A stretch of 64,000 nucleotides of DNA. Source: Sulfurimonas sp. HSL3-1. Lineage in GTDB: Bacteria; Campylobacterota; Campylobacteria; Campylobacterales; Sulfurimonadaceae. Within the stretch, counting starts at the first letter, position 1. Every line of letters starts with the position of its first letter. The notes under the pieces are model-generated. The model was given only the letters and a program-made list of their open reading frames with translations. It did no database searches and was not told the origin of the DNA. The stretch covers positions 434,001-498,000 of the forward strand of contig NZ_CP147920.1 in the NCBI RefSeq assembly GCF_039645995.1, in the 5' to 3' direction. The translations under genes and the position numbers were made by a program. Positions 1-64,000 of the stretch are shown here, one piece after another.

Positions 1-385
1 TCACCAGGGCCCCGGCACCGACGATGGACTCCTTGCCGATGACGGCGCCGTCGAGGATGGTCGCGCTCATCCCGATCAGGCAGGCGTCCTCGACCGTACA
101 GCCGTGGAGCATGACGCGGTGGCCGATGGTGACGTCGCTGCCGATGATGGTCGGATGGCCGTCGCTCATGTCGGGTTTTTTGTAGTGGGTGACATGGATC
201 ATGGAGAGATCCTGGATATTTGTGCGGTCGCCGATGACGATGCGGTGCACGTCTCCGCGTACGACGCAGCCGAACCAGACGGCGCACTCCTCGCCCATGG
301 TGACATTCCCGATGACGTCGGCGCTTTTTGCGATCCAGGTATTGTCACCGAGCTTGGGTTCCCACTGTTTAAAGGGGTAGGTCAT
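1..385 (-). CDS. Gamma-carbonic-anhydrase-like hexapeptide-repeat protein (3' end outside window)
   Basis: The visible 128 codons start MTYPFKQWEP and continue with left-handed beta-helix hexapeptide repeats (for example WIAKSADVIGNV, VWFGCVVRGD, IGDRTNIQD, IGSDVTIGH, AVIGKESIVGAG). HVTHY and IGHRVMLHGC match the metal-binding histidine regions of the gamma-carbonic-anhydrase/YrdA family. Members are trimeric and bind a divalent metal. Some are carbonic anhydrases, but many have no proven activity, so I do not assign CO2 hydration. The ATG at 385 is the first codon that gives the family N-terminus. The gene lies upstream of polyphosphate kinase's 3' end on the same strand (24 bases away). The C-terminus runs off the window. 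Confidence 0.85.
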   Translation of the reverse strand, partial: MTYPFKQWEPKLGDNTWIAKSADVIGNVTMGEECAVWFGCVVRGDVHRIVIGDRTNIQDLSMIHVTHYKKPDMSDGHPTIIGSDVTIGHRVMLHGCTVEDACLIGMSATILDGAVIGKESIVGAGALV

Positions 386-409
386 TGTCGTTTCCTTGCT
401 GTCGCGGCC

Positions 410-2503
410 TCAGCTCTCTTTGAAGAGACGGGAGGCCAGCTTGTTGATATAGGTCGTATCGCGTTTTTTGGATGATTTGTAGAGCTTGGTCGTATGCTGC
501 TCGAGCAGGAGCTGGGAGTTGACCGCTGTCTCGCCGGTCTCGACCCGGTGGTAGCTGCCATCGCTCTGCAGTTCATGGGCAAGGACGTTGTCCGTGAGCT
601 GGAGGGTAAGCAGCTGCAGGAGCTTCTCTTTGGACTCTTCATCCTCAATGCCCGTCATCAGCTCGATACGGCGCACGAGGTTGCGCGGCATCCAGTCGGC
701 GCTGGAGATGTACATCTGCGGATGGCCGTGTTTGAAGTAGAAGACACGGGCGTGTTCGAGATATTTTCCGATCAGCGAGGTGACCCGGATGTTTTCGCTC
801 ACCCCTTCAATGCCCGGGACGAGGCAGCAGATCCCGCGGACGATCAGGTCGACTTTGACCCCGGCCTGCGACGCTTTATAGAGCGCGCGAATGACATCCT
901 CGTCGACGAGGGAGTTGACCTTGACGATAATGCGCCCCTCCGTCCCCATACGGGTTTCGTTCTGGATCAGGGAGAGGACCTTCGGCTTGGTCTGGGTCGG
1001 CGACATGTAAAGCTTGTTGAGTTTCCCTTTTTTGCTGAAGCCCGTCAAAAAGTGGAAGAAGCGGGTCATGTCGTTGGTGATTGCCTCGTTGGAGGTCATG
1101 TAGCTGACATCGGTATAGATCTTCGCCGTACTGGGGTTGTAGTTCCCCGTGCCGAGGTGGGCGTACTGTTTGAGCTTGTCGCCGACCTTACGGGTGACGA
1201 GGGCGGCCTTGGCGTGGACTTTGAAGCCGGGGATGCCGTAGATGACGTGCGCCCCCGCGCTCTCCAGCGCTTTGGCCCAGATCAGGTTGTTCTCTTCGTC
1301 GAAACGCGCTTTGAGTTCGACCATGGTCGTGACCTGCTTGCCCGATTCGGCCGCCTGCATCAGGGCGTTGACGATGGGGGAGTTCGTCCCGCTGCGGTAG
1401 AGCGTCATCCGGATGGAGACGACATCGGGGTCCTTGGCCGCTGCCTGGATGAACTTGACGATGGGCTCGAAACTCTCGTAGGGGTGGTAGAGCAGGATAT
1501 CCTGTTTGTCGAGGACGGAGTAGATGCTGTCCTCGGAATCCAGCGGGGGGAGGTTGCGCGGTTTGTACGGCGCCGCGACGAGGTGCGCAAAATCCTTGTT
1601 GCCGACGATCTGCCAGAGGCTGGCGAGGTTGAGCACGATCTTGAAGCGGTAGAGGTCGTCTTTGTAGACGTTGGTATGGCGGTTGAAAAAGTCGATCAGT
1701 TCGTCGTCGGCGTCGATCCCGATCTCGAGACGGACCAGCTCCCCTTTTTTGCGAAGTTTCAGCCCCTCTTCGAGCATCTCCATGAAGTCGTCCGCTTCCT
1801 CCTCCTCGATGGTGATGTCGGCGTTGCGCGTGACGCGGAAGGGGGTGTACTGCAGCAGGGTGTAGCCCGGGAAAAGCTCGTCGATGTGCTGGGCGACGAT
1901 GCTGCCGATGGGGACGTAGATCCCGGTGCCGATCTGCACGAAACGGGGCAGGACCCGGGGGATGCGCACGAGCCCGTAGCGCTGGACGCTGGGATCGTCA
2001 TTGTCCTGGAGCTTGACGATCAGGCCGAAACTGAGGTTGTTCAGGTGCGGGAAGGGGTGGGTTCCGTCGACGGCGATCGGGACGATGACCGGGTAGATGT
2101 GTTCGTGGAAGTAGCGGTTGACCTCCCCCTTCTCCTGGTTGGTCAGCTCCTGGTAGCGTTTGAGAAAGATCCCCTCGTCTTTAAGACCGGCCATGATCTC
2201 GATGAAGGTGTGCTCGACGACCTGCAGCTCCTGGTGGAGGTACTTGCGGATCTCGCGCAGCTGCTGCAGGGGGGTGAGGCGGTCGGGGCCGGAGAGGATG
2301 ATCCCGGAGGTAAAGAGTTTCTTGAGACCCGCGACACGGATCATATAGAATTCGTCGAGGTTGGTGCCGTAGATGGCAAGGAACTTCAGGCGTTCAAGCA
2401 GCGGCTGCTTCTTGTCCTGCGCCTGCTGCAGCACGCGCGTATTGAACTGCAGCCAGGAGAGTTCACGGTTGAAATAGAATTTTGGGTCTTTGAGGTTGGT
2501 CAT
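410..2503 (-). CDS. ppk: Polyphosphate kinase 1
   Basis: This 697-residue protein catalyses reversible transfer of the ATP gamma-phosphate onto inorganic polyphosphate. The N-terminal domain begins with [20 protein letters not shown], typical of PPK1. The middle carries [17 protein letters not shown]. The catalytic C-terminal domains contain [16 protein letters not shown], whose histidine is the autophosphorylated residue of the family, and [19 protein letters not shown]. Length is normal for PPK1. The start ATG gives the standard N-terminus. A TATAAT hexamer lies about 35 bases upstream. No exopolyphosphatase gene is nearby. Confidence 0.97.
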
Positions 2504-2537
2504 TGGCGGGCTCGGGAAAAATATTGGAATGGGTTAT

Positions 2538-2543
2538 ATTATA
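2538..2543 (-). promoter_or_regulatory. Probable -10 element of ppk
   Basis: A perfect TATAAT on the minus strand lies in the 63-base gap between ppk and the transporter gene, about 35 bases upstream of the ppk start. No convincing -35 is seen at 16-18 bases, as is usual in Campylobacterota, where the -35 is poorly conserved. Confidence 0.5.
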
Positions 2544-2566
2544 GCGAAGAATTGTTATCGAACCGG

Positions 2567-3445
2567 TTACGGTTCGCGCCCTGGCGGGAGGGGGCGGGTG
2601 ATGAGGTAGGCGCCGAGCAGGATCGGCAGGGTGCCGAGCAGCTGTCTCGCGGTCGGGACTTCTCCCAGGGCGGGATAGGCAAAGATCAGGGTAAAGAGCG
2701 GCATAAAGGCGATCATGGCGCTGAGCTTGGTGATGCCGATGCGGTGCAGCGCCTCGATCCAGAGGATCTTGGCCAGAACGTAGACCAGTACGGCAACGGC
2801 GGCGATGGCGGGGAGGACCTCCAGGAGCGCTGCGGCGGTGGGGAGGCCTTCGAAGAGCAGGGCGGCGCCGAAGAGCACGGGCAGGGCCGCCAGGTTGCGG
2901 AAGGTGAGGATGGTCAGGGCGCTGACCCTTTGGCGCGCCCGCTTCTGGTAGAGGTTCGCCAGGGGGGCGGTCGCGGCCGCAATCAGGATCAGCAGGTCGC
3001 CGGGGTTGAAGGTGAAGGTCGCGGGAAAGAGGATGATCACGGCCCCCGCCCCCATTAAAAAGGCGGCGAAGGTGTGCAGCGCATCGAGCTTCTCTCTGCC
3101 CGGCAGGTTAAAGTAGAGGTAGGAGAAAAAGAGCTGCAGCGTCAGGATGACGGCCATGTTCCCAGCCGTCGTATAGCGCAGCCCGATGAAAACGAGGGTG
3201 AAGAGCAGGGTAATATAAAAGGAGGTCCACAGCAGGTCGGGCAGGGCCTCTTTGTCGGCAAGACCTCCGAACCCTTCCCGGACATAGAGCAGGAGCAGCA
3301 GCACGGCGGTGGCGATAATGAGAACGAAGCCGTAGGTATTCAGCGGGCCGATGGCCTTGACGGCGACGAGAGCGAGAATGGGGAACCAGCTTTCCAGCAG
3401 CGACAAGATGACGGCATAGAGCTCCCCCTGGCGCTGCGGGGTCAC
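2567..3445 (-). CDS. DMT-superfamily (EamA-like) transporter
   Basis: This 292-residue, very hydrophobic protein has about ten predicted membrane segments arranged as two EamA-like halves. Examples are LVAVKAIGPLNTYGFVLIIA near the start and TKLSAMIAFMPLFTLIFAYP near the end. EamA proteins export or import small metabolites; the substrate cannot be read from sequence. Its start overlaps the stop of the upstream glycosyltransferase by four bases (ATGA), so the two are translationally coupled. That coupling hints at a link to envelope or lipid-linked sugar metabolism but does not prove it. The short tail RPLPPGREP follows the last helix. Confidence 0.85.
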   Translation of the reverse strand: MTPQRQGELYAVILSLLESWFPILALVAVKAIGPLNTYGFVLIIATAVLLLLLYVREGFGGLADKEALPDLLWTSFYITLLFTLVFIGLRYTTAGNMAVILTLQLFFSYLYFNLPGREKLDALHTFAAFLMGAGAVIILFPATFTFNPGDLLILIAAATAPLANLYQKRARQRVSALTILTFRNLAALPVLFGAALLFEGLPTAAALLEVLPAIAAVAVLVYVLAKILWIEALHRIGITKLSAMIAFMPLFTLIFAYPALGEVPTARQLLGTLPILLGAYLITRPLPPGREP

Positions 3446-4599
3446 GGCCGATGCCGATGCAGGGCGTCGCGGTGGGTCTGTACGAAGTGCGTGAACGAAT
3501 CGATGATGTTGAAATGCTGCATGTTCTCATACCCCTGCTTCGCGTAATTTTGCCGTAGTGTAGCATTTTCAAGCAGGGCTTCCAAGGCCGCGATCCAGGC
3601 GTCGGTATCGTTGCCTTTGACGACCATGCCGCCGGCGTTGCCGCCCGGGTTGACGATGCCCTGCGGCCCGCCAACGTCCGAGACGAGGCAGCAGACCCGG
3701 CTGGCCTGTGCCTCCATGACGACCTGTCCCAGCGTATCGGTGACGGAGGGGAAGACGAAAAGGTCGCAGGAGGCGTAGAGACGGGAGAGGTCATCGCCGA
3801 TCACAGGACCGGCGAAGATAACGTCCTCCAGGGCCAGGTTGGCGCGTTTGCGGCGGAGGGCTCCTTCACCGACGAGCAGCAGTTCGGCCTCGCAACCGGG
3901 GTTGCTGGCCTTGTAGCGCTGCCAGACGTCGAGCAGAAAGGGGACGTTCTTTTCTTTGGAGATACGGCCGACGTAGAGCACCTTCGGACCCTCTCCCGTC
4001 GCCCCGTACTTGGCAAAGACGCTGTCGCTTCTGTGCGACGGGTGGAAGCGCTTGCGGTTCGTTCCCGGCGAGAGCAGTTCGCTGCGCGCACGTTCGATCC
4101 CGATCTCGCGTTCCATAATCTCAAGGTATTCGGTCGAACGGGTTAAGACCCTGCGGAAAGGGCGGTAAAAGCGGGCCATTGTCCTGTCGGCGATCCGTTT
4201 GGCCCACTCCAGCCCCGTGTTGTCGCGGATATAGGCGGGGAAATCCGTATGGTAGGTCCCGAGCACGGGGAGGTTCTGTTTGGCGGCTAGCTTCTTGGCG
4301 ATGACGCCGACGGGGCCGGGGGTGGAGATATGCACGATATCGGGTCGCAGCTCCCGCAGTATCCGCTCCAGGGCGCTGGCCGAGGGGTAGGCGAGGTCGA
4401 GTTCGCGGTAAAAAGGCATCGGCACCCTCCAGCGGGGCGGCAGGTTGTGGACATTGGGAAGGTCGGGGCAGTATTTGGCCGTCGAGGCGACGATGTGAAG
4501 GTCTACATCATGTAAGAGGGCCTGTTCTCCCATATCCTGAATGAAACGGGAGACGCCGTTGAGATCACCGATGGTGTCGGTAAAAATGCAGATGCGCAT
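3442..4599 (-). CDS. GT4-family glycosyltransferase
   Basis: This 385-residue GT-B glycosyltransferase starts MRICIFTDTIGDLNGVSRF, the usual Rossmann start with the acceptor-site glycine loop. The C-terminal donor domain has VLYVGRISKEKNVPFLLDVW and the E-x7-E-like stretch FPSVTDTLGQVVMEAQAS followed by DVGGPQGIV. This resembles GDP-mannose-dependent alpha-mannosyltransferases of the GT4 family. A longer frame opens 34 codons upstream, but I chose the ATG at 4599 because a GGAG ribosome site precedes it at about 8 bases and the added residues do not look like a GT4 N-terminus. It overlaps the transporter gene by four bases and is divergent from the small exported protein at 4885. Confidence 0.88.
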   Translation of the reverse strand: MRICIFTDTIGDLNGVSRFIQDMGEQALLHDVDLHIVASTAKYCPDLPNVHNLPPRWRVPMPFYRELDLAYPSASALERILRELRPDIVHISTPGPVGVIAKKLAAKQNLPVLGTYHTDFPAYIRDNTGLEWAKRIADRTMARFYRPFRRVLTRSTEYLEIMEREIGIERARSELLSPGTNRKRFHPSHRSDSVFAKYGATGEGPKVLYVGRISKEKNVPFLLDVWQRYKASNPGCEAELLLVGEGALRRKRANLALEDVIFAGPVIGDDLSRLYASCDLFVFPSVTDTLGQVVMEAQASRVCCLVSDVGGPQGIVNPGGNAGGMVVKGNDTDAWIAALEALLENATLRQNYAKQGYENMQHFNIIDSFTHFVQTHRDALHRHRP

Positions 4600-4884
4600 G
4601 GTGTTCGCTCCAAACGAAAAGTTGGCAATCGTATCGTGCAGGCGTTTCAGCGCGGTTACAGTCGAAGGCAGCGTTACAATTAGTAATAAAATAAAAATCA
4701 TTTCACAAGAATATTAATAAAAAGTGTAAATAAATTATAAAAAGTTAATTTAAGTTTAAAGAATGGCCATCAAGTGAATCAAATTGTTAACATTCCGTTA
4801 AATTAAATTGAATTTAATAAAAAAGAAAATAATATTTTGCAGAGGACGGTTCGATGGTCTTCAAAATTTCTTAGGAGTGTATAT
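4600..4884. other. AT-rich divergent intergenic region
   Basis: About 285 bases separate the minus-strand glycosyltransferase from the plus-strand export cassette. They are strikingly AT-rich compared with the genes on either side, with many A and T runs. It must hold promoters for both directions, but I cannot pick one hexamer pair with confidence. Confidence 0.6.
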
Positions 4885-5211
4885 ATGAAAAAGATGATGA
4901 TGGGTGTCGCAGCAGCGGCAGGTATCACTTCAGTTGCATCTGCAGCGGAACTGGCAGCTACTGATGCTCAGTTTATGTTTGGTGCAAGCAATGTAGATGC
5001 AGTTGCAATGACAGGTGCTGAAATGGTCGGAACACAAGGTCAACTGCTCGGTCTGACTATCCTTGATCCGGTTCTGAACATCGTTGGCAGCCTCCCGCTC
5101 GTTGGCCCGATCGTAACTGGTCTGCTCGATACTGTTGATGGTCTTCTCGGCGGTCTGCTCGGTGGTCTCCCGCTCGTTGGTAGCCTGCTGGGTGGCGGCC
5201 TCCTCGGCTAA
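4885..5211 (+). CDS. Small Sec-exported leader-cargo protein 1 (Gly/Leu-rich)
   Basis: This 108-residue protein was not matched to a named family. A Sec signal peptide (about residues 1-20, MKKMMMGVAAAAG...ASAA) is followed by a short leader, TDAQFMFG (26-33), and MTGAEMVGTQGQ (42-53). From residue 54 the sequence is almost only G, L, V, P, I, T and D, including SLPLVGPIVTGLL and GLLGGLLGGLPLVG. The 42-53 stretch has the spacing of a double-glycine leader (hydrophobic -12, E -8, M -7, G -2), but ends GQ rather than GG. The start at 4885 has AGGAG seven bases upstream; an in-frame ATG at 4837 lacks one. It shares its leader with the next gene. I infer a substrate of the C39 peptidase at 6943. 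Confidence 0.75.
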   Translation: MKKMMMGVAAAAGITSVASAAELAATDAQFMFGASNVDAVAMTGAEMVGTQGQLLGLTILDPVLNIVGSLPLVGPIVTGLLDTVDGLLGGLLGGLPLVGSLLGGGLLG

Positions 5212-5230
5212 CACACCCCTCTTACCCTTA

Positions 5231-5276
5231 CCCTCCCTTCCGGGAGGGGTTCTTCTCCCCTTTATTCCTTTTTTTT
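5231..5276 (+). terminator. Hairpin plus T run after small exported gene 1
   Basis: A perfect seven-base-pair stem (CCCTCCC/GGGAGGG, loop TTCC, 5231-5248) lies 20 bases after the stop. A T-rich stretch follows, with an eight-T run at 5269-5276. The T run is about 20 bases from the stem, so this is not a textbook intrinsic terminator. It could separate expression of the two small genes. Confidence 0.4.
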
Positions 5277-5315
5277 GAGACACCTCTACATCCAATCAGA
5301 CAAAGCCGTTATCAC

Positions 5316-5335
5316 AAATCATTTTGAAATGATTT
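5316..5335. promoter_or_regulatory. 20-base palindrome upstream of small exported gene 2
   Basis: The sequence AAATCATTTTGAAATGATTT is a nine-base perfect inverted repeat around a TG centre. It sits about 110 bases upstream of a possible promoter (TTAACA at 5417-5422, TATAAA at 5442-5447, spacing 19). It could be a dimeric regulator site. It does not match the Fur box, and no regulator gene adjoins. Confidence 0.35.
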
Positions 5336-5504
5336 AAAGAAAAAAGTTTTTGTTTTTCAATGTTTTAAAAGTGATTTTGATACAAAAAGCATATTTATTG
5401 ATATTTTGTTAGTTTTTTAACAAAACTTTAATGTGATAAGGTATAAAGTTTAGACAAGAACGTTAATTTAAACGCTTCAGGTATCACATCTAAAGGAGAA
5501 CAAG

Positions 5505-5909
5505 ATGAAAAAAGTGTTGGCAAGTGTTGCTATTGCAGGAATGATTACGGGCGTGAGCGCTGCAGATTTCGGTACGACAGATGCACAGTTTATGTTCGGT
5601 CAGGAAAGTGTCAATGTTGTAACAATGAGTGGTGCAGAAATGGCACAGACAGAAGGTCAACTGCTTGAAGTACTTGGTGCGCTCGGCGCGATCCCGATTG
5701 CCGGTCCGATCCTCACAGACCTGATCGCAAGCCTCAACCTCGGCGGGCTGCTTGGTCTCGTTCCTGCGGCACTGGATGCGGCCCTCCCGATTTCGGCTGA
5801 CCTGAGCCTCAACGTCGGTGGACTGCTGAGCATTGATACCGGTAGAGACCCGCTTACAATTGACTCCGGACTCCCGGCACTGGTCGGTGCAGTCGTCTCT
5901 TCACTGTAA
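5505..5909 (+). CDS. Small Sec-exported leader-cargo protein 2
   Basis: This 134-residue paralogue of the protein at 4885 is similar only in its first part. It has a Sec signal peptide (residues 1-20, MKKVLASVAIAGMITGVSAA), TDAQFMFG at 25-32, and MSGAEMAQTEGQ at 41-52, aligning residue for residue with MTGAEMVGTQGQ of its neighbour. The tail (53-134) is different: hydrophobic and Gly/Leu/Ala-rich (VLGALGAIPIAGPILTDLIA, LNLGGLLGLVPAALDAALPI) with a more polar end. A conserved leader with variable tail is typical of leader-cargo precursors. An AAAGGAG site lies six bases before the ATG. It precedes the outer-membrane protein and C39 peptidase on the same strand. Function unknown; the peptidase-substrate link is inference. 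Confidence 0.78.
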   Translation: MKKVLASVAIAGMITGVSAADFGTTDAQFMFGQESVNVVTMSGAEMAQTEGQLLEVLGALGAIPIAGPILTDLIASLNLGGLLGLVPAALDAALPISADLSLNVGGLLSIDTGRDPLTIDSGLPALVGAVVSSL

Positions 5910-5918
5910 GTTCCATAC

Positions 5919-5951
5919 GTGTGCAGGTATTTCCCTGCGCACACCCCTTTT
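5919..5951 (+). terminator. Stem-loop after small exported gene 2
   Basis: A nine-base-pair stem with one wobble pair (GTGTGCAGG with CCTGCGCAC, 5919-5942) is followed by CCCC, TTTT and further T-rich sequence. It lies 10 bases after the stop and about 60 bases before the outer-membrane protein gene. It may be a partial terminator that makes the small protein more abundant than downstream products. Confidence 0.5.
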
Positions 5952-6013
5952 CTGCTTTTACTTTTTAAGTTGAATCCCCCTAAAATCATGATGAAATTAC
6001 ACAAAGGTTATTT

Positions 6014-6943
6014 ATGTTCAACAAAAAAGCATTATTTGGCTTTTTAAGTGCGGCGACACTGTGCTCATCGCTGCTGTATGCGGACGGGCAGACCCCGTTG
6101 AAAGTAGAAGAGCTCCTTTCAAAGAAAAATGCGTTCAATGCCGACATCTCGCTCGCGTATTCCAATATCGATCAAAAGACGGCCATGAGTACGGTGGTGC
6201 CGGTATCGACGCTGCTCTCATTCATTTATATTCCGGCCTACGCGGGTGAACAGGTGCTCGACCAGGATGTCGTCGTGGCATCGCTGAACCTTAAATACGG
6301 TGTGACCGATTGGCTCGAACTGGTGATGTATGCCAACGGGCATAATACCTCCAGCCGCGTGCAGCTCGGCGCCGCCATTGCGAACCAGGCGGATACGGAT
6401 TTTGACCACGCCGGTATCGGGGCGACATTTAGGGTCAAGGATGAAGGGGTTTATCCTTCGCTGCTGGTGGGCGTGTCGACCAACGTCATCGGCCGCCTGA
6501 CCTTTACCGACCGCGATGTGGATGGCAACGTCATCGGGACGTCGAAGCAGGACAAGACCTTTGAATCGTTCAACGCTTACGCGCTCTCCTACTATACGGT
6601 CGATCCGGTGGTCTTCGTCTTCAAAGCGCAATACCAGTGGAGCCTGGAAGAGGACTACAAGGGTGACACGAACGACCGTCCGGACATTCTGGCGATCTCG
6701 CCGCAGGTCTATTTCGCGGTCAACCCCTACACCAACCTCAGCTGGGGGATCACCTACCGCTACCAGACGGAGCAGCGCTATAACGGCAAAGTGGAAACGA
6801 TCGCGGAGTCGTCCATCGGGTACAACATCGGTGTGAGCTACGAGATCTCGAGGGGGAACATCATCTCCCTGGACGCCAGCAACAACGAAACGGCCACTTA
6901 TAGCCAGAATACGATCAATCTCATCTTCTCAAAGCGGTTCTGA
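6014..6943 (+). CDS. Outer-membrane beta-barrel protein of the export cassette
   Basis: This 309-residue protein has a signal peptide (about 1-23, ending LLYA-DG) and then alternating amphipathic strands that end in a C-terminal phenylalanine (INLIFSKRF), the usual insertion signal for outer-membrane barrels. Strand-like stretches include VVASLNLKYGVTDWLELVMY and LAISPQVYFAVNPYTNLSWG. It looks like the MetA/phenol-degradation-type transporter barrels. In position it is like FapF or the Fil outer-membrane component, lying directly beside a C39 peptidase. I see no N-terminal coiled coil like that of FapF. Its stop overlaps the peptidase start (TGATG), so the two are translationally coupled. Transport of the small proteins is inference. 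Confidence 0.8.
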   Translation: MFNKKALFGFLSAATLCSSLLYADGQTPLKVEELLSKKNAFNADISLAYSNIDQKTAMSTVVPVSTLLSFIYIPAYAGEQVLDQDVVVASLNLKYGVTDWLELVMYANGHNTSSRVQLGAAIANQADTDFDHAGIGATFRVKDEGVYPSLLVGVSTNVIGRLTFTDRDVDGNVIGTSKQDKTFESFNAYALSYYTVDPVVFVFKAQYQWSLEEDYKGDTNDRPDILAISPQVYFAVNPYTNLSWGITYRYQTEQRYNGKVETIAESSIGYNIGVSYEISRGNIISLDASNNETATYSQNTINLIFSKRF

Positions 6944-7671
6944 TGAAACGGGCACTTCAGGCACTCTTACCGGCACTCGTGCTGTTCACGGCGGCGACAT
7001 CGGCCGAGGCCGCGCTTAACCCTGCCGGAAAAGAGGAAGTAAAAACCGCCATGCCGATCATCGAGCGGGAGTATACGGTACGGGTTCCGATGAAGAGCTG
7101 GAGCGAGCTGAAAGAGAAGGGGGTGGTGCGCCAGCGCTACGACTTCTCATGCGGGGCGGCGTCGATGGCGACGATCATGAACTTCTTCTACGATCAGAAC
7201 GTCACCGAAAACGGGATCGTACGATCGGTGCTGAACATGAAAGGGGTCGGAAGCGACGCCCATAAGCTGGAAAAGAGCGACTTCGCCCTCTCTTTCGCGG
7301 ACCTCGCCGATTACGGACAGACCATCGGCTTCCGGGGCGTCGGTGTCGCGATGGATATCGACGCGCTGCGTAAACTGCGCATTCCGGTCATCGTCTATGT
7401 CAAGATCCGGCGCTTCGAACACTTTACCGTCTTCAAAGGGATCCAGGGCGACTTCGTCTACCTGGCCGACCCGTCGTTCGGCAACATGAAGGTGAAAATG
7501 GCGAAGTTTCTCGAGATGTTTTACCAGCGCGAGGACCTGAAGCACCCCGGCAGGGTGCTGGCCTTCATTCCGGTGGACAAAGAGAAGGTCCAGCCCGACA
7601 GGAGCTTTATGACGGTTCCCGAATCCACCGACTACCTCTACCAGTACATCGAGAACAGGATCGACCACTAG
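6943..7671 (+). CDS. Periplasmic C39-family cysteine peptidase
   Basis: This 242-residue stand-alone peptidase has a signal peptide (about 1-23, ending TSAEA). The active site is visible: Q64 and C70 in QRYDFSCGAASMATIMNFF, H160 in RRFEHFTVFKGI, and D176 in YLADPSFGNMKV. This is the glutamine/Cys-His-Asp arrangement of C39 peptidases, which normally cut precursors after a double-glycine leader. Unlike bacteriocin exporters, it has no ABC transporter domains and is itself exported, so it would act in the periplasm. FapD and FilB are stand-alone C39 proteins in surface-fibre loci. The overlap with the barrel gene and the nearby GQ leaders suggest it processes the small exported proteins. Confidence 0.88.
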   Translation: MKRALQALLPALVLFTAATSAEAALNPAGKEEVKTAMPIIEREYTVRVPMKSWSELKEKGVVRQRYDFSCGAASMATIMNFFYDQNVTENGIVRSVLNMKGVGSDAHKLEKSDFALSFADLADYGQTIGFRGVGVAMDIDALRKLRIPVIVYVKIRRFEHFTVFKGIQGDFVYLADPSFGNMKVKMAKFLEMFYQREDLKHPGRVLAFIPVDKEKVQPDRSFMTVPESTDYLYQYIENRIDH

Positions 7672-7680
7672 CGGCCTGCG

Positions 7681-7700
7681 GCATACGCGGGAGCGTATGC
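7681..7700. other. Stem-loop between convergent genes
   Basis: A perfect eight-base-pair inverted repeat (GCATACGC, loop GGGA, GCGTATGC) fills the 33-base gap between the convergent peptidase and barrel genes. There is no T run on either strand. It is probably a transcript-end structure rather than a classical intrinsic terminator. Confidence 0.5.
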
Positions 7701-7704
7701 ACGG

Positions 7705-8298
7705 TTAAAAGAGGAAGTTGAATCCGCCGTAGTAGCGGACGGAGGAGTCGTCCGTCGAGAGCTTGTTGTACACGGGGTAGTAATACTCGACGTCCTGCCA
7801 GGTACGCCACTGAAAATCGACGCCCCCCATCACCTCCAGCTGCGGGGCGATGCGAAAGATCAGCCCCATGCCGACTTTGAGACTGACCTCGCCGATGCTG
7901 TCGTCGTGGGGGTAGTAGTAGCTGTCAAGCTGCATCGAACCGCTGCCGATTCCCGCCTGGATAAAGGGGTAGAGGTTGGTATAGGTATCAAAGGTTTTGA
8001 TGACATCCAGCCCGAGCTCGTAGAGTTCGTCATTGGTATCGTCAAAGAGCGGCTCGTCGAAATACTCCCCCAACAGATACCCCTGCAGGCGCCAGCCGTT
8101 GTAGAGCACGGCCCCGAACTTCAGCGCGAACCCCTTGCTCCCTATCGACGGTCTTTCATGATAGCCGCCGGCTTCAAAATCGAATTTGTTTTCGCTGCCG
8201 AATAGGTTCATACCGAAATAGAGATCGGCCCGCTGCGCCCAGGCGTTGGCGGAGAGGGCACCCAGCAGCAGCGGGGTCAACAGGAGAGACTTACGCAT
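7705..8298 (-). CDS. Small outer-membrane beta-barrel protein, unknown role
   Basis: This 197-residue protein has a signal peptide (MRKSLLLTPLLLGALSANAWA) followed by alternating strands such as GFALKFGAVLYNGWRLQGYL and LEVMGGVDFQWRTW. It ends YYGGFNFLF with a C-terminal phenylalanine, as expected for an eight-stranded OprF/OmpA-type barrel without a peptidoglycan-binding domain. Two ATGs are adjacent; the second (8298) has an AAAGGA site at better spacing. It converges on the C39 peptidase gene. I cannot tell whether it belongs to that system or is an independent porin-like protein. Confidence 0.75.
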   Translation of the reverse strand: MRKSLLLTPLLLGALSANAWAQRADLYFGMNLFGSENKFDFEAGGYHERPSIGSKGFALKFGAVLYNGWRLQGYLLGEYFDEPLFDDTNDELYELGLDVIKTFDTYTNLYPFIQAGIGSGSMQLDSYYYPHDDSIGEVSLKVGMGLIFRIAPQLEVMGGVDFQWRTWQDVEYYYPVYNKLSTDDSSVRYYGGFNFLF

Positions 8299-8444
8299 CA
8301 TAATTCCTTTGTGAATGGTTTAATCGCATCTATTATTATTCATAGTTTACAGTAAACAAGCCATGGAAGGAAAGAAACGGTGGCGCCGCTGCTACGGTTT
8401 TGCTACGCAACAGCGTTACAATCTCTTCAAAAAAAGGAGGCGCA

Positions 8445-8834
8445 ATGCAAGCCATCAAATTCCCTTTTCTCGAACACACCGGCGCGACACTGAAGCGTGC
8501 CGAAGCGGGCGAGGCGGAGGTGGAGCTACACGTCCAGCCGCACCACCTGCAGCACCTGGGCTTTGTGCACGGCGGGGTCATCTCGACATTGATGGACAAC
8601 ACCGGCTGGTACGCCGCCGTCTCCAACCTGGACGAAGGGTTTACGGCCGTCACGATGGAGATAAAGATCAACTATCTTAAACCCGCCTCGGGCAAGCACC
8701 TGCTGGCCTCGGCCGCCGTGAAAAGACAGGGGCGCAAAACGGCCTTCGTCACCATTGAGCTGCACGACGAAGGGAAGCTCGTCGCCTTCGCCACGGGCAC
8801 CTACGCCATCATGGAAGAGCCGCAGCAGCCCTGA
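8445..8834 (+). CDS. PaaI-family hotdog thioesterase
   Basis: This 129-residue single hotdog domain has the family signature HLGFVHGGVISTLMDNTGWY, followed by VTMEIKINYLKPASGKHLLA. PaaI-type enzymes hydrolyse acyl- or aryl-CoA thioesters as tetramers. The acyl group cannot be predicted. The start at 8445 is preceded by AAAAAGGAGG four bases away; an in-frame start 15 codons earlier has no such site. It stands alone, divergent from the small barrel gene and convergent with the 73-residue gene that follows. Confidence 0.88.
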   Translation: MQAIKFPFLEHTGATLKRAEAGEAEVELHVQPHHLQHLGFVHGGVISTLMDNTGWYAAVSNLDEGFTAVTMEIKINYLKPASGKHLLASAAVKRQGRKTAFVTIELHDEGKLVAFATGTYAIMEEPQQP

Positions 8835-8838
8835 AACA

Positions 8839-9060
8839 TTACATAATGAGGTCCGAGTTGTAGTGGCACGTGAAGCACTCGGGGCGTTCGTCCAGTACTT
8901 CCGCCAGGATCTCGGCAAAATCGGGGAGCACGATATTTGTCTGTCCCGCTTCCTGCGCTTCGACAATCTTGATCAGCTCTTCGGGCCAGTAGACGTAGGT
9001 GGTCGTGCGCGCCGCGTTTTTGTAAATGTGGATTTTGTCGTCGATGATGTCGTATTCCAT
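8839..9060 (-). CDS. Small conserved-looking protein, unknown
   Basis: The product has 73 residues, starting MEYDIIDDKIHIYKNAARTT and ending CFTCHYNSDLIM. It is acidic and soluble, with one CxxC near the C-terminus and no known fold that I recognise. It follows the 77-residue gene by eight bases and probably shares its promoter. An in-frame start 31 codons upstream would overlap that gene, so I prefer the ATG at 9060. Confidence 0.6.
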   Translation of the reverse strand: MEYDIIDDKIHIYKNAARTTTYVYWPEELIKIVEAQEAGQTNIVLPDFAEILAEVLDERPECFTCHYNSDLIM

Positions 9061-9068
9061 GTGTCGCT

Positions 9069-9302
9069 TCAGTCCGGGGTGTTCTGCATCGCCTCGATCA
9101 CGGCGTTTCTGTAGGTTTCGGCCTCCGCCATCGTCGTGTAATACCGCGTCCACACTATCCCCGCGATGATCTTGAAATAGTAGAGCTTCTCATCCATCTT
9201 GTTGCTGTTCGCGACGTAGTTCTCGTTTTCATAGATCCCGGTGACCCCCGAGATGTTTTTGACGGCGATGACGTTGCCGTAGCTGTCCTCAAGCAGTTGC
9301 AT
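9069..9302 (-). CDS. Small protein, unknown
   Basis: The product has 77 residues starting MQLLEDSYGNVIAVKNISGV and containing IAGIVWTRYYTTMAEAETYR. There is no signal peptide or membrane segment, and I do not recognise a family. The ATG at 9302 has AAAGGAG seven bases upstream, and a TATAAT lies about 30 bases upstream. It forms a two-gene unit with the gene at 8839. Confidence 0.65.
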   Translation of the reverse strand: MQLLEDSYGNVIAVKNISGVTGIYENENYVANSNKMDEKLYYFKIIAGIVWTRYYTTMAEAETYRNAVIEAMQNTPD

Positions 9303-9331
9303 ACTCGCTCCTTTGTGTTGGCATTGGAACA

Positions 9332-9337
9332 ATTATA
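9332..9337 (-). promoter_or_regulatory. Probable -10 of the two-gene unit 9302-8839
   Basis: A perfect minus-strand TATAAT lies 30 bases upstream of the start at 9302. No good -35 is visible at 17 bases. Confidence 0.45.
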
Positions 9338-9541
9338 TATGCAAGCCCCTCTCTTGCGGACGAATTTGTTGCACACTATTTGGCATCATGCAGAAGATAG
9401 GGATATTGGTTTTGACAGAGAATATTTTTGGTCTTGAACGGTTAAAAAGGGAAATGTTACTTGGGTGGTCTGGGCGGCAGGGTGTGAAAAAACAGACCCT
9501 GCATGACGGACCGAATGCCTAGGATTGGTCCGCCTGTTTTA

Positions 9542-9742
9542 CTATCTACTGCACATTGGCGAGCAGTAGTCGCATCCATCTACGGCCGGGTAGAATACTT
9601 TCGCTGCTTCAAGCGCGTTCAGACAGTGTGAAAAGCCGCCAAGGAAAATTCTCTCACTCGGTAACTGAGTGCAACCCTCTTTATGAACTGCATGTTCACC
9701 TGAATTCCCTGCTTCTTTGCTTACATAGTATTTAGCTGCCAT
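9542..9742 (-). CDS. Small cysteine-containing conserved protein
   Basis: The product has 66 residues: MAAKYYVSKEAGNSGEHAVH, then KEGCTQLPSERIFLGGFSHC, and an end GCDYCSPMCSR. Five cysteines, in a CxxCxxxC-like end and two single positions, suggest metal binding or disulfides. I recall similar short proteins, opening (M)xKYYVSKxAxxxGxHxVH, in many unrelated bacteria, with no known function. An AGGA site seven bases before the ATG overlaps a palindrome at 9752-9770. Stem-loop sequences with a T6 run lie just downstream (about 9487-9532). Confidence 0.7.
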   Translation of the reverse strand: MAAKYYVSKEAGNSGEHAVHKEGCTQLPSERIFLGGFSHCLNALEAAKVFYPAVDGCDYCSPMCSR

Positions 9743-9751
9743 ATCTTGGTC

Positions 9752-9770
9752 CTTATGCTGTCAGCATAAG
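9752..9770. promoter_or_regulatory. Palindrome overlapping the ribosome site of the 66-residue gene
   Basis: CTTATGCTG, one base, then CAGCATAAG forms a nine-base perfect inverted repeat. Its inner edge overlaps the AAGGA ribosome site of the gene starting at 9742. It could be an operator or a translation-blocking hairpin. Confidence 0.35.
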
Positions 9771-10432
9771 TGGTGAGACGTGACATATTAGTCTGTTTAT
9801 TAGGGTAATCTTAGATTTTCAGCCCTAATTTTAAGGGCACAGACTAAAATATGTTTTGCGTTATAGTCTAAAACCACTTATCCTGGTTTTTGATTCTGAC
9901 CGGAGTGCCATTCGCAGTGGCACTCTAATCACACCTACAATGCTACTTCATTCCGAAACGGAAGCGTTGCCGTTCCAAAAATCATACCGGCTTTCAAAAT
10001 TCAGTGCACATAGTATTTCTACTCACCATGTAGTCAAGTACATTCATATCAATGACCCAAAATACGGCGTGCATAAATTATTCAAGAACGTTATATTTCC
10101 CGCGCTTTGTTTTCATTCTGTGACCTAACTTTTTGGACATTCGGAGCAAGCTTTACAGATCTTTAATAATGGAGAATATTTATTATTTACAAGAGTCTGA
10201 GAGTCCCATCTTTGTGTGTTCATATCAAGAATGTTGGGCAAGGCTCGAGATTCAGGGGTTTGAACCACTTCTCATTATTGAGAAGATCTGAATAATTTGT
10301 TGCCTGCATCCTTAAAGATGATGCACTTTCCAGTAAAGAGTAGTTTTGGAAATAAACGATAATGATCTGTTTTGCTGAAAATGTAAATTTTTTGAAAAAT
10401 TTCTAGTTTGGAAGCTTTGTGGGGAGTTTTTG

Positions 10433-10456
10433 TTTGGATGGTGCGAGCGGTGAGAT
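10433..10456 (+). repeat. Degenerate copy of the tRNA-Leu 3' end (candidate att site)
   Basis: Reads GGATGGTGCGAGCGGTGAGA within the core, against GGATGGTGCGACCGGCGAGA at the tRNA. It is in the same orientation and includes the complement of CCA. The differences would give a self-consistent acceptor arm of a slightly different tRNA-Leu, so the copy may derive from the element's own attP. Confidence 0.6.
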
Positions 10457-10600
10457 CCAAAATTAAATTTAAAGCCCAAAAAAATCGTATTTTATGGTTT
10501 TTTTCTAACTGCACACGGTCAAATAGAGCTATCTATCTATATAGATAATCGTTTTATTTGAAGTGGATTAGAAATAAGAAAATTAAACTCATAATATTGT

Positions 10601-11563
10601 CTACATAGAGAATGTTGAAAGTTGGTAACCATAATCAATCATTTCATCTGGGTGAACAACAGGGAAATACGTTTCCAAAAAATTATTTAATTCATATGAG
10701 GCATTATCGCCAATTATACCAGTGTGCCCTATTATAAATCTTTGTGACAATGGATGGTAAAAACCTTGATAAAGATAGATACTGCCGTACTTTATATGTG
10801 GATGTGTTTGAAGGTATTTTGTAATTTCTTTTTTTAGATAGCGGTTGTCTAAATCCATACTATTAGCTGCCACTCTATGAGTCATATTGGTGGTTTCTAT
10901 CCAAAGAGAAGTGCTATTGCTTGCATAAGGTTTTTCGTTTTTTTCATTTATTTTAAAAAGTATTTTTTTTAACACGTCTTCATTTGTTGATGTTTTTCTT
11001 TCAAATACTACGCTTGTGCATTCTATGTATACTTTATTTCCATTATGAGTAATTTCAAAATCAGGACTTTCTTGTTTATTGAATGAAATATTTTTTTGGA
11101 TGAAATGAGCTATAGTATTTATTTCCATTCTCAATCCATAAAAATTGTTATCATATACTGATTTCTTCAAGGCTCTATTGTATTTTTTAAATAATACCTT
11201 GTCAAACTTTTTTATAGACTGCATATTAAGTGTTAACATATATAGCCGTCCATAATGTACATATGCATTTTCAATTGCTCCGAAAAAGAGATTCTTAGCA
11301 AACGAATCAAAAATTGTATTTATTATAGATTCCTCTCCACCATTAAATATATCTTTTCCAAATGTAGAAACCATCATTGATTTAAGGTGTAAAGCTGAAC
11401 TCATTTTTGGATTTAGTAAGTCTTTATACATTGGTTGCTTTCCTAAATAACTCAGATTAATTATACCCGGCAAACAAATGAATATAGTAATCATATGCCG
11501 TATGCTTCTGTCGTTGGAAAACGAAGGTGGTTCGAGTTGTTTAGAAAAATTGGTGTTCTGCAT
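10601..11563 (-). CDS. PD-(D/E)XK-like nuclease domain protein, unknown
   Basis: This 320-residue protein has strongly AT-biased codons unlike the surrounding chromosome. Residues about 145-185 contain LRMEINTIAHFIQK, then SPDFEITHNGNKVYIECTSV. The E, PD and ExxS/T-type pattern across two beta strands resembles the PD-(D/E)XK restriction-endonuclease fold. The usual lysine is replaced (ECT), so activity is uncertain. The rest is unrecognised. The start is unclear: ATG at 11563 has a weak ribosome site, and later ATGs at 11494 or 11431 are possible. Island position suggests a defence or mobile-element function, but this is inference. Confidence 0.55.
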   Translation of the reverse strand: MQNTNFSKQLEPPSFSNDRSIRHMITIFICLPGIINLSYLGKQPMYKDLLNPKMSSALHLKSMMVSTFGKDIFNGGEESIINTIFDSFAKNLFFGAIENAYVHYGRLYMLTLNMQSIKKFDKVLFKKYNRALKKSVYDNNFYGLRMEINTIAHFIQKNISFNKQESPDFEITHNGNKVYIECTSVVFERKTSTNEDVLKKILFKINEKNEKPYASNSTSLWIETTNMTHRVAANSMDLDNRYLKKEITKYLQTHPHIKYGSIYLYQGFYHPLSQRFIIGHTGIIGDNASYELNNFLETYFPVVHPDEMIDYGYQLSTFSM

Positions 11564-11570
11564 AGATGGC

Positions 11571-11742
11571 TTTGCAATATGCGGTGTACATTTGTAACTA
11601 ATATGTTAAAACGCAGTGAACTTTCACCTATAGTATTACGAAAATACTTGGTCATTCAATGCCCGCAATGTTCTATAACAGATATGCGAAATACATCAAA
11701 ACTGAGCGGACAAAAATTGACAGGGATATGAGCTTCATTTGA
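11571..11742 (+). pseudogene. Tyrosine recombinase/integrase C-terminal remnant, frameshifted
   Basis: One frame reads MRCTFVTNMLKRSELSPIVL then RKYL. After a one-base deletion at about 11650 the next frame reads GHSMPAMFYNRYAKYIKTER and ends at TGA 11742. Joined, they reproduce the end of a phage-type integrase: the box-II arginine with TF.T, the LGHS histidine motif, and a catalytic-tyrosine region NRYAKY. Everything N-terminal is missing. Its place 60 bases from the tRNA 3' end agrees with an integrase that used this tRNA. Confidence 0.7.
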
Positions 11743-11801
11743 AAAGGATTATAAGGCAATGAATCTGTGTTTTAGGAAGTTCGTAAAAAAGGGAGTTCGG
11801 A

Positions 11802-11887
11802 TGGTGCGACCGGCGAGATTTGAACTCGCACACCAAGTTGGCACTACCCCCTCAAGATAGCGTGTCTACCAATTCCACCACGGTCGC
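11802..11887 (-). tRNA. tRNA-Leu (anticodon GAG)
   Basis: The acceptor stem GCGACCG at the 5' end pairs with the 3' end GGTCGC, followed by discriminator A and an encoded CCA (11802-11804). The anticodon stem CTATC/GGTAG encloses the loop TTGAGGG, giving anticodon GAG. A long variable arm and the GTTCAAATC T-loop fit a class-II tRNA-Leu of 86 bases. Confidence 0.95.
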
Positions 11888-11964
11888 GTTTAACAGTAAG
11901 TTTTAAAAGACCAGAATTATACTGGCGAAAATGTTATAAACAGCTTAAAATTTTTCAAGCTGTC

Positions 11965-11990
11965 AAAAAAAACGAAGGCCGAAGCCTTCG
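11965..11990 (-). terminator. Intrinsic terminator of atpE
   Basis: On the minus strand a seven-base-pair stem (CGAAGGC, TTCG tetraloop, GCCTTCG) is followed directly by eight Ts, 17 bases after the atpE stop. This is a textbook intrinsic terminator. Confidence 0.92.
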
Positions 11991-12006
11991 CAGGTTTTTC
12001 GGCTGA

Positions 12007-12321
12007 TTAGCCGAGGTACGGGTTAGCGTACAGAGCGATCAGGGCAATAACGAGTGTATAGATGACCTGAGCTTCGATCATCGCGAGGGCGATGAACATT
12101 GTCGTCATGAGCTTACCACCCAGACCCGGGTTGCGAGCAGTACCTGCGATAGTCGCAGCAGCAGTGTGACCCATACCGATAGCGCCACCAAGAGCAGCGA
12201 GACCGAGGCCAACGCCTGCAGCGATCATAGAGTAAGCTTTGAGTGTCTGGTTTGCAACGTCAGCATCAGCTGCGAAAGCAGCGCCAGCGAAAGCAACCAT
12301 CAGAAAAAGAATCTTTTTCAT
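12007..12321 (-). CDS. atpE: ATP synthase F0 subunit c
   Basis: This 104-residue proteolipid forms the rotating c-ring of F0. An N-terminal hydrophobic signal-like segment (MKKILFLMVAFAGAAFAADA) is followed by the two c-subunit helices, with the loop ARNPGLGGK and the proton-carrying glutamate in IALAMIEAQVIYTLVIALIA. The extra N-terminal segment is usual for Campylobacterota. As in that group, it lies alone, away from the other atp genes. Start chosen at 12321, with GGAG six bases upstream; an in-frame frame 21 codons longer lacks support. It has its own -10 and terminator. Confidence 0.96.
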   Translation of the reverse strand: MKKILFLMVAFAGAAFAADADVANQTLKAYSMIAAGVGLGLAALGGAIGMGHTAAATIAGTARNPGLGGKLMTTMFIALAMIEAQVIYTLVIALIALYANPYLG

Positions 12322-12395
12322 GGAGTTCTCCAATAAATTTTTTTGTGTCAAAGTCCGTTCGGCTTGCGTATCCCTACTTGTCACTTTGCGGGCGA

Positions 12396-12401
12396 ATTAT
12401 A
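12396..12401 (-). promoter_or_regulatory. Probable -10 of atpE
   Basis: A minus-strand TATAAT lies 75 bases upstream of the atpE start, just past the 3' end of the VWA gene. This gives a leader of about 70 bases. The -35 is not clear. Confidence 0.5.
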
Positions 12402-12432
12402 GATATTGCACGCTTAAGAGGCGCTTTGTTGC

Positions 12433-13605
12433 CTATATATTGAGAGGGATGGTGTGGCCGAAGGGGACTTCCTTCTGCGTTTCCGGGGTGACCCAGACGG
12501 TGTCGATGAGGGGTTCGCGGTCCGGGAAACGGCCGTCGCAGTCGGTAAAGTAGAGCAGCAGCGGGGCCATCGGGGCGTAGCGCTCCGTCCATTCGAAAAC
12601 GGGGCGGAAGTCCGTGCCGCCCCCGCCCTTGAGCTCGAAGCGCAGCGGCTCGCCGGGATAGAACTGGCGGTGCGACTGCACCTTGGCGTCGCTCACAAGC
12701 AGTTCGATGCGGTAGTCGGCGAAGGTCTCCAGGAGCGACTCGACCTCGGCGATGAAGCGCCCCAGCAGCTCCTCGTCGACGGAGCCGGAGCTGTCGATGG
12801 CAATAACGATATCGAGGGTCTCCGAGGTGGACGAGGGCAGGTAGATGTGGTTGTAGAGCAGCTTCTTGGAGGGCGGGAGCATGCGGTAGTCGCTTTTGAG
12901 GTGGCGGGAGAGGGCGTGAAAGAGCTCGCTGCGCCAGTCCACGACGTTTTTGGGCGCAGGGATGAAAAAACGCTCCAGCCCCAGCGGGGTGTCGCCCTGC
13001 TGCTCCAGCATCTCGCGGACGGCCTTTTCGAAATGTTCGAAGAGCGATTCGTCCACGCTGTTCTCCACCTCCATCTGCGGCCGCAGTTTGTCCGGGTCGT
13101 GGTCCCCCTCGGCGTTTTTCAGTTCGTCACGCTTGCGCTGGTTGTTCTCGTTGAAGCCGGTATCGTTGCGCTCGTCGTCGCTGTACTCTTCGTTCTTGAT
13201 CTCGTCTTTGAGCTGGGCGTAAATCGCCTCGGCGTACATCCCCTCGAAGCGGGGGTCGTAATTGACCTGCGGGGGCAGGGCAAAGTTGTTCTGTACGAGC
13301 ATGGCGTTGATGGCGTGGTCGGTGGCCAGCTGCCACAGCCAGCTCATCCGCCCGTTCTGGCGCCGTTCGTGCACAAGCGCCGCGTGCATCGCCCCGTTGG
13401 CGAGCATGAATTCGCACTCCCCGTCGTCGAGGCCCTCGACGTAGTCGGGGTTGTACTCCAGTCTCAGGCCGTTGCTGAGAAAGCCGGGGATGTCGTCGCT
13501 GGTGTCCAGCTCCAGGCGGCTGGCGAGGGTGCCGAAGTAGGGGGAGTTCAGCAGGAGGCGGGCTTTGGCTTTGCCCAGTTTGTCCAGGGCGACTTTTTCA
13601 GACAT
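12433..13605 (-). CDS. VWA-like protein with DUF2201-type putative metallopeptidase domain
   Basis: This 390-residue protein has two parts. Residues about 1-250 match the N-terminal 'putative metallopeptidase' region of DUF2201 proteins (MHAALVHERRQNGRMSWLWQ, ATDHAINAMLVQNNFALPPQ), including the helical H-E-R-R and DHAIN motifs. Residues about 265-390 form a von Willebrand A-like domain with the metal-site motif IAIDSSGSVDEELL. Such proteins pair with MoxR ATPases and are thought to act with them as chaperones or metal-insertion factors. The MoxR gene lies just upstream, separated by copy 1 of the structured repeat. Target unknown. Confidence 0.85.
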   Translation of the reverse strand: MSEKVALDKLGKAKARLLLNSPYFGTLASRLELDTSDDIPGFLSNGLRLEYNPDYVEGLDDGECEFMLANGAMHAALVHERRQNGRMSWLWQLATDHAINAMLVQNNFALPPQVNYDPRFEGMYAEAIYAQLKDEIKNEEYSDDERNDTGFNENNQRKRDELKNAEGDHDPDKLRPQMEVENSVDESLFEHFEKAVREMLEQQGDTPLGLERFFIPAPKNVVDWRSELFHALSRHLKSDYRMLPPSKKLLYNHIYLPSSTSETLDIVIAIDSSGSVDEELLGRFIAEVESLLETFADYRIELLVSDAKVQSHRQFYPGEPLRFELKGGGGTDFRPVFEWTERYAPMAPLLLYFTDCDGRFPDREPLIDTVWVTPETQKEVPFGHTIPLNI

Positions 13606-13625
13606 CGGCTGGGTCCTGGAGGTTT

Positions 13626-13697
13626 GTTCCCCTTCTTTTTTGCCTATCCAAAAAAGAAGCCGAACCGGGAAGAAAAAAGGATAATTCGGCTGCCGCG
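13626..13697 (+). repeat. Structured dispersed repeat, copy 1 (shortened)
   Basis: Nearly identical to the first 70 bases of copy 2 (18523-18668). Hairpin TTCTTTTTTG (13633-13642) / CAAAAAAGAA (13649-13658), with loop TATCC (13645-13649) complementary to GGATA at 13679-13683. Similarity fades after GGCTGCCGC. A further TTCTTG/CAAGAA hairpin overlaps the end of the MoxR gene at about 13763-13780. Confidence 0.8.
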
Positions 13698-13769
13698 CAT
13701 GAAGGATGCTGATCGAATGTCCGACTTCTTCTATTACGTGCGCGTTCCATACAGTTCCCTTTTTCTTGT

Positions 13770-14777
13770 TTATTCAAGAAGGAAGGCGAACTTGCCTACC
13801 CAGTTGCCGTAGGCGTCGAGGTGGTCCATCATGACGCCGTTTTTCTGGAGGTCCTGGACGATGAGGACGGCGAACTCCGGGGGGAGGAGGTGGGTGTAGT
13901 CGAGCAGGCGGGCCAGGGTGTCGTCATCGGGGGCTTTGAGCACCTTGGAGACGAGGGCGGAGGCGAGGGCGTAGAGGGCGCTGAGATCTTCCGGGACTTC
14001 GCGCGACTCCCCGCGCAAGACGGCGTCGGTGTCGGGCAGGAGGTGCATCACCTTGGCAAAGGCCGTGAAGGCGACGGCGCGCTCCTCGCCGACGGCCCCG
14101 GCGATGGCGCTCAGGGCCAGCTGGTCGCGCATGCCCGACGCGAGGACCCCGTGGACGAACTCCCAGCTGCGCGGGGTGGGGAAGCTCTTGGTGTCGCTCG
14201 CGGGGTCAAAACCGAAGAGGGCGTCGTTGTTGGCGGTGATGTAGCCGATGATGCGTTCGTCGATGCCGCGCCCGTAGGCCCAGCGGCGCCAGTCGTCGAC
14301 GTTGACATCCATCTCCAGGTGGATGAAGCGGTTGGCCAGGGGCAGCGGCATCCGGTAGACGACGCCCCGGTCGTTCTCGCGGTTGCCCGCCGCGACGATG
14401 GCCCACCCCTCGGGCAGTTCGTACTCGCCGACCTTGCGGTCGAGGATGAGCTGGTAGGCCGAGGCCTGCACGGAGGGCGCGGCGGTGTTGAGCTCGTCGA
14501 GGAAGAGGATGCCGCTCCCCTCCCGGGGCAGAAAAGAGGGCGGCGCCCAGACGGCCTGGTGCGCCTGGTTCTCGTAGAAAGGGATCCCCTTGAGGTCGGT
14601 CGGGTCCATCAGGGAGAGGCGCAGGTCGATAAAGCCGATCCCCTTGGCGTCGGCGATCTGTTTGACGACGGAGGATTTGCCGATTCCCGGCGCCCCCCAC
14701 AAAAAGGTCGGCAGCTTCTGATCAATCAGCGCTCCTAAGGTTTCCGTAATCTCTTGGCTTCTCAAGGGCACCTCCAA
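13770..14777 (-). CDS. MoxR-family AAA+ ATPase
   Basis: This 335-residue AAA+ protein shows Walker A (FLWGAPGIGKSSVVKQIAD, about 26-44), Walker B (GILFLDELNTAAPSVQ), sensor 1 (WAIVAAGNRENDRG) and a sensor-2-type helix. The length and linker fit the MoxR branch. It probably remodels a client together with the VWA protein encoded next. The gene starts with ATG 14777, preceded by GGAGGTGCCC-like sequence. No client enzyme is obvious beside it, but an LRV-repeat protein lies upstream on the same strand. Confidence 0.87.
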   Translation of the reverse strand: MEVPLRSQEITETLGALIDQKLPTFLWGAPGIGKSSVVKQIADAKGIGFIDLRLSLMDPTDLKGIPFYENQAHQAVWAPPSFLPREGSGILFLDELNTAAPSVQASAYQLILDRKVGEYELPEGWAIVAAGNRENDRGVVYRMPLPLANRFIHLEMDVNVDDWRRWAYGRGIDERIIGYITANNDALFGFDPASDTKSFPTPRSWEFVHGVLASGMRDQLALSAIAGAVGEERAVAFTAFAKVMHLLPDTDAVLRGESREVPEDLSALYALASALVSKVLKAPDDDTLARLLDYTHLLPPEFAVLIVQDLQKNGVMMDHLDAYGNWVGKFAFLLE

Positions 14778-14904
14778 TTCCCCTGCGTGAATTTCAGAAG
14801 GGATTTGAGGTATGAGATTTTTTTGGTGCGCTTTGCAGGCATAGCGGAAGCTACGTCAAAAAGTGTACCAAGGAAAGATCGTGCCTCAAATGCTTTCCCG
14901 CAGG

Positions 14905-15000
14905 GCGTTGCAGAGAAAACTCTCTTCAGGATTGTACTATGCTTCAGGCATTTAACAAGCCCCGAAGCGTGGACTCCGATGAGAACTTTCTCTGTAACGC
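14905..15000. repeat. Long imperfect hairpin element
   Basis: The arms 14905-14949 and about 14960-15000 are imperfect reverse complements over about 40 bases. The outer part is GCGTTGCAGAGAAAACT against AACTTTCTCTGTAACGC (three mismatches). The inner part GCTTCAGGC...GCCCCGAAGC closes a small AT loop. It fills most of the 250-base gap between the MoxR and LRV genes. A minus-strand frame of 92 codons (14762-15040) passes through it but looks fortuitous. It could be a MITE remnant or a structured transcript. Confidence 0.6.
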
Positions 15001-15030
15001 TGAAAACGCGATGGGGAGTTGGATGTGCCC

Positions 15031-16368
15031 TCATAACCATCCTATGTTTTCGCGTTGAATGAACTGCCCGAAGGCGTCGTTGGTCCGGACGGCCCGCTCG
15101 AAACGGGCGTCGAGCTGCAGCTGCTGCAGAATGTCAATGGGGGTGGCGGGGTTGGCCGCCAGGGCACCCAAAACGTCCGCATCCCCCCGGGTGTAAAGCT
15201 GTTCGAGCAGGGCGGCGGGCGAAGCGGTGTTGCCCGCGAGGGCCGCGTCGCAGCCCGAACCGGCCAGCGCCGTCAGGGCCTCACCTGTCATGGCGGGGTT
15301 GGCTGCCAGCGCGGCGCGCACGGCGGGGATCTTTGTTTGCATGAGCGCCCCGGTGATCTGCAGCGCAGGGTTGGCGGCCAGTGCCGTCATGACCGCCTCG
15401 TCGCCCGTCTCGAAGAGGCGCTGCTGCATCGGCGGGGTCAACGCGGGGTTGGCGGCCAGTGCTTTGGCATGGCGCGCGAGCCCTTTGTCAAAACGCGCGT
15501 CGTCCAGCGCGATGTGGGCGTACCCGGTCTCGGCCAGCGCGTCGTCGGCAAAGAGACGCTCCGCCAGCGCGGCGTCGAGCGCCGGGTTCGAGACGAGGGC
15601 CGTGGTGACGGCGGGCACGTTGAGGGCGGCCAGCTCCTGCTGCAGCGCCGGGCTGAGGGCGGGGTGGGTCGCGACCAGGGCGCGCAGGGCGTCATCGCCC
15701 TGGCGGATGAAGTGCTTCAGGGTCGGCTCGTCGCTGTCGGGGTGCAGGGCCAGGGCTTCGAGGATTGCGCGCATCTGGCGCTCGTTGCTGCCCACGGCCT
15801 GGCGCAGCGGCGCAAGGCTGCCGATGACGCGGATAAGACGGGGGCGGCGGGTCTGCCGGAGCAGGTGCATGAGCCCCAGGGTGGAGTACTGGACGTTATG
15901 GTTGCGCTCGATGTGTTCGTAGTAGCGCCCGATCAGCGCCGCCGTGACGTCCCGGTTCTCGTCCGTGTCGAAGAACCCCTCCCCCTTCCAGTCGTAGAGC
16001 TGCAGCAGCTTCAGGAAGAAATCGTTCGAAATGTAGGGGTTTTGCAAAAAGGCGTGGAGCCGCTCGTTATCGCGGGTGAGCTTGAGGCTCATCATGATTC
16101 GTTCGGGCTCGATCTGGGTGCAGAGCGTTTTTTCAAAGGCATCGATGGAGAGGGGCACGACCTTGTCGCTGTCGTAGAGGCGGTCGAGCTCCTCCTGTTC
16201 GAGGGGATTGATCAGCCGCCCCTCGACCACGGCGTCGACGTCGGCGTCGTAGCGGTCGGCCAGGGTGATGTCCGCGGCGCGCAGGAGGCGGTCGAACTCC
16301 TCGCGGTTCAGCGCGCGCGGGGCGCCGAAAAGCAGGATGCGTTTATGGGTGAATGTTCGCGGTTGCAT
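15031..16368 (-). CDS. LRV-type repeat protein with BRCT-like N-terminus
   Basis: This 445-residue protein starts with a possible BRCT-like fold (HKRILLFGAPRALNREEFDR, then DKVVPLSIDAFEKTL). From about residue 200 onward it has leucine-rich-repeat-variant units of about 24 residues, each with ALAANPAxxxxxxxxL (for example KALAANPALTPPMQQRLFE, TALAANPALQITGALM, GALAANPATPIDILQQLQ). LRV/ARM-like solenoids bind proteins. The start is uncertain: ATG 16368 is preferred; a GTG seven codons earlier (16389) is possible. It may be an adaptor or client of the adjacent MoxR/VWA pair, but this rests only on position. Confidence 0.7.
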   Translation of the reverse strand: MQPRTFTHKRILLFGAPRALNREEFDRLLRAADITLADRYDADVDAVVEGRLINPLEQEELDRLYDSDKVVPLSIDAFEKTLCTQIEPERIMMSLKLTRDNERLHAFLQNPYISNDFFLKLLQLYDWKGEGFFDTDENRDVTAALIGRYYEHIERNHNVQYSTLGLMHLLRQTRRPRLIRVIGSLAPLRQAVGSNERQMRAILEALALHPDSDEPTLKHFIRQGDDALRALVATHPALSPALQQELAALNVPAVTTALVSNPALDAALAERLFADDALAETGYAHIALDDARFDKGLARHAKALAANPALTPPMQQRLFETGDEAVMTALAANPALQITGALMQTKIPAVRAALAANPAMTGEALTALAGSGCDAALAGNTASPAALLEQLYTRGDADVLGALAANPATPIDILQQLQLDARFERAVRTNDAFGQFIQRENIGWL

Positions 16369-16498
16369 GGACGTATTATAACGCTTCACCCTTGACGCAT
16401 TTGGAATAGTATCTGCAATTAAGCTTCACATCTGCCAAAATACACATAATAACATAGTAGAATACTATGGATTGCAGACAAATTCGCTTTGCTTCGTC

Positions 16499-16504
16499 TA
16501 TAAT
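16499..16504 (+). promoter_or_regulatory. Probable -10 of cysK
   Basis: A perfect TATAAT lies 30 bases upstream of the cysK ATG, preceded by AT-rich sequence. The nearest -35-like TTGCAG (16472-16477) is 21 bases away, too far to be sure. Confidence 0.55.
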
Positions 16505-16533
16505 AGCAGCGAAGCAACATTAAAGGATAAGGA

Positions 16534-17454
16534 ATGATAGCGTCTAACATCACCGAACTGATCGGCAACACACCGCTGATTCGTCTCAATGCCCCCTCCG
16601 AGCAGACCGGAGCGACGATTCTCGGTAAATGCGAGTTTATGAACCCGACGAGCTCCGTCAAGGACCGGATCGGTTATAACATGATCAAGACGGCGATGGA
16701 CGACGGCATCATCAATGCCCAGACGACGATCATCGAGCCGACCAGCGGCAACACGGGGATCGCCCTTGCCTCTATCTGCGCGGCACTGGGGCTGAAACTG
16801 ACCCTGACGATGCCCGAATCCATGAGTATCGAACGCCGCAACATCCTTAAAGCCCTCGGCGCGGAGCTGGTCCTGACGCCGGCGATGGCCGGTATGAAAG
16901 GCGCCATTGAGAAGGCGGAGGAGCTCAAAGAGAGCCTGGGCAACGCCGTTATCCTGCAGCAGTTCCAGAACCCGGCCAACCCGGCGGTCCATATCAAAAC
17001 GACGGCCGAAGAGATCCTGCGCGACACGGACGGCAATCTCGATATCTTCGTGGCCGCCGTCGGGACGGGGGGAACGCTGACGGGAACGGGCACGCGCCTC
17101 AAAGAGGTGATCCCCGCCATTGAGATCATCGCCGTCGAACCGACGGACTCGGCGGTGCTCTCCGGCGGCAAGCCGGGGCCGCACAAGATCCAGGGGATCG
17201 GCGCGGGCTTCGTGCCGGACGTCCTCAACACGCAGATCTACGGCGAGGTCATCACCGTCAGCAATGACGACGCGATGGCGACGTCGCGGATGCTGGCCAA
17301 AGAGGAGGGGCTGCTCGTGGGCATCTCCGCCGGGGCCAACGTCTACGCCGCGATGCAGGTCGCCGCGCGTCCGGAGAACAAAGGCAAGACGATTGTGACG
17401 ATCCTCTGCGATACGGCCGAACGCTACCTCTCGACGGCACTGTTCAGCGAATAG
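16534..17454 (+). CDS. cysK: Cysteine synthase A (O-acetylserine sulfhydrylase)
   Basis: This 306-residue PLP enzyme makes cysteine from O-acetylserine and sulfide. The PLP lysine is in [15 protein letters not shown] (about residue 42). The substrate loop is [12 protein letters not shown] and the phosphate-binding loop is [17 protein letters not shown]. The length matches CysK. AAGGATAAGGA sits directly before the ATG. The class-IV aminotransferase gene follows after two bases. Confidence 0.94.
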
Positions 17455-17456
17455 GC

Positions 17457-18038
17457 ATGCCGTTTCTGGAGACGATCCTGGCCGAAGAGGGACGTTTCCC
17501 CTACCTGCCGTGGCATCAGCAGCGTCTAGAGCGGACGCTGGGACGCCACGGCATCCCGAATCCCTACGACCTCGAAAAACGCCTTGAAGCCCCGGAAACA
17601 GGGCGCTGGCGCTGCCGGGTCCAGTATGATGAACATATGTTCACATATGAATTTCTCCCCTATACCCCCCGCATTATCACCTCGTTGCAGCCGGTGACGG
17701 ACGAGACGATCACCTACCGTGACAAAACGACCGAACGTGAACGGCTCGACCGGCTTTTTGCCCAGCGGGGCAGTGCGGACGACGTCCTGATCGTGCAGGC
17801 GGGGCTCATCACCGATACGACCATCGCCAATGTCGCCTGTTTTATCGGGGGACGGTGGCTGACGCCGAAGCGGCCACTGCTCGAAGGCACGGCGCGGGCC
17901 CGGCTGATCGAAGCGGGGAAGCTGACCTGCGCCGACATCACCCTCGACGCGGCGCGGGGCGCGGAATGCGTGGCCGTGATGAATGCCCTGTCAGGCTTTG
18001 TCGAGGTGAGCGGTGGTATACTTCCCCCGATTAATTAA
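17457..18038 (+). CDS. Class-IV aminotransferase family protein (aminodeoxychorismate-lyase-like)
   Basis: This 193-residue protein has class-IV PLP features: the lysine region YRDKTTERERLDRL, TDTTIANVACFIGG, and LLEGTARARLIEAG. It resembles PabC but is shorter than the usual 260-270 residues, a reduced form I recall in Campylobacterota. It would supply 4-aminobenzoate for folate if it is PabC; assignment to that reaction is tentative. Two bases separate it from cysK and 14 from the next gene, so they form an operon. Confidence 0.75.
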   Translation: MPFLETILAEEGRFPYLPWHQQRLERTLGRHGIPNPYDLEKRLEAPETGRWRCRVQYDEHMFTYEFLPYTPRIITSLQPVTDETITYRDKTTERERLDRLFAQRGSADDVLIVQAGLITDTTIANVACFIGGRWLTPKRPLLEGTARARLIEAGKLTCADITLDAARGAECVAVMNALSGFVEVSGGILPPIN

Positions 18039-18052
18039 CTTGGAGAGATGTG

Positions 18053-18514
18053 ATGCTCATCAATATTCTCAATGATGAAAAATTTGTCGATTTAATGCAG
18101 CGGCATGTCGAGGAGCTGATGCTCTACCTGTTCGAACACGATCAGTCCTTCGGCATTCTTTGCAAGATCGAGCATCTGAGCTTCGAACCGGAGCTGCCCG
18201 AACACATCACCGAGTCGTTCCGCCCGATGACCCTCTTTTACCTGGCGGGCTACACCTTCGACAGCGCGCGCATCGACGGCAACCGGCTTATCTTCGAGGC
18301 GGGCTTCGGCCCGGAAAACATCGGCAGCTTCGTCACGGTGCCGCTGCCGAGCATTATGCAGATCATCATCGACGAAACCCCCATCTTTATCAACCACGCC
18401 GTCTATAAAGAGGGCGAGGAAGAGACGGAAGCGGCCGATGACGGCGGGATCGAGAATTCGATGGCGGCGTTTTTGTCAAATCCGGAAAATGAGAAGTTTC
18501 TGAAGAAGAAGTGA
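18053..18514 (+). CDS. Conserved hypothetical protein
   Basis: The product has 153 residues, starting MLINILNDEKFVDLMQRHVE, acidic and soluble. It contains PLPSIMQIIIDETPIFINHA and an acidic tail ending SNPENEKFLKKK. I do not recognise a domain. The ATG at 18053 is five bases after GGAGAG; a GTG one codon earlier is also open. It is the third gene of the cysK unit and is followed directly by copy 2 of the structured repeat. Confidence 0.75.
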   Translation: MLINILNDEKFVDLMQRHVEELMLYLFEHDQSFGILCKIEHLSFEPELPEHITESFRPMTLFYLAGYTFDSARIDGNRLIFEAGFGPENIGSFVTVPLPSIMQIIIDETPIFINHAVYKEGEEETEAADDGGIENSMAAFLSNPENEKFLKKK

Positions 18515-18522
18515 TGAGGTTC

Positions 18523-18668
18523 GTTCCCCTTCTTTTTTGCTTATCCAAAAAAGAAGCCGAACCGGGAAGAAAAAAGGATAACAGGCTGCCGCTTTCGGGA
18601 CATTCCATGCATCACTGGTCCGCTCGACACGCTAATGATCATTTCTGACTTGAACAACAAAGCGGAAT
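18523..18668 (+). repeat. Structured dispersed repeat, copy 2 (full)
   Basis: Begins GTTCCCC nine bases after a stop codon. Hairpin TTCTTTTTTG (18530-18539) / CAAAAAAGAA (18546-18555). Loop TTATCC (18541-18546) is complementary to GGATAA (18576-18581), giving a possible pseudoknot. It then shares GGCTGCCGCTTTCGGGA, ATTCCATGC and GACACGCTAAT with copy 3. It ends near GCGGAATG. It has no coding potential that I trust. Confidence 0.85.
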
Positions 18669-18684
18669 GTCATATGGTGATGTG

Positions 18685-18702
18685 GCACTAAGTATTTAGT
18701 GC
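18685..18702. other. Stem-loop downstream of the LysR gene
   Basis: GCACTAA, GTAT, TTAGTGC makes a perfect seven-base-pair hairpin 47 bases beyond the LysR stop, followed by a second GC-rich dyad (18707-18725). There is no T run. It is probably a 3'-end structure for the regulator transcript. Confidence 0.4.
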
Positions 18703-18748
18703 CTGCCCCGAGGGAAGCTCCCGGGAGATGGAAGAGTATGAAACGTAC

Positions 18749-19648
18749 TTACATCCGCATGGTGAGCAGGAAGTCGACGACGTTGTTGACGAAGGCGTCG
18801 TGCTTGCGCTCTTTGGAGTAGGCGATGTAGAACTTGCGGTGGACGCGGAAGTTGCGCATGCGCGATTCGTACAGTTTTCCCTCGGCGATCTCGTCCTCGA
18901 TAACGTGGCGGGAGATGACCGATACGATCGGGCGCTCGGCGTCTTTCGGGGAGCGCATGATCGTCTCTTTGACGGCCGTCGGCGACTGCACAACCCCGAT
19001 GACGTTGAAGGTCGAGCAGTCGATCTCAAGCTCTTCGAAGGCTTCGGAGACGAGCTTGCGGGTGTGGGAGTTCTCGTCGCGGCAGACCCAGTCGAAGGTG
19101 AAGAAGTCCTCTTTTTTGAGGTACTTGGGCAGCGGCTGGTTGGAGAAGAGGACGAGTTCGTCCTCCATCCATTCGCGGTAGATGATCCCGTCGCGGAAGA
19201 CCGGCGACTCGATCAGCGCGACATCGATCTTTTTGTCTTCGAGTTCGTCGATGATCTCGTTGGAGAGGCCGACGTGCATGTAGACTTCGTTGTTGATCTT
19301 CTCTTTGATGGCGCCGAGGTAGGTCGGGATGACGTAGTTTCCGATAGCATAGGAGGCGCCGAGGATAAAGGTGAAGTCTTTGTTGATGATCTTGAGCAGC
19401 TCTTTTTGGCTCGTGTTGATCGCCTTTTCGAGTTTGACAGCGATACGGTAGAGATCCTCGCCCTCTTTGGTCAGCTTGATGCCGTTCTTCTTACGCTCGA
19501 CGATGCGTGTATCGAGGTACTCTTCGATAAATTTGATCTGTTGGGTGACGGCGGGTTGGGAAATGCCCAGTTTCGCGGAAGCCTTGGAAAAGCTCTTCTC
19601 TTTGACGACAGTCAAAAAAGTTTGCAGTTTGGCGAAGTCTTTCAGCAT
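18749..19648 (-). CDS. LysR-family transcriptional regulator
   Basis: This 299-residue protein has an N-terminal winged helix-turn-helix (FLTVVKEKSFSKASAKLGIS, QPAVTQQIKFIEEYLDTRIV) and a LysR substrate-binding domain from about residue 90 (ILGASYAIGNYVIPTYLG). The inducer is unknown. It is divergent from the helicase gene across a 248-base gap containing a dyad resembling a LysR site. The ATG has AAGGA seven bases upstream. Confidence 0.9.
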   Translation of the reverse strand: MLKDFAKLQTFLTVVKEKSFSKASAKLGISQPAVTQQIKFIEEYLDTRIVERKKNGIKLTKEGEDLYRIAVKLEKAINTSQKELLKIINKDFTFILGASYAIGNYVIPTYLGAIKEKINNEVYMHVGLSNEIIDELEDKKIDVALIESPVFRDGIIYREWMEDELVLFSNQPLPKYLKKEDFFTFDWVCRDENSHTRKLVSEAFEELEIDCSTFNVIGVVQSPTAVKETIMRSPKDAERPIVSVISRHVIEDEIAEGKLYESRMRNFRVHRKFYIAYSKERKHDAFVNNVVDFLLTMRM

Positions 19649-19685
19649 TCATATATCCTTGGCAAATGGGCCATATTTGTCTTTG

Positions 19686-19710
19686 TTATAAAGCATCCGC
19701 TTTTTGATAA
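19686..19710. promoter_or_regulatory. Interrupted dyad upstream of the LysR gene (candidate operator)
   Basis: TTATAAAGC, ATCC, GCTTTTTGATAA form an inverted repeat with a three-base insertion in one arm, 38 bases upstream of the LysR start. LysR proteins often bind their own promoter at T-N11-A dyads. No experimental support. Confidence 0.35.
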
Positions 19711-19861
19711 CAAGGCTCCATAAAAATAAAACATCAGAATTATAACGTACAATGATAGTCATTTCAATAAGACGGATTAGTTCTGATTACTTTTTTTATA
19801 ATTTCCCGATAAAGCAATCTGAAAAGTGTCATCAAACAATGAGAGCTTAAAAAATTATTGA

Positions 19862-19867
19862 TATAAT
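19862..19867 (+). promoter_or_regulatory. Probable -10 of the helicase-truB-ispE operon
   Basis: A TATAAT lies 29 bases before the helicase ATG, preceded by a T/A-rich tract with no strong -35. Confidence 0.5.
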
Positions 19868-19896
19868 AGATTAACCTAAAAACACGAAAAATAGAG

Positions 19897-21945
19897 ATGG
19901 AACAAATTTTCAAAAACCTTAACGAGCAGCAGGCCGAAGCCGTCAAGAAGATCGATGGTCCCTTATTGATCCTTGCGGGCGCGGGCAGCGGCAAAACGAC
20001 GACCATTACTTCGCGGCTTGCCTACCTGCTGGACGTTGTCGGGATCCCGGCGAGCAACACGCTGACGCTGACCTTTACCAACAAAGCGGCCAAGGAGATG
20101 CGTGAACGCGCCCTGGCGATGATCGACGCGAAAAGCTATCCGCCGCTGCTGTGTACTTTCCACAAGTTCGGCCTGCTCTTTTTGAAGTTCCATATCCACC
20201 GGCTGGGGCGGGAGAACAACTTCGTCGTTATCGATACGGACGACAAGAAGCGGATTTTGAAAAAGCTCGCCGGCGACCTCCCGATGCCCCTCGTGGCCAG
20301 CGAGATCTCCCGCTACAAAAACTCCCTGATCACGCCGGAAGAGGCGCATGCCCAGGCGGAGCAGAAAAACTACGAACAGATCGCCAAAGTGTACAAAGAG
20401 TACGAGGCGTACCTGGTCGAGAACAACTTGGTGGACTTCGACGACCTGATCGCCTTGACGTACAAACTGCTCGATGAACACCCGGAGCTGGCCGAAGAGA
20501 CAAGCAAGCGCTACCAGTACATCATGATCGACGAATACCAGGATACGAACGAACTGCAGTTCAAGCTGCTCCAGAAGCTCTGCAGCGCCCACAACAACCT
20601 CTGTGTGGTCGGGGATGACGACCAGAGCATCTACGGCTGGCGCGGGGCGCACGTGCGCAACATCCTGGAGTTCGACCAGGACTTCCAGGACGCCATGGTG
20701 GTCAAACTCGAACACAACTACCGTTCGCGCACGCCGATTCTGACCGTGGCCAACGCGCTGATCGAGCATAACCGCTCCCGCCTGGGCAAGACGCTGCTGC
20801 CGACCAGAGGCGACGGGGATGCCGTCAAGATGCTCTCTTCGAACGACGAAAACGAGGAGGCGAGCAAGATCTCCCTGCAGATCAACAAACTGATCGGCGA
20901 GGGGGTACGCCCCAACGAGATCGCCGTGCTCTACCGCATCAATGCGCTCAGCCGCTCCCTCGAGGAGGGGCTCAACCGCGCCGGGATCCCCTACAAGCTC
21001 GTCGGCGGGCTGCGCTTTTACGACCGTGCCGAGATCAAGGACCTGATCAGCTACCTGCGCGTCATCACCAACCACCACGACAACTTCTCGATGAAACGCA
21101 TCATCAACAAGCCCAAGCGGGGCATCGGCAAGGCGTCCATCGACAAGCTGGAGCTGGCGGCCATGCAGCAGGAGCGCTCCCTGTACGACCTGATCCGCCT
21201 CAGCAGTACGGCCGAGCTCGAGGCCCTGGTGCGCAAGAAAAACACGACGACCCTCAAACAGTTCATCGGCGAGCTGGAGCAGATGCGCGCGATCGCGGAC
21301 GAGTCGCTCTACAGCTTCGCCGAGCGTCTTGACGAGATCTTCAAGATCAAGGCCTTCTACGAAGCGATGCCCGACGGAACCGAGCGGGTGCAGAACATCG
21401 ACGAGTTCTTCGGGCTTTTCCGCGACTTTATCAAGCAGAACCCGGAGGCGAGCCTGGATGCGTTTTTGAACGAGGTTTCCCTGCAGAGCGAGCAGGACCA
21501 GGTCGAAGGGGAGAGCATCTACATCATGAGCATCCACGCCTCCAAGGGGCTGGAGTTCGAACACCTCTTCATCATCGGCCTCGAAGAGGGGTTCCTTCCC
21601 CTTGTCGGAGACGGCAGCGACCTGGAAGAGGAGCGCCGCCTGGGCTACGTCTCCTTTACGCGCGCCAAGGATACGCTGACCCTGTCGCACGTGCAGAGCC
21701 GCTACTACAAGGGACGCCGTACGGAACTGGAGAAGAGCCGCTTCTTCGGCGAGGCGGGGCTGTGCGAAAGCTCGCTGAAGATTGAGAAGAACACGGCATT
21801 CAAAAAAGGGGACCTTGTCCGCCACAAGATCTTCGGTGCCGGGCGGGTCATAGGCGTGAGCAAGGCCGGACGCGAATTCAAGCTCAACATCAACTTCGGC
21901 GGCAACAAGCGGGAGATCCTCGCCTCCTTCGTGGAGCGCCTCTGA
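19897..21945 (+). CDS. UvrD/Rep-family ATP-dependent DNA helicase
   Basis: This 682-residue superfamily-1A helicase shows Walker A (LAGAGSGKTTTITSR, about 27-41), TLTFTNKAAKEMRER, Walker B (MIDEYQDTN), GDDDQSIYGWRGA, HNYRSR, SIHASKGLEFEHLF and YVSFTRAKDTLTL. It unwinds DNA 3' to 5' in repair or fork restart. The family members UvrD, PcrA and Rep cannot be separated confidently here, so no symbol is given. A C-terminal stretch (VRHKIFGAGRVIGVSKAGRE) is the PcrA/UvrD-type tail that binds RNA polymerase. truB follows after four bases. Confidence 0.93.
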   Translation: MEQIFKNLNEQQAEAVKKIDGPLLILAGAGSGKTTTITSRLAYLLDVVGIPASNTLTLTFTNKAAKEMRERALAMIDAKSYPPLLCTFHKFGLLFLKFHIHRLGRENNFVVIDTDDKKRILKKLAGDLPMPLVASEISRYKNSLITPEEAHAQAEQKNYEQIAKVYKEYEAYLVENNLVDFDDLIALTYKLLDEHPELAEETSKRYQYIMIDEYQDTNELQFKLLQKLCSAHNNLCVVGDDDQSIYGWRGAHVRNILEFDQDFQDAMVVKLEHNYRSRTPILTVANALIEHNRSRLGKTLLPTRGDGDAVKMLSSNDENEEASKISLQINKLIGEGVRPNEIAVLYRINALSRSLEEGLNRAGIPYKLVGGLRFYDRAEIKDLISYLRVITNHHDNFSMKRIINKPKRGIGKASIDKLELAAMQQERSLYDLIRLSSTAELEALVRKKNTTTLKQFIGELEQMRAIADESLYSFAERLDEIFKIKAFYEAMPDGTERVQNIDEFFGLFRDFIKQNPEASLDAFLNEVSLQSEQDQVEGESIYIMSIHASKGLEFEHLFIIGLEEGFLPLVGDGSDLEEERRLGYVSFTRAKDTLTLSHVQSRYYKGRRTELEKSRFFGEAGLCESSLKIEKNTAFKKGDLVRHKIFGAGRVIGVSKAGREFKLNINFGGNKREILASFVERL

Positions 21946-21949
21946 GCCG

Positions 21950-22771
21950 ATGAACAGACTTTTTGTCGCCTACAAGCCCTCCGGGCTCAGTTCCAACCAG
22001 TTCCTGCGGACCCTCAAGCGCAAATACGGGGTGAAAAAGGCGGGCTACTCGGGGACCCTCGACCCCTTTGCAAAGGGGGTGCTCATTGTCGCCTTCGGCA
22101 AATACACCTCGCTTTTCCGCTTTCTCGACAAAACCCCCAAGCGCTACCGGGCGACGCTCTGGCTCGGGGCGCACTCCGATACCCTAGATATCGAAGGGGT
22201 CGAGCGCATCGACGACGTCGCGCCGCTGCCGGAAGCAAAGGTCCGAGAGGCCGTCGAATCGCTGCAGGGGGAGCAGGCCTACCCGCCGCCGATTTTCAGC
22301 GCGAAGCGGATCAACGGGAAGCGTGCCTATGACCTGGCACGGGCGGGCATCCCCTTTGAGCTGGAGACGATCCGCTCAAAGGTCTACGACGTCAAGCTGC
22401 TGCACTACTGCCACCCCTTTGTGACTTTCGAGGCCACGGTCTCCGAGGGGACCTATATCCGTTCGCTCGGACGGCTCGTGTACGAGCGGCTCGGCCTCGA
22501 GGGGGGATCGCTCAGTATGCTTGAACGTCTTTGCGAGGGGCAGTTTGTCTACGAGGGGGAGAAGCCCCTCGATATCCGCGGTGCGCTGCGCGTTCCTCCG
22601 ATCGAATACCGGGGGGAGTGGCGCAAGATCACCCTGGGGCAGCCGCTGACGCGTGACGAGTTCGCCCCCGGCGAGGATGGCTTCTACCGCGTTGATGACG
22701 GGCGGGAGCTCTCCATCTTCTCCTTTGACGCCGAGGGCGTGCATTACGTGTTGAACAAGGTGGCATTATGA
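21950..22771 (+). CDS. truB: tRNA pseudouridine(55) synthase
   Basis: This 273-residue enzyme makes pseudouridine-55 in the T-loop of tRNAs. The catalytic aspartate is in KKAGYSGTLDPFAKGVLIVA. The N-terminal MNRLFVAYKPSGLSSNQFLR and QAYPPPIFSAKRINGKRAYD are typical. It follows the helicase by four bases and overlaps ispE by four (ATGA). In Campylobacter, as I recall, csrA lies between truB and ispE; here it is absent. Confidence 0.94.
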   Translation: MNRLFVAYKPSGLSSNQFLRTLKRKYGVKKAGYSGTLDPFAKGVLIVAFGKYTSLFRFLDKTPKRYRATLWLGAHSDTLDIEGVERIDDVAPLPEAKVREAVESLQGEQAYPPPIFSAKRINGKRAYDLARAGIPFELETIRSKVYDVKLLHYCHPFVTFEATVSEGTYIRSLGRLVYERLGLEGGSLSMLERLCEGQFVYEGEKPLDIRGALRVPPIEYRGEWRKITLGQPLTRDEFAPGEDGFYRVDDGRELSIFSFDAEGVHYVLNKVAL

Positions 22772-23544
22772 AACATTACAAGGCACCGGCCAAGGTCAAT
22801 ATCTTTCTCAAGATTACGGGGCGCCGCGGGGAATACCACGAGATCCTCTCGCGCTTTATGGTGGTGGAGCAGCTGCACGACCTGCTTTACTTCTTTCCCA
22901 AGGAGGAGGAGGGGTTCGTCATCGACGGCGATTTTGCCTGTACGACGGAGCAGAATACGATCTATAAAGCCTACCGTGCCCTGTTAGAGGCGACAGGGTC
23001 GACGGAACTTGAGCGGCTGATGCAGACCCATGGCATTGCCGTCAACAAACACATTCCCGCCTTTGCAGGCCTCGGCGGGGGCAGTTCGGACGCGGCGACC
23101 TACCTGAAGATGTGCAACGAAGTGCTGCACCTGGGGCTCGATGTCGGAGAATTGGCCGCGATCGGCGCAAAAGTAGGGGCGGACGTTCCCTTTTTCGTTT
23201 ACGGCTATCCCAGCGCGAACGTCTCGGGCATCGGCGAGATCGTCGAGCCCTTTGACGAGGTGCCGCTGCAGCTCGAGACGCGCACGCCGCCGATCGAGAT
23301 CAGTACGCCCGCCGTCTACCGCCGTTTCCGGGAGAGCTTTTACAAAGAGCTCTCCGCCGAGGCCCATGACTACTATGCACAGACCGATTCGAAAACGCTG
23401 CTCTCCGAATTGAGCGCCGATGATGCGAACGACCTCTTTGAACCGGCGCTGTCGCTCTACCCTGAGCTCAAAGAGCATTTCCGCCACGGCTGGTTCTTCT
23501 CCGGCAGCGGCAGCAGTTTCTTCAGGCCTCTCCCTCCGGCGTAG
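22768..23544 (+). CDS. ispE: 4-diphosphocytidyl-2-C-methyl-D-erythritol kinase
   Basis: This 258-residue GHMP kinase is in the MEP isoprenoid pathway. KAPAKVNIFLKITGRRGEYH is the N-terminal motif with the catalytic lysine, and PAFAGLGGGSSDAATYLKM is the ATP loop. GWFFSGSGSSFFR is the C-terminal motif. The gene ends within the convergent histidine-kinase gene, overlapping it by 23 bases. Confidence 0.93.
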   Translation: MKHYKAPAKVNIFLKITGRRGEYHEILSRFMVVEQLHDLLYFFPKEEEGFVIDGDFACTTEQNTIYKAYRALLEATGSTELERLMQTHGIAVNKHIPAFAGLGGGSSDAATYLKMCNEVLHLGLDVGELAAIGAKVGADVPFFVYGYPSANVSGIGEIVEPFDEVPLQLETRTPPIEISTPAVYRRFRESFYKELSAEAHDYYAQTDSKTLLSELSADDANDLFEPALSLYPELKEHFRHGWFFSGSGSSFFRPLPPA

Positions 23545-24556
23545 GTACTTCCGCCGCGAGACGGCAGTGCTCGGAGTAGGGAATGAAGATACTGAAGGTC
23601 GTTCCCGTCTTGGAGGTGTCGACGGCGATGGCGCCGGCAAAGATCTTTTCGATGATCTGGCGGCTCATGTGCAGCCCGATGCCGCTCCCTTTCATCTGTT
23701 TCTTTGTCGTGAAGTAGGGATCGAAGATCTTCGGTTTGATCTCGGGGGCGATGCCGGGGCCATTGTCCGAAACCGTAATGGTCATGCCTTCGCCGTTTTT
23801 GTTGAACAGGAGCGTGATCTGTTTGGGTTCGATGTCGTACCCCTCCAAGGCGTCTTTGGCGTTGCTGATGAGGTTCAGCAGCACCTGCGAGATGGCGGTC
23901 GCGATCTCCAGGTGGTACGCTTCCTGGGCATCGGTACCCTCGATACGCAAGGTGATACGGGCGCTTTTGAGCAGCGGGGCGACGATTCCCTCCATCTCGG
24001 AAACGATCTGTTTCAGGGGCAGGATCTTCGTCGGGGCCCGGTTTTGGAAAAAGGAGCGGAAGTCTTCGATGGTATCGGAGAGATAGAGGGTGTTCTGTTC
24101 AATCGTTTCAAAGGCCTGGTCCAGGGTCTCATCGTCGAGTTTCCCCGTTGCCTGGGCGAGTTTGAGCGACAGGAGGGTGAGGTTGACGGCGTTGAGGGGC
24201 TGGCGCCACTGGTGGGAGATGTTTGAGAGCATCTCCCCCATCAGGACGAAGCGCTCCTGTTCGAAGAGCAGCAGATCTTTCTCGTGGTTTTTTTCGATGG
24301 CCTCTTCGAGGGCCGTTTTGTAGCGCTTCATACGCAGCATCAGGTTGAGGACGGCGGAGAGGATCGTCGGGGTCAGCAGCAGCGGCATCGCGATGGAGAG
24401 AAAGACGACAATGGGGGGCAATTGACCCATAAAAAGATAGAAGGTGCCGCCTGCCACCACGAAGGAGACGGCGGTAGAGACCAGTGTCGCCCAGATGATG
24501 ATCGTTTTCGGGCGATAGCGGCTGATTCTGTCGAGGAGACGGGCAAAAAGATTCAT
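23522..24556 (-). CDS. Membrane sensor histidine kinase
   Basis: This 344-residue kinase has two membrane helices near the N-terminus (about 18-43 and 47-72) with almost no periplasmic loop, so it senses membrane or cytoplasmic signals. A short coiled coil leads to the phosphorylation box NISHQWRQPLNAVNLTLLS (H115), then N box NLISNAKDALEGY and G boxes DNGPGIAPEI and GSGIGLHMSR. No response regulator adjoins. There is no ribosome site, and a TATAAT lies only six bases upstream of the ATG, so the mRNA may be leaderless. Confidence 0.9.
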   Translation of the reverse strand: MNLFARLLDRISRYRPKTIIIWATLVSTAVSFVVAGGTFYLFMGQLPPIVVFLSIAMPLLLTPTILSAVLNLMLRMKRYKTALEEAIEKNHEKDLLLFEQERFVLMGEMLSNISHQWRQPLNAVNLTLLSLKLAQATGKLDDETLDQAFETIEQNTLYLSDTIEDFRSFFQNRAPTKILPLKQIVSEMEGIVAPLLKSARITLRIEGTDAQEAYHLEIATAISQVLLNLISNAKDALEGYDIEPKQITLLFNKNGEGMTITVSDNGPGIAPEIKPKIFDPYFTTKKQMKGSGIGLHMSRQIIEKIFAGAIAVDTSKTGTTFSIFIPYSEHCRLAAEVPTPEGEA

Positions 24557-24561
24557 AAGAA

Positions 24562-24567
24562 ATTATA
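24562..24567 (-). promoter_or_regulatory. -10 element abutting the histidine-kinase start (leaderless mRNA?)
   Basis: Minus-strand TATAAT ends five bases before the ATG at 24556. With normal spacing, transcription would begin at the A of the start codon. No purine-rich ribosome site lies in between. Confidence 0.5.
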
Positions 24568-24677
24568 GGGGCAGATTGATTAAAACTAGATCGTGTCCGG
24601 CGCCTTTTTTGGCGCGATGATTGGCGGCAGAGGGGCGGTTTCTGCTATGATTGCATCACTGATTTAAAGGACTGCGA

Positions 24678-25130
24678 GTGGGCGAAACGATTGCCAAAAA
24701 CAAAAAAGCCTATCATGACTACGAGATCCTCGAAAAATTCGAAGCGGGCCTCGTGCTCCAGGGCAGCGAAGTCAAAGGGATTCGGGCCGGACGGGTCAAT
24801 CTCAAGGACAGCTTTGTCAAGATCGTCAGAGGCGAAGCTTTTTTGTTCAATGCCCATATCGGCCGCCTGGAGACGACGCACCACTACTACGGCCACGAGG
24901 AGCGCGGCAGCCGGAAGCTTCTCCTGCACAAGAAAGAGATCGCCAAGCTGATCGCCGCCGTCGAAAAAGAGGGGCACACTATCGTCCCGCTGCAGCTCTA
25001 TTTCAACCGCAAAAACATCGTCAAGATCCAGATCGCCATTGCGCGGGGTAAAAAGCTGCACGATAAACGCGCCGACATGAAAGAGAAAGATATGAAGCGC
25101 GACATTGAACGGGCGTTAAAAGACTACTAG
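24678..25130 (+). CDS. smpB: SsrA-binding protein SmpB
   Basis: This 150-residue partner of tmRNA acts in trans-translation. The OB-fold begins [20 protein letters not shown], with the family motif [19 protein letters not shown]. The basic C-terminal tail [20 protein letters not shown] enters the ribosomal decoding site. The start is GTG (24678), with AAAGGA six bases upstream. A second copy of the last 23 codons plus the hairpin after the stop occurs 169 bases downstream. The tmRNA gene is not in the window. Confidence 0.95.
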
Positions 25131-25325
25131 CAGCTTTTTTCGGCTCGTGCAGAGCCGCCTTTAGTTGCCATAGCGGCCAGCGAAAGTTCGCGGGGCTTTG
25201 CTCCGGGAACGGCAATGAAAATGGTCGCACGACAAACGCGCCGACATGAAAGAGAAGGATATGAAGCGCGACATTGAACGGGCGCTCAAAGATTACTAGC
25301 AGCTTTTTGCGGCTCGAACAAAGCC
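25058..25325 (+). repeat. Direct repeat of the smpB 3' end
   Basis: Bases 25058-25156 (end of smpB plus its hairpin) and 25227-25325 are direct repeats about 98 bases long. The last 23 codons encode the same peptide in both. All five differences in the coding part are synonymous (for example GAT/GAC, AAA/AAG, TTA/CTC). A 70-base spacer separates the copies. This resembles the scar of an element that integrated at the 3' end of smpB carrying its own copy of the gene end. Confidence 0.85.
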
Positions 25326-25351
25326 GTGTTTCCCAAGATTATCTGTGTTTT

Positions 25352-25498
25352 GTTCCCTTTCTTCTTTGTTCGCACAAAGAAGAAACCGAACCCGAAAGAA
25401 GAAAGTGCGAAAGGCTGCCGCTTTCGGGATATTCCATGCCCCGGTGATCCTGCTGACACGCTAATTATCATTTCGGACTTGACAGAAGAAGCGGATGC
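25352..25498 (+). repeat. Structured dispersed repeat, copy 3 (full, diverged)
   Basis: Hairpin TTTCTTCTTTG (25358-25368) / CAAAGAAGAAA (25375-25385). Loop TTCGCAC (25369-25375) is complementary to GTGCGAA (25405-25411). Compared with copy 2, both sides of both pairings have changed together. The rest (GGCTGCCGCTTTCGGGA, ATTCCATGC, GACACGCTAAT, GAAGCGGA) is shared. It lies between the smpB duplication and a heptamer tandem repeat. Confidence 0.85.
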
Positions 25499-25508
25499 TG
25501 ACAAGCTC

Positions 25509-25543
25509 TACCTACTACCTACTACCTACTACCTACTACCTAC
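25509..25543 (+). repeat. Heptanucleotide tandem repeat (TACCTAC)5
   Basis: Five exact copies of TACCTAC, starting right after structured repeat copy 3 and ending six bases past the stop of the small membrane-protein gene at 25549. Such a tract can vary in copy number by slippage. It is not inside a gene, so any effect would be on transcript ends. Confidence 0.9.
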
Positions 25544-25548
25544 TGGTA

Positions 25549-25884
25549 CTATCCTGCTGTCCGCATGACCTCAAGCAGGGTGATGAGTATGGCGATGACG
25601 GCGGACACGATGGCGACCCTGTCCGCTCTCTTTATCGCCTTATAGATGCGTTCGAGTTCCGGGTCGTCGAGGTCGGCGAATTTGTGGGCGCGGATGTATT
25701 TGACCGCTTCGCGGAAGCGGGGGTCGCCGAACTGGATGTTCCAGCGCGGGCGCCCCATGGCTTCATAGCGTGAGGGGTGGTTGTCGCGCAGGCGGTTCAG
25801 AAAGGCGTTTGTCTCCAGCAGTTGCTTCAGTACGGCGATGATGAAGAGGGCGGTGGCGGTGATGAAAAACAGGTTAAGCGTCAT
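25549..25884 (-). CDS. Small membrane protein, unknown
   Basis: The product has 111 residues, with one hydrophobic helix at each end (LNLFFITATALFIIAVLKQL and VAIVSAVIAILITLLEVM). Between them is a soluble basic middle (HPSRYEAMGRPRWNIQFGDP, YIRAHKFADLDDPELERIYK). The universal-stress or holin families do not fit; I do not recognise it. It lies 77 bases downstream of rplS and may be the last gene of that operon. A heptamer repeat adjoins its stop. Confidence 0.7.
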   Translation of the reverse strand: MTLNLFFITATALFIIAVLKQLLETNAFLNRLRDNHPSRYEAMGRPRWNIQFGDPRFREAVKYIRAHKFADLDDPELERIYKAIKRADRVAIVSAVIAILITLLEVMRTAG

Positions 25885-25961
25885 ACGGATTCCTTTTGCA
25901 GGAAGCGGTTGGTGGTAAAAAGTGGGTGGGGAAGTGTGTTGGGTGTGAAGGGCGTCCGCAA

Positions 25962-26318
25962 TTACTTGCGGAGCTCTTTGATACGTGCAGATTTACCGGC
26001 ACGGTCGCGCAGGTAGAAGAGTTTCGCACGACGTACACGTCCGCGGCGAAGTACTTTGATCTCGTTGATGCTGTCGCTGTAGATCGGGAAAACACGCTCG
26101 ATACCGATGCCGTTGGCACCGATTTTACGAACTGTGATGGTTTTACCCGTTCCCTGACCGCGCATTGCGATACATACACCCTCGTAGTTCTGAACACGAG
26201 TTTTGTCACCTTCTTTAATGGTAACAGCGAGGCGTACGGTATCACCGGCGCGGAATTCTGGGACGTTCTTTTCAGCGACTTGAGCATTTTCGAAATTTTC
26301 GATGTATTTATTTCTCAT
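25962..26318 (-). CDS. rplS: 50S ribosomal protein L19
   Basis: This 118-residue protein sits at the 30S-50S interface. [52 protein letters not shown] and [20 protein letters not shown] are typical of L19. The ATG at 26318 lies inside the last codons of trmD (11-base overlap) and uses an AAAGGA site within trmD. A frame opening 29 codons earlier is not family sequence. Confidence 0.97.
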
Positions 26319-27012
26319 ACAATGTCCTTTTTCTATGCCTTTTAAGCTGCTCAGGCCTGAAGAATTTAGTCTTGCATTCTGACAAGGCAATTTTGAGTGC
26401 CGCAATTTTACTGTGGTTTCCCTTTAAGAATTCTGATGGCACGCCCATATTCTCAAAAAGCGGGGGCTTTCCGTAGGATGGGGCTTCCAGCAGATGGGTT
26501 TCAAAGCTTTCCGTCTCCAGCGACTCGCTGTTTCCGAGTACGCCTTCAAGGTTGCGGGCAATGGCATCTGTCATGACCAGCGAGGGCAGCTCCCCGCCGG
26601 TCAGGATGTAATCACCGATACTGAAGAGTTCGTCCGCAAAGGTCTCGATGACCCTTTCGTCTATGCCTTCGTAGCGGCCGCTGACAAATGCGACATGGCT
26701 TTTCTTGGCAAGGCGTTTGGCGTCGTTCTGCACAAACGGTTTGCCGACAGGGGTTGCGAAAACGATATGGACGTCCGGATCGTTTTCACGGAGTTGTTTC
26801 AGGGTGTCGAAAAGCGGCTGCGGGGTCATCACCATCCCGGCCCCGCCGCCGACGGCGGTGTCGTCGACCTTGCCGTGCTTGTTCGTCGTAAAGTCGCGCG
26901 GGTTGAGGTAGGAAACGTTGAACAGTCCCTTCTCCTGTGCCCGCTTGAGGATGGAGTCCTGGAAATACCCTTCGATCAGGTTGGAGAAGAGGGTGACGTA
27001 GGTAAAAGTCAC
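26308..27012 (-). CDS. trmD: tRNA (guanine(37)-N1)-methyltransferase
   Basis: This 234-residue SPOUT methyltransferase modifies G37 and prevents frameshifting. [39 protein letters not shown] and [20 protein letters not shown] are the cofactor-knot and catalytic motifs. It overlaps rimM by four bases upstream and rplS by 11 downstream. Confidence 0.97.
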
Positions 27013-27554
27013 GACTCCTCCAGGATGGCCATCGCGCCGTGCGCGGTGATCAGGGCCGCATCGGTATCGACACTTTCGACGAAGGGCGGCTGTTTGGGCA
27101 GAAGGAACTGCTTGGGCAGTCTCTGCTTTGTCAGCGCATCGTCGGTTTTGATCTGCAGGTAATCGACCGCGCCGATGCGCTCGATCTCCAGCACCTTGCC
27201 CAGCGTCACACCGTCTTCCATGACCGTGCAGCCGATCAGGTCGAACCAGAAGTGCTCCCCCTCATCGAGGTGGCACATTTCGCGGGTACGGCCGTAGGTC
27301 GTGTAGAGCATGACGTTGGTGAAGCGTTTGGCGTCTTCGGGGGTTTCGATACCTTCGAGTTTGACCAGTTCGCGCTCCATGTTGACCGTTTCAAACCGCA
27401 GCGGGGTACGCTCTTTGGTATAGAAGGTCTCGCCGGGGACGAACTGTTCGGGAAAATCGGTGAAGAGGTGCAGCTTCATCTCGCCGTGCAGGCCGACGGT
27501 GCGGCCAAGCGTGGCGATATGGAGGAGCCGGTCGTTATTCTGCCGTTTCGACAT
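27009..27554 (-). CDS. rimM: Ribosome maturation factor RimM
   Basis: This 181-residue protein binds S19 and helps 30S maturation. An N-terminal beta-barrel (HIATLGRTVGLHGEMKLHLF) is followed by a PRC-barrel domain (FWFDLIGCTVMEDGVTLGKV). Its start lies 20 bases inside the KH-protein gene and its end overlaps trmD by four. Confidence 0.94.
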   Translation of the reverse strand: MSKRQNNDRLLHIATLGRTVGLHGEMKLHLFTDFPEQFVPGETFYTKERTPLRFETVNMERELVKLEGIETPEDAKRFTNVMLYTTYGRTREMCHLDEGEHFWFDLIGCTVMEDGVTLGKVLEIERIGAVDYLQIKTDDALTKQRLPKQFLLPKQPPFVESVDTDAALITAHGAMAILEES

Positions 27555-27774
27555 TGATGCGGTAGCTTTTGCCGTCTTTGGCTTTGCAGCCGGAGATAAC
27601 GGTTTTGATGGCGCCGATCATTTTGCCCTCTTTGCCGATCAGCTTGCCGATGTCGGCGCCGTTGGCATAGAGGACGATTTCGGCGATCTCGTCACCTTCG
27701 AACATCTCGACGCGGATGTCCTCGGGATAGGAGGCGATGAGACGTGCGTATTCGGCGACGAAATCGGTGACCAT
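27535..27774 (-). CDS. khpA: KH-domain RNA-binding protein (KhpA-like)
   Basis: This 79-residue single KH domain has the GxxG loop in LIGKEGKMIGAIKTVISGCK. The location between rpsP and rimM is the usual place of KhpA/YlqC, which binds RNA with KhpB in bacteria where it has been studied. The start follows the rpsP stop by two bases. Confidence 0.9.
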   Translation of the reverse strand: MVTDFVAEYARLIASYPEDIRVEMFEGDEIAEIVLYANGADIGKLIGKEGKMIGAIKTVISGCKAKDGKSYRINVETAE

Positions 27775-27776
27775 GA

Positions 27777-27998
27777 TTATTTGCCGGTGATCTTTTTGAC
27801 GCGGTCGCTCATCGTGGCGCCGACGCTGATCCAGTAGTTCAGACGCTCTTCGTCGATCTTCTGTTCTTTGGTCATCGGGTTGTACCAGCCGATCAGTTCG
27901 ATCCAGCCGCCGTCACGGCGTTTGCGGGAATCAGTAACCGCAACGCGGTAGAAAGGCTGTTTTTTGCGTCCCATACGGGTAAGACGGATTGTTGTCAT
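27777..27998 (-). CDS. rpsP: 30S ribosomal protein S16
   Basis: This 73-residue protein begins [20 protein letters not shown] and contains [20 protein letters not shown], both typical of S16. It is the first gene after its own promoter (28206-28234) and leads the khpA-rimM-trmD-rplS operon. Confidence 0.97.
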
Positions 27999-28000
27999 TG

Positions 28001-28205
28001 TTCGTTCCTTCGATAAATAATAAAGTGAATGGTTTTCGGGAAGGTCGGAAAAAGAGGGCAGTGCAGCGGAACGATGAAGGAGTCACTCAACAATGAATAC
28101 CGCGGCCTCTAACCGTCTTATCGGAGACGTTCCGTGCAAACCGTTCGGGTATGCGATACGCCAATGTCACAGAGGTATTGTTCATAAGCGTAAAACGATG
28201 GCGGG
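28001..28205 (-). other. Long 5' leader of the rpsP operon
   Basis: About 200 transcribed bases precede rpsP, with no gene in them. They contain several short dyads (for example GGAACGTCTCC near 28120), but I cannot draw one convincing fold. A leader this long could hold ribosomal-protein feedback control; that is speculation. Confidence 0.4.
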
Positions 28206-28234
28206 ATTATAGCGAATAATTCTAGATTGCACAA
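28206..28234 (-). promoter_or_regulatory. Promoter of the rpsP-rplS operon
   Basis: On the minus strand, TTGTGC (28234-28229) and TATAAT (28211-28206) are separated by 17 bases. This is the best sigma-70 promoter in the window. Transcription would start near 28199. Confidence 0.7.
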
Positions 28235-28295
28235 GGGCGGGGGTGGCCCCGCTTCATTTGGCGAAAGGTACGCACGACTGGATGGCGGTGCATTC

Positions 28296-28847
28296 TCAGG
28301 GTCTCGGCTCTATCCTGATCTCTATTTCGTCGGCATTGTTGTTTTCATTGCGTTCGGCGATGGCATGCCCCGCATCGGCAATGACTTTGACGTACAGCAC
28401 GTCAGGCGTACCTTTGACCCTGCCGTAGATGATGTGCTGCGTAAGAAACTCCCCGGGTTCAAGGTTTTTCGTTACCCAGATGGTCTTCTCTTTGTGCACC
28501 GGGCCGGAGTAGCCGTACCTGAATTGGACGGTGATCTTAAATTTTTTGCGGCTGTGCCCGTCATAGGCAAAGACGTTTTCGATGGTGGTGTCCAGTTCAA
28601 GCGGCTCATTGACATAGAGCTTTCGGACATGACTCAGTATGGTACCGCCCCTTTGGGTATAAGCCGTGATACCGGTCACCGTCAGGTCCGGCTTTTCGAC
28701 AGGCTGCTGGGCAGAGGAGGACGGGGGCACGATTTTCTGGGGCACCTTGGTGGAGACGGCGGGGCGCTGTATCTGCACCTGGGGCTCTAAGGCAAATGCG
28801 GCGAGCGGCAAGAGAAACAGGGGGAGGTAAAGAGGGCGTATACGCAT
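28296..28847 (-). CDS. Exported CARDB-like adhesion-fold protein, unknown
   Basis: This 183-residue protein has a signal peptide (MRIRPLYLPLFLLPLAAFAL) and a Pro/Ser/Val-rich linker. From about residue 55 a beta-sandwich of CARDB type begins, with PDLTVTGITAYTQRGG and the hallmark AERNENNNADEIEIRIE. The ATG at 28847 has AAGGAGAG three bases upstream; an in-frame start 33 codons earlier is less likely. It lies between ffh and rpsP, where most relatives have no gene. Function unknown; probably periplasmic or surface binding. Confidence 0.72.
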   Translation of the reverse strand: MRIRPLYLPLFLLPLAAFALEPQVQIQRPAVSTKVPQKIVPPSSSAQQPVEKPDLTVTGITAYTQRGGTILSHVRKLYVNEPLELDTTIENVFAYDGHSRKKFKITVQFRYGYSGPVHKEKTIWVTKNLEPGEFLTQHIIYGRVKGTPDVLYVKVIADAGHAIAERNENNNADEIEIRIEPRP

Positions 28848-28967
28848 GATCTCTCCTTGTGGGATAATGCACGAAGATGTGACCATTATAACAGTTTCGC
28901 TGCGACGGAAGCAATCGATAAAAAGGGTGAAGGCGGGAAGCCGCATGCAAATGAAGCGGCGGGGGGA

Positions 28968-30314
28968 TCAGCGCGGGAACTTGCCGCCCTGCATCTGGCT
29001 CATCATGTTCTGCAGATCCTGCATCCCTTTTTTGCCGGAGAATTTCTTGGCCATCTTCGCGGCGTTTTTGAACTGCTTGAGGATGCGGTTGACGTCCATC
29101 TGGTCCATCCCGGCCCCTTTGGCCAGGCGCTGCTTGCGGCTGTTGTTGAGCAGGTCGGGGTTTTCGCGCTCTTTGGGGGTCATGGAGCTGACCAGCGCCT
29201 TGATCTGTTTGAGCTCCTGGGAGTTCTCCAGGTCGAAGTCTTTGAGCGCCTTGGACATGTCCCCCATCCCCGGGATCATGCCCATCAGGGATTTCATGGA
29301 GCCGAGCTTTTTCATGCTCTCCATCTGCTCGAGGAAGTCGTTGAAGTTGAACTGTCCCTTCTTGATCTTCTGGGTCAGCTTTTTCGCCTGCTTCTCATCG
29401 ATAACGCTTGAGGCCTTCTCCGCCAGCCCTTCGATGTCCCCCAGGCCCATCAGGCGGTTGACGATGCGGTCGGGGAGGAAGACTTCGAGGTCCGCCATCT
29501 TCTCACCGGCACCGATAAAGCGCAGCGGCACCTGAACCTGAGAGGCGATGCCCAGCGCGACCCCGCCTTTGGCGTCACCGTCGTACTTGCTCAGGATGAC
29601 CCCGTCGATCCCGATCTGCTCTTTGAAGCTCTGGGCGGTGCGGACGGCATCCTGCCCCGTCATGGAGTCGGCGACGTAGAAGATCTCGCTCGGCTTCGCG
29701 GCGTCACGGACCTGCTTCAGTTCGCTCATCAGCTCTTCGTCGATGGCCAGGCGTCCGGCGGTATCGACGAGCACGACGTCGTAGAGGTTGCTTTTGGCTT
29801 TGGCCATGGCCGCCGTGACGACCTCGACCGGGTTCTTGGTCGCCTCGTCTTCATAAAGGTCGACGCCGATCTGCTCCGTGATCTGGCGGAGCTGTTCGAC
29901 GGCGGCCATACGCTGCAGGTCCGCCGCGACGATCAGGACCTTCTTCTTTTTCTGCTCTTTGAGGTAGGTGGCGAGTTTCCCTGTTGTCGTCGTTTTCCCC
30001 GAACCCTGAAGGCCGGTCATCAGGATGACGGTGGGGGGATTTGCCGCAAAAACAAACCCCTGGTGCCCTTCGCTCTTCAGCAGGTCGTGCAGGGTAAAGC
30101 GCATCGCGTCAAGGAACTGATCCTTGCCGATGCCGGCTTTCTTCGTATCCAGTTCGACGCGGTCGATAAGCTCTTTGACAACCTTGTGATGGACATCGGC
30201 TTTGAGCAGCGCTTTTTTCAGTTCGGCAAGCGCTTTCTTCAGCGCCTTTTCATCGTCATGGAAGCGGATCTTTTTAATGGCGGACGTAAACGAATCCGTC
30301 AGGGTATCAAACAC
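28968..30314 (-). CDS. ffh: Signal recognition particle protein Ffh
   Basis: This 448-residue SRP54 GTPase has an N domain, then the G domain with GLQGSGKTTTTGKLATYLKE, DTAGRLAIDEELM and LSKYDGDAKGGVAL. The methionine-rich M domain (MESMKKLGSMKSLMGMIPGM) binds signal peptides and 4.5S RNA. It delivers membrane proteins to SecYEG. A -10 lies about 75 bases upstream. Confidence 0.97.
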   Translation of the reverse strand: MFDTLTDSFTSAIKKIRFHDDEKALKKALAELKKALLKADVHHKVVKELIDRVELDTKKAGIGKDQFLDAMRFTLHDLLKSEGHQGFVFAANPPTVILMTGLQGSGKTTTTGKLATYLKEQKKKKVLIVAADLQRMAAVEQLRQITEQIGVDLYEDEATKNPVEVVTAAMAKAKSNLYDVVLVDTAGRLAIDEELMSELKQVRDAAKPSEIFYVADSMTGQDAVRTAQSFKEQIGIDGVILSKYDGDAKGGVALGIASQVQVPLRFIGAGEKMADLEVFLPDRIVNRLMGLGDIEGLAEKASSVIDEKQAKKLTQKIKKGQFNFNDFLEQMESMKKLGSMKSLMGMIPGMGDMSKALKDFDLENSQELKQIKALVSSMTPKERENPDLLNNSRKQRLAKGAGMDQMDVNRILKQFKNAAKMAKKFSGKKGMQDLQNMMSQMQGGKFPR

Positions 30315-30386
30315 GGGTGCTCCTTATGCTCTGCGTCGCAAAGCTGTTCAATCAATAATATATGGGTGCGATATGAGTGAAGGCGC

Positions 30387-30392
30387 ATTATA
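30387..30392 (-). promoter_or_regulatory. Probable -10 of ffh
   Basis: Minus-strand TATAAT in a TTCGCTATAATGCGC context, about 73 bases upstream of the ffh ATG. The -35 is unclear. Confidence 0.5.
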
Positions 30393-31032
30393 GCGAAACA
30401 CCCTTTGCAGGATGTTTGATACGCTGTGTGCTTACCATATATAGCAGTCTGTGGCCGTCCTCTATGGCAGCTCTTAAAATGGCCTCGGACTCTCCTGCCG
30501 GCATTGCAAAAGGATAAATACAAATTTCTAATATCCATATTTTTATGAATAAGTACAAACAGTAAAAGTTAATAAAAAAAAATTATTAGAAATAAATTGA
30601 AGTGAGCGCATATTATACACCGTAAAAAACCAAAATACAACATTTATAAGAAAAAGTTTTATTAAGTATTCTTTTTTTTTCTTTAAATGTGAAAAAAAGT
30701 AACAGCTGTGACGGGTTGAATAACGGATTTTTGAATATATGTAGGGCAACATCGCCTAGAGAATGGCATAATTTTCTTACCGCAACTCGAAAGAACAATT
30801 TGGCGTCAGGATTTTAAGTCAATTGCACTCATTTGGGAAAGGGTAAGAGGTGGCATCGGTAAGGGCTGAATGTCGCTGAGTGTTACATTATTTGTTGACC
30901 GAGGCGAGCCGTATGGGATGGCATTCCATCGCCATACGGTTTTGGGCGGGTCGAACTGATCCGTAATCTGGGATCTGCATGGACTGCTATTGTGCATTAC
31001 AGATTTCTATCACAATATATAAGGAAAAAACA
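30393..31032. other. Divergent intergenic region with AT-rich core and leader stem-loop
   Basis: About 640 bases between the ffh promoter and the Leu/Gly-rich lipoprotein gene. The middle (about 30540-30800) is very AT-rich with several A or T runs and no credible gene. The plus-strand part contains a strong stem-loop at 30909-30939. No clear promoter pair for the lipoprotein could be fixed. Confidence 0.55.
30909..30943 (+). promoter_or_regulatory. Stem-loop with T run in the leader of the 674-residue lipoprotein gene
   Basis: CCGTATGG-GATGG, loop CATT, CCATC-(G)-CCATACGG gives a 13-base-pair stem with one bulge, followed by TTTT. It lies about 90 bases before the start codon, so it could be an attenuator or a stability element. 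I could not match it to a known riboswitch class. Confidence 0.5.
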
Positions 31033-33057
31033 ATGAAACAATCACTAAGTGGCGTTCGGGGTATCATGATGTCAAGTGCCGTGGGGGCGGCACTTCTGCT
31101 CTCTGGATGTGGTTCATCATCCTCTACAACGACGGCGACATCGGGTACCGTGGTCGGTGCTGAGCAGGCAACGGCGCTTGTCGGCACGCTCGAGTGTGTG
31201 CTTGGTACGGCGACCGGCACGCTGACCAATGTGCTGAGCGCGGCTGATCTCAGCATCCTTACTTCCATTCCGCTCGACCTTGCCTCTGTTGCCAATGCCA
31301 TGGTGGAACTCGGGCTGACAACAACGGGTGTCACTGTCGGCGCGATGCTGGAGACAAGCGTCTCTCTTAGCAATGTCCTCGATATCATTGGACTCGTCGG
31401 CGGTACGCCGGACGTTCTGGCAATCGTCGCATCTCTTAAAGATGCACTGGACCCTGCTACACTGCTGCAGACACTGCCGCTGGGTGACCTGCTGAGCGTT
31501 GCACCGAGCCTGCTGACGCAAGTCATTGGCACGCTTGTTGATACGACTGCCGGTGTCGCCGAGACAGGGATCGATGCGCTTACATTCCTGGACGACACGG
31601 TTATGGGTGTCGGTTACGATGTCGCTGCCTGTATCCCGCAGCTTGAGCCTGTTGTTGCAACGCTCGACTGTGCGACAAACAGCGTACTGGGCGGTGCAAC
31701 ACTGACAGCAGAAAACCTGAAAACACTTGCGGTTGCCCTTCCGCTCGGTGACCTGCTCGGTGCCGTTCAGAGTTTGACAGGCCTGGCGGATACCGCGACA
31801 CTCTCTGACCTCCTTGCCGCTCCGCTCAGCGCGGGAGACCTCCTTGGTATCCTCGGAACACTGTCTGGTGACCCGCAATCAGTCCTTTCAGACCTGACAG
31901 GCGCACTTGATCCGTCCCAGCTGACGAACCTGCTGAGCCTCGGCGACCTTATCGTGGCACCGCAGGAGCTCCTCGGTACGACACTCGGCACCCTGCCGGC
32001 AACCCTGCTGACAACGACAACGGGTCTGCTCGGTACGGTCGAAGGCCTGCTTGCACAGGTGACAGGCGACCTGACATCCTGTCTGGATCCGAACCTGCTG
32101 GTCGGTTCACTGACAAGTCTGCTCGGTGCGCTCCCGCTGGATGGCGGCGCGCTTCCGCTGGATCCTGCAGGGCTCCTGAGCCTGGTCAGTGCTGACACGA
32201 CGATCAATGACATTATCGCTGCGGCGAAAACACTGCCGGTCCTCAACGCGCTTCCGCTCGATGAGCTGATGGCGACGAAGCTGAGCGTTGCCCAGCTGAT
32301 GGATATCATTAATGCGCTGCCGATCCCTGCACCGGTATCTACTGTGCTGACGACAGTACTGGGTGCCGTGCCGGATCTGAACCTGCCGGCACTTTCGCTG
32401 AACGACATCCTTGCCCTGCCGGGTGAAGTCCTGCCGTTCGGTATCGATCCGATGGATACAAGCATCAACGGCCTCCTGACGACATCTGTCAACATGCTGG
32501 CACTGCTGGAATCCGTGGCACACGGTCTGAATGCCGAAGGAACAGCCTTCCTGCTCAACGCCGGCGTTGTTATGCCTGTTGTCACAACGATCGACAAGCT
32601 CGGCGGGTATGCGATCCTCGGCGGTCTGATGACCAACGTGCCGTACCTGACACAGACACTGCCGCTGGGTGACCTGACAGGTCTGCTTCTGAACGGTGCG
32701 ACTCCGACCGACCTCGGTGCACTCAGCAGCCTGGTCGGTACGATCCTGGGCAGCGGTGATCCGACCGGTGCGCTTACAAGCATCCTGAGTACGCTGACAG
32801 GTGCATCTTCAGGTGATCTGCTCGGCCTGCTCGGCGGGGACCTGCTGGGTTCACTGACCGGTACACTCTCGGATCTGCTCAACAGCCTCGGCGGCAACCT
32901 CCTCGGCGACCTGCTGACAACACTGACAAGCCTGCTCGGCGGAGCTGATGCCTCTGCGATTACTGACCTGCTCGGCGGCCTGACAACCGATCCGACTGCA
33001 CTGCTGCAGACGCTGCTTGGCCTGCTGAACGCTCAGGGCCTTGCCCTCCCGCTCTAA
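31033..33057 (+). CDS. Leu/Gly-rich low-complexity lipoprotein of the surface locus
   Basis: This 674-residue protein has a lipobox at residues 23-26 (LSGC) followed by GSSSSTTT. The rest is built of hydrophobic Leu/Gly/Thr/Asp/Ala segments. LPLGDL occurs three times exactly (QTLPLGDLLSV, VALPLGDLLGA, QTLPLGDLTGL), with variants such as LSLGDLIV and LPLDELM. Lys, Arg and aromatics are few. Four cysteines follow the lipidated one. The C-terminal 120 residues (GLLGGDLLGSL, LLNSLGGNLLGDLLTTL) resemble the tail of the small exported protein at 4885. The start at 31033 has AAGGA upstream; the frame is open 18 codons further. I found no known family; a repetitive fibre-like or scaffold role is inference. 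Confidence 0.75.
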   Translation: MKQSLSGVRGIMMSSAVGAALLLSGCGSSSSTTTATSGTVVGAEQATALVGTLECVLGTATGTLTNVLSAADLSILTSIPLDLASVANAMVELGLTTTGVTVGAMLETSVSLSNVLDIIGLVGGTPDVLAIVASLKDALDPATLLQTLPLGDLLSVAPSLLTQVIGTLVDTTAGVAETGIDALTFLDDTVMGVGYDVAACIPQLEPVVATLDCATNSVLGGATLTAENLKTLAVALPLGDLLGAVQSLTGLADTATLSDLLAAPLSAGDLLGILGTLSGDPQSVLSDLTGALDPSQLTNLLSLGDLIVAPQELLGTTLGTLPATLLTTTTGLLGTVEGLLAQVTGDLTSCLDPNLLVGSLTSLLGALPLDGGALPLDPAGLLSLVSADTTINDIIAAAKTLPVLNALPLDELMATKLSVAQLMDIINALPIPAPVSTVLTTVLGAVPDLNLPALSLNDILALPGEVLPFGIDPMDTSINGLLTTSVNMLALLESVAHGLNAEGTAFLLNAGVVMPVVTTIDKLGGYAILGGLMTNVPYLTQTLPLGDLTGLLLNGATPTDLGALSSLVGTILGSGDPTGALTSILSTLTGASSGDLLGLLGGDLLGSLTGTLSDLLNSLGGNLLGDLLTTLTSLLGGADASAITDLLGGLTTDPTALLQTLLGLLNAQGLALPL

Positions 33058-33363
33058 GCACCTCTTACCATCCGTTCGCAGCTCCGGCTGCGGACAGGAT
33101 AGACTGAAAACCTCTAACCTTTTATCACCCAAAATATAGTATTCCAACAGTGTATTTTCAAGTAATTTTCCAACAATTCCATTTGTTTTCATATAATTTA
33201 TTTTGAATTATTTTTTACTGTTATTTGTATCATAAATACTATGTTTTGATTCAGCTTTCTGTGATATTATTGATTGAACTCTTCCGCGATATTCTGTCGC
33301 GGGGATTGTGGCGGGAAGCGGCCTTAACCGAGATAAAAAGCTTCAAAAACGAAGGAGTGTAAA
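33058..33363. other. AT-rich intergenic region with two stem-loops
   Basis: It holds a nine-base-pair hairpin at 33074-33095 (GTTCGCAGC/GCTGCGGAC) just after the lipoprotein stop, and a six-base-pair hairpin at 33284-33302 (CCGCGA/TCGCGG) upstream of the next gene. Between them is AT-rich sequence that probably contains the promoter of the next module. No gene seen. Confidence 0.5.
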
Positions 33364-36021
33364 ATGCAATTGTTTTTGCAAACGAAGAAGGGGTTGGCAC
33401 TCTTCCTCGGCATGGCGATGATGTTCATGCTGGCAGGATGCGGTGCGGACAGTGCCTTTGACAACAATGTCAAAGGTAGTGGTCTTGAGGTAACGGTTTC
33501 GCCTGCCGATGGGGCAACGGACGTTTTCCTCAATACGGACATTACGGGAACGTTTAATAAGGATCTCCAGCAGGCAACGTTGATCGAGGGGACGACGTTT
33601 TACCTGCTAGACCCGAATAACAGCATGGTGCCGGGATCGTGGTCATATCTGAACAAGGTATTGCGCTTCAAGCCCGATGCCAATCTGACGGCGAACACCA
33701 CCTACCGGTTCGTCATTACGAACGGTATCAGAGCGACGGACTACTCCCGCCTGGGCGGCGATGTCGTCACGCAGTTCACGACCGGAACGGGTCTGGGACT
33801 CAACGTCACGCTCAATCCGCACCAAGGGGACAGCAACGTCTCACTCAATCCCAATATCACCGCAACGTTTAACGAGCCGGTGGATCTCGCAACGGTTACG
33901 AACAACAGTTTCTATCTGCTTGATGGAAACAGCGTGAAAGTACCGGTGACGAAGATCGACCATACCGACGATAACACGACGTTGATTTTGAAACTCGCTT
34001 CCAACCTGGCGCCGTTCAGTACTTACACCACCGTTGTGACGACGGCCGTGTCGGCACCGAACGGGCATACGCTCGCTGCCGACGAGACGGCCATGTTCGT
34101 GACGGGCAACTGGCTGCGCCTTGCCGTGACGATCATGCCGTCCGACGGTACGACAGGTGTGCCGATCAACACGATGGTGACCGCGACCTTCAACAAACCG
34201 ATGGATCTGTCGACGCTCAATTCGGGCAATATCTACCTGATGGATGAAAACGGCACCCACGTTCCGGGTACGCTGCATACGGGTACGGATGCGAGCGGCA
34301 ATACGGTCGTAACCTTTATCCTCGATCCGGGTACGACGCTGGTTCCGAACAGCGATTACACCTTCGTGGTCGAAAACGACGTGACGTCTCTCGACGGCGA
34401 ACAACTGGGCACGGATGAGACATCGACTTTCACGACGGGTACCCAGACGGAGCTTCAGGTCTACATCGTCCCGACGGACGGCGCGACCGGCGTGCCGGTC
34501 AGTGACGACATTGTTGCCTACTTCAACGAGGACGTCAACGAGACGACCCTTGACGCTGCGACCTTCTATCTTGAAAACAGCGGGGGAGGCCTGCTACCGG
34601 GCACGATCGGTTATGACAGCGGCAACTATGTCGCCGTCTTCAACCCGGATGCGAACCTGACGGCATACAACACCTACACCTTTACGGTGACAACGGGGGT
34701 TGTAGCAGTCAACGGCGATACACTTGCCAGCGACGTGAACTCAACATTCACAACCGGCAATCTGATCCGCGTCATTGATGCGGCCGTCTTCAGTATGGGC
34801 ACTACCGCCGTGGCTGCCGATACGAACGAATCGGCCCTCAACGGTGTTACAGGCAATCTGCTCGGGACAAATATTTCCCTGGGCGTCGATGGCGTGCTGG
34901 GACTGGCTACGGCGACTGTCAACTACGAAGGGCTGGTGGCCGCACTCAGCGGGGAAACCAATGCGACAACGGTGCAGGAGCTCGTGGACAGCAACGTCAG
35001 TCTGACGACACTGCTGCAGATTATTTCCGACCAGCTGCCGGCGGGGCCGGGCAAAGATGCTGTGGATCAAATTGCGCAGGCTGTGGCTGACCAGGGCCTT
35101 GATCAGCCGGTAGCTATCGGAGATCTACTGCAGTTCCCAGATAGCGTTCTCCCCGGGAGTGTACAAGATCTCCTGGCCATGGAGGGTATTTCGGGGGCAG
35201 AGGCGAATACGATCACGCTGTTGAGTTCGGTGAACGCTGCACTGGCGCCGATTACACAAAGTGTGATCGAGATTCCGCTCTCCATTCCGGGACTGACAGA
35301 CGGCAATAGCACGCTTCGTGCGCAACTGGTGAGTCCGCCGGCGATTGCACTGATGGTTCCGGGGGATACGATCCGCGCTTCCCAGGCAAGAATCCAGCTG
35401 AAGCTTGCATTGACCGGTTCGGCGCTTACCGACCTGTTATCGCTGCTTGGTCTCGGCACAAGCGAGATCATCAATATTCCGCTGTACATCGTGCTGGGTG
35501 CCGCTGAAGGCAACTTGACGACGCTCTCGGTTGACGATGTCGCGATGGCGGTACAGAACGGGCTTGCCTCAATCTATCTCGGGTCGATTCCGGATGACCA
35601 GTTCTTCTCCGATCAGCCGTTGACGGCAGACAGCTTCGCTCCGGTAGACCTTATCAATCTGCTTGGGCTTGCAACCGTGACTGCCAAGGCATATGCTGTC
35701 GGTGATACGAACAATACGACGATGCACTTCTTGCCGATCAATATACCGCAGATGGATAGTGCCTTCGCACCGCTGGGCGATACGACAGGCTCATTGCTGG
35801 GAACATTGACAAGTAATCTTGAGCTGCAGGTGACACTGCTTGGCATTCCGTTGCTTGATGTCAGCGCGCTCGCAGGGGCGCTGAGCGATCTGTTGGTGAA
35901 CACGCTTGCACCGGCGCTGTCGCCGATCCTTAATATGCTGAGTGACGCGCTTGGAGCGTATAGCGGTCAGGCCGATGTCACGATGCTCAGCCTGATCGAG
36001 CATTACATCGAGCAACCGTAA
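33364..36021 (+). CDS. Lipoprotein with four Big_5 Ig-like domains and TadG-like C-terminal region (module 1)
   Basis: This 885-residue lipoprotein has lipobox LAGC at 23-26, then GADSAFDNNVKG. Four Big_5/SbsA-type Ig-like domains follow at about 41-141, 146-250, 252-357 and 360-463, each with a FNxxx(D/N) strand (FNKDL, FNEPVD, FNKPMD, FNEDVN) and ending FTTG. From about 466 to the end is a different region, with IGDLLQFPDSVLPGSVQDLL, SPPAIALMVPGDTIRASQAR and INIPLYIVLGAAEGNLTTLS. The last motif is like that in the C-terminal part of TadG-family proteins. GAAGGAG precedes the ATG by six bases. It is followed by an OmpA-family gene. Probably an outer-membrane adhesin or fibre component. Confidence 0.82.
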   Translation: MQLFLQTKKGLALFLGMAMMFMLAGCGADSAFDNNVKGSGLEVTVSPADGATDVFLNTDITGTFNKDLQQATLIEGTTFYLLDPNNSMVPGSWSYLNKVLRFKPDANLTANTTYRFVITNGIRATDYSRLGGDVVTQFTTGTGLGLNVTLNPHQGDSNVSLNPNITATFNEPVDLATVTNNSFYLLDGNSVKVPVTKIDHTDDNTTLILKLASNLAPFSTYTTVVTTAVSAPNGHTLAADETAMFVTGNWLRLAVTIMPSDGTTGVPINTMVTATFNKPMDLSTLNSGNIYLMDENGTHVPGTLHTGTDASGNTVVTFILDPGTTLVPNSDYTFVVENDVTSLDGEQLGTDETSTFTTGTQTELQVYIVPTDGATGVPVSDDIVAYFNEDVNETTLDAATFYLENSGGGLLPGTIGYDSGNYVAVFNPDANLTAYNTYTFTVTTGVVAVNGDTLASDVNSTFTTGNLIRVIDAAVFSMGTTAVAADTNESALNGVTGNLLGTNISLGVDGVLGLATATVNYEGLVAALSGETNATTVQELVDSNVSLTTLLQIISDQLPAGPGKDAVDQIAQAVADQGLDQPVAIGDLLQFPDSVLPGSVQDLLAMEGISGAEANTITLLSSVNAALAPITQSVIEIPLSIPGLTDGNSTLRAQLVSPPAIALMVPGDTIRASQARIQLKLALTGSALTDLLSLLGLGTSEIINIPLYIVLGAAEGNLTTLSVDDVAMAVQNGLASIYLGSIPDDQFFSDQPLTADSFAPVDLINLLGLATVTAKAYAVGDTNNTTMHFLPINIPQMDSAFAPLGDTTGSLLGTLTSNLELQVTLLGIPLLDVSALAGALSDLLVNTLAPALSPILNMLSDALGAYSGQADVTMLSLIEHYIEQP

Positions 36022-36041
36022 CAGATAGAATAGAGAATGAA

Positions 36042-36060
36042 CACGGGGCATCGCCCCGTG
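36042..36060 (+). other. Intercistronic stem-loop, module 1
   Basis: CACGGGGC, ATC, GCCCCGTG: a perfect eight-base-pair hairpin between the lipoprotein stop and the OmpA ribosome site. Module 2 has a GGGG/CCCC hairpin in the same place. It may set relative expression or protect mRNA ends. Confidence 0.6.
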
Positions 36061-36078
36061 ATATGAAGGATGATAATA

Positions 36079-37314
36079 ATGAGAAGATATTCATTGGCAG
36101 CGGCGGCACTTTTGCTCACCACTGCGGCGTATGCTGATTTCCCGGCGAAACGCATTGCCTTCCCGGGTTTCTATATCGGAGGTAATGTCGGTTACGCGAT
36201 CGGGCGGGTGAATGAGACCGATACGGCCGAGGAAGCGTGTAACGGCGATCCGGCCTGTACCGTAATAAACTCCACCATTGACGAGAACGCATTTGGGCTT
36301 AAGCTGTTCGGAGGTTACCTCTTCAACGACTACTTTGCCATTGAGGGCGGTTATTTCAACCTCGGCGAGCTTTCGTTCAAACACAACACGAGCACGGGGG
36401 AGACCTACAAGGGTACTGCGAAGACACAGGGGTTGAATGCCGATGTGGTCGGGCACCTTCCGATCCTGGAGCAGCTCACCGTTTTCGGACGGCTCGGTGT
36501 GATGTATGCCGAAGTCAGCAAAGACTACTCTTACAGCGGCGGCACGCTCTACGTCAACGGCGTCGCGAAAGATATGAGCCCAAGCCAGTGGGGTGCGGGT
36601 CTGAAGGTCGGCCTGGGCGTACAGTATGACTTTACGCCCCGCCTCGGCGTTCGCGGTGAATGGGAAGGGTACCACATGGAGGAGGACGCCTCGAACTCCG
36701 GTCTCGATATGAGTCTCTGGTCCGTCGGTGTCGTCTACCGCTTCGGTGAAGATCCGAACGCACCTGTCCCGCCGCCGGAGCCGGAAAAAGTCGTCGTGGT
36801 CAAAGAGGTCCCGGTACCGGCCGAACCTGTTGTCGTCGAAAAAGTCGTCGAGAAAGAGGTCGTCAAAGAGGTCCCGTCCGAACCGGTCATTATCCGGAAG
36901 CCGGTCGAACGCGTCGTCCTGGCGACGGATGCGCTCTTCGACTTCAACAAGGCGACAGTCAAACCGGAAGGTAAAGCCGCGATCAGAGACCTCGTGCTGA
37001 AACTGCAAAAAGATGACAAGCTGATCGTGACGGGCCATACGGACAGCATCGGTTCCGAGCTGTACAACCTCAAACTGTCACAGCGCCGTGCCGACGCGGT
37101 CAAGAATGAACTCGTCATCAACGGCATCGGCGCCGACCGTATCGAAACGAAGGCCAAAGGGGAGAGCGATCCCGTCGCGACCAATGCGACCGATGAGGGG
37201 CGCGCGCAGAACCGCCGCGTTGAAATCGACATCATCGCTGCACCGAAAGAGCCGGGGGAAGAGATCACACCGCCGGCAGATGAAGTTACCCTCCCCGCAG
37301 GGGAAACGAAGTAA
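36079..37314 (+). CDS. OmpA-family outer-membrane protein (module 1)
   Basis: This 411-residue protein has a signal peptide (MRRYSLAAAALLLTTAAYA). An N-terminal eight-stranded barrel (FPGFYIGGNVGYAIG; GGYFNLGELSFKHN; ends SVGVVYRFG) carries a CNGDPAC cysteine pair in the first loop. A Pro/Val/Lys/Glu linker (VVVVKEVPVPAEPVVVEKV) follows, then an OmpA C-terminal peptidoglycan-binding domain with LFDFNKATVKPEG, VTGHTDSIGSELYN and LSQRRADAVKNEL. The ATG at 36079 has AAGGA at proper spacing; an ATG at 36070 is too close to it. It anchors the outer membrane to the wall and probably works with the preceding lipoprotein. Confidence 0.9.
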   Translation: MRRYSLAAAALLLTTAAYADFPAKRIAFPGFYIGGNVGYAIGRVNETDTAEEACNGDPACTVINSTIDENAFGLKLFGGYLFNDYFAIEGGYFNLGELSFKHNTSTGETYKGTAKTQGLNADVVGHLPILEQLTVFGRLGVMYAEVSKDYSYSGGTLYVNGVAKDMSPSQWGAGLKVGLGVQYDFTPRLGVRGEWEGYHMEEDASNSGLDMSLWSVGVVYRFGEDPNAPVPPPEPEKVVVVKEVPVPAEPVVVEKVVEKEVVKEVPSEPVIIRKPVERVVLATDALFDFNKATVKPEGKAAIRDLVLKLQKDDKLIVTGHTDSIGSELYNLKLSQRRADAVKNELVINGIGADRIETKAKGESDPVATNATDEGRAQNRRVEIDIIAAPKEPGEEITPPADEVTLPAGETK

Positions 37315-37746
37315 CGACACTTCTACACTCAGTGAAGGAGCTCCCCGGAGCCTCCTTCATCCCTAGAACTCTCCGACCCTTCTAACGACAATACATCATC
37401 GCTCTCTATCCAGTTTCTTACAATCAGCATGCTGCGTGATTAGGTATGCCCGCTTCAGACACTGCTGCAAAGCATATTTTCTATATTTGACGATAAAACA
37501 TGACTTTTTTGCATAAAGTTTTATAAATACAGAATATGTTCTTGATAATTTTTTGATAAACACACATAAAAAAATGAAAAATCGTATTTTTTGATTTATA
37601 TTAAGTATCATGAAGATATGATTCATTTCGTTAGAAATGAGATGTCAGTGGGATGGAGGGGAAAAGTGTCACCTTCTCTCGCGAGAAGAGGTGAACGCTG
37701 TCGGTCAGGCGGTACGGCGTTTTCGATGAATCAAAAGGAGTAATAG
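37315..37746. other. Intergenic region between modules with three dyads
   Basis: An 11-base-pair stem with a bulge (37334-37358, GAAGGAGCTCC/GGAGCCTCCTTC) follows the OmpA gene and is probably its transcript end. AT-rich sequence follows. Then come a seven-base-pair hairpin (37623-37640, TCATTTC/GAAATGA) and a long dyad (37670-37693, CACCTTCTCTCG/CGAGAAGAGGTG, one mismatch). They lie upstream of the module-2 start and could be operator or leader structures. Confidence 0.5.
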
Positions 37747-39774
37747 GTGAAGACGTCTAAGTATAAGTGGGGGCTGACCGGCATCCTTGGCATGGCAATG
37801 GTGTTGATTCTGGCCGGGTGCGGACGCGACAGCGCGTTTGACGACAATGTCAACGGCGGTGAACTGCAGGTGGCGGTTGATCCGTCCGAAGGAGCGGTCA
37901 ATGTGCCGATCAACAAGCTGATCACGGCGAAATTCAACAAAGAGATGAATGTATCGACCGTGAACGATTCGACTTTCTACCTGCTGGATGAGAACGGTAC
38001 CAAAGTCTCCTCAACGATCAAATTCTACGGCACGGATACCAAGCTCTTTACCTTGACGTCCAATGCGGATCTGGTGATGGATTCGAATTACACCGTGTAT
38101 GTCACAAGGGGGGTTAAAGCGAGTGACGGCTACCTCCTTGCGGCGGACAATATTATCCACTTTCGCACGGGCACGCTGAAATATCTGCAGGTCACGGTCC
38201 TGCCCAATGACGGCGACACCAACGTCTCCATCGGCGTGCATATCCTGGGGAATTTCAACGAAGCGGTCAATACGGCGACACTGAACAGTACCAACGTCTA
38301 TCTGCGAGAGAGCAACGGTAGCTTTGTCAACGGGACGATCAATTACAGCGACGTCGGCGATGATCACCTCATGACCTTCACCCCGTCGGTCCCGCTCGAT
38401 TACAACGCGACGTATACCTTTACGATCAAGCAGCCGGTGACGTCTCTCACCGGACTGCAGCTTGAATATGACAGCGTGAACAGCTTTACGACAGGGCCGA
38501 TGAAGGTGGTCCAGGCGGCCGTCTTCTCCATGGCGGCGAGCCCGGTAGCGGTTGACACGAATAATTCCGAGGTACTCGGCAGCGTGCTCGGCGGTTTGCT
38601 GGGGACGCAGGCGTCGGTAGACCTCCTGGGTTCCGGGGGACTGGCCGGCGTCAGCCTCGGCTTCCCCAAACTGGTCTCGGACCTTGTCGATGTCGTGTCC
38701 GCATCAACGGTCGAAGACCTGGTCGACAGCAACGTGACGCTCGACGCGATGCTGAGGGTCATTGCCGATGAGCTGGAAGGGCTTGATGCCGCCGAGGCAC
38801 ATCAGCTCGTGATTGATCTGAGGGAAGAGGTCAACGCCTCCGGTCTCAGCGATACGCCGATCAGCGTGGGCAGTCTGCTCCAGTTCCCGGTCGATACGCT
38901 GCCGATGCAGGTGAACGATGTGCTGTCGATGACGGGCCTCTCCGCGGCGCAGCTGAGCGTTCAGTCGCTGTTGGGCGGCATCAACCAGGCGCTTGCGCCG
39001 GTACTGAACGCCCCGATAGAGGTACCGCTCTCCCTGCCGCTTCTGACGGATGAAAGCAGCGGCCTGAAACTCCAGGTCATTACACCGCCGGCGATCGCCG
39101 TGATGAAAGAAGGGGATACGATCCACTCCGCATCGACCCGTCTGCAGCTTAACCTCAAAGTCGGGGGTATCCTGGGGGATCTTCTCGGTGCATTGAATAC
39201 GCAGCTGGACGGAGAAGGGGCGGTGAGTGCCGACCTTATCAACCTGCCGCTTTACCTTGAGCTTGGCTCGTCGGAGGCCAACCTGACGGTCCTGAACAAC
39301 GATGAGATCGCTATGAATGTTCGCAACGGATTGGCCACACTTGTGATCGGTACGATCCCCGAAGACCAGTTCTTCTCGCAGCAGCCGCTTTCGCCTGAGG
39401 ATGTCGGCAGCGCCGATCTCGTCAATCTCCTGGGGCTGGTGAAGATCACCGTTAAGGCCTATGCATCGGGCGTGGCTGACAGCGGCGGAATCAACTTCCT
39501 GCCGGTCGATATGCAGCAGATGCAGAGTGTCTATGCGCCGACAGGTTCGACAACGGGCGCACTGCTCAATACGCTGGTAAGCAATCTGGAACTGACGATT
39601 AATCTGCTGGGCATCCCGATCGATGTGAGTGGGCTGCTTGGAAGTCTGCTCGACCCGCTGCTGTCGATTCTGCTGCCGCTGCTGTCACCGCTGCTTGACT
39701 CGGTCACAGGACTGCTGGGAGCGAGTATCGGCAAGGCGGACGTGACCATGATGAGTCTGATATACGGGAACTAG
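37747..39774 (+). CDS. Lipoprotein with two Big_5 Ig-like domains and TadG-like C-terminal region (module 2)
   Basis: This 675-residue paralogue of the lipoprotein at 33364 has lipobox LAGC at 22-25, then GRDSAFDDNVNG. It has only two Big_5 domains (about 38-141 and 145-250, with FNKEMN and FNEAVN). The same C-terminal region follows (from about 254 on: ISVGSLLQFPVDTLPMQVND, TPPAIAVMKEGDTIHSASTR, LINLPLYLELGSSEANLTVL, DVTMMSLIYGN). GTG start at 37747, six bases after AAAAGGAG. Loss or gain of two Ig-like domains relative to module 1 is the main difference. Confidence 0.83.
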   Translation: MKTSKYKWGLTGILGMAMVLILAGCGRDSAFDDNVNGGELQVAVDPSEGAVNVPINKLITAKFNKEMNVSTVNDSTFYLLDENGTKVSSTIKFYGTDTKLFTLTSNADLVMDSNYTVYVTRGVKASDGYLLAADNIIHFRTGTLKYLQVTVLPNDGDTNVSIGVHILGNFNEAVNTATLNSTNVYLRESNGSFVNGTINYSDVGDDHLMTFTPSVPLDYNATYTFTIKQPVTSLTGLQLEYDSVNSFTTGPMKVVQAAVFSMAASPVAVDTNNSEVLGSVLGGLLGTQASVDLLGSGGLAGVSLGFPKLVSDLVDVVSASTVEDLVDSNVTLDAMLRVIADELEGLDAAEAHQLVIDLREEVNASGLSDTPISVGSLLQFPVDTLPMQVNDVLSMTGLSAAQLSVQSLLGGINQALAPVLNAPIEVPLSLPLLTDESSGLKLQVITPPAIAVMKEGDTIHSASTRLQLNLKVGGILGDLLGALNTQLDGEGAVSADLINLPLYLELGSSEANLTVLNNDEIAMNVRNGLATLVIGTIPEDQFFSQQPLSPEDVGSADLVNLLGLVKITVKAYASGVADSGGINFLPVDMQQMQSVYAPTGSTTGALLNTLVSNLELTINLLGIPIDVSGLLGSLLDPLLSILLPLLSPLLDSVTGLLGASIGKADVTMMSLIYGN

Positions 39775-39791
39775 AGCGTTCTGAAAAATAG

Positions 39792-39807
39792 CGGGGTACG
39801 CGCCCCG
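39792..39807 (+). other. Intercistronic stem-loop, module 2
   Basis: CGGGG, TACGCG, CCCCG lies between the lipoprotein stop and the OmpA ribosome site. It matches module 1 in position and in GGGG/CCCC core but not in loop. Confidence 0.5.
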
Positions 39808-39823
39808 GAACGGAAGGAAAGAA

Positions 39824-41005
39824 ATGAATATGAAACGGATAGCCGCGACGGCGGTGCTTGTCGCGGCGGCGGTGCAGGGGCAGGCGGTCGAACGTATCGC
39901 GATGCCCGGGCCCTACCTTGGGGTGAATCTCGGATATGCGACCGGTTCGGTCTCCATCTCCACGACCGAAAAAGAGGTGTGCCAGGGGGACCCGACCTGT
40001 TATGTGGCAAATTCGACGGCAGACGAGGAGGTGTTCGGCGTCAAAGCGTTCGGCGGCTACCTCTTCAATCAGTACTTTGCCGTTGAAGGGGGGTATTTCA
40101 ACCTGGGCGAACTCTCGTTCAAGGATGTCACCAATACCGGAGAGGTCTATAAAGGCAAGCTCTCGGGCCAGGGGATCAACATGGACGGGCTCGCCCACCT
40201 CCCGCTCCTCGACGCCCTCACTGTCTTCGCCCGTATCGGGGTGCTGTACGCGGGGATGAGCAAGAACTATACCTATAGCGGCGGTATCCTGCTGGTCAAC
40301 GGCGCGCCCAAAGACATGCACGTGACCGAATGGGATGTCGGCTACAAGCTCGGCGCCGGCGTGCAGTACGATTTCACACCCGCCCTCGGCGTGCGCGCCG
40401 AATGGGAAGGGTATCACCTCGCCGAAGCCGGGTCCAGGTCCGATTACGATGTGAACCTCTACTCCCTGGGCGTCGTCTACCGGTTCGGCATCCCCGAGCC
40501 GGAACCCGAAAAGATCGTCGTGGTCAAAGAGGTCCCGGTTCCCGGCGAGGGCACGGTCCTGGAAAAAGAGGTCGTCAAAGAGGTGGAAGTCGTCAAGAAG
40601 GTCGAGGTCATCAAAGAGGTACCCAAGCCTGTTATCATCAAAAAGCCGACCGAACGTGTGGTCCTGGCGTCGGATACCCTGTTCGATTTCGACAAGTCTA
40701 ACGTGAAGGCGGAGGGCGATGCCGCGCTGAAGCAGCTCTCCGGAAGGCTGCAGAAAAATGACCGCCTGGTCGTTGTCGGCCATACGGACAGCGTCGGGAC
40801 GGAAGTGTACAATATGAAACTCTCGCAGCGGCGGGCCAATGCCGTCAGAAGCCGGCTCATCACCCTCGGCATTTCGCCGAGAATGATCGAAACCCGTGCG
40901 ATGGGCGAAAGCCAGCCGGTGGCGACGAACGCGACGGACGAGGGGCGTACCGCGAACCGCCGTGTCGAGATCGAGGTCTACGCCGCTCCCAAAAAAGAGC
41001 TGTAG
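39824..41005 (+). CDS. OmpA-family outer-membrane protein (module 2)
   Basis: This 393-residue paralogue of the protein at 36079 has the same layout: signal peptide, barrel (MPGPYLGVNLGYATG; GGYFNLGELSFKDV; SLGVVYRFG), the conserved CQGDPTC pair, a charged Val/Lys/Glu linker (EKEVVKEVEVVKKVEVIKEV), and the OmpA domain with LFDFDKSNVKAEG, VVGHTDSVGTEVYN and LSQRRANAVRSRL. GAAGGAAAGAA precedes the ATG. It closes the surface locus and converges on the pseudouridine-synthase gene. Confidence 0.9.
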   Translation: MNMKRIAATAVLVAAAVQGQAVERIAMPGPYLGVNLGYATGSVSISTTEKEVCQGDPTCYVANSTADEEVFGVKAFGGYLFNQYFAVEGGYFNLGELSFKDVTNTGEVYKGKLSGQGINMDGLAHLPLLDALTVFARIGVLYAGMSKNYTYSGGILLVNGAPKDMHVTEWDVGYKLGAGVQYDFTPALGVRAEWEGYHLAEAGSRSDYDVNLYSLGVVYRFGIPEPEPEKIVVVKEVPVPGEGTVLEKEVVKEVEVVKKVEVIKEVPKPVIIKKPTERVVLASDTLFDFDKSNVKAEGDAALKQLSGRLQKNDRLVVVGHTDSVGTEVYNMKLSQRRANAVRSRLITLGISPRMIETRAMGESQPVATNATDEGRTANRRVEIEVYAAPKKEL

Positions 41006-41050
41006 GCTTCCCGCCGCTTTTGCGTGCGGCCTTGGCGTGCGAAGGAGGGG

Positions 41051-41959
41051 TTAGGCGGAGAAGTGGATGAAAAGCTTCGGTTCCGGAGCTTCGAAGGTCA
41101 TGCCGAGCAGCTCGACTTTTTTCGCATGCAGCATCACCCGCTGGCTGCGGCGTCCGCCGTACTGCTCATCCCCGACAATCGGGTGGCCGAAGGCGCGCAG
41201 GTGGACGCGGATCTGGTGGGTCCGGCCGTGGTGGATGATGAGCTTGAGCTTGCTTTTTTTGCCCGATACTTCCATCGGGTAGATCTCCGTGACGGCCGGT
41301 TTGCCCTTTTTGGAGATTTTGGAGTGGGCCTTGCCGTGGCGTTTCTCCGTCAGAATCGGCTCATCCATAACGGCCTCTTCGGTCACGACCCCTTCGACCC
41401 ATGCCACGTACTCTTTATAGACCTCGTCTTTTCTGAAGGCCTCGATCGCCCTCTCGCGGAACGCGTCGTTCTTGACCAGCATCAGCACCCCGCTCGTTTC
41501 TCGGTCGAGGCGGTGGAGCAGGCGGGTCCCTTTGAACTGGCGCTCCACTTCATCGGCGTTGAGGAAGGCGGGTTTGTCAACGACGATGAGGTCGTCGTTT
41601 TCGAAAATAGGGCGGATACGCTCGACTTTCTGGACTCTGAACTCGGTCTTCAGCGGCAGTTCGCCCCGGGCGATCATAACCTTCTGGTTGCCCACGTAGA
41701 CAAGCCCGCGGTCGATCAGCTCCTTGGCTTTGGCGTTGGAGATTCCCTCCTGGGCTGCCAGCAGTTTGTAGGCCTTGTCTGAGGGGCCGCTGGAGCGGGT
41801 CTGCACGTAGCGGCTCTCTTCGGCCTCCGCGGTTTTGGCTCTTTGCGCTCCCGGCTTTTTGCGGCCGGCGTCTTTTTTGGCGAAGGCCTTGGACTTGATC
41901 TTGTTCTTGGCTTCGAGTTTTTTGCTCTGTCCGCGGTAGTCGTTCGGTGATTTTTTCAT
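41051..41959 (-). CDS. RluA-family pseudouridine synthase
   Basis: This 302-residue protein has a long Lys-rich extension (1-55), an S4 RNA-binding domain (LLAAQEGISNAKAKELIDRG) and an RluA catalytic domain with TRLLHRLDRETSGVLMLVKN (catalytic aspartate) and HHGRTHQIRVHLRAFGHPIV. The RNA target is not predictable. It overlaps waaA by four bases. Confidence 0.9.
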   Translation of the reverse strand: MKKSPNDYRGQSKKLEAKNKIKSKAFAKKDAGRKKPGAQRAKTAEAEESRYVQTRSSGPSDKAYKLLAAQEGISNAKAKELIDRGLVYVGNQKVMIARGELPLKTEFRVQKVERIRPIFENDDLIVVDKPAFLNADEVERQFKGTRLLHRLDRETSGVLMLVKNDAFRERAIEAFRKDEVYKEYVAWVEGVVTEEAVMDEPILTEKRHGKAHSKISKKGKPAVTEIYPMEVSGKKSKLKLIIHHGRTHQIRVHLRAFGHPIVGDEQYGGRRSQRVMLHAKKVELLGMTFEAPEPKLFIHFSA

Positions 41960-43137
41960 GAGGCGCTCTCCTTGGTGAGGTAGTCAAAAAAAGGTTGGAG
42001 ATCGACGCTGCCGTTGATCGATGCGGGACGGAGCCCTTCGGCGTGCAGGAGCGCTTCGGTGAGCGCATCGTTCTCGACGACGGCGATGTTGTCGACATAG
42101 CGCATCAGTTCGCGCTGGTTGAAAAAGTGCGTCCCTGTGAGGGTCCGGCAGCCGAAATGGGCCGGTTCCAGGGGGTTGTGGCCTCCGACGTCCGCCTTGA
42201 AGGCACCGCCGAGCACGGCGATGTCGCTGATGGCGTAGAGGTTGTTGAGCTCGCCCATGGCGTCGACGAGGACGACGGGATGCTCCCCCAGCGCGTCGAT
42301 GCCGCCGTCCGTGCTCCACCGGGCGATGCGTTCGCCGTCGCACTGGCCGTGCAGCAGCTCCCAGACGGCGTCAAAACGCTCGGGGTGGCGGGGGACAACC
42401 AGCAGGCGGCTGTCGGGGTGTTCGGCGTGGCGGGCGCGAAAAGCCTCGAGGATCATGGCCTCTTCCCCCTCATGGGTACTGGCGGCGACGATCGTTTCGC
42501 CTTCGGGCTTGGGGTAGCGCTTCGTGGCGGTGACGCTCTGCGCCAGCTTGATATTGCCGATCACCTCGATATTGGAAGCGCCGAGCTGCTCAAAACGGGC
42601 CTTGTCGGCGTCACTCTGGCAGAAGATCTTGTCGACCCGCGCAAAAAGCCGCCGGTAGAACCAGCGCAGCTTCAGATATCTGGGGAAGCTGCGTTCGGAG
42701 AGGCGGGCATTGAGCAGCACGACCTCCGCCCCCCTGGCGCGGGCAACGGCAAAGAGAAGGTACCAAAATTCCGCCTCGAGCACGACAAGCGCGCGCTGGG
42801 GTTTGACCCAGAAGGGCATGAAGAGCTCATAGGGCAGATAGCGGTGCTCACTGCCGTACCCCTTGGCAACGTCCTGGCCTGTTTGCGTGATGGTACTGAT
42901 GCGTACCTCCTCCGGCGAAAGGGGAGCCAGCAGCGGCTTCAGGGCGCGGGTCTCGCCGACGGAGCAGGCATGAAACCAGATCCCGCCCGGCGTAAACGGC
43001 GGGTTGCCTTTGAGAAAAAAGCGGGCCGGCAGGGATTCGCGGTATTTTGAGCGGAGGCTGAAAAGCAGCAGCAGCGGAATCGCGGCGACGTAGAGCAGAG
43101 CGCTGAGCAGGAAATAGATGAGTGAAAACGGCTTCAT
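41956..43137 (-). CDS. waaA: 3-deoxy-D-manno-octulosonic acid (Kdo) transferase
   Basis: This 393-residue GT30 enzyme adds Kdo to lipid A precursor. An N-terminal membrane anchor (FSLIYFLLSALLYVAAIPLL) is followed by GGIWFHACSVGETRALKPLL, with the catalytic glutamate. The C-terminal donor domain has DAMGELNNLYAISDIAVLGG and GGHNPLEPAHFG. I start at the ATG 43137; a TTG five codons earlier is possible. Neither has a strong ribosome site. Confidence 0.93.
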   Translation of the reverse strand: MKPFSLIYFLLSALLYVAAIPLLLLFSLRSKYRESLPARFFLKGNPPFTPGGIWFHACSVGETRALKPLLAPLSPEEVRISTITQTGQDVAKGYGSEHRYLPYELFMPFWVKPQRALVVLEAEFWYLLFAVARARGAEVVLLNARLSERSFPRYLKLRWFYRRLFARVDKIFCQSDADKARFEQLGASNIEVIGNIKLAQSVTATKRYPKPEGETIVAASTHEGEEAMILEAFRARHAEHPDSRLLVVPRHPERFDAVWELLHGQCDGERIARWSTDGGIDALGEHPVVLVDAMGELNNLYAISDIAVLGGAFKADVGGHNPLEPAHFGCRTLTGTHFFNQRELMRYVDNIAVVENDALTEALLHAEGLRPASINGSVDLQPFFDYLTKESAS

Positions 43138-43167
43138 GACAGTGCCGTGCAAAGGGGGGTGCGAAGC

Positions 43168-43890
43168 TTACGCTTCGGCAGTTGCTTCCTCTTCGAGGTA
43201 GAGGATACGTCCGCAGTGCGGACAGGTTGTGATCTCTTCACCCTTGATGACGTCGGCGTAGACCTTGTCGCTGATGACCATGAAACAGCCCATGCACGCC
43301 TGGTTGCGTACCGGTACGGCTGTGGTGTTTTTCGCCCAGCGGCGGATCTTCTGGTAGAAGGAGAGACCCTTCTGGTTCATCTGGGAGACAAGCTCCTGTT
43401 TGCGGGCAAAGACCTGCTGGCGCTCGCCGTCGATCTCCGCCAGTTTCGCATCGACCTCCTCTTTGACGCTGCCGAGGTTGGCGTCGAGCTCGTCCATCTG
43501 GGCTTTCAGCTCGTTCACGCGCTCGGTCTTGCTCTCGATGATGCGGTCGAGGCGCTCGATCTCTTCGTTGGCGAAGCTGATCTGCTCCTTGGCGATCTCC
43601 TCTTCGAGTTGAAGGGACTTCATCTCCTTCTCGGTCTTGATCTCCGCGCTTTTTTTGCGGTTCTCTTCGAGTTTCTGGGAGAGTTCGGCGAGGTGGAGCT
43701 CGTTCTTCTTGTGCTTGAGCTGCTCGTCCTTGATCTCGTTTTCGAGGCCTTCGATGTTGCTCTCGAGACCCTCTTTTTTGACAAGGGCCGATTCGTATTT
43801 ATGGTTGGCTGCCTCGATCTGCGGGTCGAAAGCGTCGATCTCTTTGTCGATCTTGGAAAGGTCGATCAGTTGTTTGAGGTGCTTGTTCAC
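43168..43890 (-). CDS. Coiled-coil C4 zinc-ribbon protein (FlgZ/HP0958-like)
   Basis: This 240-residue protein has a long coiled coil (about 1-180, rich in E, K and L), then a four-cysteine zinc ribbon: ACMGCFMVISDK and TTCPHCGRILYLEE. The layout and position between waaA and a Nif3 gene match HP0958 (FlgZ) of Helicobacter, which affects RpoN stability and flaA mRNA. The same role here is inference. The start is GTG 43890, with AAGGA seven bases upstream; an ATG 16 codons earlier has none. Confidence 0.85.
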   Translation of the reverse strand: MNKHLKQLIDLSKIDKEIDAFDPQIEAANHKYESALVKKEGLESNIEGLENEIKDEQLKHKKNELHLAELSQKLEENRKKSAEIKTEKEMKSLQLEEEIAKEQISFANEEIERLDRIIESKTERVNELKAQMDELDANLGSVKEEVDAKLAEIDGERQQVFARKQELVSQMNQKGLSFYQKIRRWAKNTTAVPVRNQACMGCFMVISDKVYADVIKGEEITTCPHCGRILYLEEEATAEA

Positions 43891-43972
43891 AGAAGATTCC
43901 TTTATCCGTGGGAAAGTTTGAAACAGCATTGTTTGCAATGCCGCTACCCGTTGCCGTCGGGGGCTACTACGA

Positions 43973-44695
43973 TCAATAATATGTGAACGGGTTTTTCGAT
44001 GACGAAATTATAACCGTTAATCCGAAATTTTTCAAATGCGGGGCCAGGACCTCGGGGAAAAAGCGTTCGCTTTCAAAGTGGCCGATGTCGATCATGGAGA
44101 GCCCGAGGGCTTTGGCCTCCATGGCGTCGTGGTACTTGATGTCGCCGGTGAGCAGGCAGTCGGCGTTGAGGCCTCGCATCAGGGAAGCGCCGGAACCTGT
44201 CACCAGGGCGACGCGCTTCAGGCGCTCGTGGCACCGGACGGTTTTGAGCTGCGCCAGTCCGAAGCGTTCGGCGACGTCGCGGGCGAAGGTCTCGAAATCG
44301 CTATCGACGTCGAAGCAGGCGACGAACCCCTCCTGGTCGATCGCACTCTCTCCCAGGACCTCCTGCGCGACCCAGCGGTTGAGATGGGTCTGGTCGAAGT
44401 TGGTGTGCATGGCGATATTGGCGATGTTCTTTTTGACCATCGTCTGCAGCAGCTTTGCCGGGTACTGCGTGAAATCGAGGGCGTCGAGCCCGCCGAAGAT
44501 CAGTGGATGGTGGGTGATGAGGAGGGCCCCCTCTTCAAGCTCCTCCAGTAGCGCCTCGTCGACGTCGATGCTCAGCACGATCGTCGTGATCTCCTGCGCC
44601 GGGTCGCCGACGATGAGGCCGGAGTTGTCCCACTTCTCCTGCAGCTCGAAGGGGGAGAGGGCGTCGAGGGCGTCGTAAATGGCTCCCAGCTTCAT
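43973..44695 (-). CDS. Nif3-like dinuclear metal centre protein
   Basis: This 240-residue protein of the Nif3/YbgI (GTP cyclohydrolase I type 2) family has metal ligands in LLITHHPLIFGGLDAL, AMHTNFDQTHLN, LTGDIKYHDAMEA and MIDIGHFESE. It has a compact form without the PII-like insert. Biochemical function is unsettled. It overlaps the NYN gene by four bases. Confidence 0.9.
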   Translation of the reverse strand: MKLGAIYDALDALSPFELQEKWDNSGLIVGDPAQEITTIVLSIDVDEALLEELEEGALLITHHPLIFGGLDALDFTQYPAKLLQTMVKKNIANIAMHTNFDQTHLNRWVAQEVLGESAIDQEGFVACFDVDSDFETFARDVAERFGLAQLKTVRCHERLKRVALVTGSGASLMRGLNADCLLTGDIKYHDAMEAKALGLSMIDIGHFESERFFPEVLAPHLKNFGLTVIISSSKNPFTYY

Positions 44696-45417
44696 GCGCG
44701 GTATCTCCTTTTTTTATGTTTGTTGCGGATAAAGAGGCCGCGCGTATTGGTGAGGGGGTCTTCGTCTTTGAAGTCGAATGCCTCCGTGGCGCGGATCAGT
44801 TCGCCGAGCTTTTTGAAACCGTAGCTTCGGGGGTCGAAGTCGGGGAGCTTGTTGGCGACGAGCTGCCCAACCATCCCGAGGTTGGCCCACCCGGAGTCGT
44901 CGGCGGCATCGTCGACGGCGTCGCGCAGGAGCTCCAGGAGCTTTTTCTCCTTCGTCACGTCGACGCTCTCTTTTGCGATAACGTCCCTGCGCAGGTTCTC
45001 GGTATAGATGAACTTGTCGCAGGCGCTGAGGAAGGGCTTGGGCGTTTTGCGTTCGCCGAAGCCGTAGACGCTGACGCCGCTCTCGCGGATGCGGCTGGCC
45101 AGGCGGGTGAAGTCGCTGTCGCTGGAGACGATGCAGAAGCCTTCGAAATTCCCCGTATAGAGCAGGTCCATCGCGTCGATGATCATGGCGCTGTCGGTCG
45201 CGTTCTTGCCCGTTGTGTAGCCGAACTGCTGGATGGGCTGGATGCCGTGCTCGAGCAGGTGGGGTTTCCACCCCTTGAGCTGCGTTGAAGTCCAGTCCCC
45301 GTAGATGCGTTTGACGCTGGCGATGCCGTATTGGGCGATCTCGTCGAGGAGCCCTTCGATAATGGAGGGCTGGGAGTTGTCCGCGTCGATGAGGACGGCG
45401 AGGCGCTGCTGGTTCAC
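44692..45417 (-). CDS. NYN-domain protein with OST-HTH/LOTUS domain
   Basis: This 241-residue protein has an N-terminal NYN (PIN-like nuclease) domain with acidic residues in AVLIDADNSQPSIIEGLLDE, KNATDSAMIIDAMDLLYTG and FCIVSSDSDFTRLASRIRES. The C-terminal OST-HTH/LOTUS RNA-binding domain (about 150-225) has GWANLGMVGQLVANKLPDFD and YGFKKLGELIRATEAF. It probably binds and may cut structured RNA. It overlaps both neighbours by four bases. Confidence 0.9.
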   Translation of the reverse strand: MNQQRLAVLIDADNSQPSIIEGLLDEIAQYGIASVKRIYGDWTSTQLKGWKPHLLEHGIQPIQQFGYTTGKNATDSAMIIDAMDLLYTGNFEGFCIVSSDSDFTRLASRIRESGVSVYGFGERKTPKPFLSACDKFIYTENLRRDVIAKESVDVTKEKKLLELLRDAVDDAADDSGWANLGMVGQLVANKLPDFDPRSYGFKKLGELIRATEAFDFKDEDPLTNTRGLFIRNKHKKRRYRA

Positions 45418-46022
45418 TTCAAGCGCTCCAGGGCTTCGGCCGCCTCGGGGTAGCCCGGACGCAGTTCCAGCGCTTTTTCAAACATCATGCGCGCCCCTTC
45501 CATGTCCCCTTTTTCAATGAGAAGCCGTCCGTAGTTGTAGTAGGTCTCTTCGAAAGCGTCATCGATGTCGACGGCGCTTTTGTAGTGCTCCTGCGCCTCA
45601 TCCAGCCGCCCCAATTTCCGCAGCACGCCCGCGACGGCATTGTGGGTCAGGTCGTCGCCCGGGTCCAGCGTGAGGGAGCGGTTGTATTTCTGCAGGGCCT
45701 CCTCGTGGGCCCCCTCTTTAAAGAGGATAAAGCCGAGCTTGTTGAGGACCTCCGGACTGTCCGGATCCTGTTTTTCGGCCCGCTCCAGGTAGACCCGCGC
45801 TTCGGCGAGATTGCCGTCGCCGTAGGCGCTGTCGGCCTTGTCGATGAGGGTATCGATCTCCTGGGTGCCCGGATAGGCGGGGCGCTCCGGTTCGGACGGG
45901 GGCGGTGCGTCGCTGTGGGAGGGGAGTTTCGTCTCCCCGTCACCGAGAGATTGGACAAATTTGAAGATCTGCCAGGCGAAAAAGGCGGAAGCGGCGAAGA
46001 GGATAATCTGGAAGAGGGTCAA
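45414..46022 (-). CDS. Membrane-anchored TPR protein
   Basis: This 202-residue protein has one N-terminal helix (FQIILFAASAFFAWQIFKFV) and a Pro-rich linker. Four tetratricopeptide repeats follow from about residue 60 (YGDGNLAEARVYLERAEKQD; PEVLNKLGFILFKEGAHEEA; HNAVAGVLRKLGRLDEAQEH; YNYGRLLIEKGDMEGARMMF). It is probably a scaffold at the inner membrane. Partner unknown. Confidence 0.85.
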   Translation of the reverse strand: MTLFQIILFAASAFFAWQIFKFVQSLGDGETKLPSHSDAPPPSEPERPAYPGTQEIDTLIDKADSAYGDGNLAEARVYLERAEKQDPDSPEVLNKLGFILFKEGAHEEALQKYNRSLTLDPGDDLTHNAVAGVLRKLGRLDEAQEHYKSAVDIDDAFEETYYNYGRLLIEKGDMEGARMMFEKALELRPGYPEAAEALERLK

Positions 46023-46041
46023 GCAGTAGCCTTTTTGAATA

Positions 46042-46791
46042 CTATTTTAACATAATGATACCCGCCTGTCGCCCCGTCGTGCCGCCTTCGGCCCGGTAGG
46101 AGAAAAAGCGGTCGGTGCGGCAGGCGGTACAGCTGCCGGGAAGGTCGATATGCCCGGCCGTAAGGCCCGCGGCTTCGAGCTGCTTTACGACAATGGCGTT
46201 GACGTCCAGGTAGGTGCGGCCGTCCCGGAGGGAGAGGGCCCCTTCGCAGCCGGCCGCCTGGACCTCTTGAGCGACCTCCGGCCCGATTTCGTAGCAGCAG
46301 CTCCCGATCGAGGGCCCCAGCACCGCCAGCAGGTCGGCGGGGTCGCTGCCGTAGGCATCGTGCATCGCGGCCACGGTTTTGCCGACGATGTTTTTGAGCG
46401 CCCCGGCACGGCCGGCATGCACGGCGGCGACGGCGCGGCGGCGCGGATCGTAAAGGAGCACGGGGGTACAGTCGGCGACCATGACCATCAGCGGCTGGCC
46501 CAAGAGGTCGGTCATCAGCGCGTCGCACTCCGGCCGGCTATGAAAGCCCATCTCCGGGGTGCAGCGGACAATGCGGTCCGAGTGGATCTGGCGCATATGG
46601 ACGAGACGTTCAGGGGCATACCCGAGCCGTTGGGCCAGCAGGGCGTGGTTGGCATCGACGACGGCGGCGTCGTCCCCGACGTGGTAGGCGAGGTTGAACG
46701 ACGCATAAGGCGCGGCGCTCTCTCCCCCGGCGCGGTCGCTAAAACCGTGGGAGAGGCCTTCAGCTTCGGCGAGGAGTTTTGATGTGATCAC
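46042..46791 (-). CDS. pgeF: Peptidoglycan editing factor / purine nucleoside phosphorylase-like protein (YfiH family)
   Basis: This 249-residue DUF152/YfiH protein has the metal-site motifs LVHMRQIHSDRIVRC, ADCTPVLLYDPRRRAVAAVH and GPSIGSCCYEIGPEV. Family members remove L-Ser errors from muropeptides or act on purine nucleosides. The start is GTG 46791, overlapping the lnt stop by four bases (GTGA). A longer open frame upstream is only the shadow of lnt. Confidence 0.86.
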   Translation of the reverse strand: MITSKLLAEAEGLSHGFSDRAGGESAAPYASFNLAYHVGDDAAVVDANHALLAQRLGYAPERLVHMRQIHSDRIVRCTPEMGFHSRPECDALMTDLLGQPLMVMVADCTPVLLYDPRRRAVAAVHAGRAGALKNIVGKTVAAMHDAYGSDPADLLAVLGPSIGSCCYEIGPEVAQEVQAAGCEGALSLRDGRTYLDVNAIVVKQLEAAGLTAGHIDLPGSCTACRTDRFFSYRAEGGTTGRQAGIIMLK

Positions 46792-48044
46792 TCTATGACC
46801 CCCGTCCCCGCGGCATTGGCACAGTGGAAAATCCGGGTGTGGTGGCGTCTTGCGTAGTAAGTCATCAGCAGCCGCTGCAGCGTCGGTTCGATCGAGGGGG
46901 TGAACCAGGCGTTGTTGCTGATGGCGATCATATAGTTCGGGTCCCCCGTAAAGAGCGCTTCCGTGGTCGCTTCGTAGCAGACGGCGTTGCGGAAGAGGGT
47001 CCCGCCGATCAGGAAATCGGTGGGGTGGTCGGCGGCGAGGTAGTCGGAGGCGCCGTCGAAGACGACTTCGTTGACCCATCCGCCCATCCATTTGGGCAGG
47101 GGGATGTATTCGCCGAAAGGAACGAGGACCATCTTCTTGGCGACCTGCATCTGCCCCTTATGGAAGAAGTACGTGACGTTGTAGTTGTTGCCGTCCTCAA
47201 AGAGCAGGGCCCCTGTCACAATCGCGATTTTTTCCGAACGCGCTTTGAGTTCGTCGATCAGCTCCGGGGCCTTGTTGAGAAAAAGGGGGAAGACCGATTC
47301 GGGGAGGATAATGAGGTCATACCCCTCGGCAGCGGCGTCGTCGATGCGCGCAAAGTTGCCGAGGATGGTCGGCACCTGGTGCGCTTTCTCCCATTTGAGC
47401 TCCTGGGGAACGGCGGTGGCGGCGAGCTTGATTTTCAGCGGCGGGGGAGGAGGCGGCGTATAGGCCGGCGCGTAGGCGAAGGCGACAAACAGCAGCGCAC
47501 CGAACCGCAGCGGCGACCGGAAGGCGGCCACGGCGGCGAGGGCAAAGAGGATGAGGGCGAACTGCCATTTTTCGACGCCGAGATAGCTGTGCAGGAGCGG
47601 CAGCTCCGGGACCATCCAGTTGAAGCCCATCGGGGCGACGAAGGTGAGCCCGAAGAGCAGAAGGGCACGTATTAACGGTTGTTCACTTAGGGCGAGGACG
47701 CCGAAATAGAGGAGGTAGACGAGCCCGAAAAGCAGGGTCATCAGCGGCATCGCCCAGGGCATGCCGTAGTAGCGGAAGCTGAAGCCGATCCAGTAGAACC
47801 AGAAGAGGCCGATCAGGAAGCCCGCCTGCAGCACGGTGCGGCGGGGGGCGGCGAGCAGCCCGTAATAAGAAAAGAGGGCCAGGAGGGTCTCAACAGCGGT
47901 GATGTGGGGCAGGGCAAAATAGTCGACGTAGATAAAGGCCGAGAACGCAAAGGCGATCGCAAAGGCGACGGTCAGCGATGTCAAAAAAGGCATCTGCCTC
48001 CGGGTCGTTCTGAAAAGAGTGCTTTGTCCGGCGTCAAATAACAT
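46788..48044 (-). CDS. lnt: Apolipoprotein N-acyltransferase
   Basis: This 418-residue protein has several N-terminal membrane helices and a nitrilase-type domain. The catalytic residues are visible: Glu in DLIILPESVFPLF, Lys in AKKMVLVPFGEYIPL and Cys in FRNAVCYEATTEA. It finishes lipoprotein maturation by N-acylating the lipobox cysteine. It is shorter than the 512 residues of E. coli, as is usual in Campylobacterota. ATG 48044 is three bases after malQ; ATG 47993 with GGAGG upstream is an alternative start. Confidence 0.92.
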   Translation of the reverse strand: MLFDAGQSTLFRTTRRQMPFLTSLTVAFAIAFAFSAFIYVDYFALPHITAVETLLALFSYYGLLAAPRRTVLQAGFLIGLFWFYWIGFSFRYYGMPWAMPLMTLLFGLVYLLYFGVLALSEQPLIRALLLFGLTFVAPMGFNWMVPELPLLHSYLGVEKWQFALILFALAAVAAFRSPLRFGALLFVAFAYAPAYTPPPPPPLKIKLAATAVPQELKWEKAHQVPTILGNFARIDDAAAEGYDLIILPESVFPLFLNKAPELIDELKARSEKIAIVTGALLFEDGNNYNVTYFFHKGQMQVAKKMVLVPFGEYIPLPKWMGGWVNEVVFDGASDYLAADHPTDFLIGGTLFRNAVCYEATTEALFTGDPNYMIAISNNAWFTPSIEPTLQRLLMTYYARRHHTRIFHCANAAGTGVIE

Positions 48045-48047
48045 GCG

Positions 48048-49523
48048 TCAGGCCCTTCCGTAAAGTGCTAGCATGCTTTTCAGCCCATCCCAGGGGGCTT
48101 CTTCGAACTGCTGCGGCGTCACGCGCCAGTGCCAGTTCCCCTCACTCGTACCCGGGGTGTTCATGCGCGCATCCGAGCCCAGCCCCAGCAGATCCTGCAG
48201 CGGCAGCACTGCGAGGTTGGCCGTACTGGCGAGCGCGGTACGGTTGAGGCTTTCGTGAAACGCCTCCCAGGGGCAGTGGAGGTAGCGCATGGTATGGGCG
48301 CGCTCGGCCTCTTCCGGCGGCGCGGCATAGAACCAGCCGTTGGTTGTGTCGTTGTCGTGGGTGCCGGTGTAGACGACGCAGTTTTGGATGTGGTTGTGGG
48401 GCAGGTAAGGGTTGCCGGCGTCGCTGCCGAAGGCGAACTGCAGGATCTTCATCCCCGGCAGTCCGTAGTCGTCGCGCAGCGCTTCCACTTCGGGGGTGAT
48501 GATGCCGAGGTCCTCGGCGATGATGGGCAGGTTGCGGCCGAGGGCGCTGCGGAACGCGTCGAAGAGCCTGCCCCCCGGTCCGGCGATCCATTCGCCGTTG
48601 ATCGCCGTCTCCTCGTCGGCAGGGATGGACCAGTAGGATTCGAACCCGCGGAAATGGTCGATGCGGACCCAGTCGAAAAGCTCCAGCGACCCCTTCAGTC
48701 GGGCGATCCACCACTCATACCCCTCCTGCTCCAGCCGCTCCCACTCAAAGAGCGGGTTGCCCCAGCGCTGGCCGGTGGCGCTGAAGTAGTCCGGCGGGAC
48801 CCCGGCTACCGCCGTGGGCTGCAGGGCGTCGTCGAGCTGAAAGTACTCGGGGTGGGCCCAGACGTCCGCGCTGTTCATGGCGACGTAGATGGGCAGGTCG
48901 CCGATGATCCTGACCCCTTTCGCGTTTGCGTAGGAGCGCAGCGCTTCCCACTGTTCATAAAAGCAGAACTGCACAAAACGGTGGAAGCCTGTTTCGTCCT
49001 TGAGAACGCTGGCGTAGTAGGCCAGGGTCTCCGGCTCGCGCAGGCGGATGTTCTCCGGCCAGTCGTTCCAGACCCGTTCGTTGAAATAGGTTTTCAGCGC
49101 CATGAAAAGCGCGTAGTCGTCCAGCCAGGCGGCATGATCGGCACAGAAGGCGTCGAATGCCTTCGTCGGGCGGAAGCGGGCGTGGGCTTTTTCCAGCATC
49201 GCCGTATGGCGCGCAATGACCGTATCGAAATCGACGGCAGAACCCTCTGGCGAGCGGGGAGGGCGTTCGTCCGGGCCCAGGAAGCCCGCGTCGACAAGGA
49301 GGTCGGGGTCGATCAGCAGGGCGTTGCCGGCGAAGGCGGAGTAGCATTGGTAGGGAGAATGCCCGAAGCCCGTCGGGCCCAGCGGCAGGATCTGCCAGTA
49401 GCCCACTCCCACAGTGCCGAGCCGGTCGACCCAGCGGCGGGCGATACTGCCGAGGGTGCCGATGCCGTAGGGGCCGGGCAGGGAGGTGGGGTGGAGCAGG
49501 AGTCCGGCGGCGCGCGGCATCAT
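48048..49523 (-). CDS. malQ: 4-alpha-glucanotransferase
   Basis: This 491-residue GH77 enzyme moves alpha-1,4-glucan segments between chains. RAAGLLLHPTSLPGPYGIGT is the N-terminus. DWVRIDHFRGFESYWSIP and PIIAEDLGIITPEVEALRDD carry the catalytic Asp and Glu, and VYTGTHDNDTTNGW closes the site. I prefer ATG 49523, with AGGA eight bases upstream, over ATG 49541, which would leave only about six transcribed bases before the start. Confidence 0.94.
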   Translation of the reverse strand: MMPRAAGLLLHPTSLPGPYGIGTLGSIARRWVDRLGTVGVGYWQILPLGPTGFGHSPYQCYSAFAGNALLIDPDLLVDAGFLGPDERPPRSPEGSAVDFDTVIARHTAMLEKAHARFRPTKAFDAFCADHAAWLDDYALFMALKTYFNERVWNDWPENIRLREPETLAYYASVLKDETGFHRFVQFCFYEQWEALRSYANAKGVRIIGDLPIYVAMNSADVWAHPEYFQLDDALQPTAVAGVPPDYFSATGQRWGNPLFEWERLEQEGYEWWIARLKGSLELFDWVRIDHFRGFESYWSIPADEETAINGEWIAGPGGRLFDAFRSALGRNLPIIAEDLGIITPEVEALRDDYGLPGMKILQFAFGSDAGNPYLPHNHIQNCVVYTGTHDNDTTNGWFYAAPPEEAERAHTMRYLHCPWEAFHESLNRTALASTANLAVLPLQDLLGLGSDARMNTPGTSEGNWHWRVTPQQFEEAPWDGLKSMLALYGRA

Positions 49524-49553
49524 CGGGCGGGTCCTTGTCATTGGGATAAGCGG

Positions 49554-49559
49554 ATTATA
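49554..49559 (-). promoter_or_regulatory. Probable -10 of the malQ-lnt-pgeF run
   Basis: Minus-strand TATAAT 30 bases upstream of the preferred malQ start. It supports that start over the ATG at 49541. Confidence 0.5.
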
Positions 49560-49639
49560 GCCAATTGCACGATGTTGTTGTTGATCTGTTTCCGGGCACG
49601 ATGATGAAACGGCGAGCGATACCGCCGGCGGCGGTACCG

Positions 49640-50932
49640 TTACCGCTCTTTGAGTTCTTTGACGACGAGCGTGCCGTCGGGCAGAATGCGGTAGGAGACA
49701 GAAAAAATTTCTTTTCCCCGTTTACGCGCATCCTCTTCAAGTTGGGCATAGAGAAGTTTTTCATAGATGTACGCATCGCGTTTTTTATCGAGGAGGTCTA
49801 TCAACCCTATGCCCTTATTGTCCCTGACATGGATATCGGCGCCTTTGCGCAAAAGCGTATTCACATAGTCGATGTTTTTGTTCAGAACGGCATAGTAGAG
49901 CGGTGTGCGTCCCAGTTCATCTTTGGCGTTGAGGTCCAGGCGGGTATCCACCAGTCGGGAGAACGGCACGAAATACTCTGTCGGGTTTTTAACGAGCTCG
50001 AAAAGTTCGGCGGTGTATTGCGGCTCAAGCTGCTGCCGTTCCGCCCATGTCACCGTGAGGAGGTTGATTTTTTTGTCCTCTTTGGCCGGCGGGGACGCAA
50101 AATACATGATCAAAGGTGTCGAAAAACCAATAGCGAGGATGGTCAGAGCAGCATAGAGTTTGATCCGTCTGTAGAGATGGAGCAGGCGCATCATGTATTC
50201 GAACGGTTTGCCGAGAGAGAGATGGGACAACGGCGAGGGGGCCGGGATGTCGGAGCGCGCATCCCACAGGGGCACCTCCAGAAAGTCGCTGATTCGCTGC
50301 CCCTGCTTCGTCACCGTTTTGGCGTCGTTGTGGTCAATCACGGCGGCGCGGTTCCCGTCGGCGAAGACCAGATTCAGTTCGTGCTTATAGAAGGATTTGC
50401 TGTCATGGTCTCCCGGTATGAACCGCTTGAGCAGCTGGACCGCATGGACGTTTTTCAAAGAGTGGTACCCGTTGATGGCATGCGGATTGATCACCTTCGT
50501 AGGCTCCTCTTTCCCCCGCCAGAATGCACTGATGGCTTTGTCGATGACGATCCGCTTCCTGCCGCTGAAATAGAAAAAAACGGCCAGTCCGGAGAAGGAG
50601 AATGAAAAGAGCAGGAAAAGCAGCGGGTCCGTTTTGGTACCCAAAACACCGGAGAAGCCCAGAAAAAGAGAACCGGCGGCTCCAACGGAAAACAGGAGTG
50701 TGAGCAGAAGCGACTGAAAACTTCTCCGAAACTCCATCCGGTCTTCACTGACACGGACGAGGCGGTGGGTCTTGAAACCGTATCCGCTGTTGCCCAGAGG
50801 CTGCCAGGTGGTTTTCAAGACGATGGGATCGTCCGTTCCGAGGTATTCCGGCAGCGCGCTCGGGCGAATGGGAACGGTTCTTTGCCCGTCGTCGGCAGCG
50901 TCAATCCGTATATCCTCATTAAAATGTAGCAA
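49640..50932 (-). CDS. Membrane protein with ankyrin repeats, unknown
   Basis: This 430-residue protein has two central membrane helices (about 72-92 and 98-118), a cytoplasmic middle, and another helix (about 255-275). The C-terminal region has two ankyrin repeats (LDLNAKDELGRTPLYYAVLN; ADIHVRDNKGIGLIDLLDKK). The start is TTG 50932, with AGGAG five bases upstream; no ATG nearby has one. I do not recognise the N-terminal part. It is alone between malQ and the sec operon. Confidence 0.75.
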   Translation of the reverse strand: MLHFNEDIRIDAADDGQRTVPIRPSALPEYLGTDDPIVLKTTWQPLGNSGYGFKTHRLVRVSEDRMEFRRSFQSLLLTLLFSVGAAGSLFLGFSGVLGTKTDPLLFLLFSFSFSGLAVFFYFSGRKRIVIDKAISAFWRGKEEPTKVINPHAINGYHSLKNVHAVQLLKRFIPGDHDSKSFYKHELNLVFADGNRAAVIDHNDAKTVTKQGQRISDFLEVPLWDARSDIPAPSPLSHLSLGKPFEYMMRLLHLYRRIKLYAALTILAIGFSTPLIMYFASPPAKEDKKINLLTVTWAERQQLEPQYTAELFELVKNPTEYFVPFSRLVDTRLDLNAKDELGRTPLYYAVLNKNIDYVNTLLRKGADIHVRDNKGIGLIDLLDKKRDAYIYEKLLYAQLEEDARKRGKEIFSVSYRILPDGTLVVKELKER

Positions 50933-51141
50933 AGCGGCTCCTGCTGTGATAACTACTAGTCAATAACGGCATCATTCTAACAGCAAGTCAATAAAAATGT
51001 TAATCATAAATAGGAAGGAAGTGTCGGAAAGAGGTGCATTTACCAGGGAGGGGATGTTTTGCGAGAGAGAGGTGTGGGAATATGCAGGGAGAGGGATTGC
51101 TCCCGCAAAGCATACTAACTTCGTTTTTACGGATGCTTAAG

Positions 51142-51147
51142 TATAAT
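51142..51147 (+). promoter_or_regulatory. Probable -10 of the yajC-secDF operon
   Basis: TATAAT 47 bases before the yajC start, within a 260-base gap that holds no gene I can support. The upstream region is T-rich. Confidence 0.5.
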
Positions 51148-51193
51148 GGCACGAATTTTGGGGCACGACCCCGCACATGTAAGGATACACCCA

Positions 51194-51460
51194 ATGGAAA
51201 TCATCGGACAGTTACTGCCCTTTATCTTTTTGATCGCGATCATGTACTTCATCATCATCCGCCCGCAGCAGCAGCAGGCGAAGAAGCACAAAGAGATGGT
51301 CGAGAACCTGAAAAAAGGGGACAAGATCGTCACTTCCGGCGGCCTGATCGCCGAAGTCAAGAAGGTGGAAGAGACATTCTTTACCGTGACACTGGCCGAT
51401 AACGTGACCGTCAAACTGACCAAAGACGCCGTCGCGCGCAAATACGAAGACGAAGCGTAA
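51194..51460 (+). CDS. yajC: Preprotein translocase accessory subunit YajC
   Basis: This 88-residue protein has one N-terminal membrane helix (QLLPFIFLIAIMYFIIIRPQ) followed by QQQAKKHKEMVENLKKGDKI and a small beta domain (VTSGGLIAEVKKVEETFF). It joins SecDF-YidC at the Sec channel. The ATG at 51194 has AAGGA eight bases upstream; a frame 16 codons longer is not family sequence. Confidence 0.96.
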   Translation: MEIIGQLLPFIFLIAIMYFIIIRPQQQQAKKHKEMVENLKKGDKIVTSGGLIAEVKKVEETFFTVTLADNVTVKLTKDAVARKYEDEA

Positions 51461-51476
51461 CCCGTCTATGCGTATG

Positions 51477-51503
51477 GGTCCCCGGCGTTTTGCCCGGGAA
51501 CCG
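51477..51503 (+). other. Stem-loop between yajC and secD
   Basis: GGGTCCCCGGC, GTTTT, GCCCGGGAACC forms an 11-position stem with two mismatches, in a 117-base gap. With no T run it is likely an mRNA-processing or stability element. Confidence 0.4.
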
Positions 51504-51577
51504 CGTTACCGGTGTGTGCCAGAACGGGACTGACCCTGGTGTACTCACGCGTCCGGTAGCTTTTTGAGAGGATGTAA

Positions 51578-53158
51578 ATGAAACTGAACTTTAGAGTAAT
51601 CGTCTTCGCCGCAGCGATCCTTTTCGGGGTGGTCTTCTCCATCCCGTCCCTGCTGCAGACGGACAAAGGTACAAAGATCACCCTCGGGCTCGACCTGCAG
51701 GGCGGTCTGCATATGCTGCTCGGCGTCAAGACCGAAGAGGCGGTGAGCTCCCGTCTCAAGGCGATCGCCTCCGGGATCAACCACTTCAGCGAGCGCGAAG
51801 AGGTACTGATCGACGGCCTCACCGCCGACGATGAATCGGTCCGTTTCACGCTGCTTGACAGCGACGACGCGCCGGCGATGGATAAGATGCTCGCCGGAAT
51901 CGAGGGGGGCAAAGTCGTCCACGACGGGGAGAGCTATCATGTCTCCCTGACGCCCGAAGCGGTGCTGAAGACACAGAAGCAGGCGGTCGACCAGGCGATC
52001 GAGACGATCCGTAACCGTCTCGACCAGTTCGGCCTTGCCGAGCCGACGGTCGCGCGCCAGGGCGTCGACAACATCCTCGTCGAACTGCCGGGAATCAAGA
52101 GCGCCGAAGAGGAGCAGCGCGCACGCGAGCTGATCTCCCGCGCCGCGAAGCTCGAGCTGATGGCCGTGGACGAAGAGCGCAAGATGCGCGCCTATACGAT
52201 GACGCCTGCGGAGGCGGCACGCTTCGGCGACGTCGTCCTGCCCGACGCGGAACGGGCCGGCGGCAAGTACCTCGTCCGCGAGATCCCCATTCTCGACGGT
52301 TCCATGCTCACAGACGCCCAGGTGGCGTTCAACCAGAACAATCAGCCCGTTATCAACTTCTCGCTCAACTCCGAAGGCGCGCAGATCTTCGGTGACTTCA
52401 CCGGCAAGAACGTCGGCAACCACCTGGCTATCGTTCTTGACGGCCAGGTCTACTCGGCGCCGGTCATCAACGAGCGCATCGGGGGCGGCCACGGCCAGAT
52501 CAGCGGGAACTACACGGTCGAGCAGGCCCAGGACCTCGCGATCGCACTGCGCTCCGGTGCCCTTCTCGCTCCGATCTTCATGCTGGAGAAACGCTCCGTC
52601 GGCCCGAGCCTCGGTGCCGACAGCATCCAGGCGAGCCTGATCGCGCTGATCGGCGGTTTCGCCCTCGTCTTCGTCTTTATGATCGTCTATTACAAGATGG
52701 CCGGGATTATCGCGAATATCGCGCTGGTGGCGAACCTCTTCCTCATCATCGCGGTGATGGCGATGTTCGGCGCGACGCTGACCCTGCCGGGGATGGCGGG
52801 TATCGTCCTGACCGTCGGTATGGCGGTCGACGCCAACGTCATCATCTCCGAACGGATCCGCGAGCTGCTCTACCAGGGCGTCTCCATCCACAAGGCGATC
52901 GAAGAGGGGTACGCCAACGCGATGCGCGCCATCCTCGACGCGAACATCACGACCCTGATCGCGGCCATCGTCCTCTATGTCTACGGCACGGGGGCCATCA
53001 AGGGCTTTGCGATCACGATCAGCATCGGTATCCTTGCTTCCATGCTGACGGCGATCCTCGGCACCCACGGCATCTACGAGATGCTTGAAACGCGCATTGC
53101 CAAGAGCAAGAACGTCAGCCTCTGGTTCGGCGTCAGTAAAAAGAAGGCGGCTGCATAA
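51578..53158 (+). CDS. secD: Protein translocase subunit SecD
   Basis: This 526-residue RND-type membrane protein uses the proton gradient to pull exported proteins into the periplasm. The N-terminal helix is followed by KITLGLDLQGGLHMLLGV, the large periplasmic P1 region, and five C-terminal helices containing IVLTVGMAVDANVIISERIR. GAGAGGA lies before the ATG. The stop overlaps the secF start (TAATG). Confidence 0.97.
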   Translation: MKLNFRVIVFAAAILFGVVFSIPSLLQTDKGTKITLGLDLQGGLHMLLGVKTEEAVSSRLKAIASGINHFSEREEVLIDGLTADDESVRFTLLDSDDAPAMDKMLAGIEGGKVVHDGESYHVSLTPEAVLKTQKQAVDQAIETIRNRLDQFGLAEPTVARQGVDNILVELPGIKSAEEEQRARELISRAAKLELMAVDEERKMRAYTMTPAEAARFGDVVLPDAERAGGKYLVREIPILDGSMLTDAQVAFNQNNQPVINFSLNSEGAQIFGDFTGKNVGNHLAIVLDGQVYSAPVINERIGGGHGQISGNYTVEQAQDLAIALRSGALLAPIFMLEKRSVGPSLGADSIQASLIALIGGFALVFVFMIVYYKMAGIIANIALVANLFLIIAVMAMFGATLTLPGMAGIVLTVGMAVDANVIISERIRELLYQGVSIHKAIEEGYANAMRAILDANITTLIAAIVLYVYGTGAIKGFAITISIGILASMLTAILGTHGIYEMLETRIAKSKNVSLWFGVSKKKAAA

Positions 53159-54129
53159 TGGAATTTTTCAGACAGACGAAAACCATCAACTTTATGGGCA
53201 AGTCGAAGATCGCCATCGCGATCTCTATCGTACTGGTCCTTATCTCCTGGGGGATTTTGGCCGCCAAGGGACTCAACTACGGCATTGACTTCGCCGGCGG
53301 TACGATCGTCCAGGTCAAGTACGAAGGTGCCGCGCCGATTGACACGATTCGCGATACGCTGGGTACCAACCCGCTTTACGAAGGGGCGCAGATCACCGAG
53401 TTCGGTTCGCCCGAAGAGATCATCATTCGCCTCAAGACCTCCAGCAAAGACGTCCAGTCCGATATGGGTGACGTTACCCGTGAAGCCCTCAAGGGCACGG
53501 GCAGCTTCGAAGTCCGCCGGGTCGACATCGTCGGGCCGAAGGTAGGGGGCGAACTGCGCGAAAAGGGCGTCATGGCGATGCTGCTGGCGATCCTGGGGAT
53601 CCTGGTTTATGTCGCTGTCAGGTTTGAATGGCGCTTCGCCGTCGCCTCCATCGCGGCCCTGATCCACGACGTCTCCATCGCGCTGGGGGCGATCTCGCTC
53701 TTTGCGATCGACGTCAACCTCGACGTCCTGGCGGCGCTGCTGACCCTGTTGGGCTACTCGCTCAACGACACGATCATCGTCTTCGACCGTATCCGTGAAG
53801 GGGTGACGGCATCGAAGAGCATCGAACTCGCCGACGTCATCAACGAGTCGGTCACGAAGACCCTGTCGCGTACGACGCTGACGTCATTGACGACCTTCTT
53901 CGTCGTCCTGACGCTCTTCATGTTCGGCGGGGAGATCATCCACGCCTTCGCCTTTACACTGCTGGTGGGCATCATCGTGGGGACCTACTCCTCCATCTTT
54001 GTCGCCTCGCCGATTCTGATGTGGTTCGGCTTCAATGTCGCCAACTACCGTACGAAACTGGCCGATGCGGCCAAGCGCCGCGCTGAAAAAGAGAAGATGC
54101 GCGCCATGTACGAACAGGGGACCGTTTAA
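53158..54129 (+). CDS. secF: Protein translocase subunit SecF
   Basis: This 323-residue partner of SecD has an N-terminal helix, then NYGIDFAGGTIVQVKYEG. Five helices include LLGYSLNDTIIVFDRIREGV, the conserved proton-path motif region. It is coupled to secD by overlapping stop and start. Confidence 0.97.
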   Translation: MEFFRQTKTINFMGKSKIAIAISIVLVLISWGILAAKGLNYGIDFAGGTIVQVKYEGAAPIDTIRDTLGTNPLYEGAQITEFGSPEEIIIRLKTSSKDVQSDMGDVTREALKGTGSFEVRRVDIVGPKVGGELREKGVMAMLLAILGILVYVAVRFEWRFAVASIAALIHDVSIALGAISLFAIDVNLDVLAALLTLLGYSLNDTIIVFDRIREGVTASKSIELADVINESVTKTLSRTTLTSLTTFFVVLTLFMFGGEIIHAFAFTLLVGIIVGTYSSIFVASPILMWFGFNVANYRTKLADAAKRRAEKEKMRAMYEQGTV

Positions 54130-54252
54130 TTAGGAACGGCATCTGGAACAAAACAAGGGAACCGCTCGCGAAGCGATGTTTCCTCGAAAAATGCTTTCGG
54201 CATTTTCGTAGACCAGGGTTAATGGTAAAATTAGCCCAAAAAGGAGCTATCT

Positions 54253-54591
54253 ATGGATTGGGGTAAAGTAATCTACGTCTTTTTTACGTTGATGAGTCTG
54301 ACATCGACGGCGGGTTTCCTCTATGAGCACGGTCCCGTCTCCCTCTTCGTCGCGGCGAGCCTGAACCTCGTATCGACGATCCTCAAGATCGGGGTGCGCA
54401 ACCTCCTCTCGGCCGAACTGCTCGCCAGTTCGCTCGTGGCGGACCTGCACCTGATCCCGGCGTTCATCTACCTCGTCGTCGTCGGCAACATGGACATCGC
54501 GGTCGCCCTGACCATCGGCGCTCTGATTGCCAACGTCTTCTCCATGGGCCTCGTTTATATCGAAAGCTCCAAAACGAGAGAAGAGTACTAA
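54253..54591 (+). CDS. Small integral membrane protein, unknown (DUF6394-like)
   Basis: This 112-residue protein has three or four membrane helices (VIYVFFTLMSLTSTAGFLY; VSLFVAASLNLVSTILKIGV; LIPAFIYLVVVGNMDIAVAL; GALIANVFSMGLVYIE). I recall similar proteins in Campylobacterota labelled DUF6394, with no function. AAAAAGGAG precedes the ATG by eight bases. The 123-base gap after secF contains two dyads (for example CGAAAAATGC/GCATTTTCG near 54184-54208). Confidence 0.75.
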   Translation: MDWGKVIYVFFTLMSLTSTAGFLYEHGPVSLFVAASLNLVSTILKIGVRNLLSAELLASSLVADLHLIPAFIYLVVVGNMDIAVALTIGALIANVFSMGLVYIESSKTREEY

Positions 54592-54660
54592 CAGTAGGCG
54601 CCACGGCGCCGATTTCCGAAATACAGTGAGGCGGATCGCAGCCCGTCTCAAGGAGTTATC

Positions 54661-57108
54661 TTGCAATACAACCCGTCCGATATCGAAACCAAGTGGCAGG
54701 CGTTCTGGGACGCAGAGCGCAGTTTTGAGCCCGCAGATGATCTTACGAAACCGAAAAAGTATGTCCTCAGCATGTTCCCCTACCCGTCGGGGCGCATCCA
54801 CATGGGGCACGTGCGTAACTACACCATCGGTGACGCTTTCGCGCGCTACTACCGCCAGCAGGGCCTGAACGTCCTGCATCCCATCGGATGGGACAGTTTC
54901 GGGATGCCGGCGGAGAACGCCGCGATCAAGCACGGGGTACACCCGAAGAAGTGGACCTACGAGAACATCGACTACATGCGCAAAGAGCTCGCCACCCTGG
55001 GGCTCTCCTTCTCCAAAGAGCGCGAGTTCGCCACCTCCGACCCGCTCTATACGAAATTCGAGCAGGGCTTCATCATCGACCTTTTCGAGAAGGGGCTGCT
55101 CTACCGCAAGAAGGCCTTTCTGAACTGGTGTCCGCACGACCTCACCGTTCTGGCCAACGAGCAGGTCGTCGACGGCTGCTGCTGGCGCTGTGACACCCCC
55201 ATCGTCAAAAAAGAGATGCACCAGTACTACCTGCGCATTACGGACTACGCCGACGAGCTGATCGACGACCTCGAACAGCTGGAGAAGGGGTGGCCGAAGC
55301 AGGTCCTCTCCATGCAGGAGAACTGGATCGGCCGCAGCAGCGGGCTCGAGTTTACCCTGCACCTCGAGGAACACTCCAAGAAGCGCCTGCGCGACGCGTT
55401 CGACGGCTTCGAGGTCTATACGACGCGCCCCGATACGATCTACGGCGTCAGCTATACGGCCCTGGCGCCGGAGCACGAACTGGTCACCTACATGATCGAC
55501 AATGGCCTGCTCTCCACGGAGACGGCCGCCGAGATCAACGCGATGAAGAACAGCAGCTCCATCGACCGCCAGAAAGAGAAGCACGGCGTCGCCCTCGGTA
55601 TCAATGTCGTGCACCCGCTCACCGGCAAGCCGGTACCGGTCTGGGTCGCGAACTTCGTCCTGATGGATTACGGCTCCGGCGCGGTCATGGCCGTCCCGGC
55701 CCACGACGAGCGCGACTACGACTTTGCGACGAAGTACGATCTGCCGATCACCCCGGTCATCGCCCACCCCGAAGCGGGTGTCGTTGAAGGCAAGGCGATG
55801 ACGGAACCGGGCATGCTCTTCAACTCCGGCGAATTCAGCGAGATGATGAGCGACGCGGCGAAAGAGGCGATTATCGCCCACTTCGAAAGCGAGGGGATCG
55901 GCAAGCGCGTGACGAACTACCGTCTCAAGGACTGGGGCATCAGCCGCCAGCGCTACTGGGGCGCCCCGATCCCGCTTATCCACTGCCCGACCTGCGGGAT
56001 CGTCCCGGAGAAAAAAGAGAACCTGCCGGTTGAACTCCCCGACGACGTCGAGATCACCGGCGAGGGGAACCCGCTGGAGCACCACCCCACATGGAAGCAC
56101 TGCAGCTGTCCCAAGTGCGGCGGCGCGGCCGAGCGCGAAACCGATACGATGGACACCTTCATCCAGTCGTCGTGGTACTTCCTGCGCTACACGGCGGGAC
56201 GCGACACCTGGGAGAAGGCGGCCTTCGACAAGGAGGAGCTCGCCTACTGGATGAACGTCGACCACTACATCGGCGGGATCGAGCATGCCATCCTGCACCT
56301 GCTCTACAGCCGCTTCTTTACCAAGGCGCTGCGCGACCTCGGCTACGTCGATGTCAAGGAGCCCTTCGAGCGGCTGCTCACCCAGGGGATGGTCCTCAAA
56401 GACGGCGCGAAGATGAGCAAGTCCAAAGGCAACACCGTCGACCCGGATGCCCTTATCGAGAAGTACGGCGCCGACACGGCCCGGCTCTTTATCCTCTTCG
56501 CCGCGCCGCCGACCCAGGAGCTGGAGTGGAACGACAGCGCCGTCGAGGGGGCCTACCGCTTCCTGCGCCGTTTCTATGACCGCAGCGAAAAAGCTGCTGT
56601 GACGGAGACCCTGCCAGAGATCGACCACGCTTCCCTCTCCAAAGAGGAGAAAGCCGCGCGCAAGAAGGTGTACGAGGCACTGGCCCGCGCCAACGACGTC
56701 TTCGGCGAGCGCTACACTTTCAACACGATGATCGCCGGGGTCATGGAGGCGATGAACGCCCTCAATGAACAGGAGAACGAAGCGGTCTGGACGGAAGCGT
56801 ACTGGGTCCTCACCTCCCTGATGGAACCCATCGTCCCGCACGTCTGCTGGGAGATAAGCGACCGCCTCTTCGGCCGCAAGAACCTCGGCGAGCAGACGGT
56901 GAAAGAGGAGGTCTTCGCCCTCGATACGATCACCCTGGGCGTCTCCGTCAACGGCAAGAACCGCGGCCAGATCGACGTCGCGCCGTCCGCTTCCAAAGAA
57001 GAGATGATCGAAGCCGCCAAGGCGGTCATCCCGCAGTGGCTTGAGGGCAAAACGGTCGTCAAAGAGATCGTCGTGCCGAACAAGCTCGTCAATATCGTCG
57101 TCAAGTAA
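54661..57108 (+). CDS. leuS: Leucyl-tRNA synthetase
   Basis: This 815-residue class-I synthetase has the HIGH motif as [20 protein letters not shown] and KMSKS as [16 protein letters not shown]. The zinc-1 insert shows [11 protein letters not shown] and [11 protein letters not shown]. The editing domain has [20 protein letters not shown]. The start is TTG 54661, with AAGGAG five bases upstream. lptE follows after ten bases. Confidence 0.97.
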
Positions 57109-57118
57109 GGAAAAGAAC

Positions 57119-57637
57119 ATGGGTGGATTGCAGCGCTTTGGGTTGGTACTGATCGCCGCGGCGCTGCTCTCTGGCTGCGGCTACAAGCCGACGAGCCGGG
57201 CCGTCAAGCCGGTGCTGCAGGAGAGCGTGAGCACGAAGATCGTCATCTCCATGCAGGACCCGGACAACACCGTCTACATCAAAGACGCCCTCGACGAAGC
57301 CGTCGTCAACCGCTTCCGCACCCGCCTAACCGATGAGGCGCACGCCAGCACCCACCTGACCATTTCCCTGCGCAAGGTCGTTTTCAATCCGGTGCAGTAC
57401 GACACCAACGGCTACATCGTCGCCTACCGTGCCATCGTCACCCTCGACATCGACCGGGAACGCGGAGAAGAGACGCGCCGCTACAATGCGCGGGGAAGCT
57501 ACCTCTTCACCATCGAACCCAACGCCATTATCTCCGACCTCGTCCGCTTCGAGGCGATCAAGTACGGCTCGGAGAAGGCGCTCGACAGCTTTGTCGCCCA
57601 GGTCGCGGGCGAGGGGGCCTCTGCTGAAGTTCGCTGA
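57119..57637 (+). CDS. lptE: LptE-like LPS-assembly lipoprotein
   Basis: This 172-residue lipoprotein has a signal and lipobox ending LLSGCGYKPTSRAVKP. The downstream two-layer fold has strands such as HLTISLRKVVFNPVQYDTNG and YIVAYRAIVTLDIDRE, as in LptE, which plugs LptD. Assignment rests partly on position after leuS, where Campylobacterota keep lptE. ATG 57119 has AAGGAAAAG upstream. Its 3' end overlaps the folC start region. Confidence 0.82.
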   Translation: MGGLQRFGLVLIAAALLSGCGYKPTSRAVKPVLQESVSTKIVISMQDPDNTVYIKDALDEAVVNRFRTRLTDEAHASTHLTISLRKVVFNPVQYDTNGYIVAYRAIVTLDIDRERGEETRRYNARGSYLFTIEPNAIISDLVRFEAIKYGSEKALDSFVAQVAGEGASAEVR

Positions 57638-58772
57638 CTTTCTCGACGCGAAACCGCTCTACTACGACAAGATCGACCTGGAGCGGATGCCGCGGGCCTG
57701 GGACCGGGTCAAAGCGCGTGTGTCGCTGCCGAAGATCATCCACCTCGTCGGCACCAACGGCAAGGGAACGACGGGGCGCTTCCTCGCCGGGGCCCTCCTG
57801 CATGCCGGCTACAGCGTCGGCCACTACACCTCCCCCCACATCCTGCGCTTCAACGAACGCCTCTGGCTGAACGGCAGCGACGCCGACGACGCGCAGCTGC
57901 AGGGCGCTTTTGAGAAGGTGATGGGGTGGCTGGACGCAGAGACGGCCGAGGCGCTGAGCTACTTCGAATTCACGACCCTGATGGCCGCGGCGCTCTATGA
58001 GTCCTGCGACTACGTCGTCATGGAAGCGGGCCTCGGCGGCGAGTTCGACGCGACCGCCGTCTTCGAGAAAACCCTCACCCTCGTCACTCCCATCGACATT
58101 GACCACCAGGCCTTCCTGGGCGACACCATTGAAGCGATCGCCGTGACGAAACTGCGGGCGATGGGCCCCACTGTGATCCTGGGCCTGCAGCCCCACGAGG
58201 AGGTTTACGCCATCGCCTCGGAGATCGCCGCCGAGCGGGGGGCGACACTGCTGCGCTGTGAACGGCTGTTAGACGAAGATGCTATAATGGCGCTTCAAAA
58301 GAGGGCGGAAGCGCTGGCACTGCCGGCGTACCTCCGCGACAACCTCATGCTTGCCGCCGCCGCCCTGAAGCTGCTCGGCGTCTCCTTTGACGCACAGAGC
58401 TTCAGCGCGCCGCTCTTCGGCCGCCTCTCGCGGATCGCCCCGAACGTTTGGCTCGACGTGGGCCACAACGTCCTCGCCGCCCGGGCCATCGCACGAGAGC
58501 TGGGGCCGCAGAAGGTCGTTCTTGTCTACAACAGCTACGGCGACAAGGACTATGCATCCATCCTTGCCGCGCTCCGCGACAACATCGAGCGCGTCGAGCT
58601 GATCGAGGTGCAGAGCGAGCGTGCCGCCGCCCGCGATGCACTTGTCGGGGCGCTCGAAGCGCTGGATATCCCCTACGGCACATTCGAAGGGGTGCAGGCA
58701 CAGAAAATGTACCTGGTCTTCGGCTCGTTCAGCGTGGCGGAGGCCTTTATAAAAAAGACGGGATTGAAATGA
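57624..58772 (+). CDS. folC: Folylpolyglutamate / dihydrofolate synthase
   Basis: This 382-residue Mur-ligase-type enzyme has HLVGTNGKGTTGRFLAGALL (ATP loop), HYTSPHILRFNERLWLNG, MEAGLGGEFDATAVF and WLDVGHNVLAARAIARE. It adds glutamate to folate precursors. The family N-terminus KFADFLDAKPLYYDKIDLER aligns only if translation starts at the CTG at 57624, which has GAGGGGG six bases upstream and lies inside lptE. A TTG at 57591 is the nearest normal start but has no ribosome site. The exact start is therefore uncertain. Confidence 0.85.
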   Translation: MKFADFLDAKPLYYDKIDLERMPRAWDRVKARVSLPKIIHLVGTNGKGTTGRFLAGALLHAGYSVGHYTSPHILRFNERLWLNGSDADDAQLQGAFEKVMGWLDAETAEALSYFEFTTLMAAALYESCDYVVMEAGLGGEFDATAVFEKTLTLVTPIDIDHQAFLGDTIEAIAVTKLRAMGPTVILGLQPHEEVYAIASEIAAERGATLLRCERLLDEDAIMALQKRAEALALPAYLRDNLMLAAAALKLLGVSFDAQSFSAPLFGRLSRIAPNVWLDVGHNVLAARAIARELGPQKVVLVYNSYGDKDYASILAALRDNIERVELIEVQSERAAARDALVGALEALDIPYGTFEGVQAQKMYLVFGSFSVAEAFIKKTGLK

Positions 58773-58837
58773 ACCAAGTTGACAAGGCGCCCCTGCTTTC
58801 CGCGCCGAAAACTCTCCGCAACGACACGGCACGCTGA
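58769..58837 (+). CDS. Possible 22-residue ORF bridging folC and mfd
   Basis: An ATG overlaps the folC stop (ATGA), and the frame MNQVDKAPLLSAPKTLRNDT-AR ends two bases before the mfd ATG (TGAGTATG). This is the geometry of translational coupling. The peptide is not recognisable and may simply relay ribosomes to mfd. Confidence 0.35.
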   Translation: MNQVDKAPLLSAPKTLRNDTAR

Positions 58838-58839
58838 GT

Positions 58840-61824
58840 ATGCAGGCCAAGCTCTACGCCTACCTGAAAAAGGGTAGCCTCCCCGACGTACTCATCTGTG
58901 AAGACGCTGCCGAAGCGCAGCAGCTCCGCGACCTTTGCCGCTTCAAGGAGATCGACGCGGTCGTTCTCCCCGACTTCCGCGCGACTTGGCTTGATGACCT
59001 GCGCCCCTTCAGCGAAGAGCTGAGCCAGATGGCAGAGGCGCTGCGCAGTTACTACGAGGCAGATAAAAAGCCCCTCGTCATCGCCCCCTTCAAAAGCCTC
59101 CTCTTCCCGCTGCCCAAAACGAACCTGCTGCGCACAAAGCAGATCGCCTTCGGCGACCGCCTCGACCTCTCCGGCCTCAAAACGGAGCTGCTCCACTGGG
59201 GCTATAGCTTCGTCGACCTCGTGGAGATGGAGGGGGAGGTCTCCTTCCGCGGTGACATCATCGACGTCTTCGCCCCCGGCACGGAGAGCCCCTACCGCAT
59301 TTCCCTCTTCGACGACGAGATCGAGCAGATCAAGGCCTTCGAGGTGGAGACCCAGCGCACCGTCGGCGAGGAGCTCGAGGGGTTCGAGCTGCACAGCGCC
59401 CCCTACGCCTTCGACGAGGCCGGCTACGAGCGCATCGTTGCGGCGGTAGAAGCCTCAACGAGCGACAGCTTCGTCAAGGACATCGACTCACTGGGCTTCT
59501 GGTACCTGGACGGCGATGCCGAGAACTTCCTGGAAGGCAAAAAGGTCGCCGCCGTCAAACGCCTCGACGCGATGATCGGCGAGGCCTACACCCTCAACAC
59601 CCCGCAGGTAGAGGCAACGGATTTTGAATCCGTCGCGGTGCTCCCCGAGGACGACCGGGTCAAGGCCCTCGCGGTCACCGACGTCAAAACCCTGCTGGAG
59701 GTCCACCCGAACAAGAAGGTGACGATTATTGCCAGCAGCGACGCGCAGCTGAAGCAGGCGGGCATCTTCGACACGAAGGGCATCACGGTCAAGCGCTCCG
59801 GCGAGATCGTCAACCTCATTACCGACACCGAGCTCATCATCTCCCTGAACAAACCGGTGCGCAAAAAGCGCCGCCGCAAGAGCAGCCTGCTCCTCGACGA
59901 CCTCAAGCCCGGCGACTACGTCGTCCACGAGGAGCACGGGGTCGGGATCTTCGAGGCCATCGAACAGGCGGAGATTTTGGGAAGCGTGCGCGACTTCATC
60001 GCCATCAAGTACCAGGGCGACGAGCGGGTCCTGCTGCCGGTGGAGAACCTCGACGCCATCGACCGCTACATCGCGGGCGCCGGGGCGCCGCCGGTGCTCG
60101 ACCGCCTGGGCAAGGGGAGCTTCGGCCGTCTCAAGGAGAAGGTCAAGAAGCGCCTCTTCGAGATCGCCTCGGAGATCGTCAACACCGCCGCCCAGCGCGC
60201 GCTTATCAGCGCCCCCGTCATCGAGACGGACGCCAAGGAGGTGCAGGCGTTCCAGTCCCGCGCGGGCTTCGAGTACACCGAGGACCAGGCGCGCTCCATC
60301 GCCGAGATCATCGCCGAAGTAGGCAGCGGCCACGTTATGGACCGGCTGCTCAGCGGGGACGTCGGCTTCGGCAAGACCGAGGTGGCGATGAACGCAATGT
60401 TCGCCGCGGCCTCCGCGGGGTACCAGTCGGCCGTCATCGTACCGACGACCCTGCTCAGCTCCCAGCACTTCGCCTCGCTCAAGGAGCGCTTCGCCGAGTA
60501 TGACTTCCACATCGCCAAAATAGACCGCTTCGTCACCCCCAAGGTGAAGAAGGCCGTCGAGGCGGGATTGGCGGATGGGAGCATCGACATGGTCGTCGGC
60601 ACCCATGCGCTCTTCGGGACGAAGTTCGCCAAACTGGGCCTCGTCGTCATCGACGAAGAGCACAAGTTCGGCGTCAAACAAAAAGAGAAGCTCAAAACGC
60701 TTTATGAGAAGACGCACCTGCTCACCATGAGCGCCACGCCGATTCCGCGCAGCCTCAACCAGGCGCTCAGCTCCATCAAGACCCTCAGCACCCTCATGAC
60801 CCCTCCGGGCGAACGGCAGGGGGTGCGCACCTTCGTCAAGGCCTACGACGAGAAACTCGTCAAAGAGGTCATTTTGCGCGAGCTGCGCCGGGGCGGGCAG
60901 GTCTTTTACGTCTACAACTCCATCGACCATATGCCCATAAAGCTGGGCGAACTCAAGGCGATCCTCCCGGACCTTCGCATCCTGATGCTCCACTCGCAGG
61001 TGGGCGCCGTCGAGACGGAAAAGGAGCTGCTGAAGTTCCAGGCCGGCGAGTACGACCTCATGCTGGCGACCTCCATCATCGAGTCGGGCATCCACATGCC
61101 GCGGGTCAACACGATGATCATCGACGGGGCCGACCGCTTCGGCATCGCCGACCTGCACCAGCTCCGCGGCCGCGTCGGCCGGGGCCATACGGAGGGGTTC
61201 GCCTACTTCATCGTCGAGGACAAGGAGCTCATTACCGAGGAAGCGAAGAAGCGCCTCGTCGCTCTGGAGTCCAACTCCTTCCTCGGCAGCGGTTCCGTGC
61301 TGGCCTACCATGACCTCGAGATCCGGGGCGGGGGGAACCTCGTGGGCGACGCGCAGAGCGGGCACATCAAGAACATCGGCTACTCTCTCTACCTGCGGAT
61401 GCTCGAGGACGCCATCAAGGAGCTGAGCAACAAGAAAGAGACGCCCAAGGCGAAGGTGGACCTCAAGCTCGCCGTCAGCGCCTACATCAGCGATGAGCTC
61501 GTCGCCGAGGACCGCCTGCGCCTGGAGCTCTACCGCCGCCTCAGCCTCTGCGAGACCCCGACGGAGGTCTACGAGATCGAGGAGGAGGTCACGGAGCGTT
61601 TCGGACGCCCGGACGGCCCGACCAAGCAGTTCTTCGAGTTGATGGTCATCAAGCTGATGGGGCTGGAGAAGCACATCAAGATGCTCAGCTCCTACGGCCA
61701 GAACATCACCATCGAATACCTCAACGGCTCGAAAGAGTTCGTCAACGCCGACAGCAAAGACGACGACGATATCATCAAGGCCGTGCTGCACTACCTGCGT
61801 ACGGCGAAGCCGAAGGTGCTGTAA
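58840..61824 (+). CDS. mfd: Transcription-repair coupling factor
   Basis: This 994-residue protein removes RNA polymerase stalled at damage and recruits UvrA. It has an N-terminal UvrB-like region, then the RNA-polymerase-interaction domain (LKPGDYVVHEEHGVGIFEAI). The helicase motor carries LLSGDVGFGKTEVAMNAMFA, VVIDEEHKFGVKQKEK, MSATPIPRSL and LRGRVGRGHTEGFAYFIVED. It is shorter than the 1148 residues of E. coli, as usual in this phylum. Confidence 0.96.
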   Translation: MQAKLYAYLKKGSLPDVLICEDAAEAQQLRDLCRFKEIDAVVLPDFRATWLDDLRPFSEELSQMAEALRSYYEADKKPLVIAPFKSLLFPLPKTNLLRTKQIAFGDRLDLSGLKTELLHWGYSFVDLVEMEGEVSFRGDIIDVFAPGTESPYRISLFDDEIEQIKAFEVETQRTVGEELEGFELHSAPYAFDEAGYERIVAAVEASTSDSFVKDIDSLGFWYLDGDAENFLEGKKVAAVKRLDAMIGEAYTLNTPQVEATDFESVAVLPEDDRVKALAVTDVKTLLEVHPNKKVTIIASSDAQLKQAGIFDTKGITVKRSGEIVNLITDTELIISLNKPVRKKRRRKSSLLLDDLKPGDYVVHEEHGVGIFEAIEQAEILGSVRDFIAIKYQGDERVLLPVENLDAIDRYIAGAGAPPVLDRLGKGSFGRLKEKVKKRLFEIASEIVNTAAQRALISAPVIETDAKEVQAFQSRAGFEYTEDQARSIAEIIAEVGSGHVMDRLLSGDVGFGKTEVAMNAMFAAASAGYQSAVIVPTTLLSSQHFASLKERFAEYDFHIAKIDRFVTPKVKKAVEAGLADGSIDMVVGTHALFGTKFAKLGLVVIDEEHKFGVKQKEKLKTLYEKTHLLTMSATPIPRSLNQALSSIKTLSTLMTPPGERQGVRTFVKAYDEKLVKEVILRELRRGGQVFYVYNSIDHMPIKLGELKAILPDLRILMLHSQVGAVETEKELLKFQAGEYDLMLATSIIESGIHMPRVNTMIIDGADRFGIADLHQLRGRVGRGHTEGFAYFIVEDKELITEEAKKRLVALESNSFLGSGSVLAYHDLEIRGGGNLVGDAQSGHIKNIGYSLYLRMLEDAIKELSNKKETPKAKVDLKLAVSAYISDELVAEDRLRLELYRRLSLCETPTEVYEIEEEVTERFGRPDGPTKQFFELMVIKLMGLEKHIKMLSSYGQNITIEYLNGSKEFVNADSKDDDDIIKAVLHYLRTAKPKVL

Positions 61825-61847
61825 GAGCGCTGCGGCTTCCCGTACGC

Positions 61848-62735
61848 TTATTCGTATACCCCCGCCCCGACGATGAGGGGTTCTCCTTCCACAACGACCT
61901 TTTTGACATAGGTGATCTTCTGGACAGGGATCTGCGGGGCCTGCGGGCGGGGCCAGTAGTAGGAGACCCACCCCTCTCCTTTGAGCATAGCCAGGTCGAT
62001 GTACTCCCGCGCGATGGCCTTCTCCTTGATGTCCGTGATCGTCAGGACGTTGCGCCCTTCGATGCCGGGAAAGGCCGGGTTGACCAGTTCGACGCCGGAG
62101 GCGGAGGTGACGAAGACGTAGGTGTCGTGGAAATAGAAGCGGCTCTTCTTGTCGCGCAGGGTTTTAAAGGCGGCCTTTCCCTCCTTTTGAAGCAGGGCGA
62201 CGGCGGCGTTGACTTCATCGACGAGGAACGCCTTTTCCATCACGCTTTTATAGTTGCCGCTGCCGACGAGGTAGACCTTGCCCGAGGGGGCGGTGCTTCG
62301 CATGATGTAGGTGGATTTCCAGATGGGCGCCGTCTCTCCCGGGCGGTTCCACTGGTAGTGGACCCACCCTCTGCCCGCTTTGCTCGCGGCCGCATCGACG
62401 ATCATCCGCCCGATCGGTTTGCCCCCGACGTCTGTGAGCCCGATGAGGTTCCGCTTCTCATGCGCAAGATCGGGCGGATAGACGTAGCGGTTGCCTTTGA
62501 GGTCCCAGACAAAGATGTACCTGTCGCCCCGGAACCACTTCCCGCCTTTTTGTCTGAAAGCGGGGAAGACGGCTTCGCCCTCCTTGGCGACCGCGTCGGC
62601 CGCCGCCTGGACGAAGGCGACGAGGTCGCGGGTCTCCTTGTGCTCATACGCCACCGGCTCCGCGGCGGCAAGGTTCACCGCCGTCCAGATGAAAAGCAGC
62701 AGTGCCGCGCTTCTTATCCCCCGTAGAACTTTCAT
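61848..62735 (-). CDS. Exported protein of two tandem cache domains
   Basis: This 295-residue protein has a signal peptide (VLRGIRSAALLLFIWTAVNL) and two similar single-cache units. The first (about 35-165) has RYIFVWDLKGNRYVYPPDLA, NLIGLTDVGGKPIGRM and WVHYQWNRPG. The second (about 170-295) has TYVFVTSASGVELVNPAFPG, NVLTITDIKEKAIAREY and WVSYYWPRPQ. Cache domains usually sense small ligands in chemoreceptors or kinases, but this protein has no signalling part. It may hand a ligand signal to another receptor. The partner is not in the window. Confidence 0.82.
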   Translation of the reverse strand: MKVLRGIRSAALLLFIWTAVNLAAAEPVAYEHKETRDLVAFVQAAADAVAKEGEAVFPAFRQKGGKWFRGDRYIFVWDLKGNRYVYPPDLAHEKRNLIGLTDVGGKPIGRMIVDAAASKAGRGWVHYQWNRPGETAPIWKSTYIMRSTAPSGKVYLVGSGNYKSVMEKAFLVDEVNAAVALLQKEGKAAFKTLRDKKSRFYFHDTYVFVTSASGVELVNPAFPGIEGRNVLTITDIKEKAIAREYIDLAMLKGEGWVSYYWPRPQAPQIPVQKITYVKKVVVEGEPLIVGAGVYE

Positions 62736-62845
62736 GGTATCTGCCTCCGTGTTGAGGTGTGCAGCTTTTATCGTATGGCAATCCCGCTAAAAGGTATCTA
62801 AAGGCAGTGGAGCGAAGAAGGGCATGAAGATGCCCTTCGCCCTAT

Positions 62846-64000
62846 TTAAGAGGAACAGGTGACGTGGGAGATGCCCGCGATCTCGAAGTACTCGGTGGGC
62901 TTTTTCCGGTAGTACTTCGCCGCGGTCGCTTCGGACTGCTCGGCGTAGGGGTCCGTCATGACGGCCTGCAGCTCTTTGATGAGCGTATAGTCCCCGTCGG
63001 CGGCCTGCTGGTAGGCCGGGACGAGGAACCACTCCCTCAAGGTGTATTTGGGGTTGACGGCCTTCATCTGGCGTGAGAGCGCTTCGCGGGATTCCGGCGA
63101 CGTGGCGTTGATGTCGTCGGGGTTCGTCGTCTGTACGACACCCTTCCACTTCTCCAGCCATTCGCTCCAGCGGTTCAGCAGCGCGGCATCTTTGACCCCG
63201 TCGCCGTAAAAGCTCTTCGTCAGCGGGGCGATATCTTCGGGCACGGATGAGAGTTCGCGGAAGAAGATGGTGTAATCCACCCCCGTCTCGATCATCAACG
63301 TCACCAGTTCGTTGAACAGCGGTGCATCCAGCTTATGCAGCCCCAGCTTGGATGCCCACATGGGGATCATTTTCCCCTGCATCGCTCTTGCAAATCGAAG
63401 GGTCAGCATGTCCAGCTCGTTCACTGCCTTTTCATCCGACGTCAGCAGCGGCTTCAGCGCGGTGCAGAACATTGCAAAGTTCGTTTCCGCGGCCTGGGGC
63501 TGGTTCAGGAAGGAGAAGTGGTCTCCTCCGCCCGTCCACGGCTGGTAGCGCGGGTCGAACATCTCGATGAACCCGAAGGGACCGTAATCGAGGGTGAAGC
63601 CGCCGGCGGCGGTGTTGTCGCTGTTGAAGTTGCCCTGGCAGTAGCCCACGCGTATCCACTCCGCCACCAGCGTGGTGAGACGGTCGCGGAATGCCGTTGC
63701 CAGCAGGAGCACTTTGTCCCGGAGGGGAAGTGAGGTGTCGATAGTGTCGCTGTACTCACGGTCGATGAGGTGCAGGACGATCTGTTCGAGCTCTTCCAGC
63801 GCTTTGGGGTGTTCGTTCTTGCGCGCCCGCCGGCCGAAAAGTTCGACCTGCCCCACCCGGATGAAAGAGGGGGCGACCCGCGTGGTGATGGCCACGGCCT
63901 CCTCGAGCATGACTTCGGGGTTTCGCGAGTAGGAGCCGTTGTTGAACCACGGCCGCGCGACCGTCTCCGTCTTCGAGGTGTAGAGGCTCAGGGAGCGCGA
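62846..64000 (-). CDS. selO: SelO-family protein adenylyltransferase (YdiU), 5' end outside window
   Basis: The last 384 residues of a SelO pseudokinase, which transfers AMP to protein hydroxyls. Visible motifs are [40 protein letters not shown] and [17 protein letters not shown], the latter with metal- and ATP-site residues in inverted kinase layout. The C-terminus ends HVTCSS, matching the conserved cysteine (selenocysteine in animals) near the end of SelO. The start and glycine-rich region lie beyond base 64000. Confidence 0.88.

Follow-up and report, generated by a model that had tools for sequence, protein, structure and literature searches.

We analysed 64,000 nt of DNA from Sulfurimonas sp. 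HSL3-1 (the whole stretch, in the following "the window") and propose that four of its genes encode a route by which two small precursor proteins, s1 and s2, are exported by Sec, processed by a stand-alone C39 peptidase in the periplasm, and released through a FapF-like outer-membrane barrel. We regard this route as likely. The sequence-level evidence comprises gene order, selection on the coding sequences, a leader motif, the catalytic residues of the peptidase, homology of the barrel to FapF, co-occurrence of the genes across genomes, and the concordance of leader types with C39 clades.

The proposed steps are as follows. Sec would carry the precursors across the inner membrane, and the signal peptides would be removed. 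The periplasmic C39 peptidase would recognise the remaining leaders and cut after their G-Q pair, freeing two mature peptides, hydrophobic and 55 and 82 residues long. These would exit via the FapF-like barrel, which would be co-translated with the peptidase, and, judging from relatives, would most likely be membrane-active, bacteriocin-like or Nap-like, with the cell surface or neighbouring cells as their place of action. The cut site, the exit through the barrel, and the activity of the cargo are predicted steps.

The cassette and its gene products

The cassette, features within it, and a convergent neighbouring gene are located as follows:

4885–5211, plus strand: s1, small Sec-exported precursor, 108 aa (ORF call, Ka/Ks)
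5008–5043, plus strand: leader motif of s1, MTGAEMVGTQGQ, with M-12, E-8, M-7, T-4, G-2 and Q-1
5231–5263, plus strand: terminator-like hairpins 3′ of s1
5505–5909, plus strand: s2, second Sec-exported precursor, 134 aa (ORF call, Ka/Ks)
5625–5660, plus strand: leader motif of s2, MSGAEMAQTEGQ
6014–6943, plus strand: FapF-like outer-membrane beta-barrel, 309 aa (model, structure and profile searches)
6943–7671, plus strand: stand-alone Sec-exported C39 peptidase, 242 aa (Pfam, catalytic residues)
7132, 7150, 7420 and 7468, plus strand: codons of Q64, C70, H160 and D176 of the peptidase
7705–8301, minus strand: convergent small outer-membrane barrel, 198 aa, adjoining the cassette across the genus

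The gene order is kept in four species of the genus, and comparison with a congener (locus L032) yielded Ka/Ks values of 0.054 for s1, 0.078 for s2, 0.043 for the barrel, and 0.102 for the C39 gene. All four coding sequences are thus under strong purifying selection (Ka/Ks 0.04–0.10), and the conserved order together with the low values indicates that the four ORFs are real genes. Of five high-quality genomes of the genus, four contain the C39 gene and, along with it, both small genes. A sequence-only reading of the same DNA had placed the four genes identically and had noted the coupling of barrel and C39 peptidase by TGATG (6941–6945), in which the barrel stop overlaps the C39 start; the ORF calls, the order in four species, and the Ka/Ks values confirm both points. 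The order of the four genes as a cassette also holds, but s1 is probably encoded on a transcript of its own and not in one operon with s2, barrel and C39 peptidase, because it is followed by hairpins and surrounded by AT-rich spacers (23% and 32% GC vs 54–58% in the genes). The same reading had described s1 and s2 as having a common leader and different tails; the leader is indeed common, but the tails turned out to be homologous (~45% identity).

Elsewhere in the window, a 320-aa ORF (10601–11563, minus strand) without a Pfam match lies in a patch of 29–33% GC inside the 57% GC window and was probably acquired recently.

The peptidase matches Pfam PF03412 at 6e-15, and a profile of its family picks up PCAT1 and ComA through their C39 domains. 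Q64, C70, H160, and D176 are invariant in 33 C39 sequences. The genome encodes no PF03412 domain other than that of this stand-alone peptidase, and therefore no C39-ABC exporter is available to serve the leaders of s1 and s2. The FapD model NF058616 is matched with 97 bits (cut-off 330), which indicates a homologue but not an equivalog, and the FilB model with 82 bits over the catalytic domain, again too low for an equivalog (cut-off 475). Residues 47–227 are 37% identical (E 1e-28) to an unannotated stretch of N. gonorrhoeae, which may or may not be napP.

The structural model of the barrel (pLDDT 82.8) has FapF as its best Foldseek match (E 2.8e-12), and a structure alignment with FapF gave a Z of 24.7 over 245 residues at 2.5 Å, followed by a COG4313 channel (Z 23.5) and autotransporters (~21). 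When the barrel profile was compared with PDB sequences, FapF was the only match (2.2e-5). By these sequence and model comparisons, the barrel is a FapF homologue. It has the 12 strands of the FapF type, and the FapF coiled coil is absent, i.e. there are only about 20 residues between the signal peptide and the first strand (residue 41). The barrel gene directly adjoins the C39 gene, or overlaps with it, in the majority of loci.

A double-glycine leader behind a Sec signal

The Sec signals were assigned by visual inspection and a crude pattern. In s1, a signal peptide (about residues 1–20) is followed by a double-glycine-type leader up to residue 53 and the cargo at residues 54–108; the corresponding parts of s2 are a signal peptide of about residues 1–19, a leader up to residue 52, and the cargo at residues 53–134. 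Both post-signal leaders contain DAQFMF and M-S/T-G-A-E-M-x-x-T-x-G-Q. The pattern L-12, E-8, M-7, T-4, G-2 is the classic double-glycine leader of C39 substrates, which in s1 and s2 would be moved to the periplasm, as a signal peptide precedes it. C39 cleavage is predicted after Q53 in s1 and after Q52 in s2. The leader shared by the two proteins had been recognised earlier, but its double-glycine motif had gone unreported.

Relatives encoded near other C39 genes carry the leader region common to s1 and s2. Among 38 precursors, G-2 is present in all 38, E-8 in 36, M-7 in 35, L-12 in 32, and T-4 in 29. At position –1, 17 of the 38 have Glu and 6 have Gly. The Gln of s1 and s2 at this position, instead of Gly, argues against the proposed route. 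None of the 38 precursors belongs to a Pfam family, and s1 and s2 did not match any curated bacteriocin family among the Pfam and NCBIfam models. A match of s2 to TIGR04081 was rejected, as it covers only the signal peptide and is below the cut-off.

Two further types of leaders were found. Type II leaders (Campylobacter-like) end with LSxxEMxxVxGG, mostly followed by Tyr, and the third group (L052, L053) has SDSELEEISAQ or a close variant thereof. Type III leaders, with the pattern S/T-D-x-E/D-L-x-x-V/I-x-A/G-Q, adjoin C39 peptidases in another Campylobacterota family and in Deltaproteobacteria, and precede larger cargo (L053 8642–9034, L172 3510–4762, L159 2711–4871).

The motif was also compared with permuted motifs in three sets of signal-peptide ORFs near C39 genes. 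With a motif pattern that was adjusted after part of the data had been seen, 0 of 500 permutations per set reached the observed count. Of 64 loci, most of which belong to other phyla, 18 contain the motif, compared with a permuted mean of 0.4.

Next to the leader stands its distribution. In a sample of 298 genomes of the Campylobacterota class, in which the leader was detected by profiles, 63 genomes have both a C39 and a leader gene, 9 only the former, 11 only the latter, and 215 neither. Leader genes are thus present in 63 of 72 C39-positive vs 11 of 226 C39-negative genomes, counts that include related, non-independent genomes. Of the C39-positive genomes, 26 had served to build the leader profiles, which introduces circularity; without these 26, the hand-counted values are 37 of 46 vs 11 of 226. 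A leader gene is located within 5 kb of 66 of the 91 C39 copies, with a median distance of 1.6 kb. The periplasmic double-glycine cassette is widespread in Campylobacterota. The sequence-only reading had made its functional link depend on the peptidase not occurring widely without the small proteins, nor these without a C39 peptidase, and the 63 of 72 vs 11 of 226 genomes did not refute that link.

In the C39 tree, leader types I, II, and III occupy different branches, with two changes of type, the minimum possible, vs 11.3 upon shuffling. The 11 genomes with leader genes but without a detectable C39 gene, some of which are essentially complete, count against the route. A search for degraded C39 copies around leader genes of C39-negative genomes revealed one clear fragment (L209), so that most of these leader genes seem to be orphans. 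Some Helicobacteraceae and Campylobacteraceae have C39 genes that are interrupted or fragmentary (L209 and, in genome G180, L070 8010–8529). Together with the orphan double-glycine precursors, the fragmentary genes suggest that C39 has been lost repeatedly. On balance, the leader motif, the co-occurrence, and the homology of the barrel to FapF support the earlier view of a Sec-exported periplasmic C39 peptidase, coupled to the barrel, with s1 and s2 as its substrates.

Cargo and alternative explanations

Across relatives, one leader precedes very different tails, and in several loci (L040, L041, L042) adjoining precursors have a common leader and unlike cargo. In Helicobacteraceae and in other phyla, the precursor gene is often directly followed by a gene for a small protein with 2–4 predicted membrane helices or, alternatively, for a Sec-exported barrel-like protein of about 250 residues. 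This adjacency resembles toxin–immunity pairing. Examples of the barrel-like protein in Helicobacteraceae are L042 11331–12068, L048 6307–7071, L045, and L135; one that was scanned had neither a Pfam nor an NCBIfam match, and the protein is possibly a cargo-specific partner or immunity factor. None of the partner proteins tried belongs to a Pfam family, and one of eight has a name in NCBIfam. A precursor from Collimonas passes TIGR03949, a model for class IIb bacteriocins.

In L060 (8577–9872) and in the Campylobacter-type loci L061, L065, and L068, type II double-glycine precursors adjoin larger genes without signal peptides. The larger gene in L060 clearly belongs to the Cj0814 family (254.6 bits, cut-off 80), whose members are secreted in a flagellar-dependent manner, and that of L065 matched no family.

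In Acinetobacter (L202) and E. coli (L204), the genes for barrel, precursor, a tiny membrane protein, and peptidase form one unit on small plasmids. The plasmid-borne cassettes are:

L202: Acinetobacter sp. plasmid pTR11_4, 6.3 kb
L204, L221, L223: E. coli plasmids, 6.2–6.6 kb
L222: E. coli plasmid, 152 kb

Related DNA was found in 6 of 5,426 E. coli genomes and is plasmid-borne in all of them. The E. coli variants are identical at 49 of 51 leader positions vs 75 of 148 cargo positions.

The cargo of the window is acidic. That of s1 (55 residues) is Leu/Gly-rich, with 3 Asp, no Lys or Arg, and a net charge of about –3, and that of s2 (82 residues) has 7 acidic residues, 1 Arg, and a net charge of about –6. 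Among the genera sampled, this cargo is confined to the genus of the window, in which cargo and leader are both constrained (Ka/Ks relative to L032, about 0.08 for the cargo). An AlphaFold2 model of s2, based on four sequences, was discarded (pLDDT 37). Because it is acidic, Leu/Gly-rich, and slowly evolving, the cargo fits a bacteriocin less well, and it may have a structural or self-directed role. A bacteriocin-like role was accordingly graded somewhat below an even chance: the peptides are acidic instead of cationic and conserved instead of diversifying, and no gene for a small membrane or immunity-like protein was found beside s1 and s2 on the plus strand.

With the same machinery, the Leu/Gly-rich peptides could instead be structural and, like FapC in Fap, form fibres on the surface or a hydrophobic coat by self-assembly. 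The pairing of a FapF-like barrel with a FapD-like peptidase would suit such a cargo, as would its purifying selection within the genus, the lack of an immunity-like partner in the window, and the probably separate expression of s1. However, the Asn/Gln-rich repeats of FapB and FapC are missing (the two cargos have 1 and 2 Asn, respectively, and no Gln), both are short, and other systems with the same leader carry class II bacteriocin-like cargo, so that we consider a structural role rather unlikely. A little less probable still is an action on the producer itself, by autolysis or signalling, instead of on competitors. The gonococcal Naps are the closest functional precedent, as they promote autolysis in stationary phase, with no antimicrobial activity seen (PMC11798529), but they are cationic, whereas the cargo of s1 and s2 is acidic, and the absence of a small membrane or immunity-like ORF also speaks against this reading.

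The peptidase might also trim the barrel or another protein, with s1 and s2 remaining in the periplasm or outer membrane. FapE or FapF have been proposed as substrates of FapD (PMC5557850), and the barrel is linked to the C39 peptidase more tightly than either is to the precursors. The canonical leader motif, the co-occurrence and proximity of the genes, and the concordance of leader types with C39 clades make this improbable. That unrelated genes are neighbours merely by chance can be practically dismissed: the sampled genomes are related and their counts non-independent, but the gene set recurs across many distant genera and other phyla, and also on plasmids of 6 kb. Processing of s1 and s2 by the periplasmic peptidase, followed by exit through the barrel, is thus the reading that we prefer.

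Comparison with known systems

Class II microcins and bacteriocins are exported by C39-ABC transporters (PCAT). They share with the cassette a double-glycine-type leader and a homologous C39 domain, but the window encodes a stand-alone, Sec-exported peptidase and precursors with Sec signals, in a genome without a C39-ABC exporter. Of the Acinetobacter Fil system, FilB has a C39 domain homologous to the peptidase, and no counterparts of the other Fil genes were recognised.

FapD is a periplasmic C39 peptidase, the Cys of which is needed for FapC secretion (PMC5557850), and homologues of fapD and fapF lie together in five additional phyla (PMC6173800). The cassette resembles Fap in its Sec-exported periplasmic C39 peptidase and its homologous 12-stranded export barrel. 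In contrast to the fapABCDEF operon, no counterparts of FapA, FapB, FapC, or FapE were recognised (4.7–8.4 kb), the barrel has no N-terminal coiled coil, and the score with the FapD model is far below the cut-off. The earlier observation that the small proteins are unlike FapB and FapC was correct, as the cargo is almost free of Asn and devoid of Gln and thus has no Asn/Gln-rich amyloid repeats. A probable substrate motif is visible in the window, whereas FapD has only proposed substrates.

The gonococcal nap island, described in 2025, encodes the C39 peptidase NapP, the FapF homologue NapF, and the double-glycine peptides NapABC, for which processing in the periplasm has been proposed (PMC11798529). 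As in the window, a C39 peptidase, a FapF-homologous channel, and small peptides with double-glycine leaders are encoded together, and s1 and s2 have the full leader pattern including G-2. Differences are the G-Q end of the leader instead of GG, the acidic instead of small cationic cargo, and its length (55 and 82 residues vs 16–36 residues, as the Naps are described in PMC11798529). Moreover, no NapI-like immunity protein was recognised beside s1 and s2, and a signal peptide is not mentioned for the Naps in PMC11798529, whereas the Sec signals of s1 and s2 are evident.

Since defining features of each system are lacking, the cassette was assigned neither to Fap nor to Nap. It had been put forward as a candidate for an undescribed cassette, which is no longer tenable, as Fap (PMC6173800) and the nap island (PMC11798529) use the same parts; the cassette is a variant of the Fap/Nap kind and not a new category. 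So far, the route has been seen mainly in Pseudomonas (Fap) and Neisseria (Nap), and no description of the system in Campylobacterota was found in the open-access literature, the search of which did not extend to most subscription journals. New are the bipartite leader (Sec plus double-glycine), the breadth in Campylobacterota, and the pairing of cargo modules with small proteins of the membrane or outer membrane, which extends to 6-kb plasmids. Of these results, the substrate motif and the wide distribution of the system matter most. Because the adjoining genes show a probable recognition motif that is kept across phyla, the question of the substrates of FapD-type peptidases becomes testable. 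The results also indicate a large pool of bacteriocin-like peptides, which is unannotated because hardly any family model detects the precursors and because searches that require a C39-ABC exporter miss them. It seems an evenly balanced possibility that Gram-negatives have a third general double-glycine route, with a Sec signal plus double-glycine leader, a periplasmic C39 peptidase, and a FapF-like pore. Fap, Nap, and possibly Fil would be special cases of it, the window would be a member whose acidic Leu/Gly cargo is unusual, and many unannotated cargo–partner modules in Campylobacterota, other phyla, and small plasmids would belong to it.
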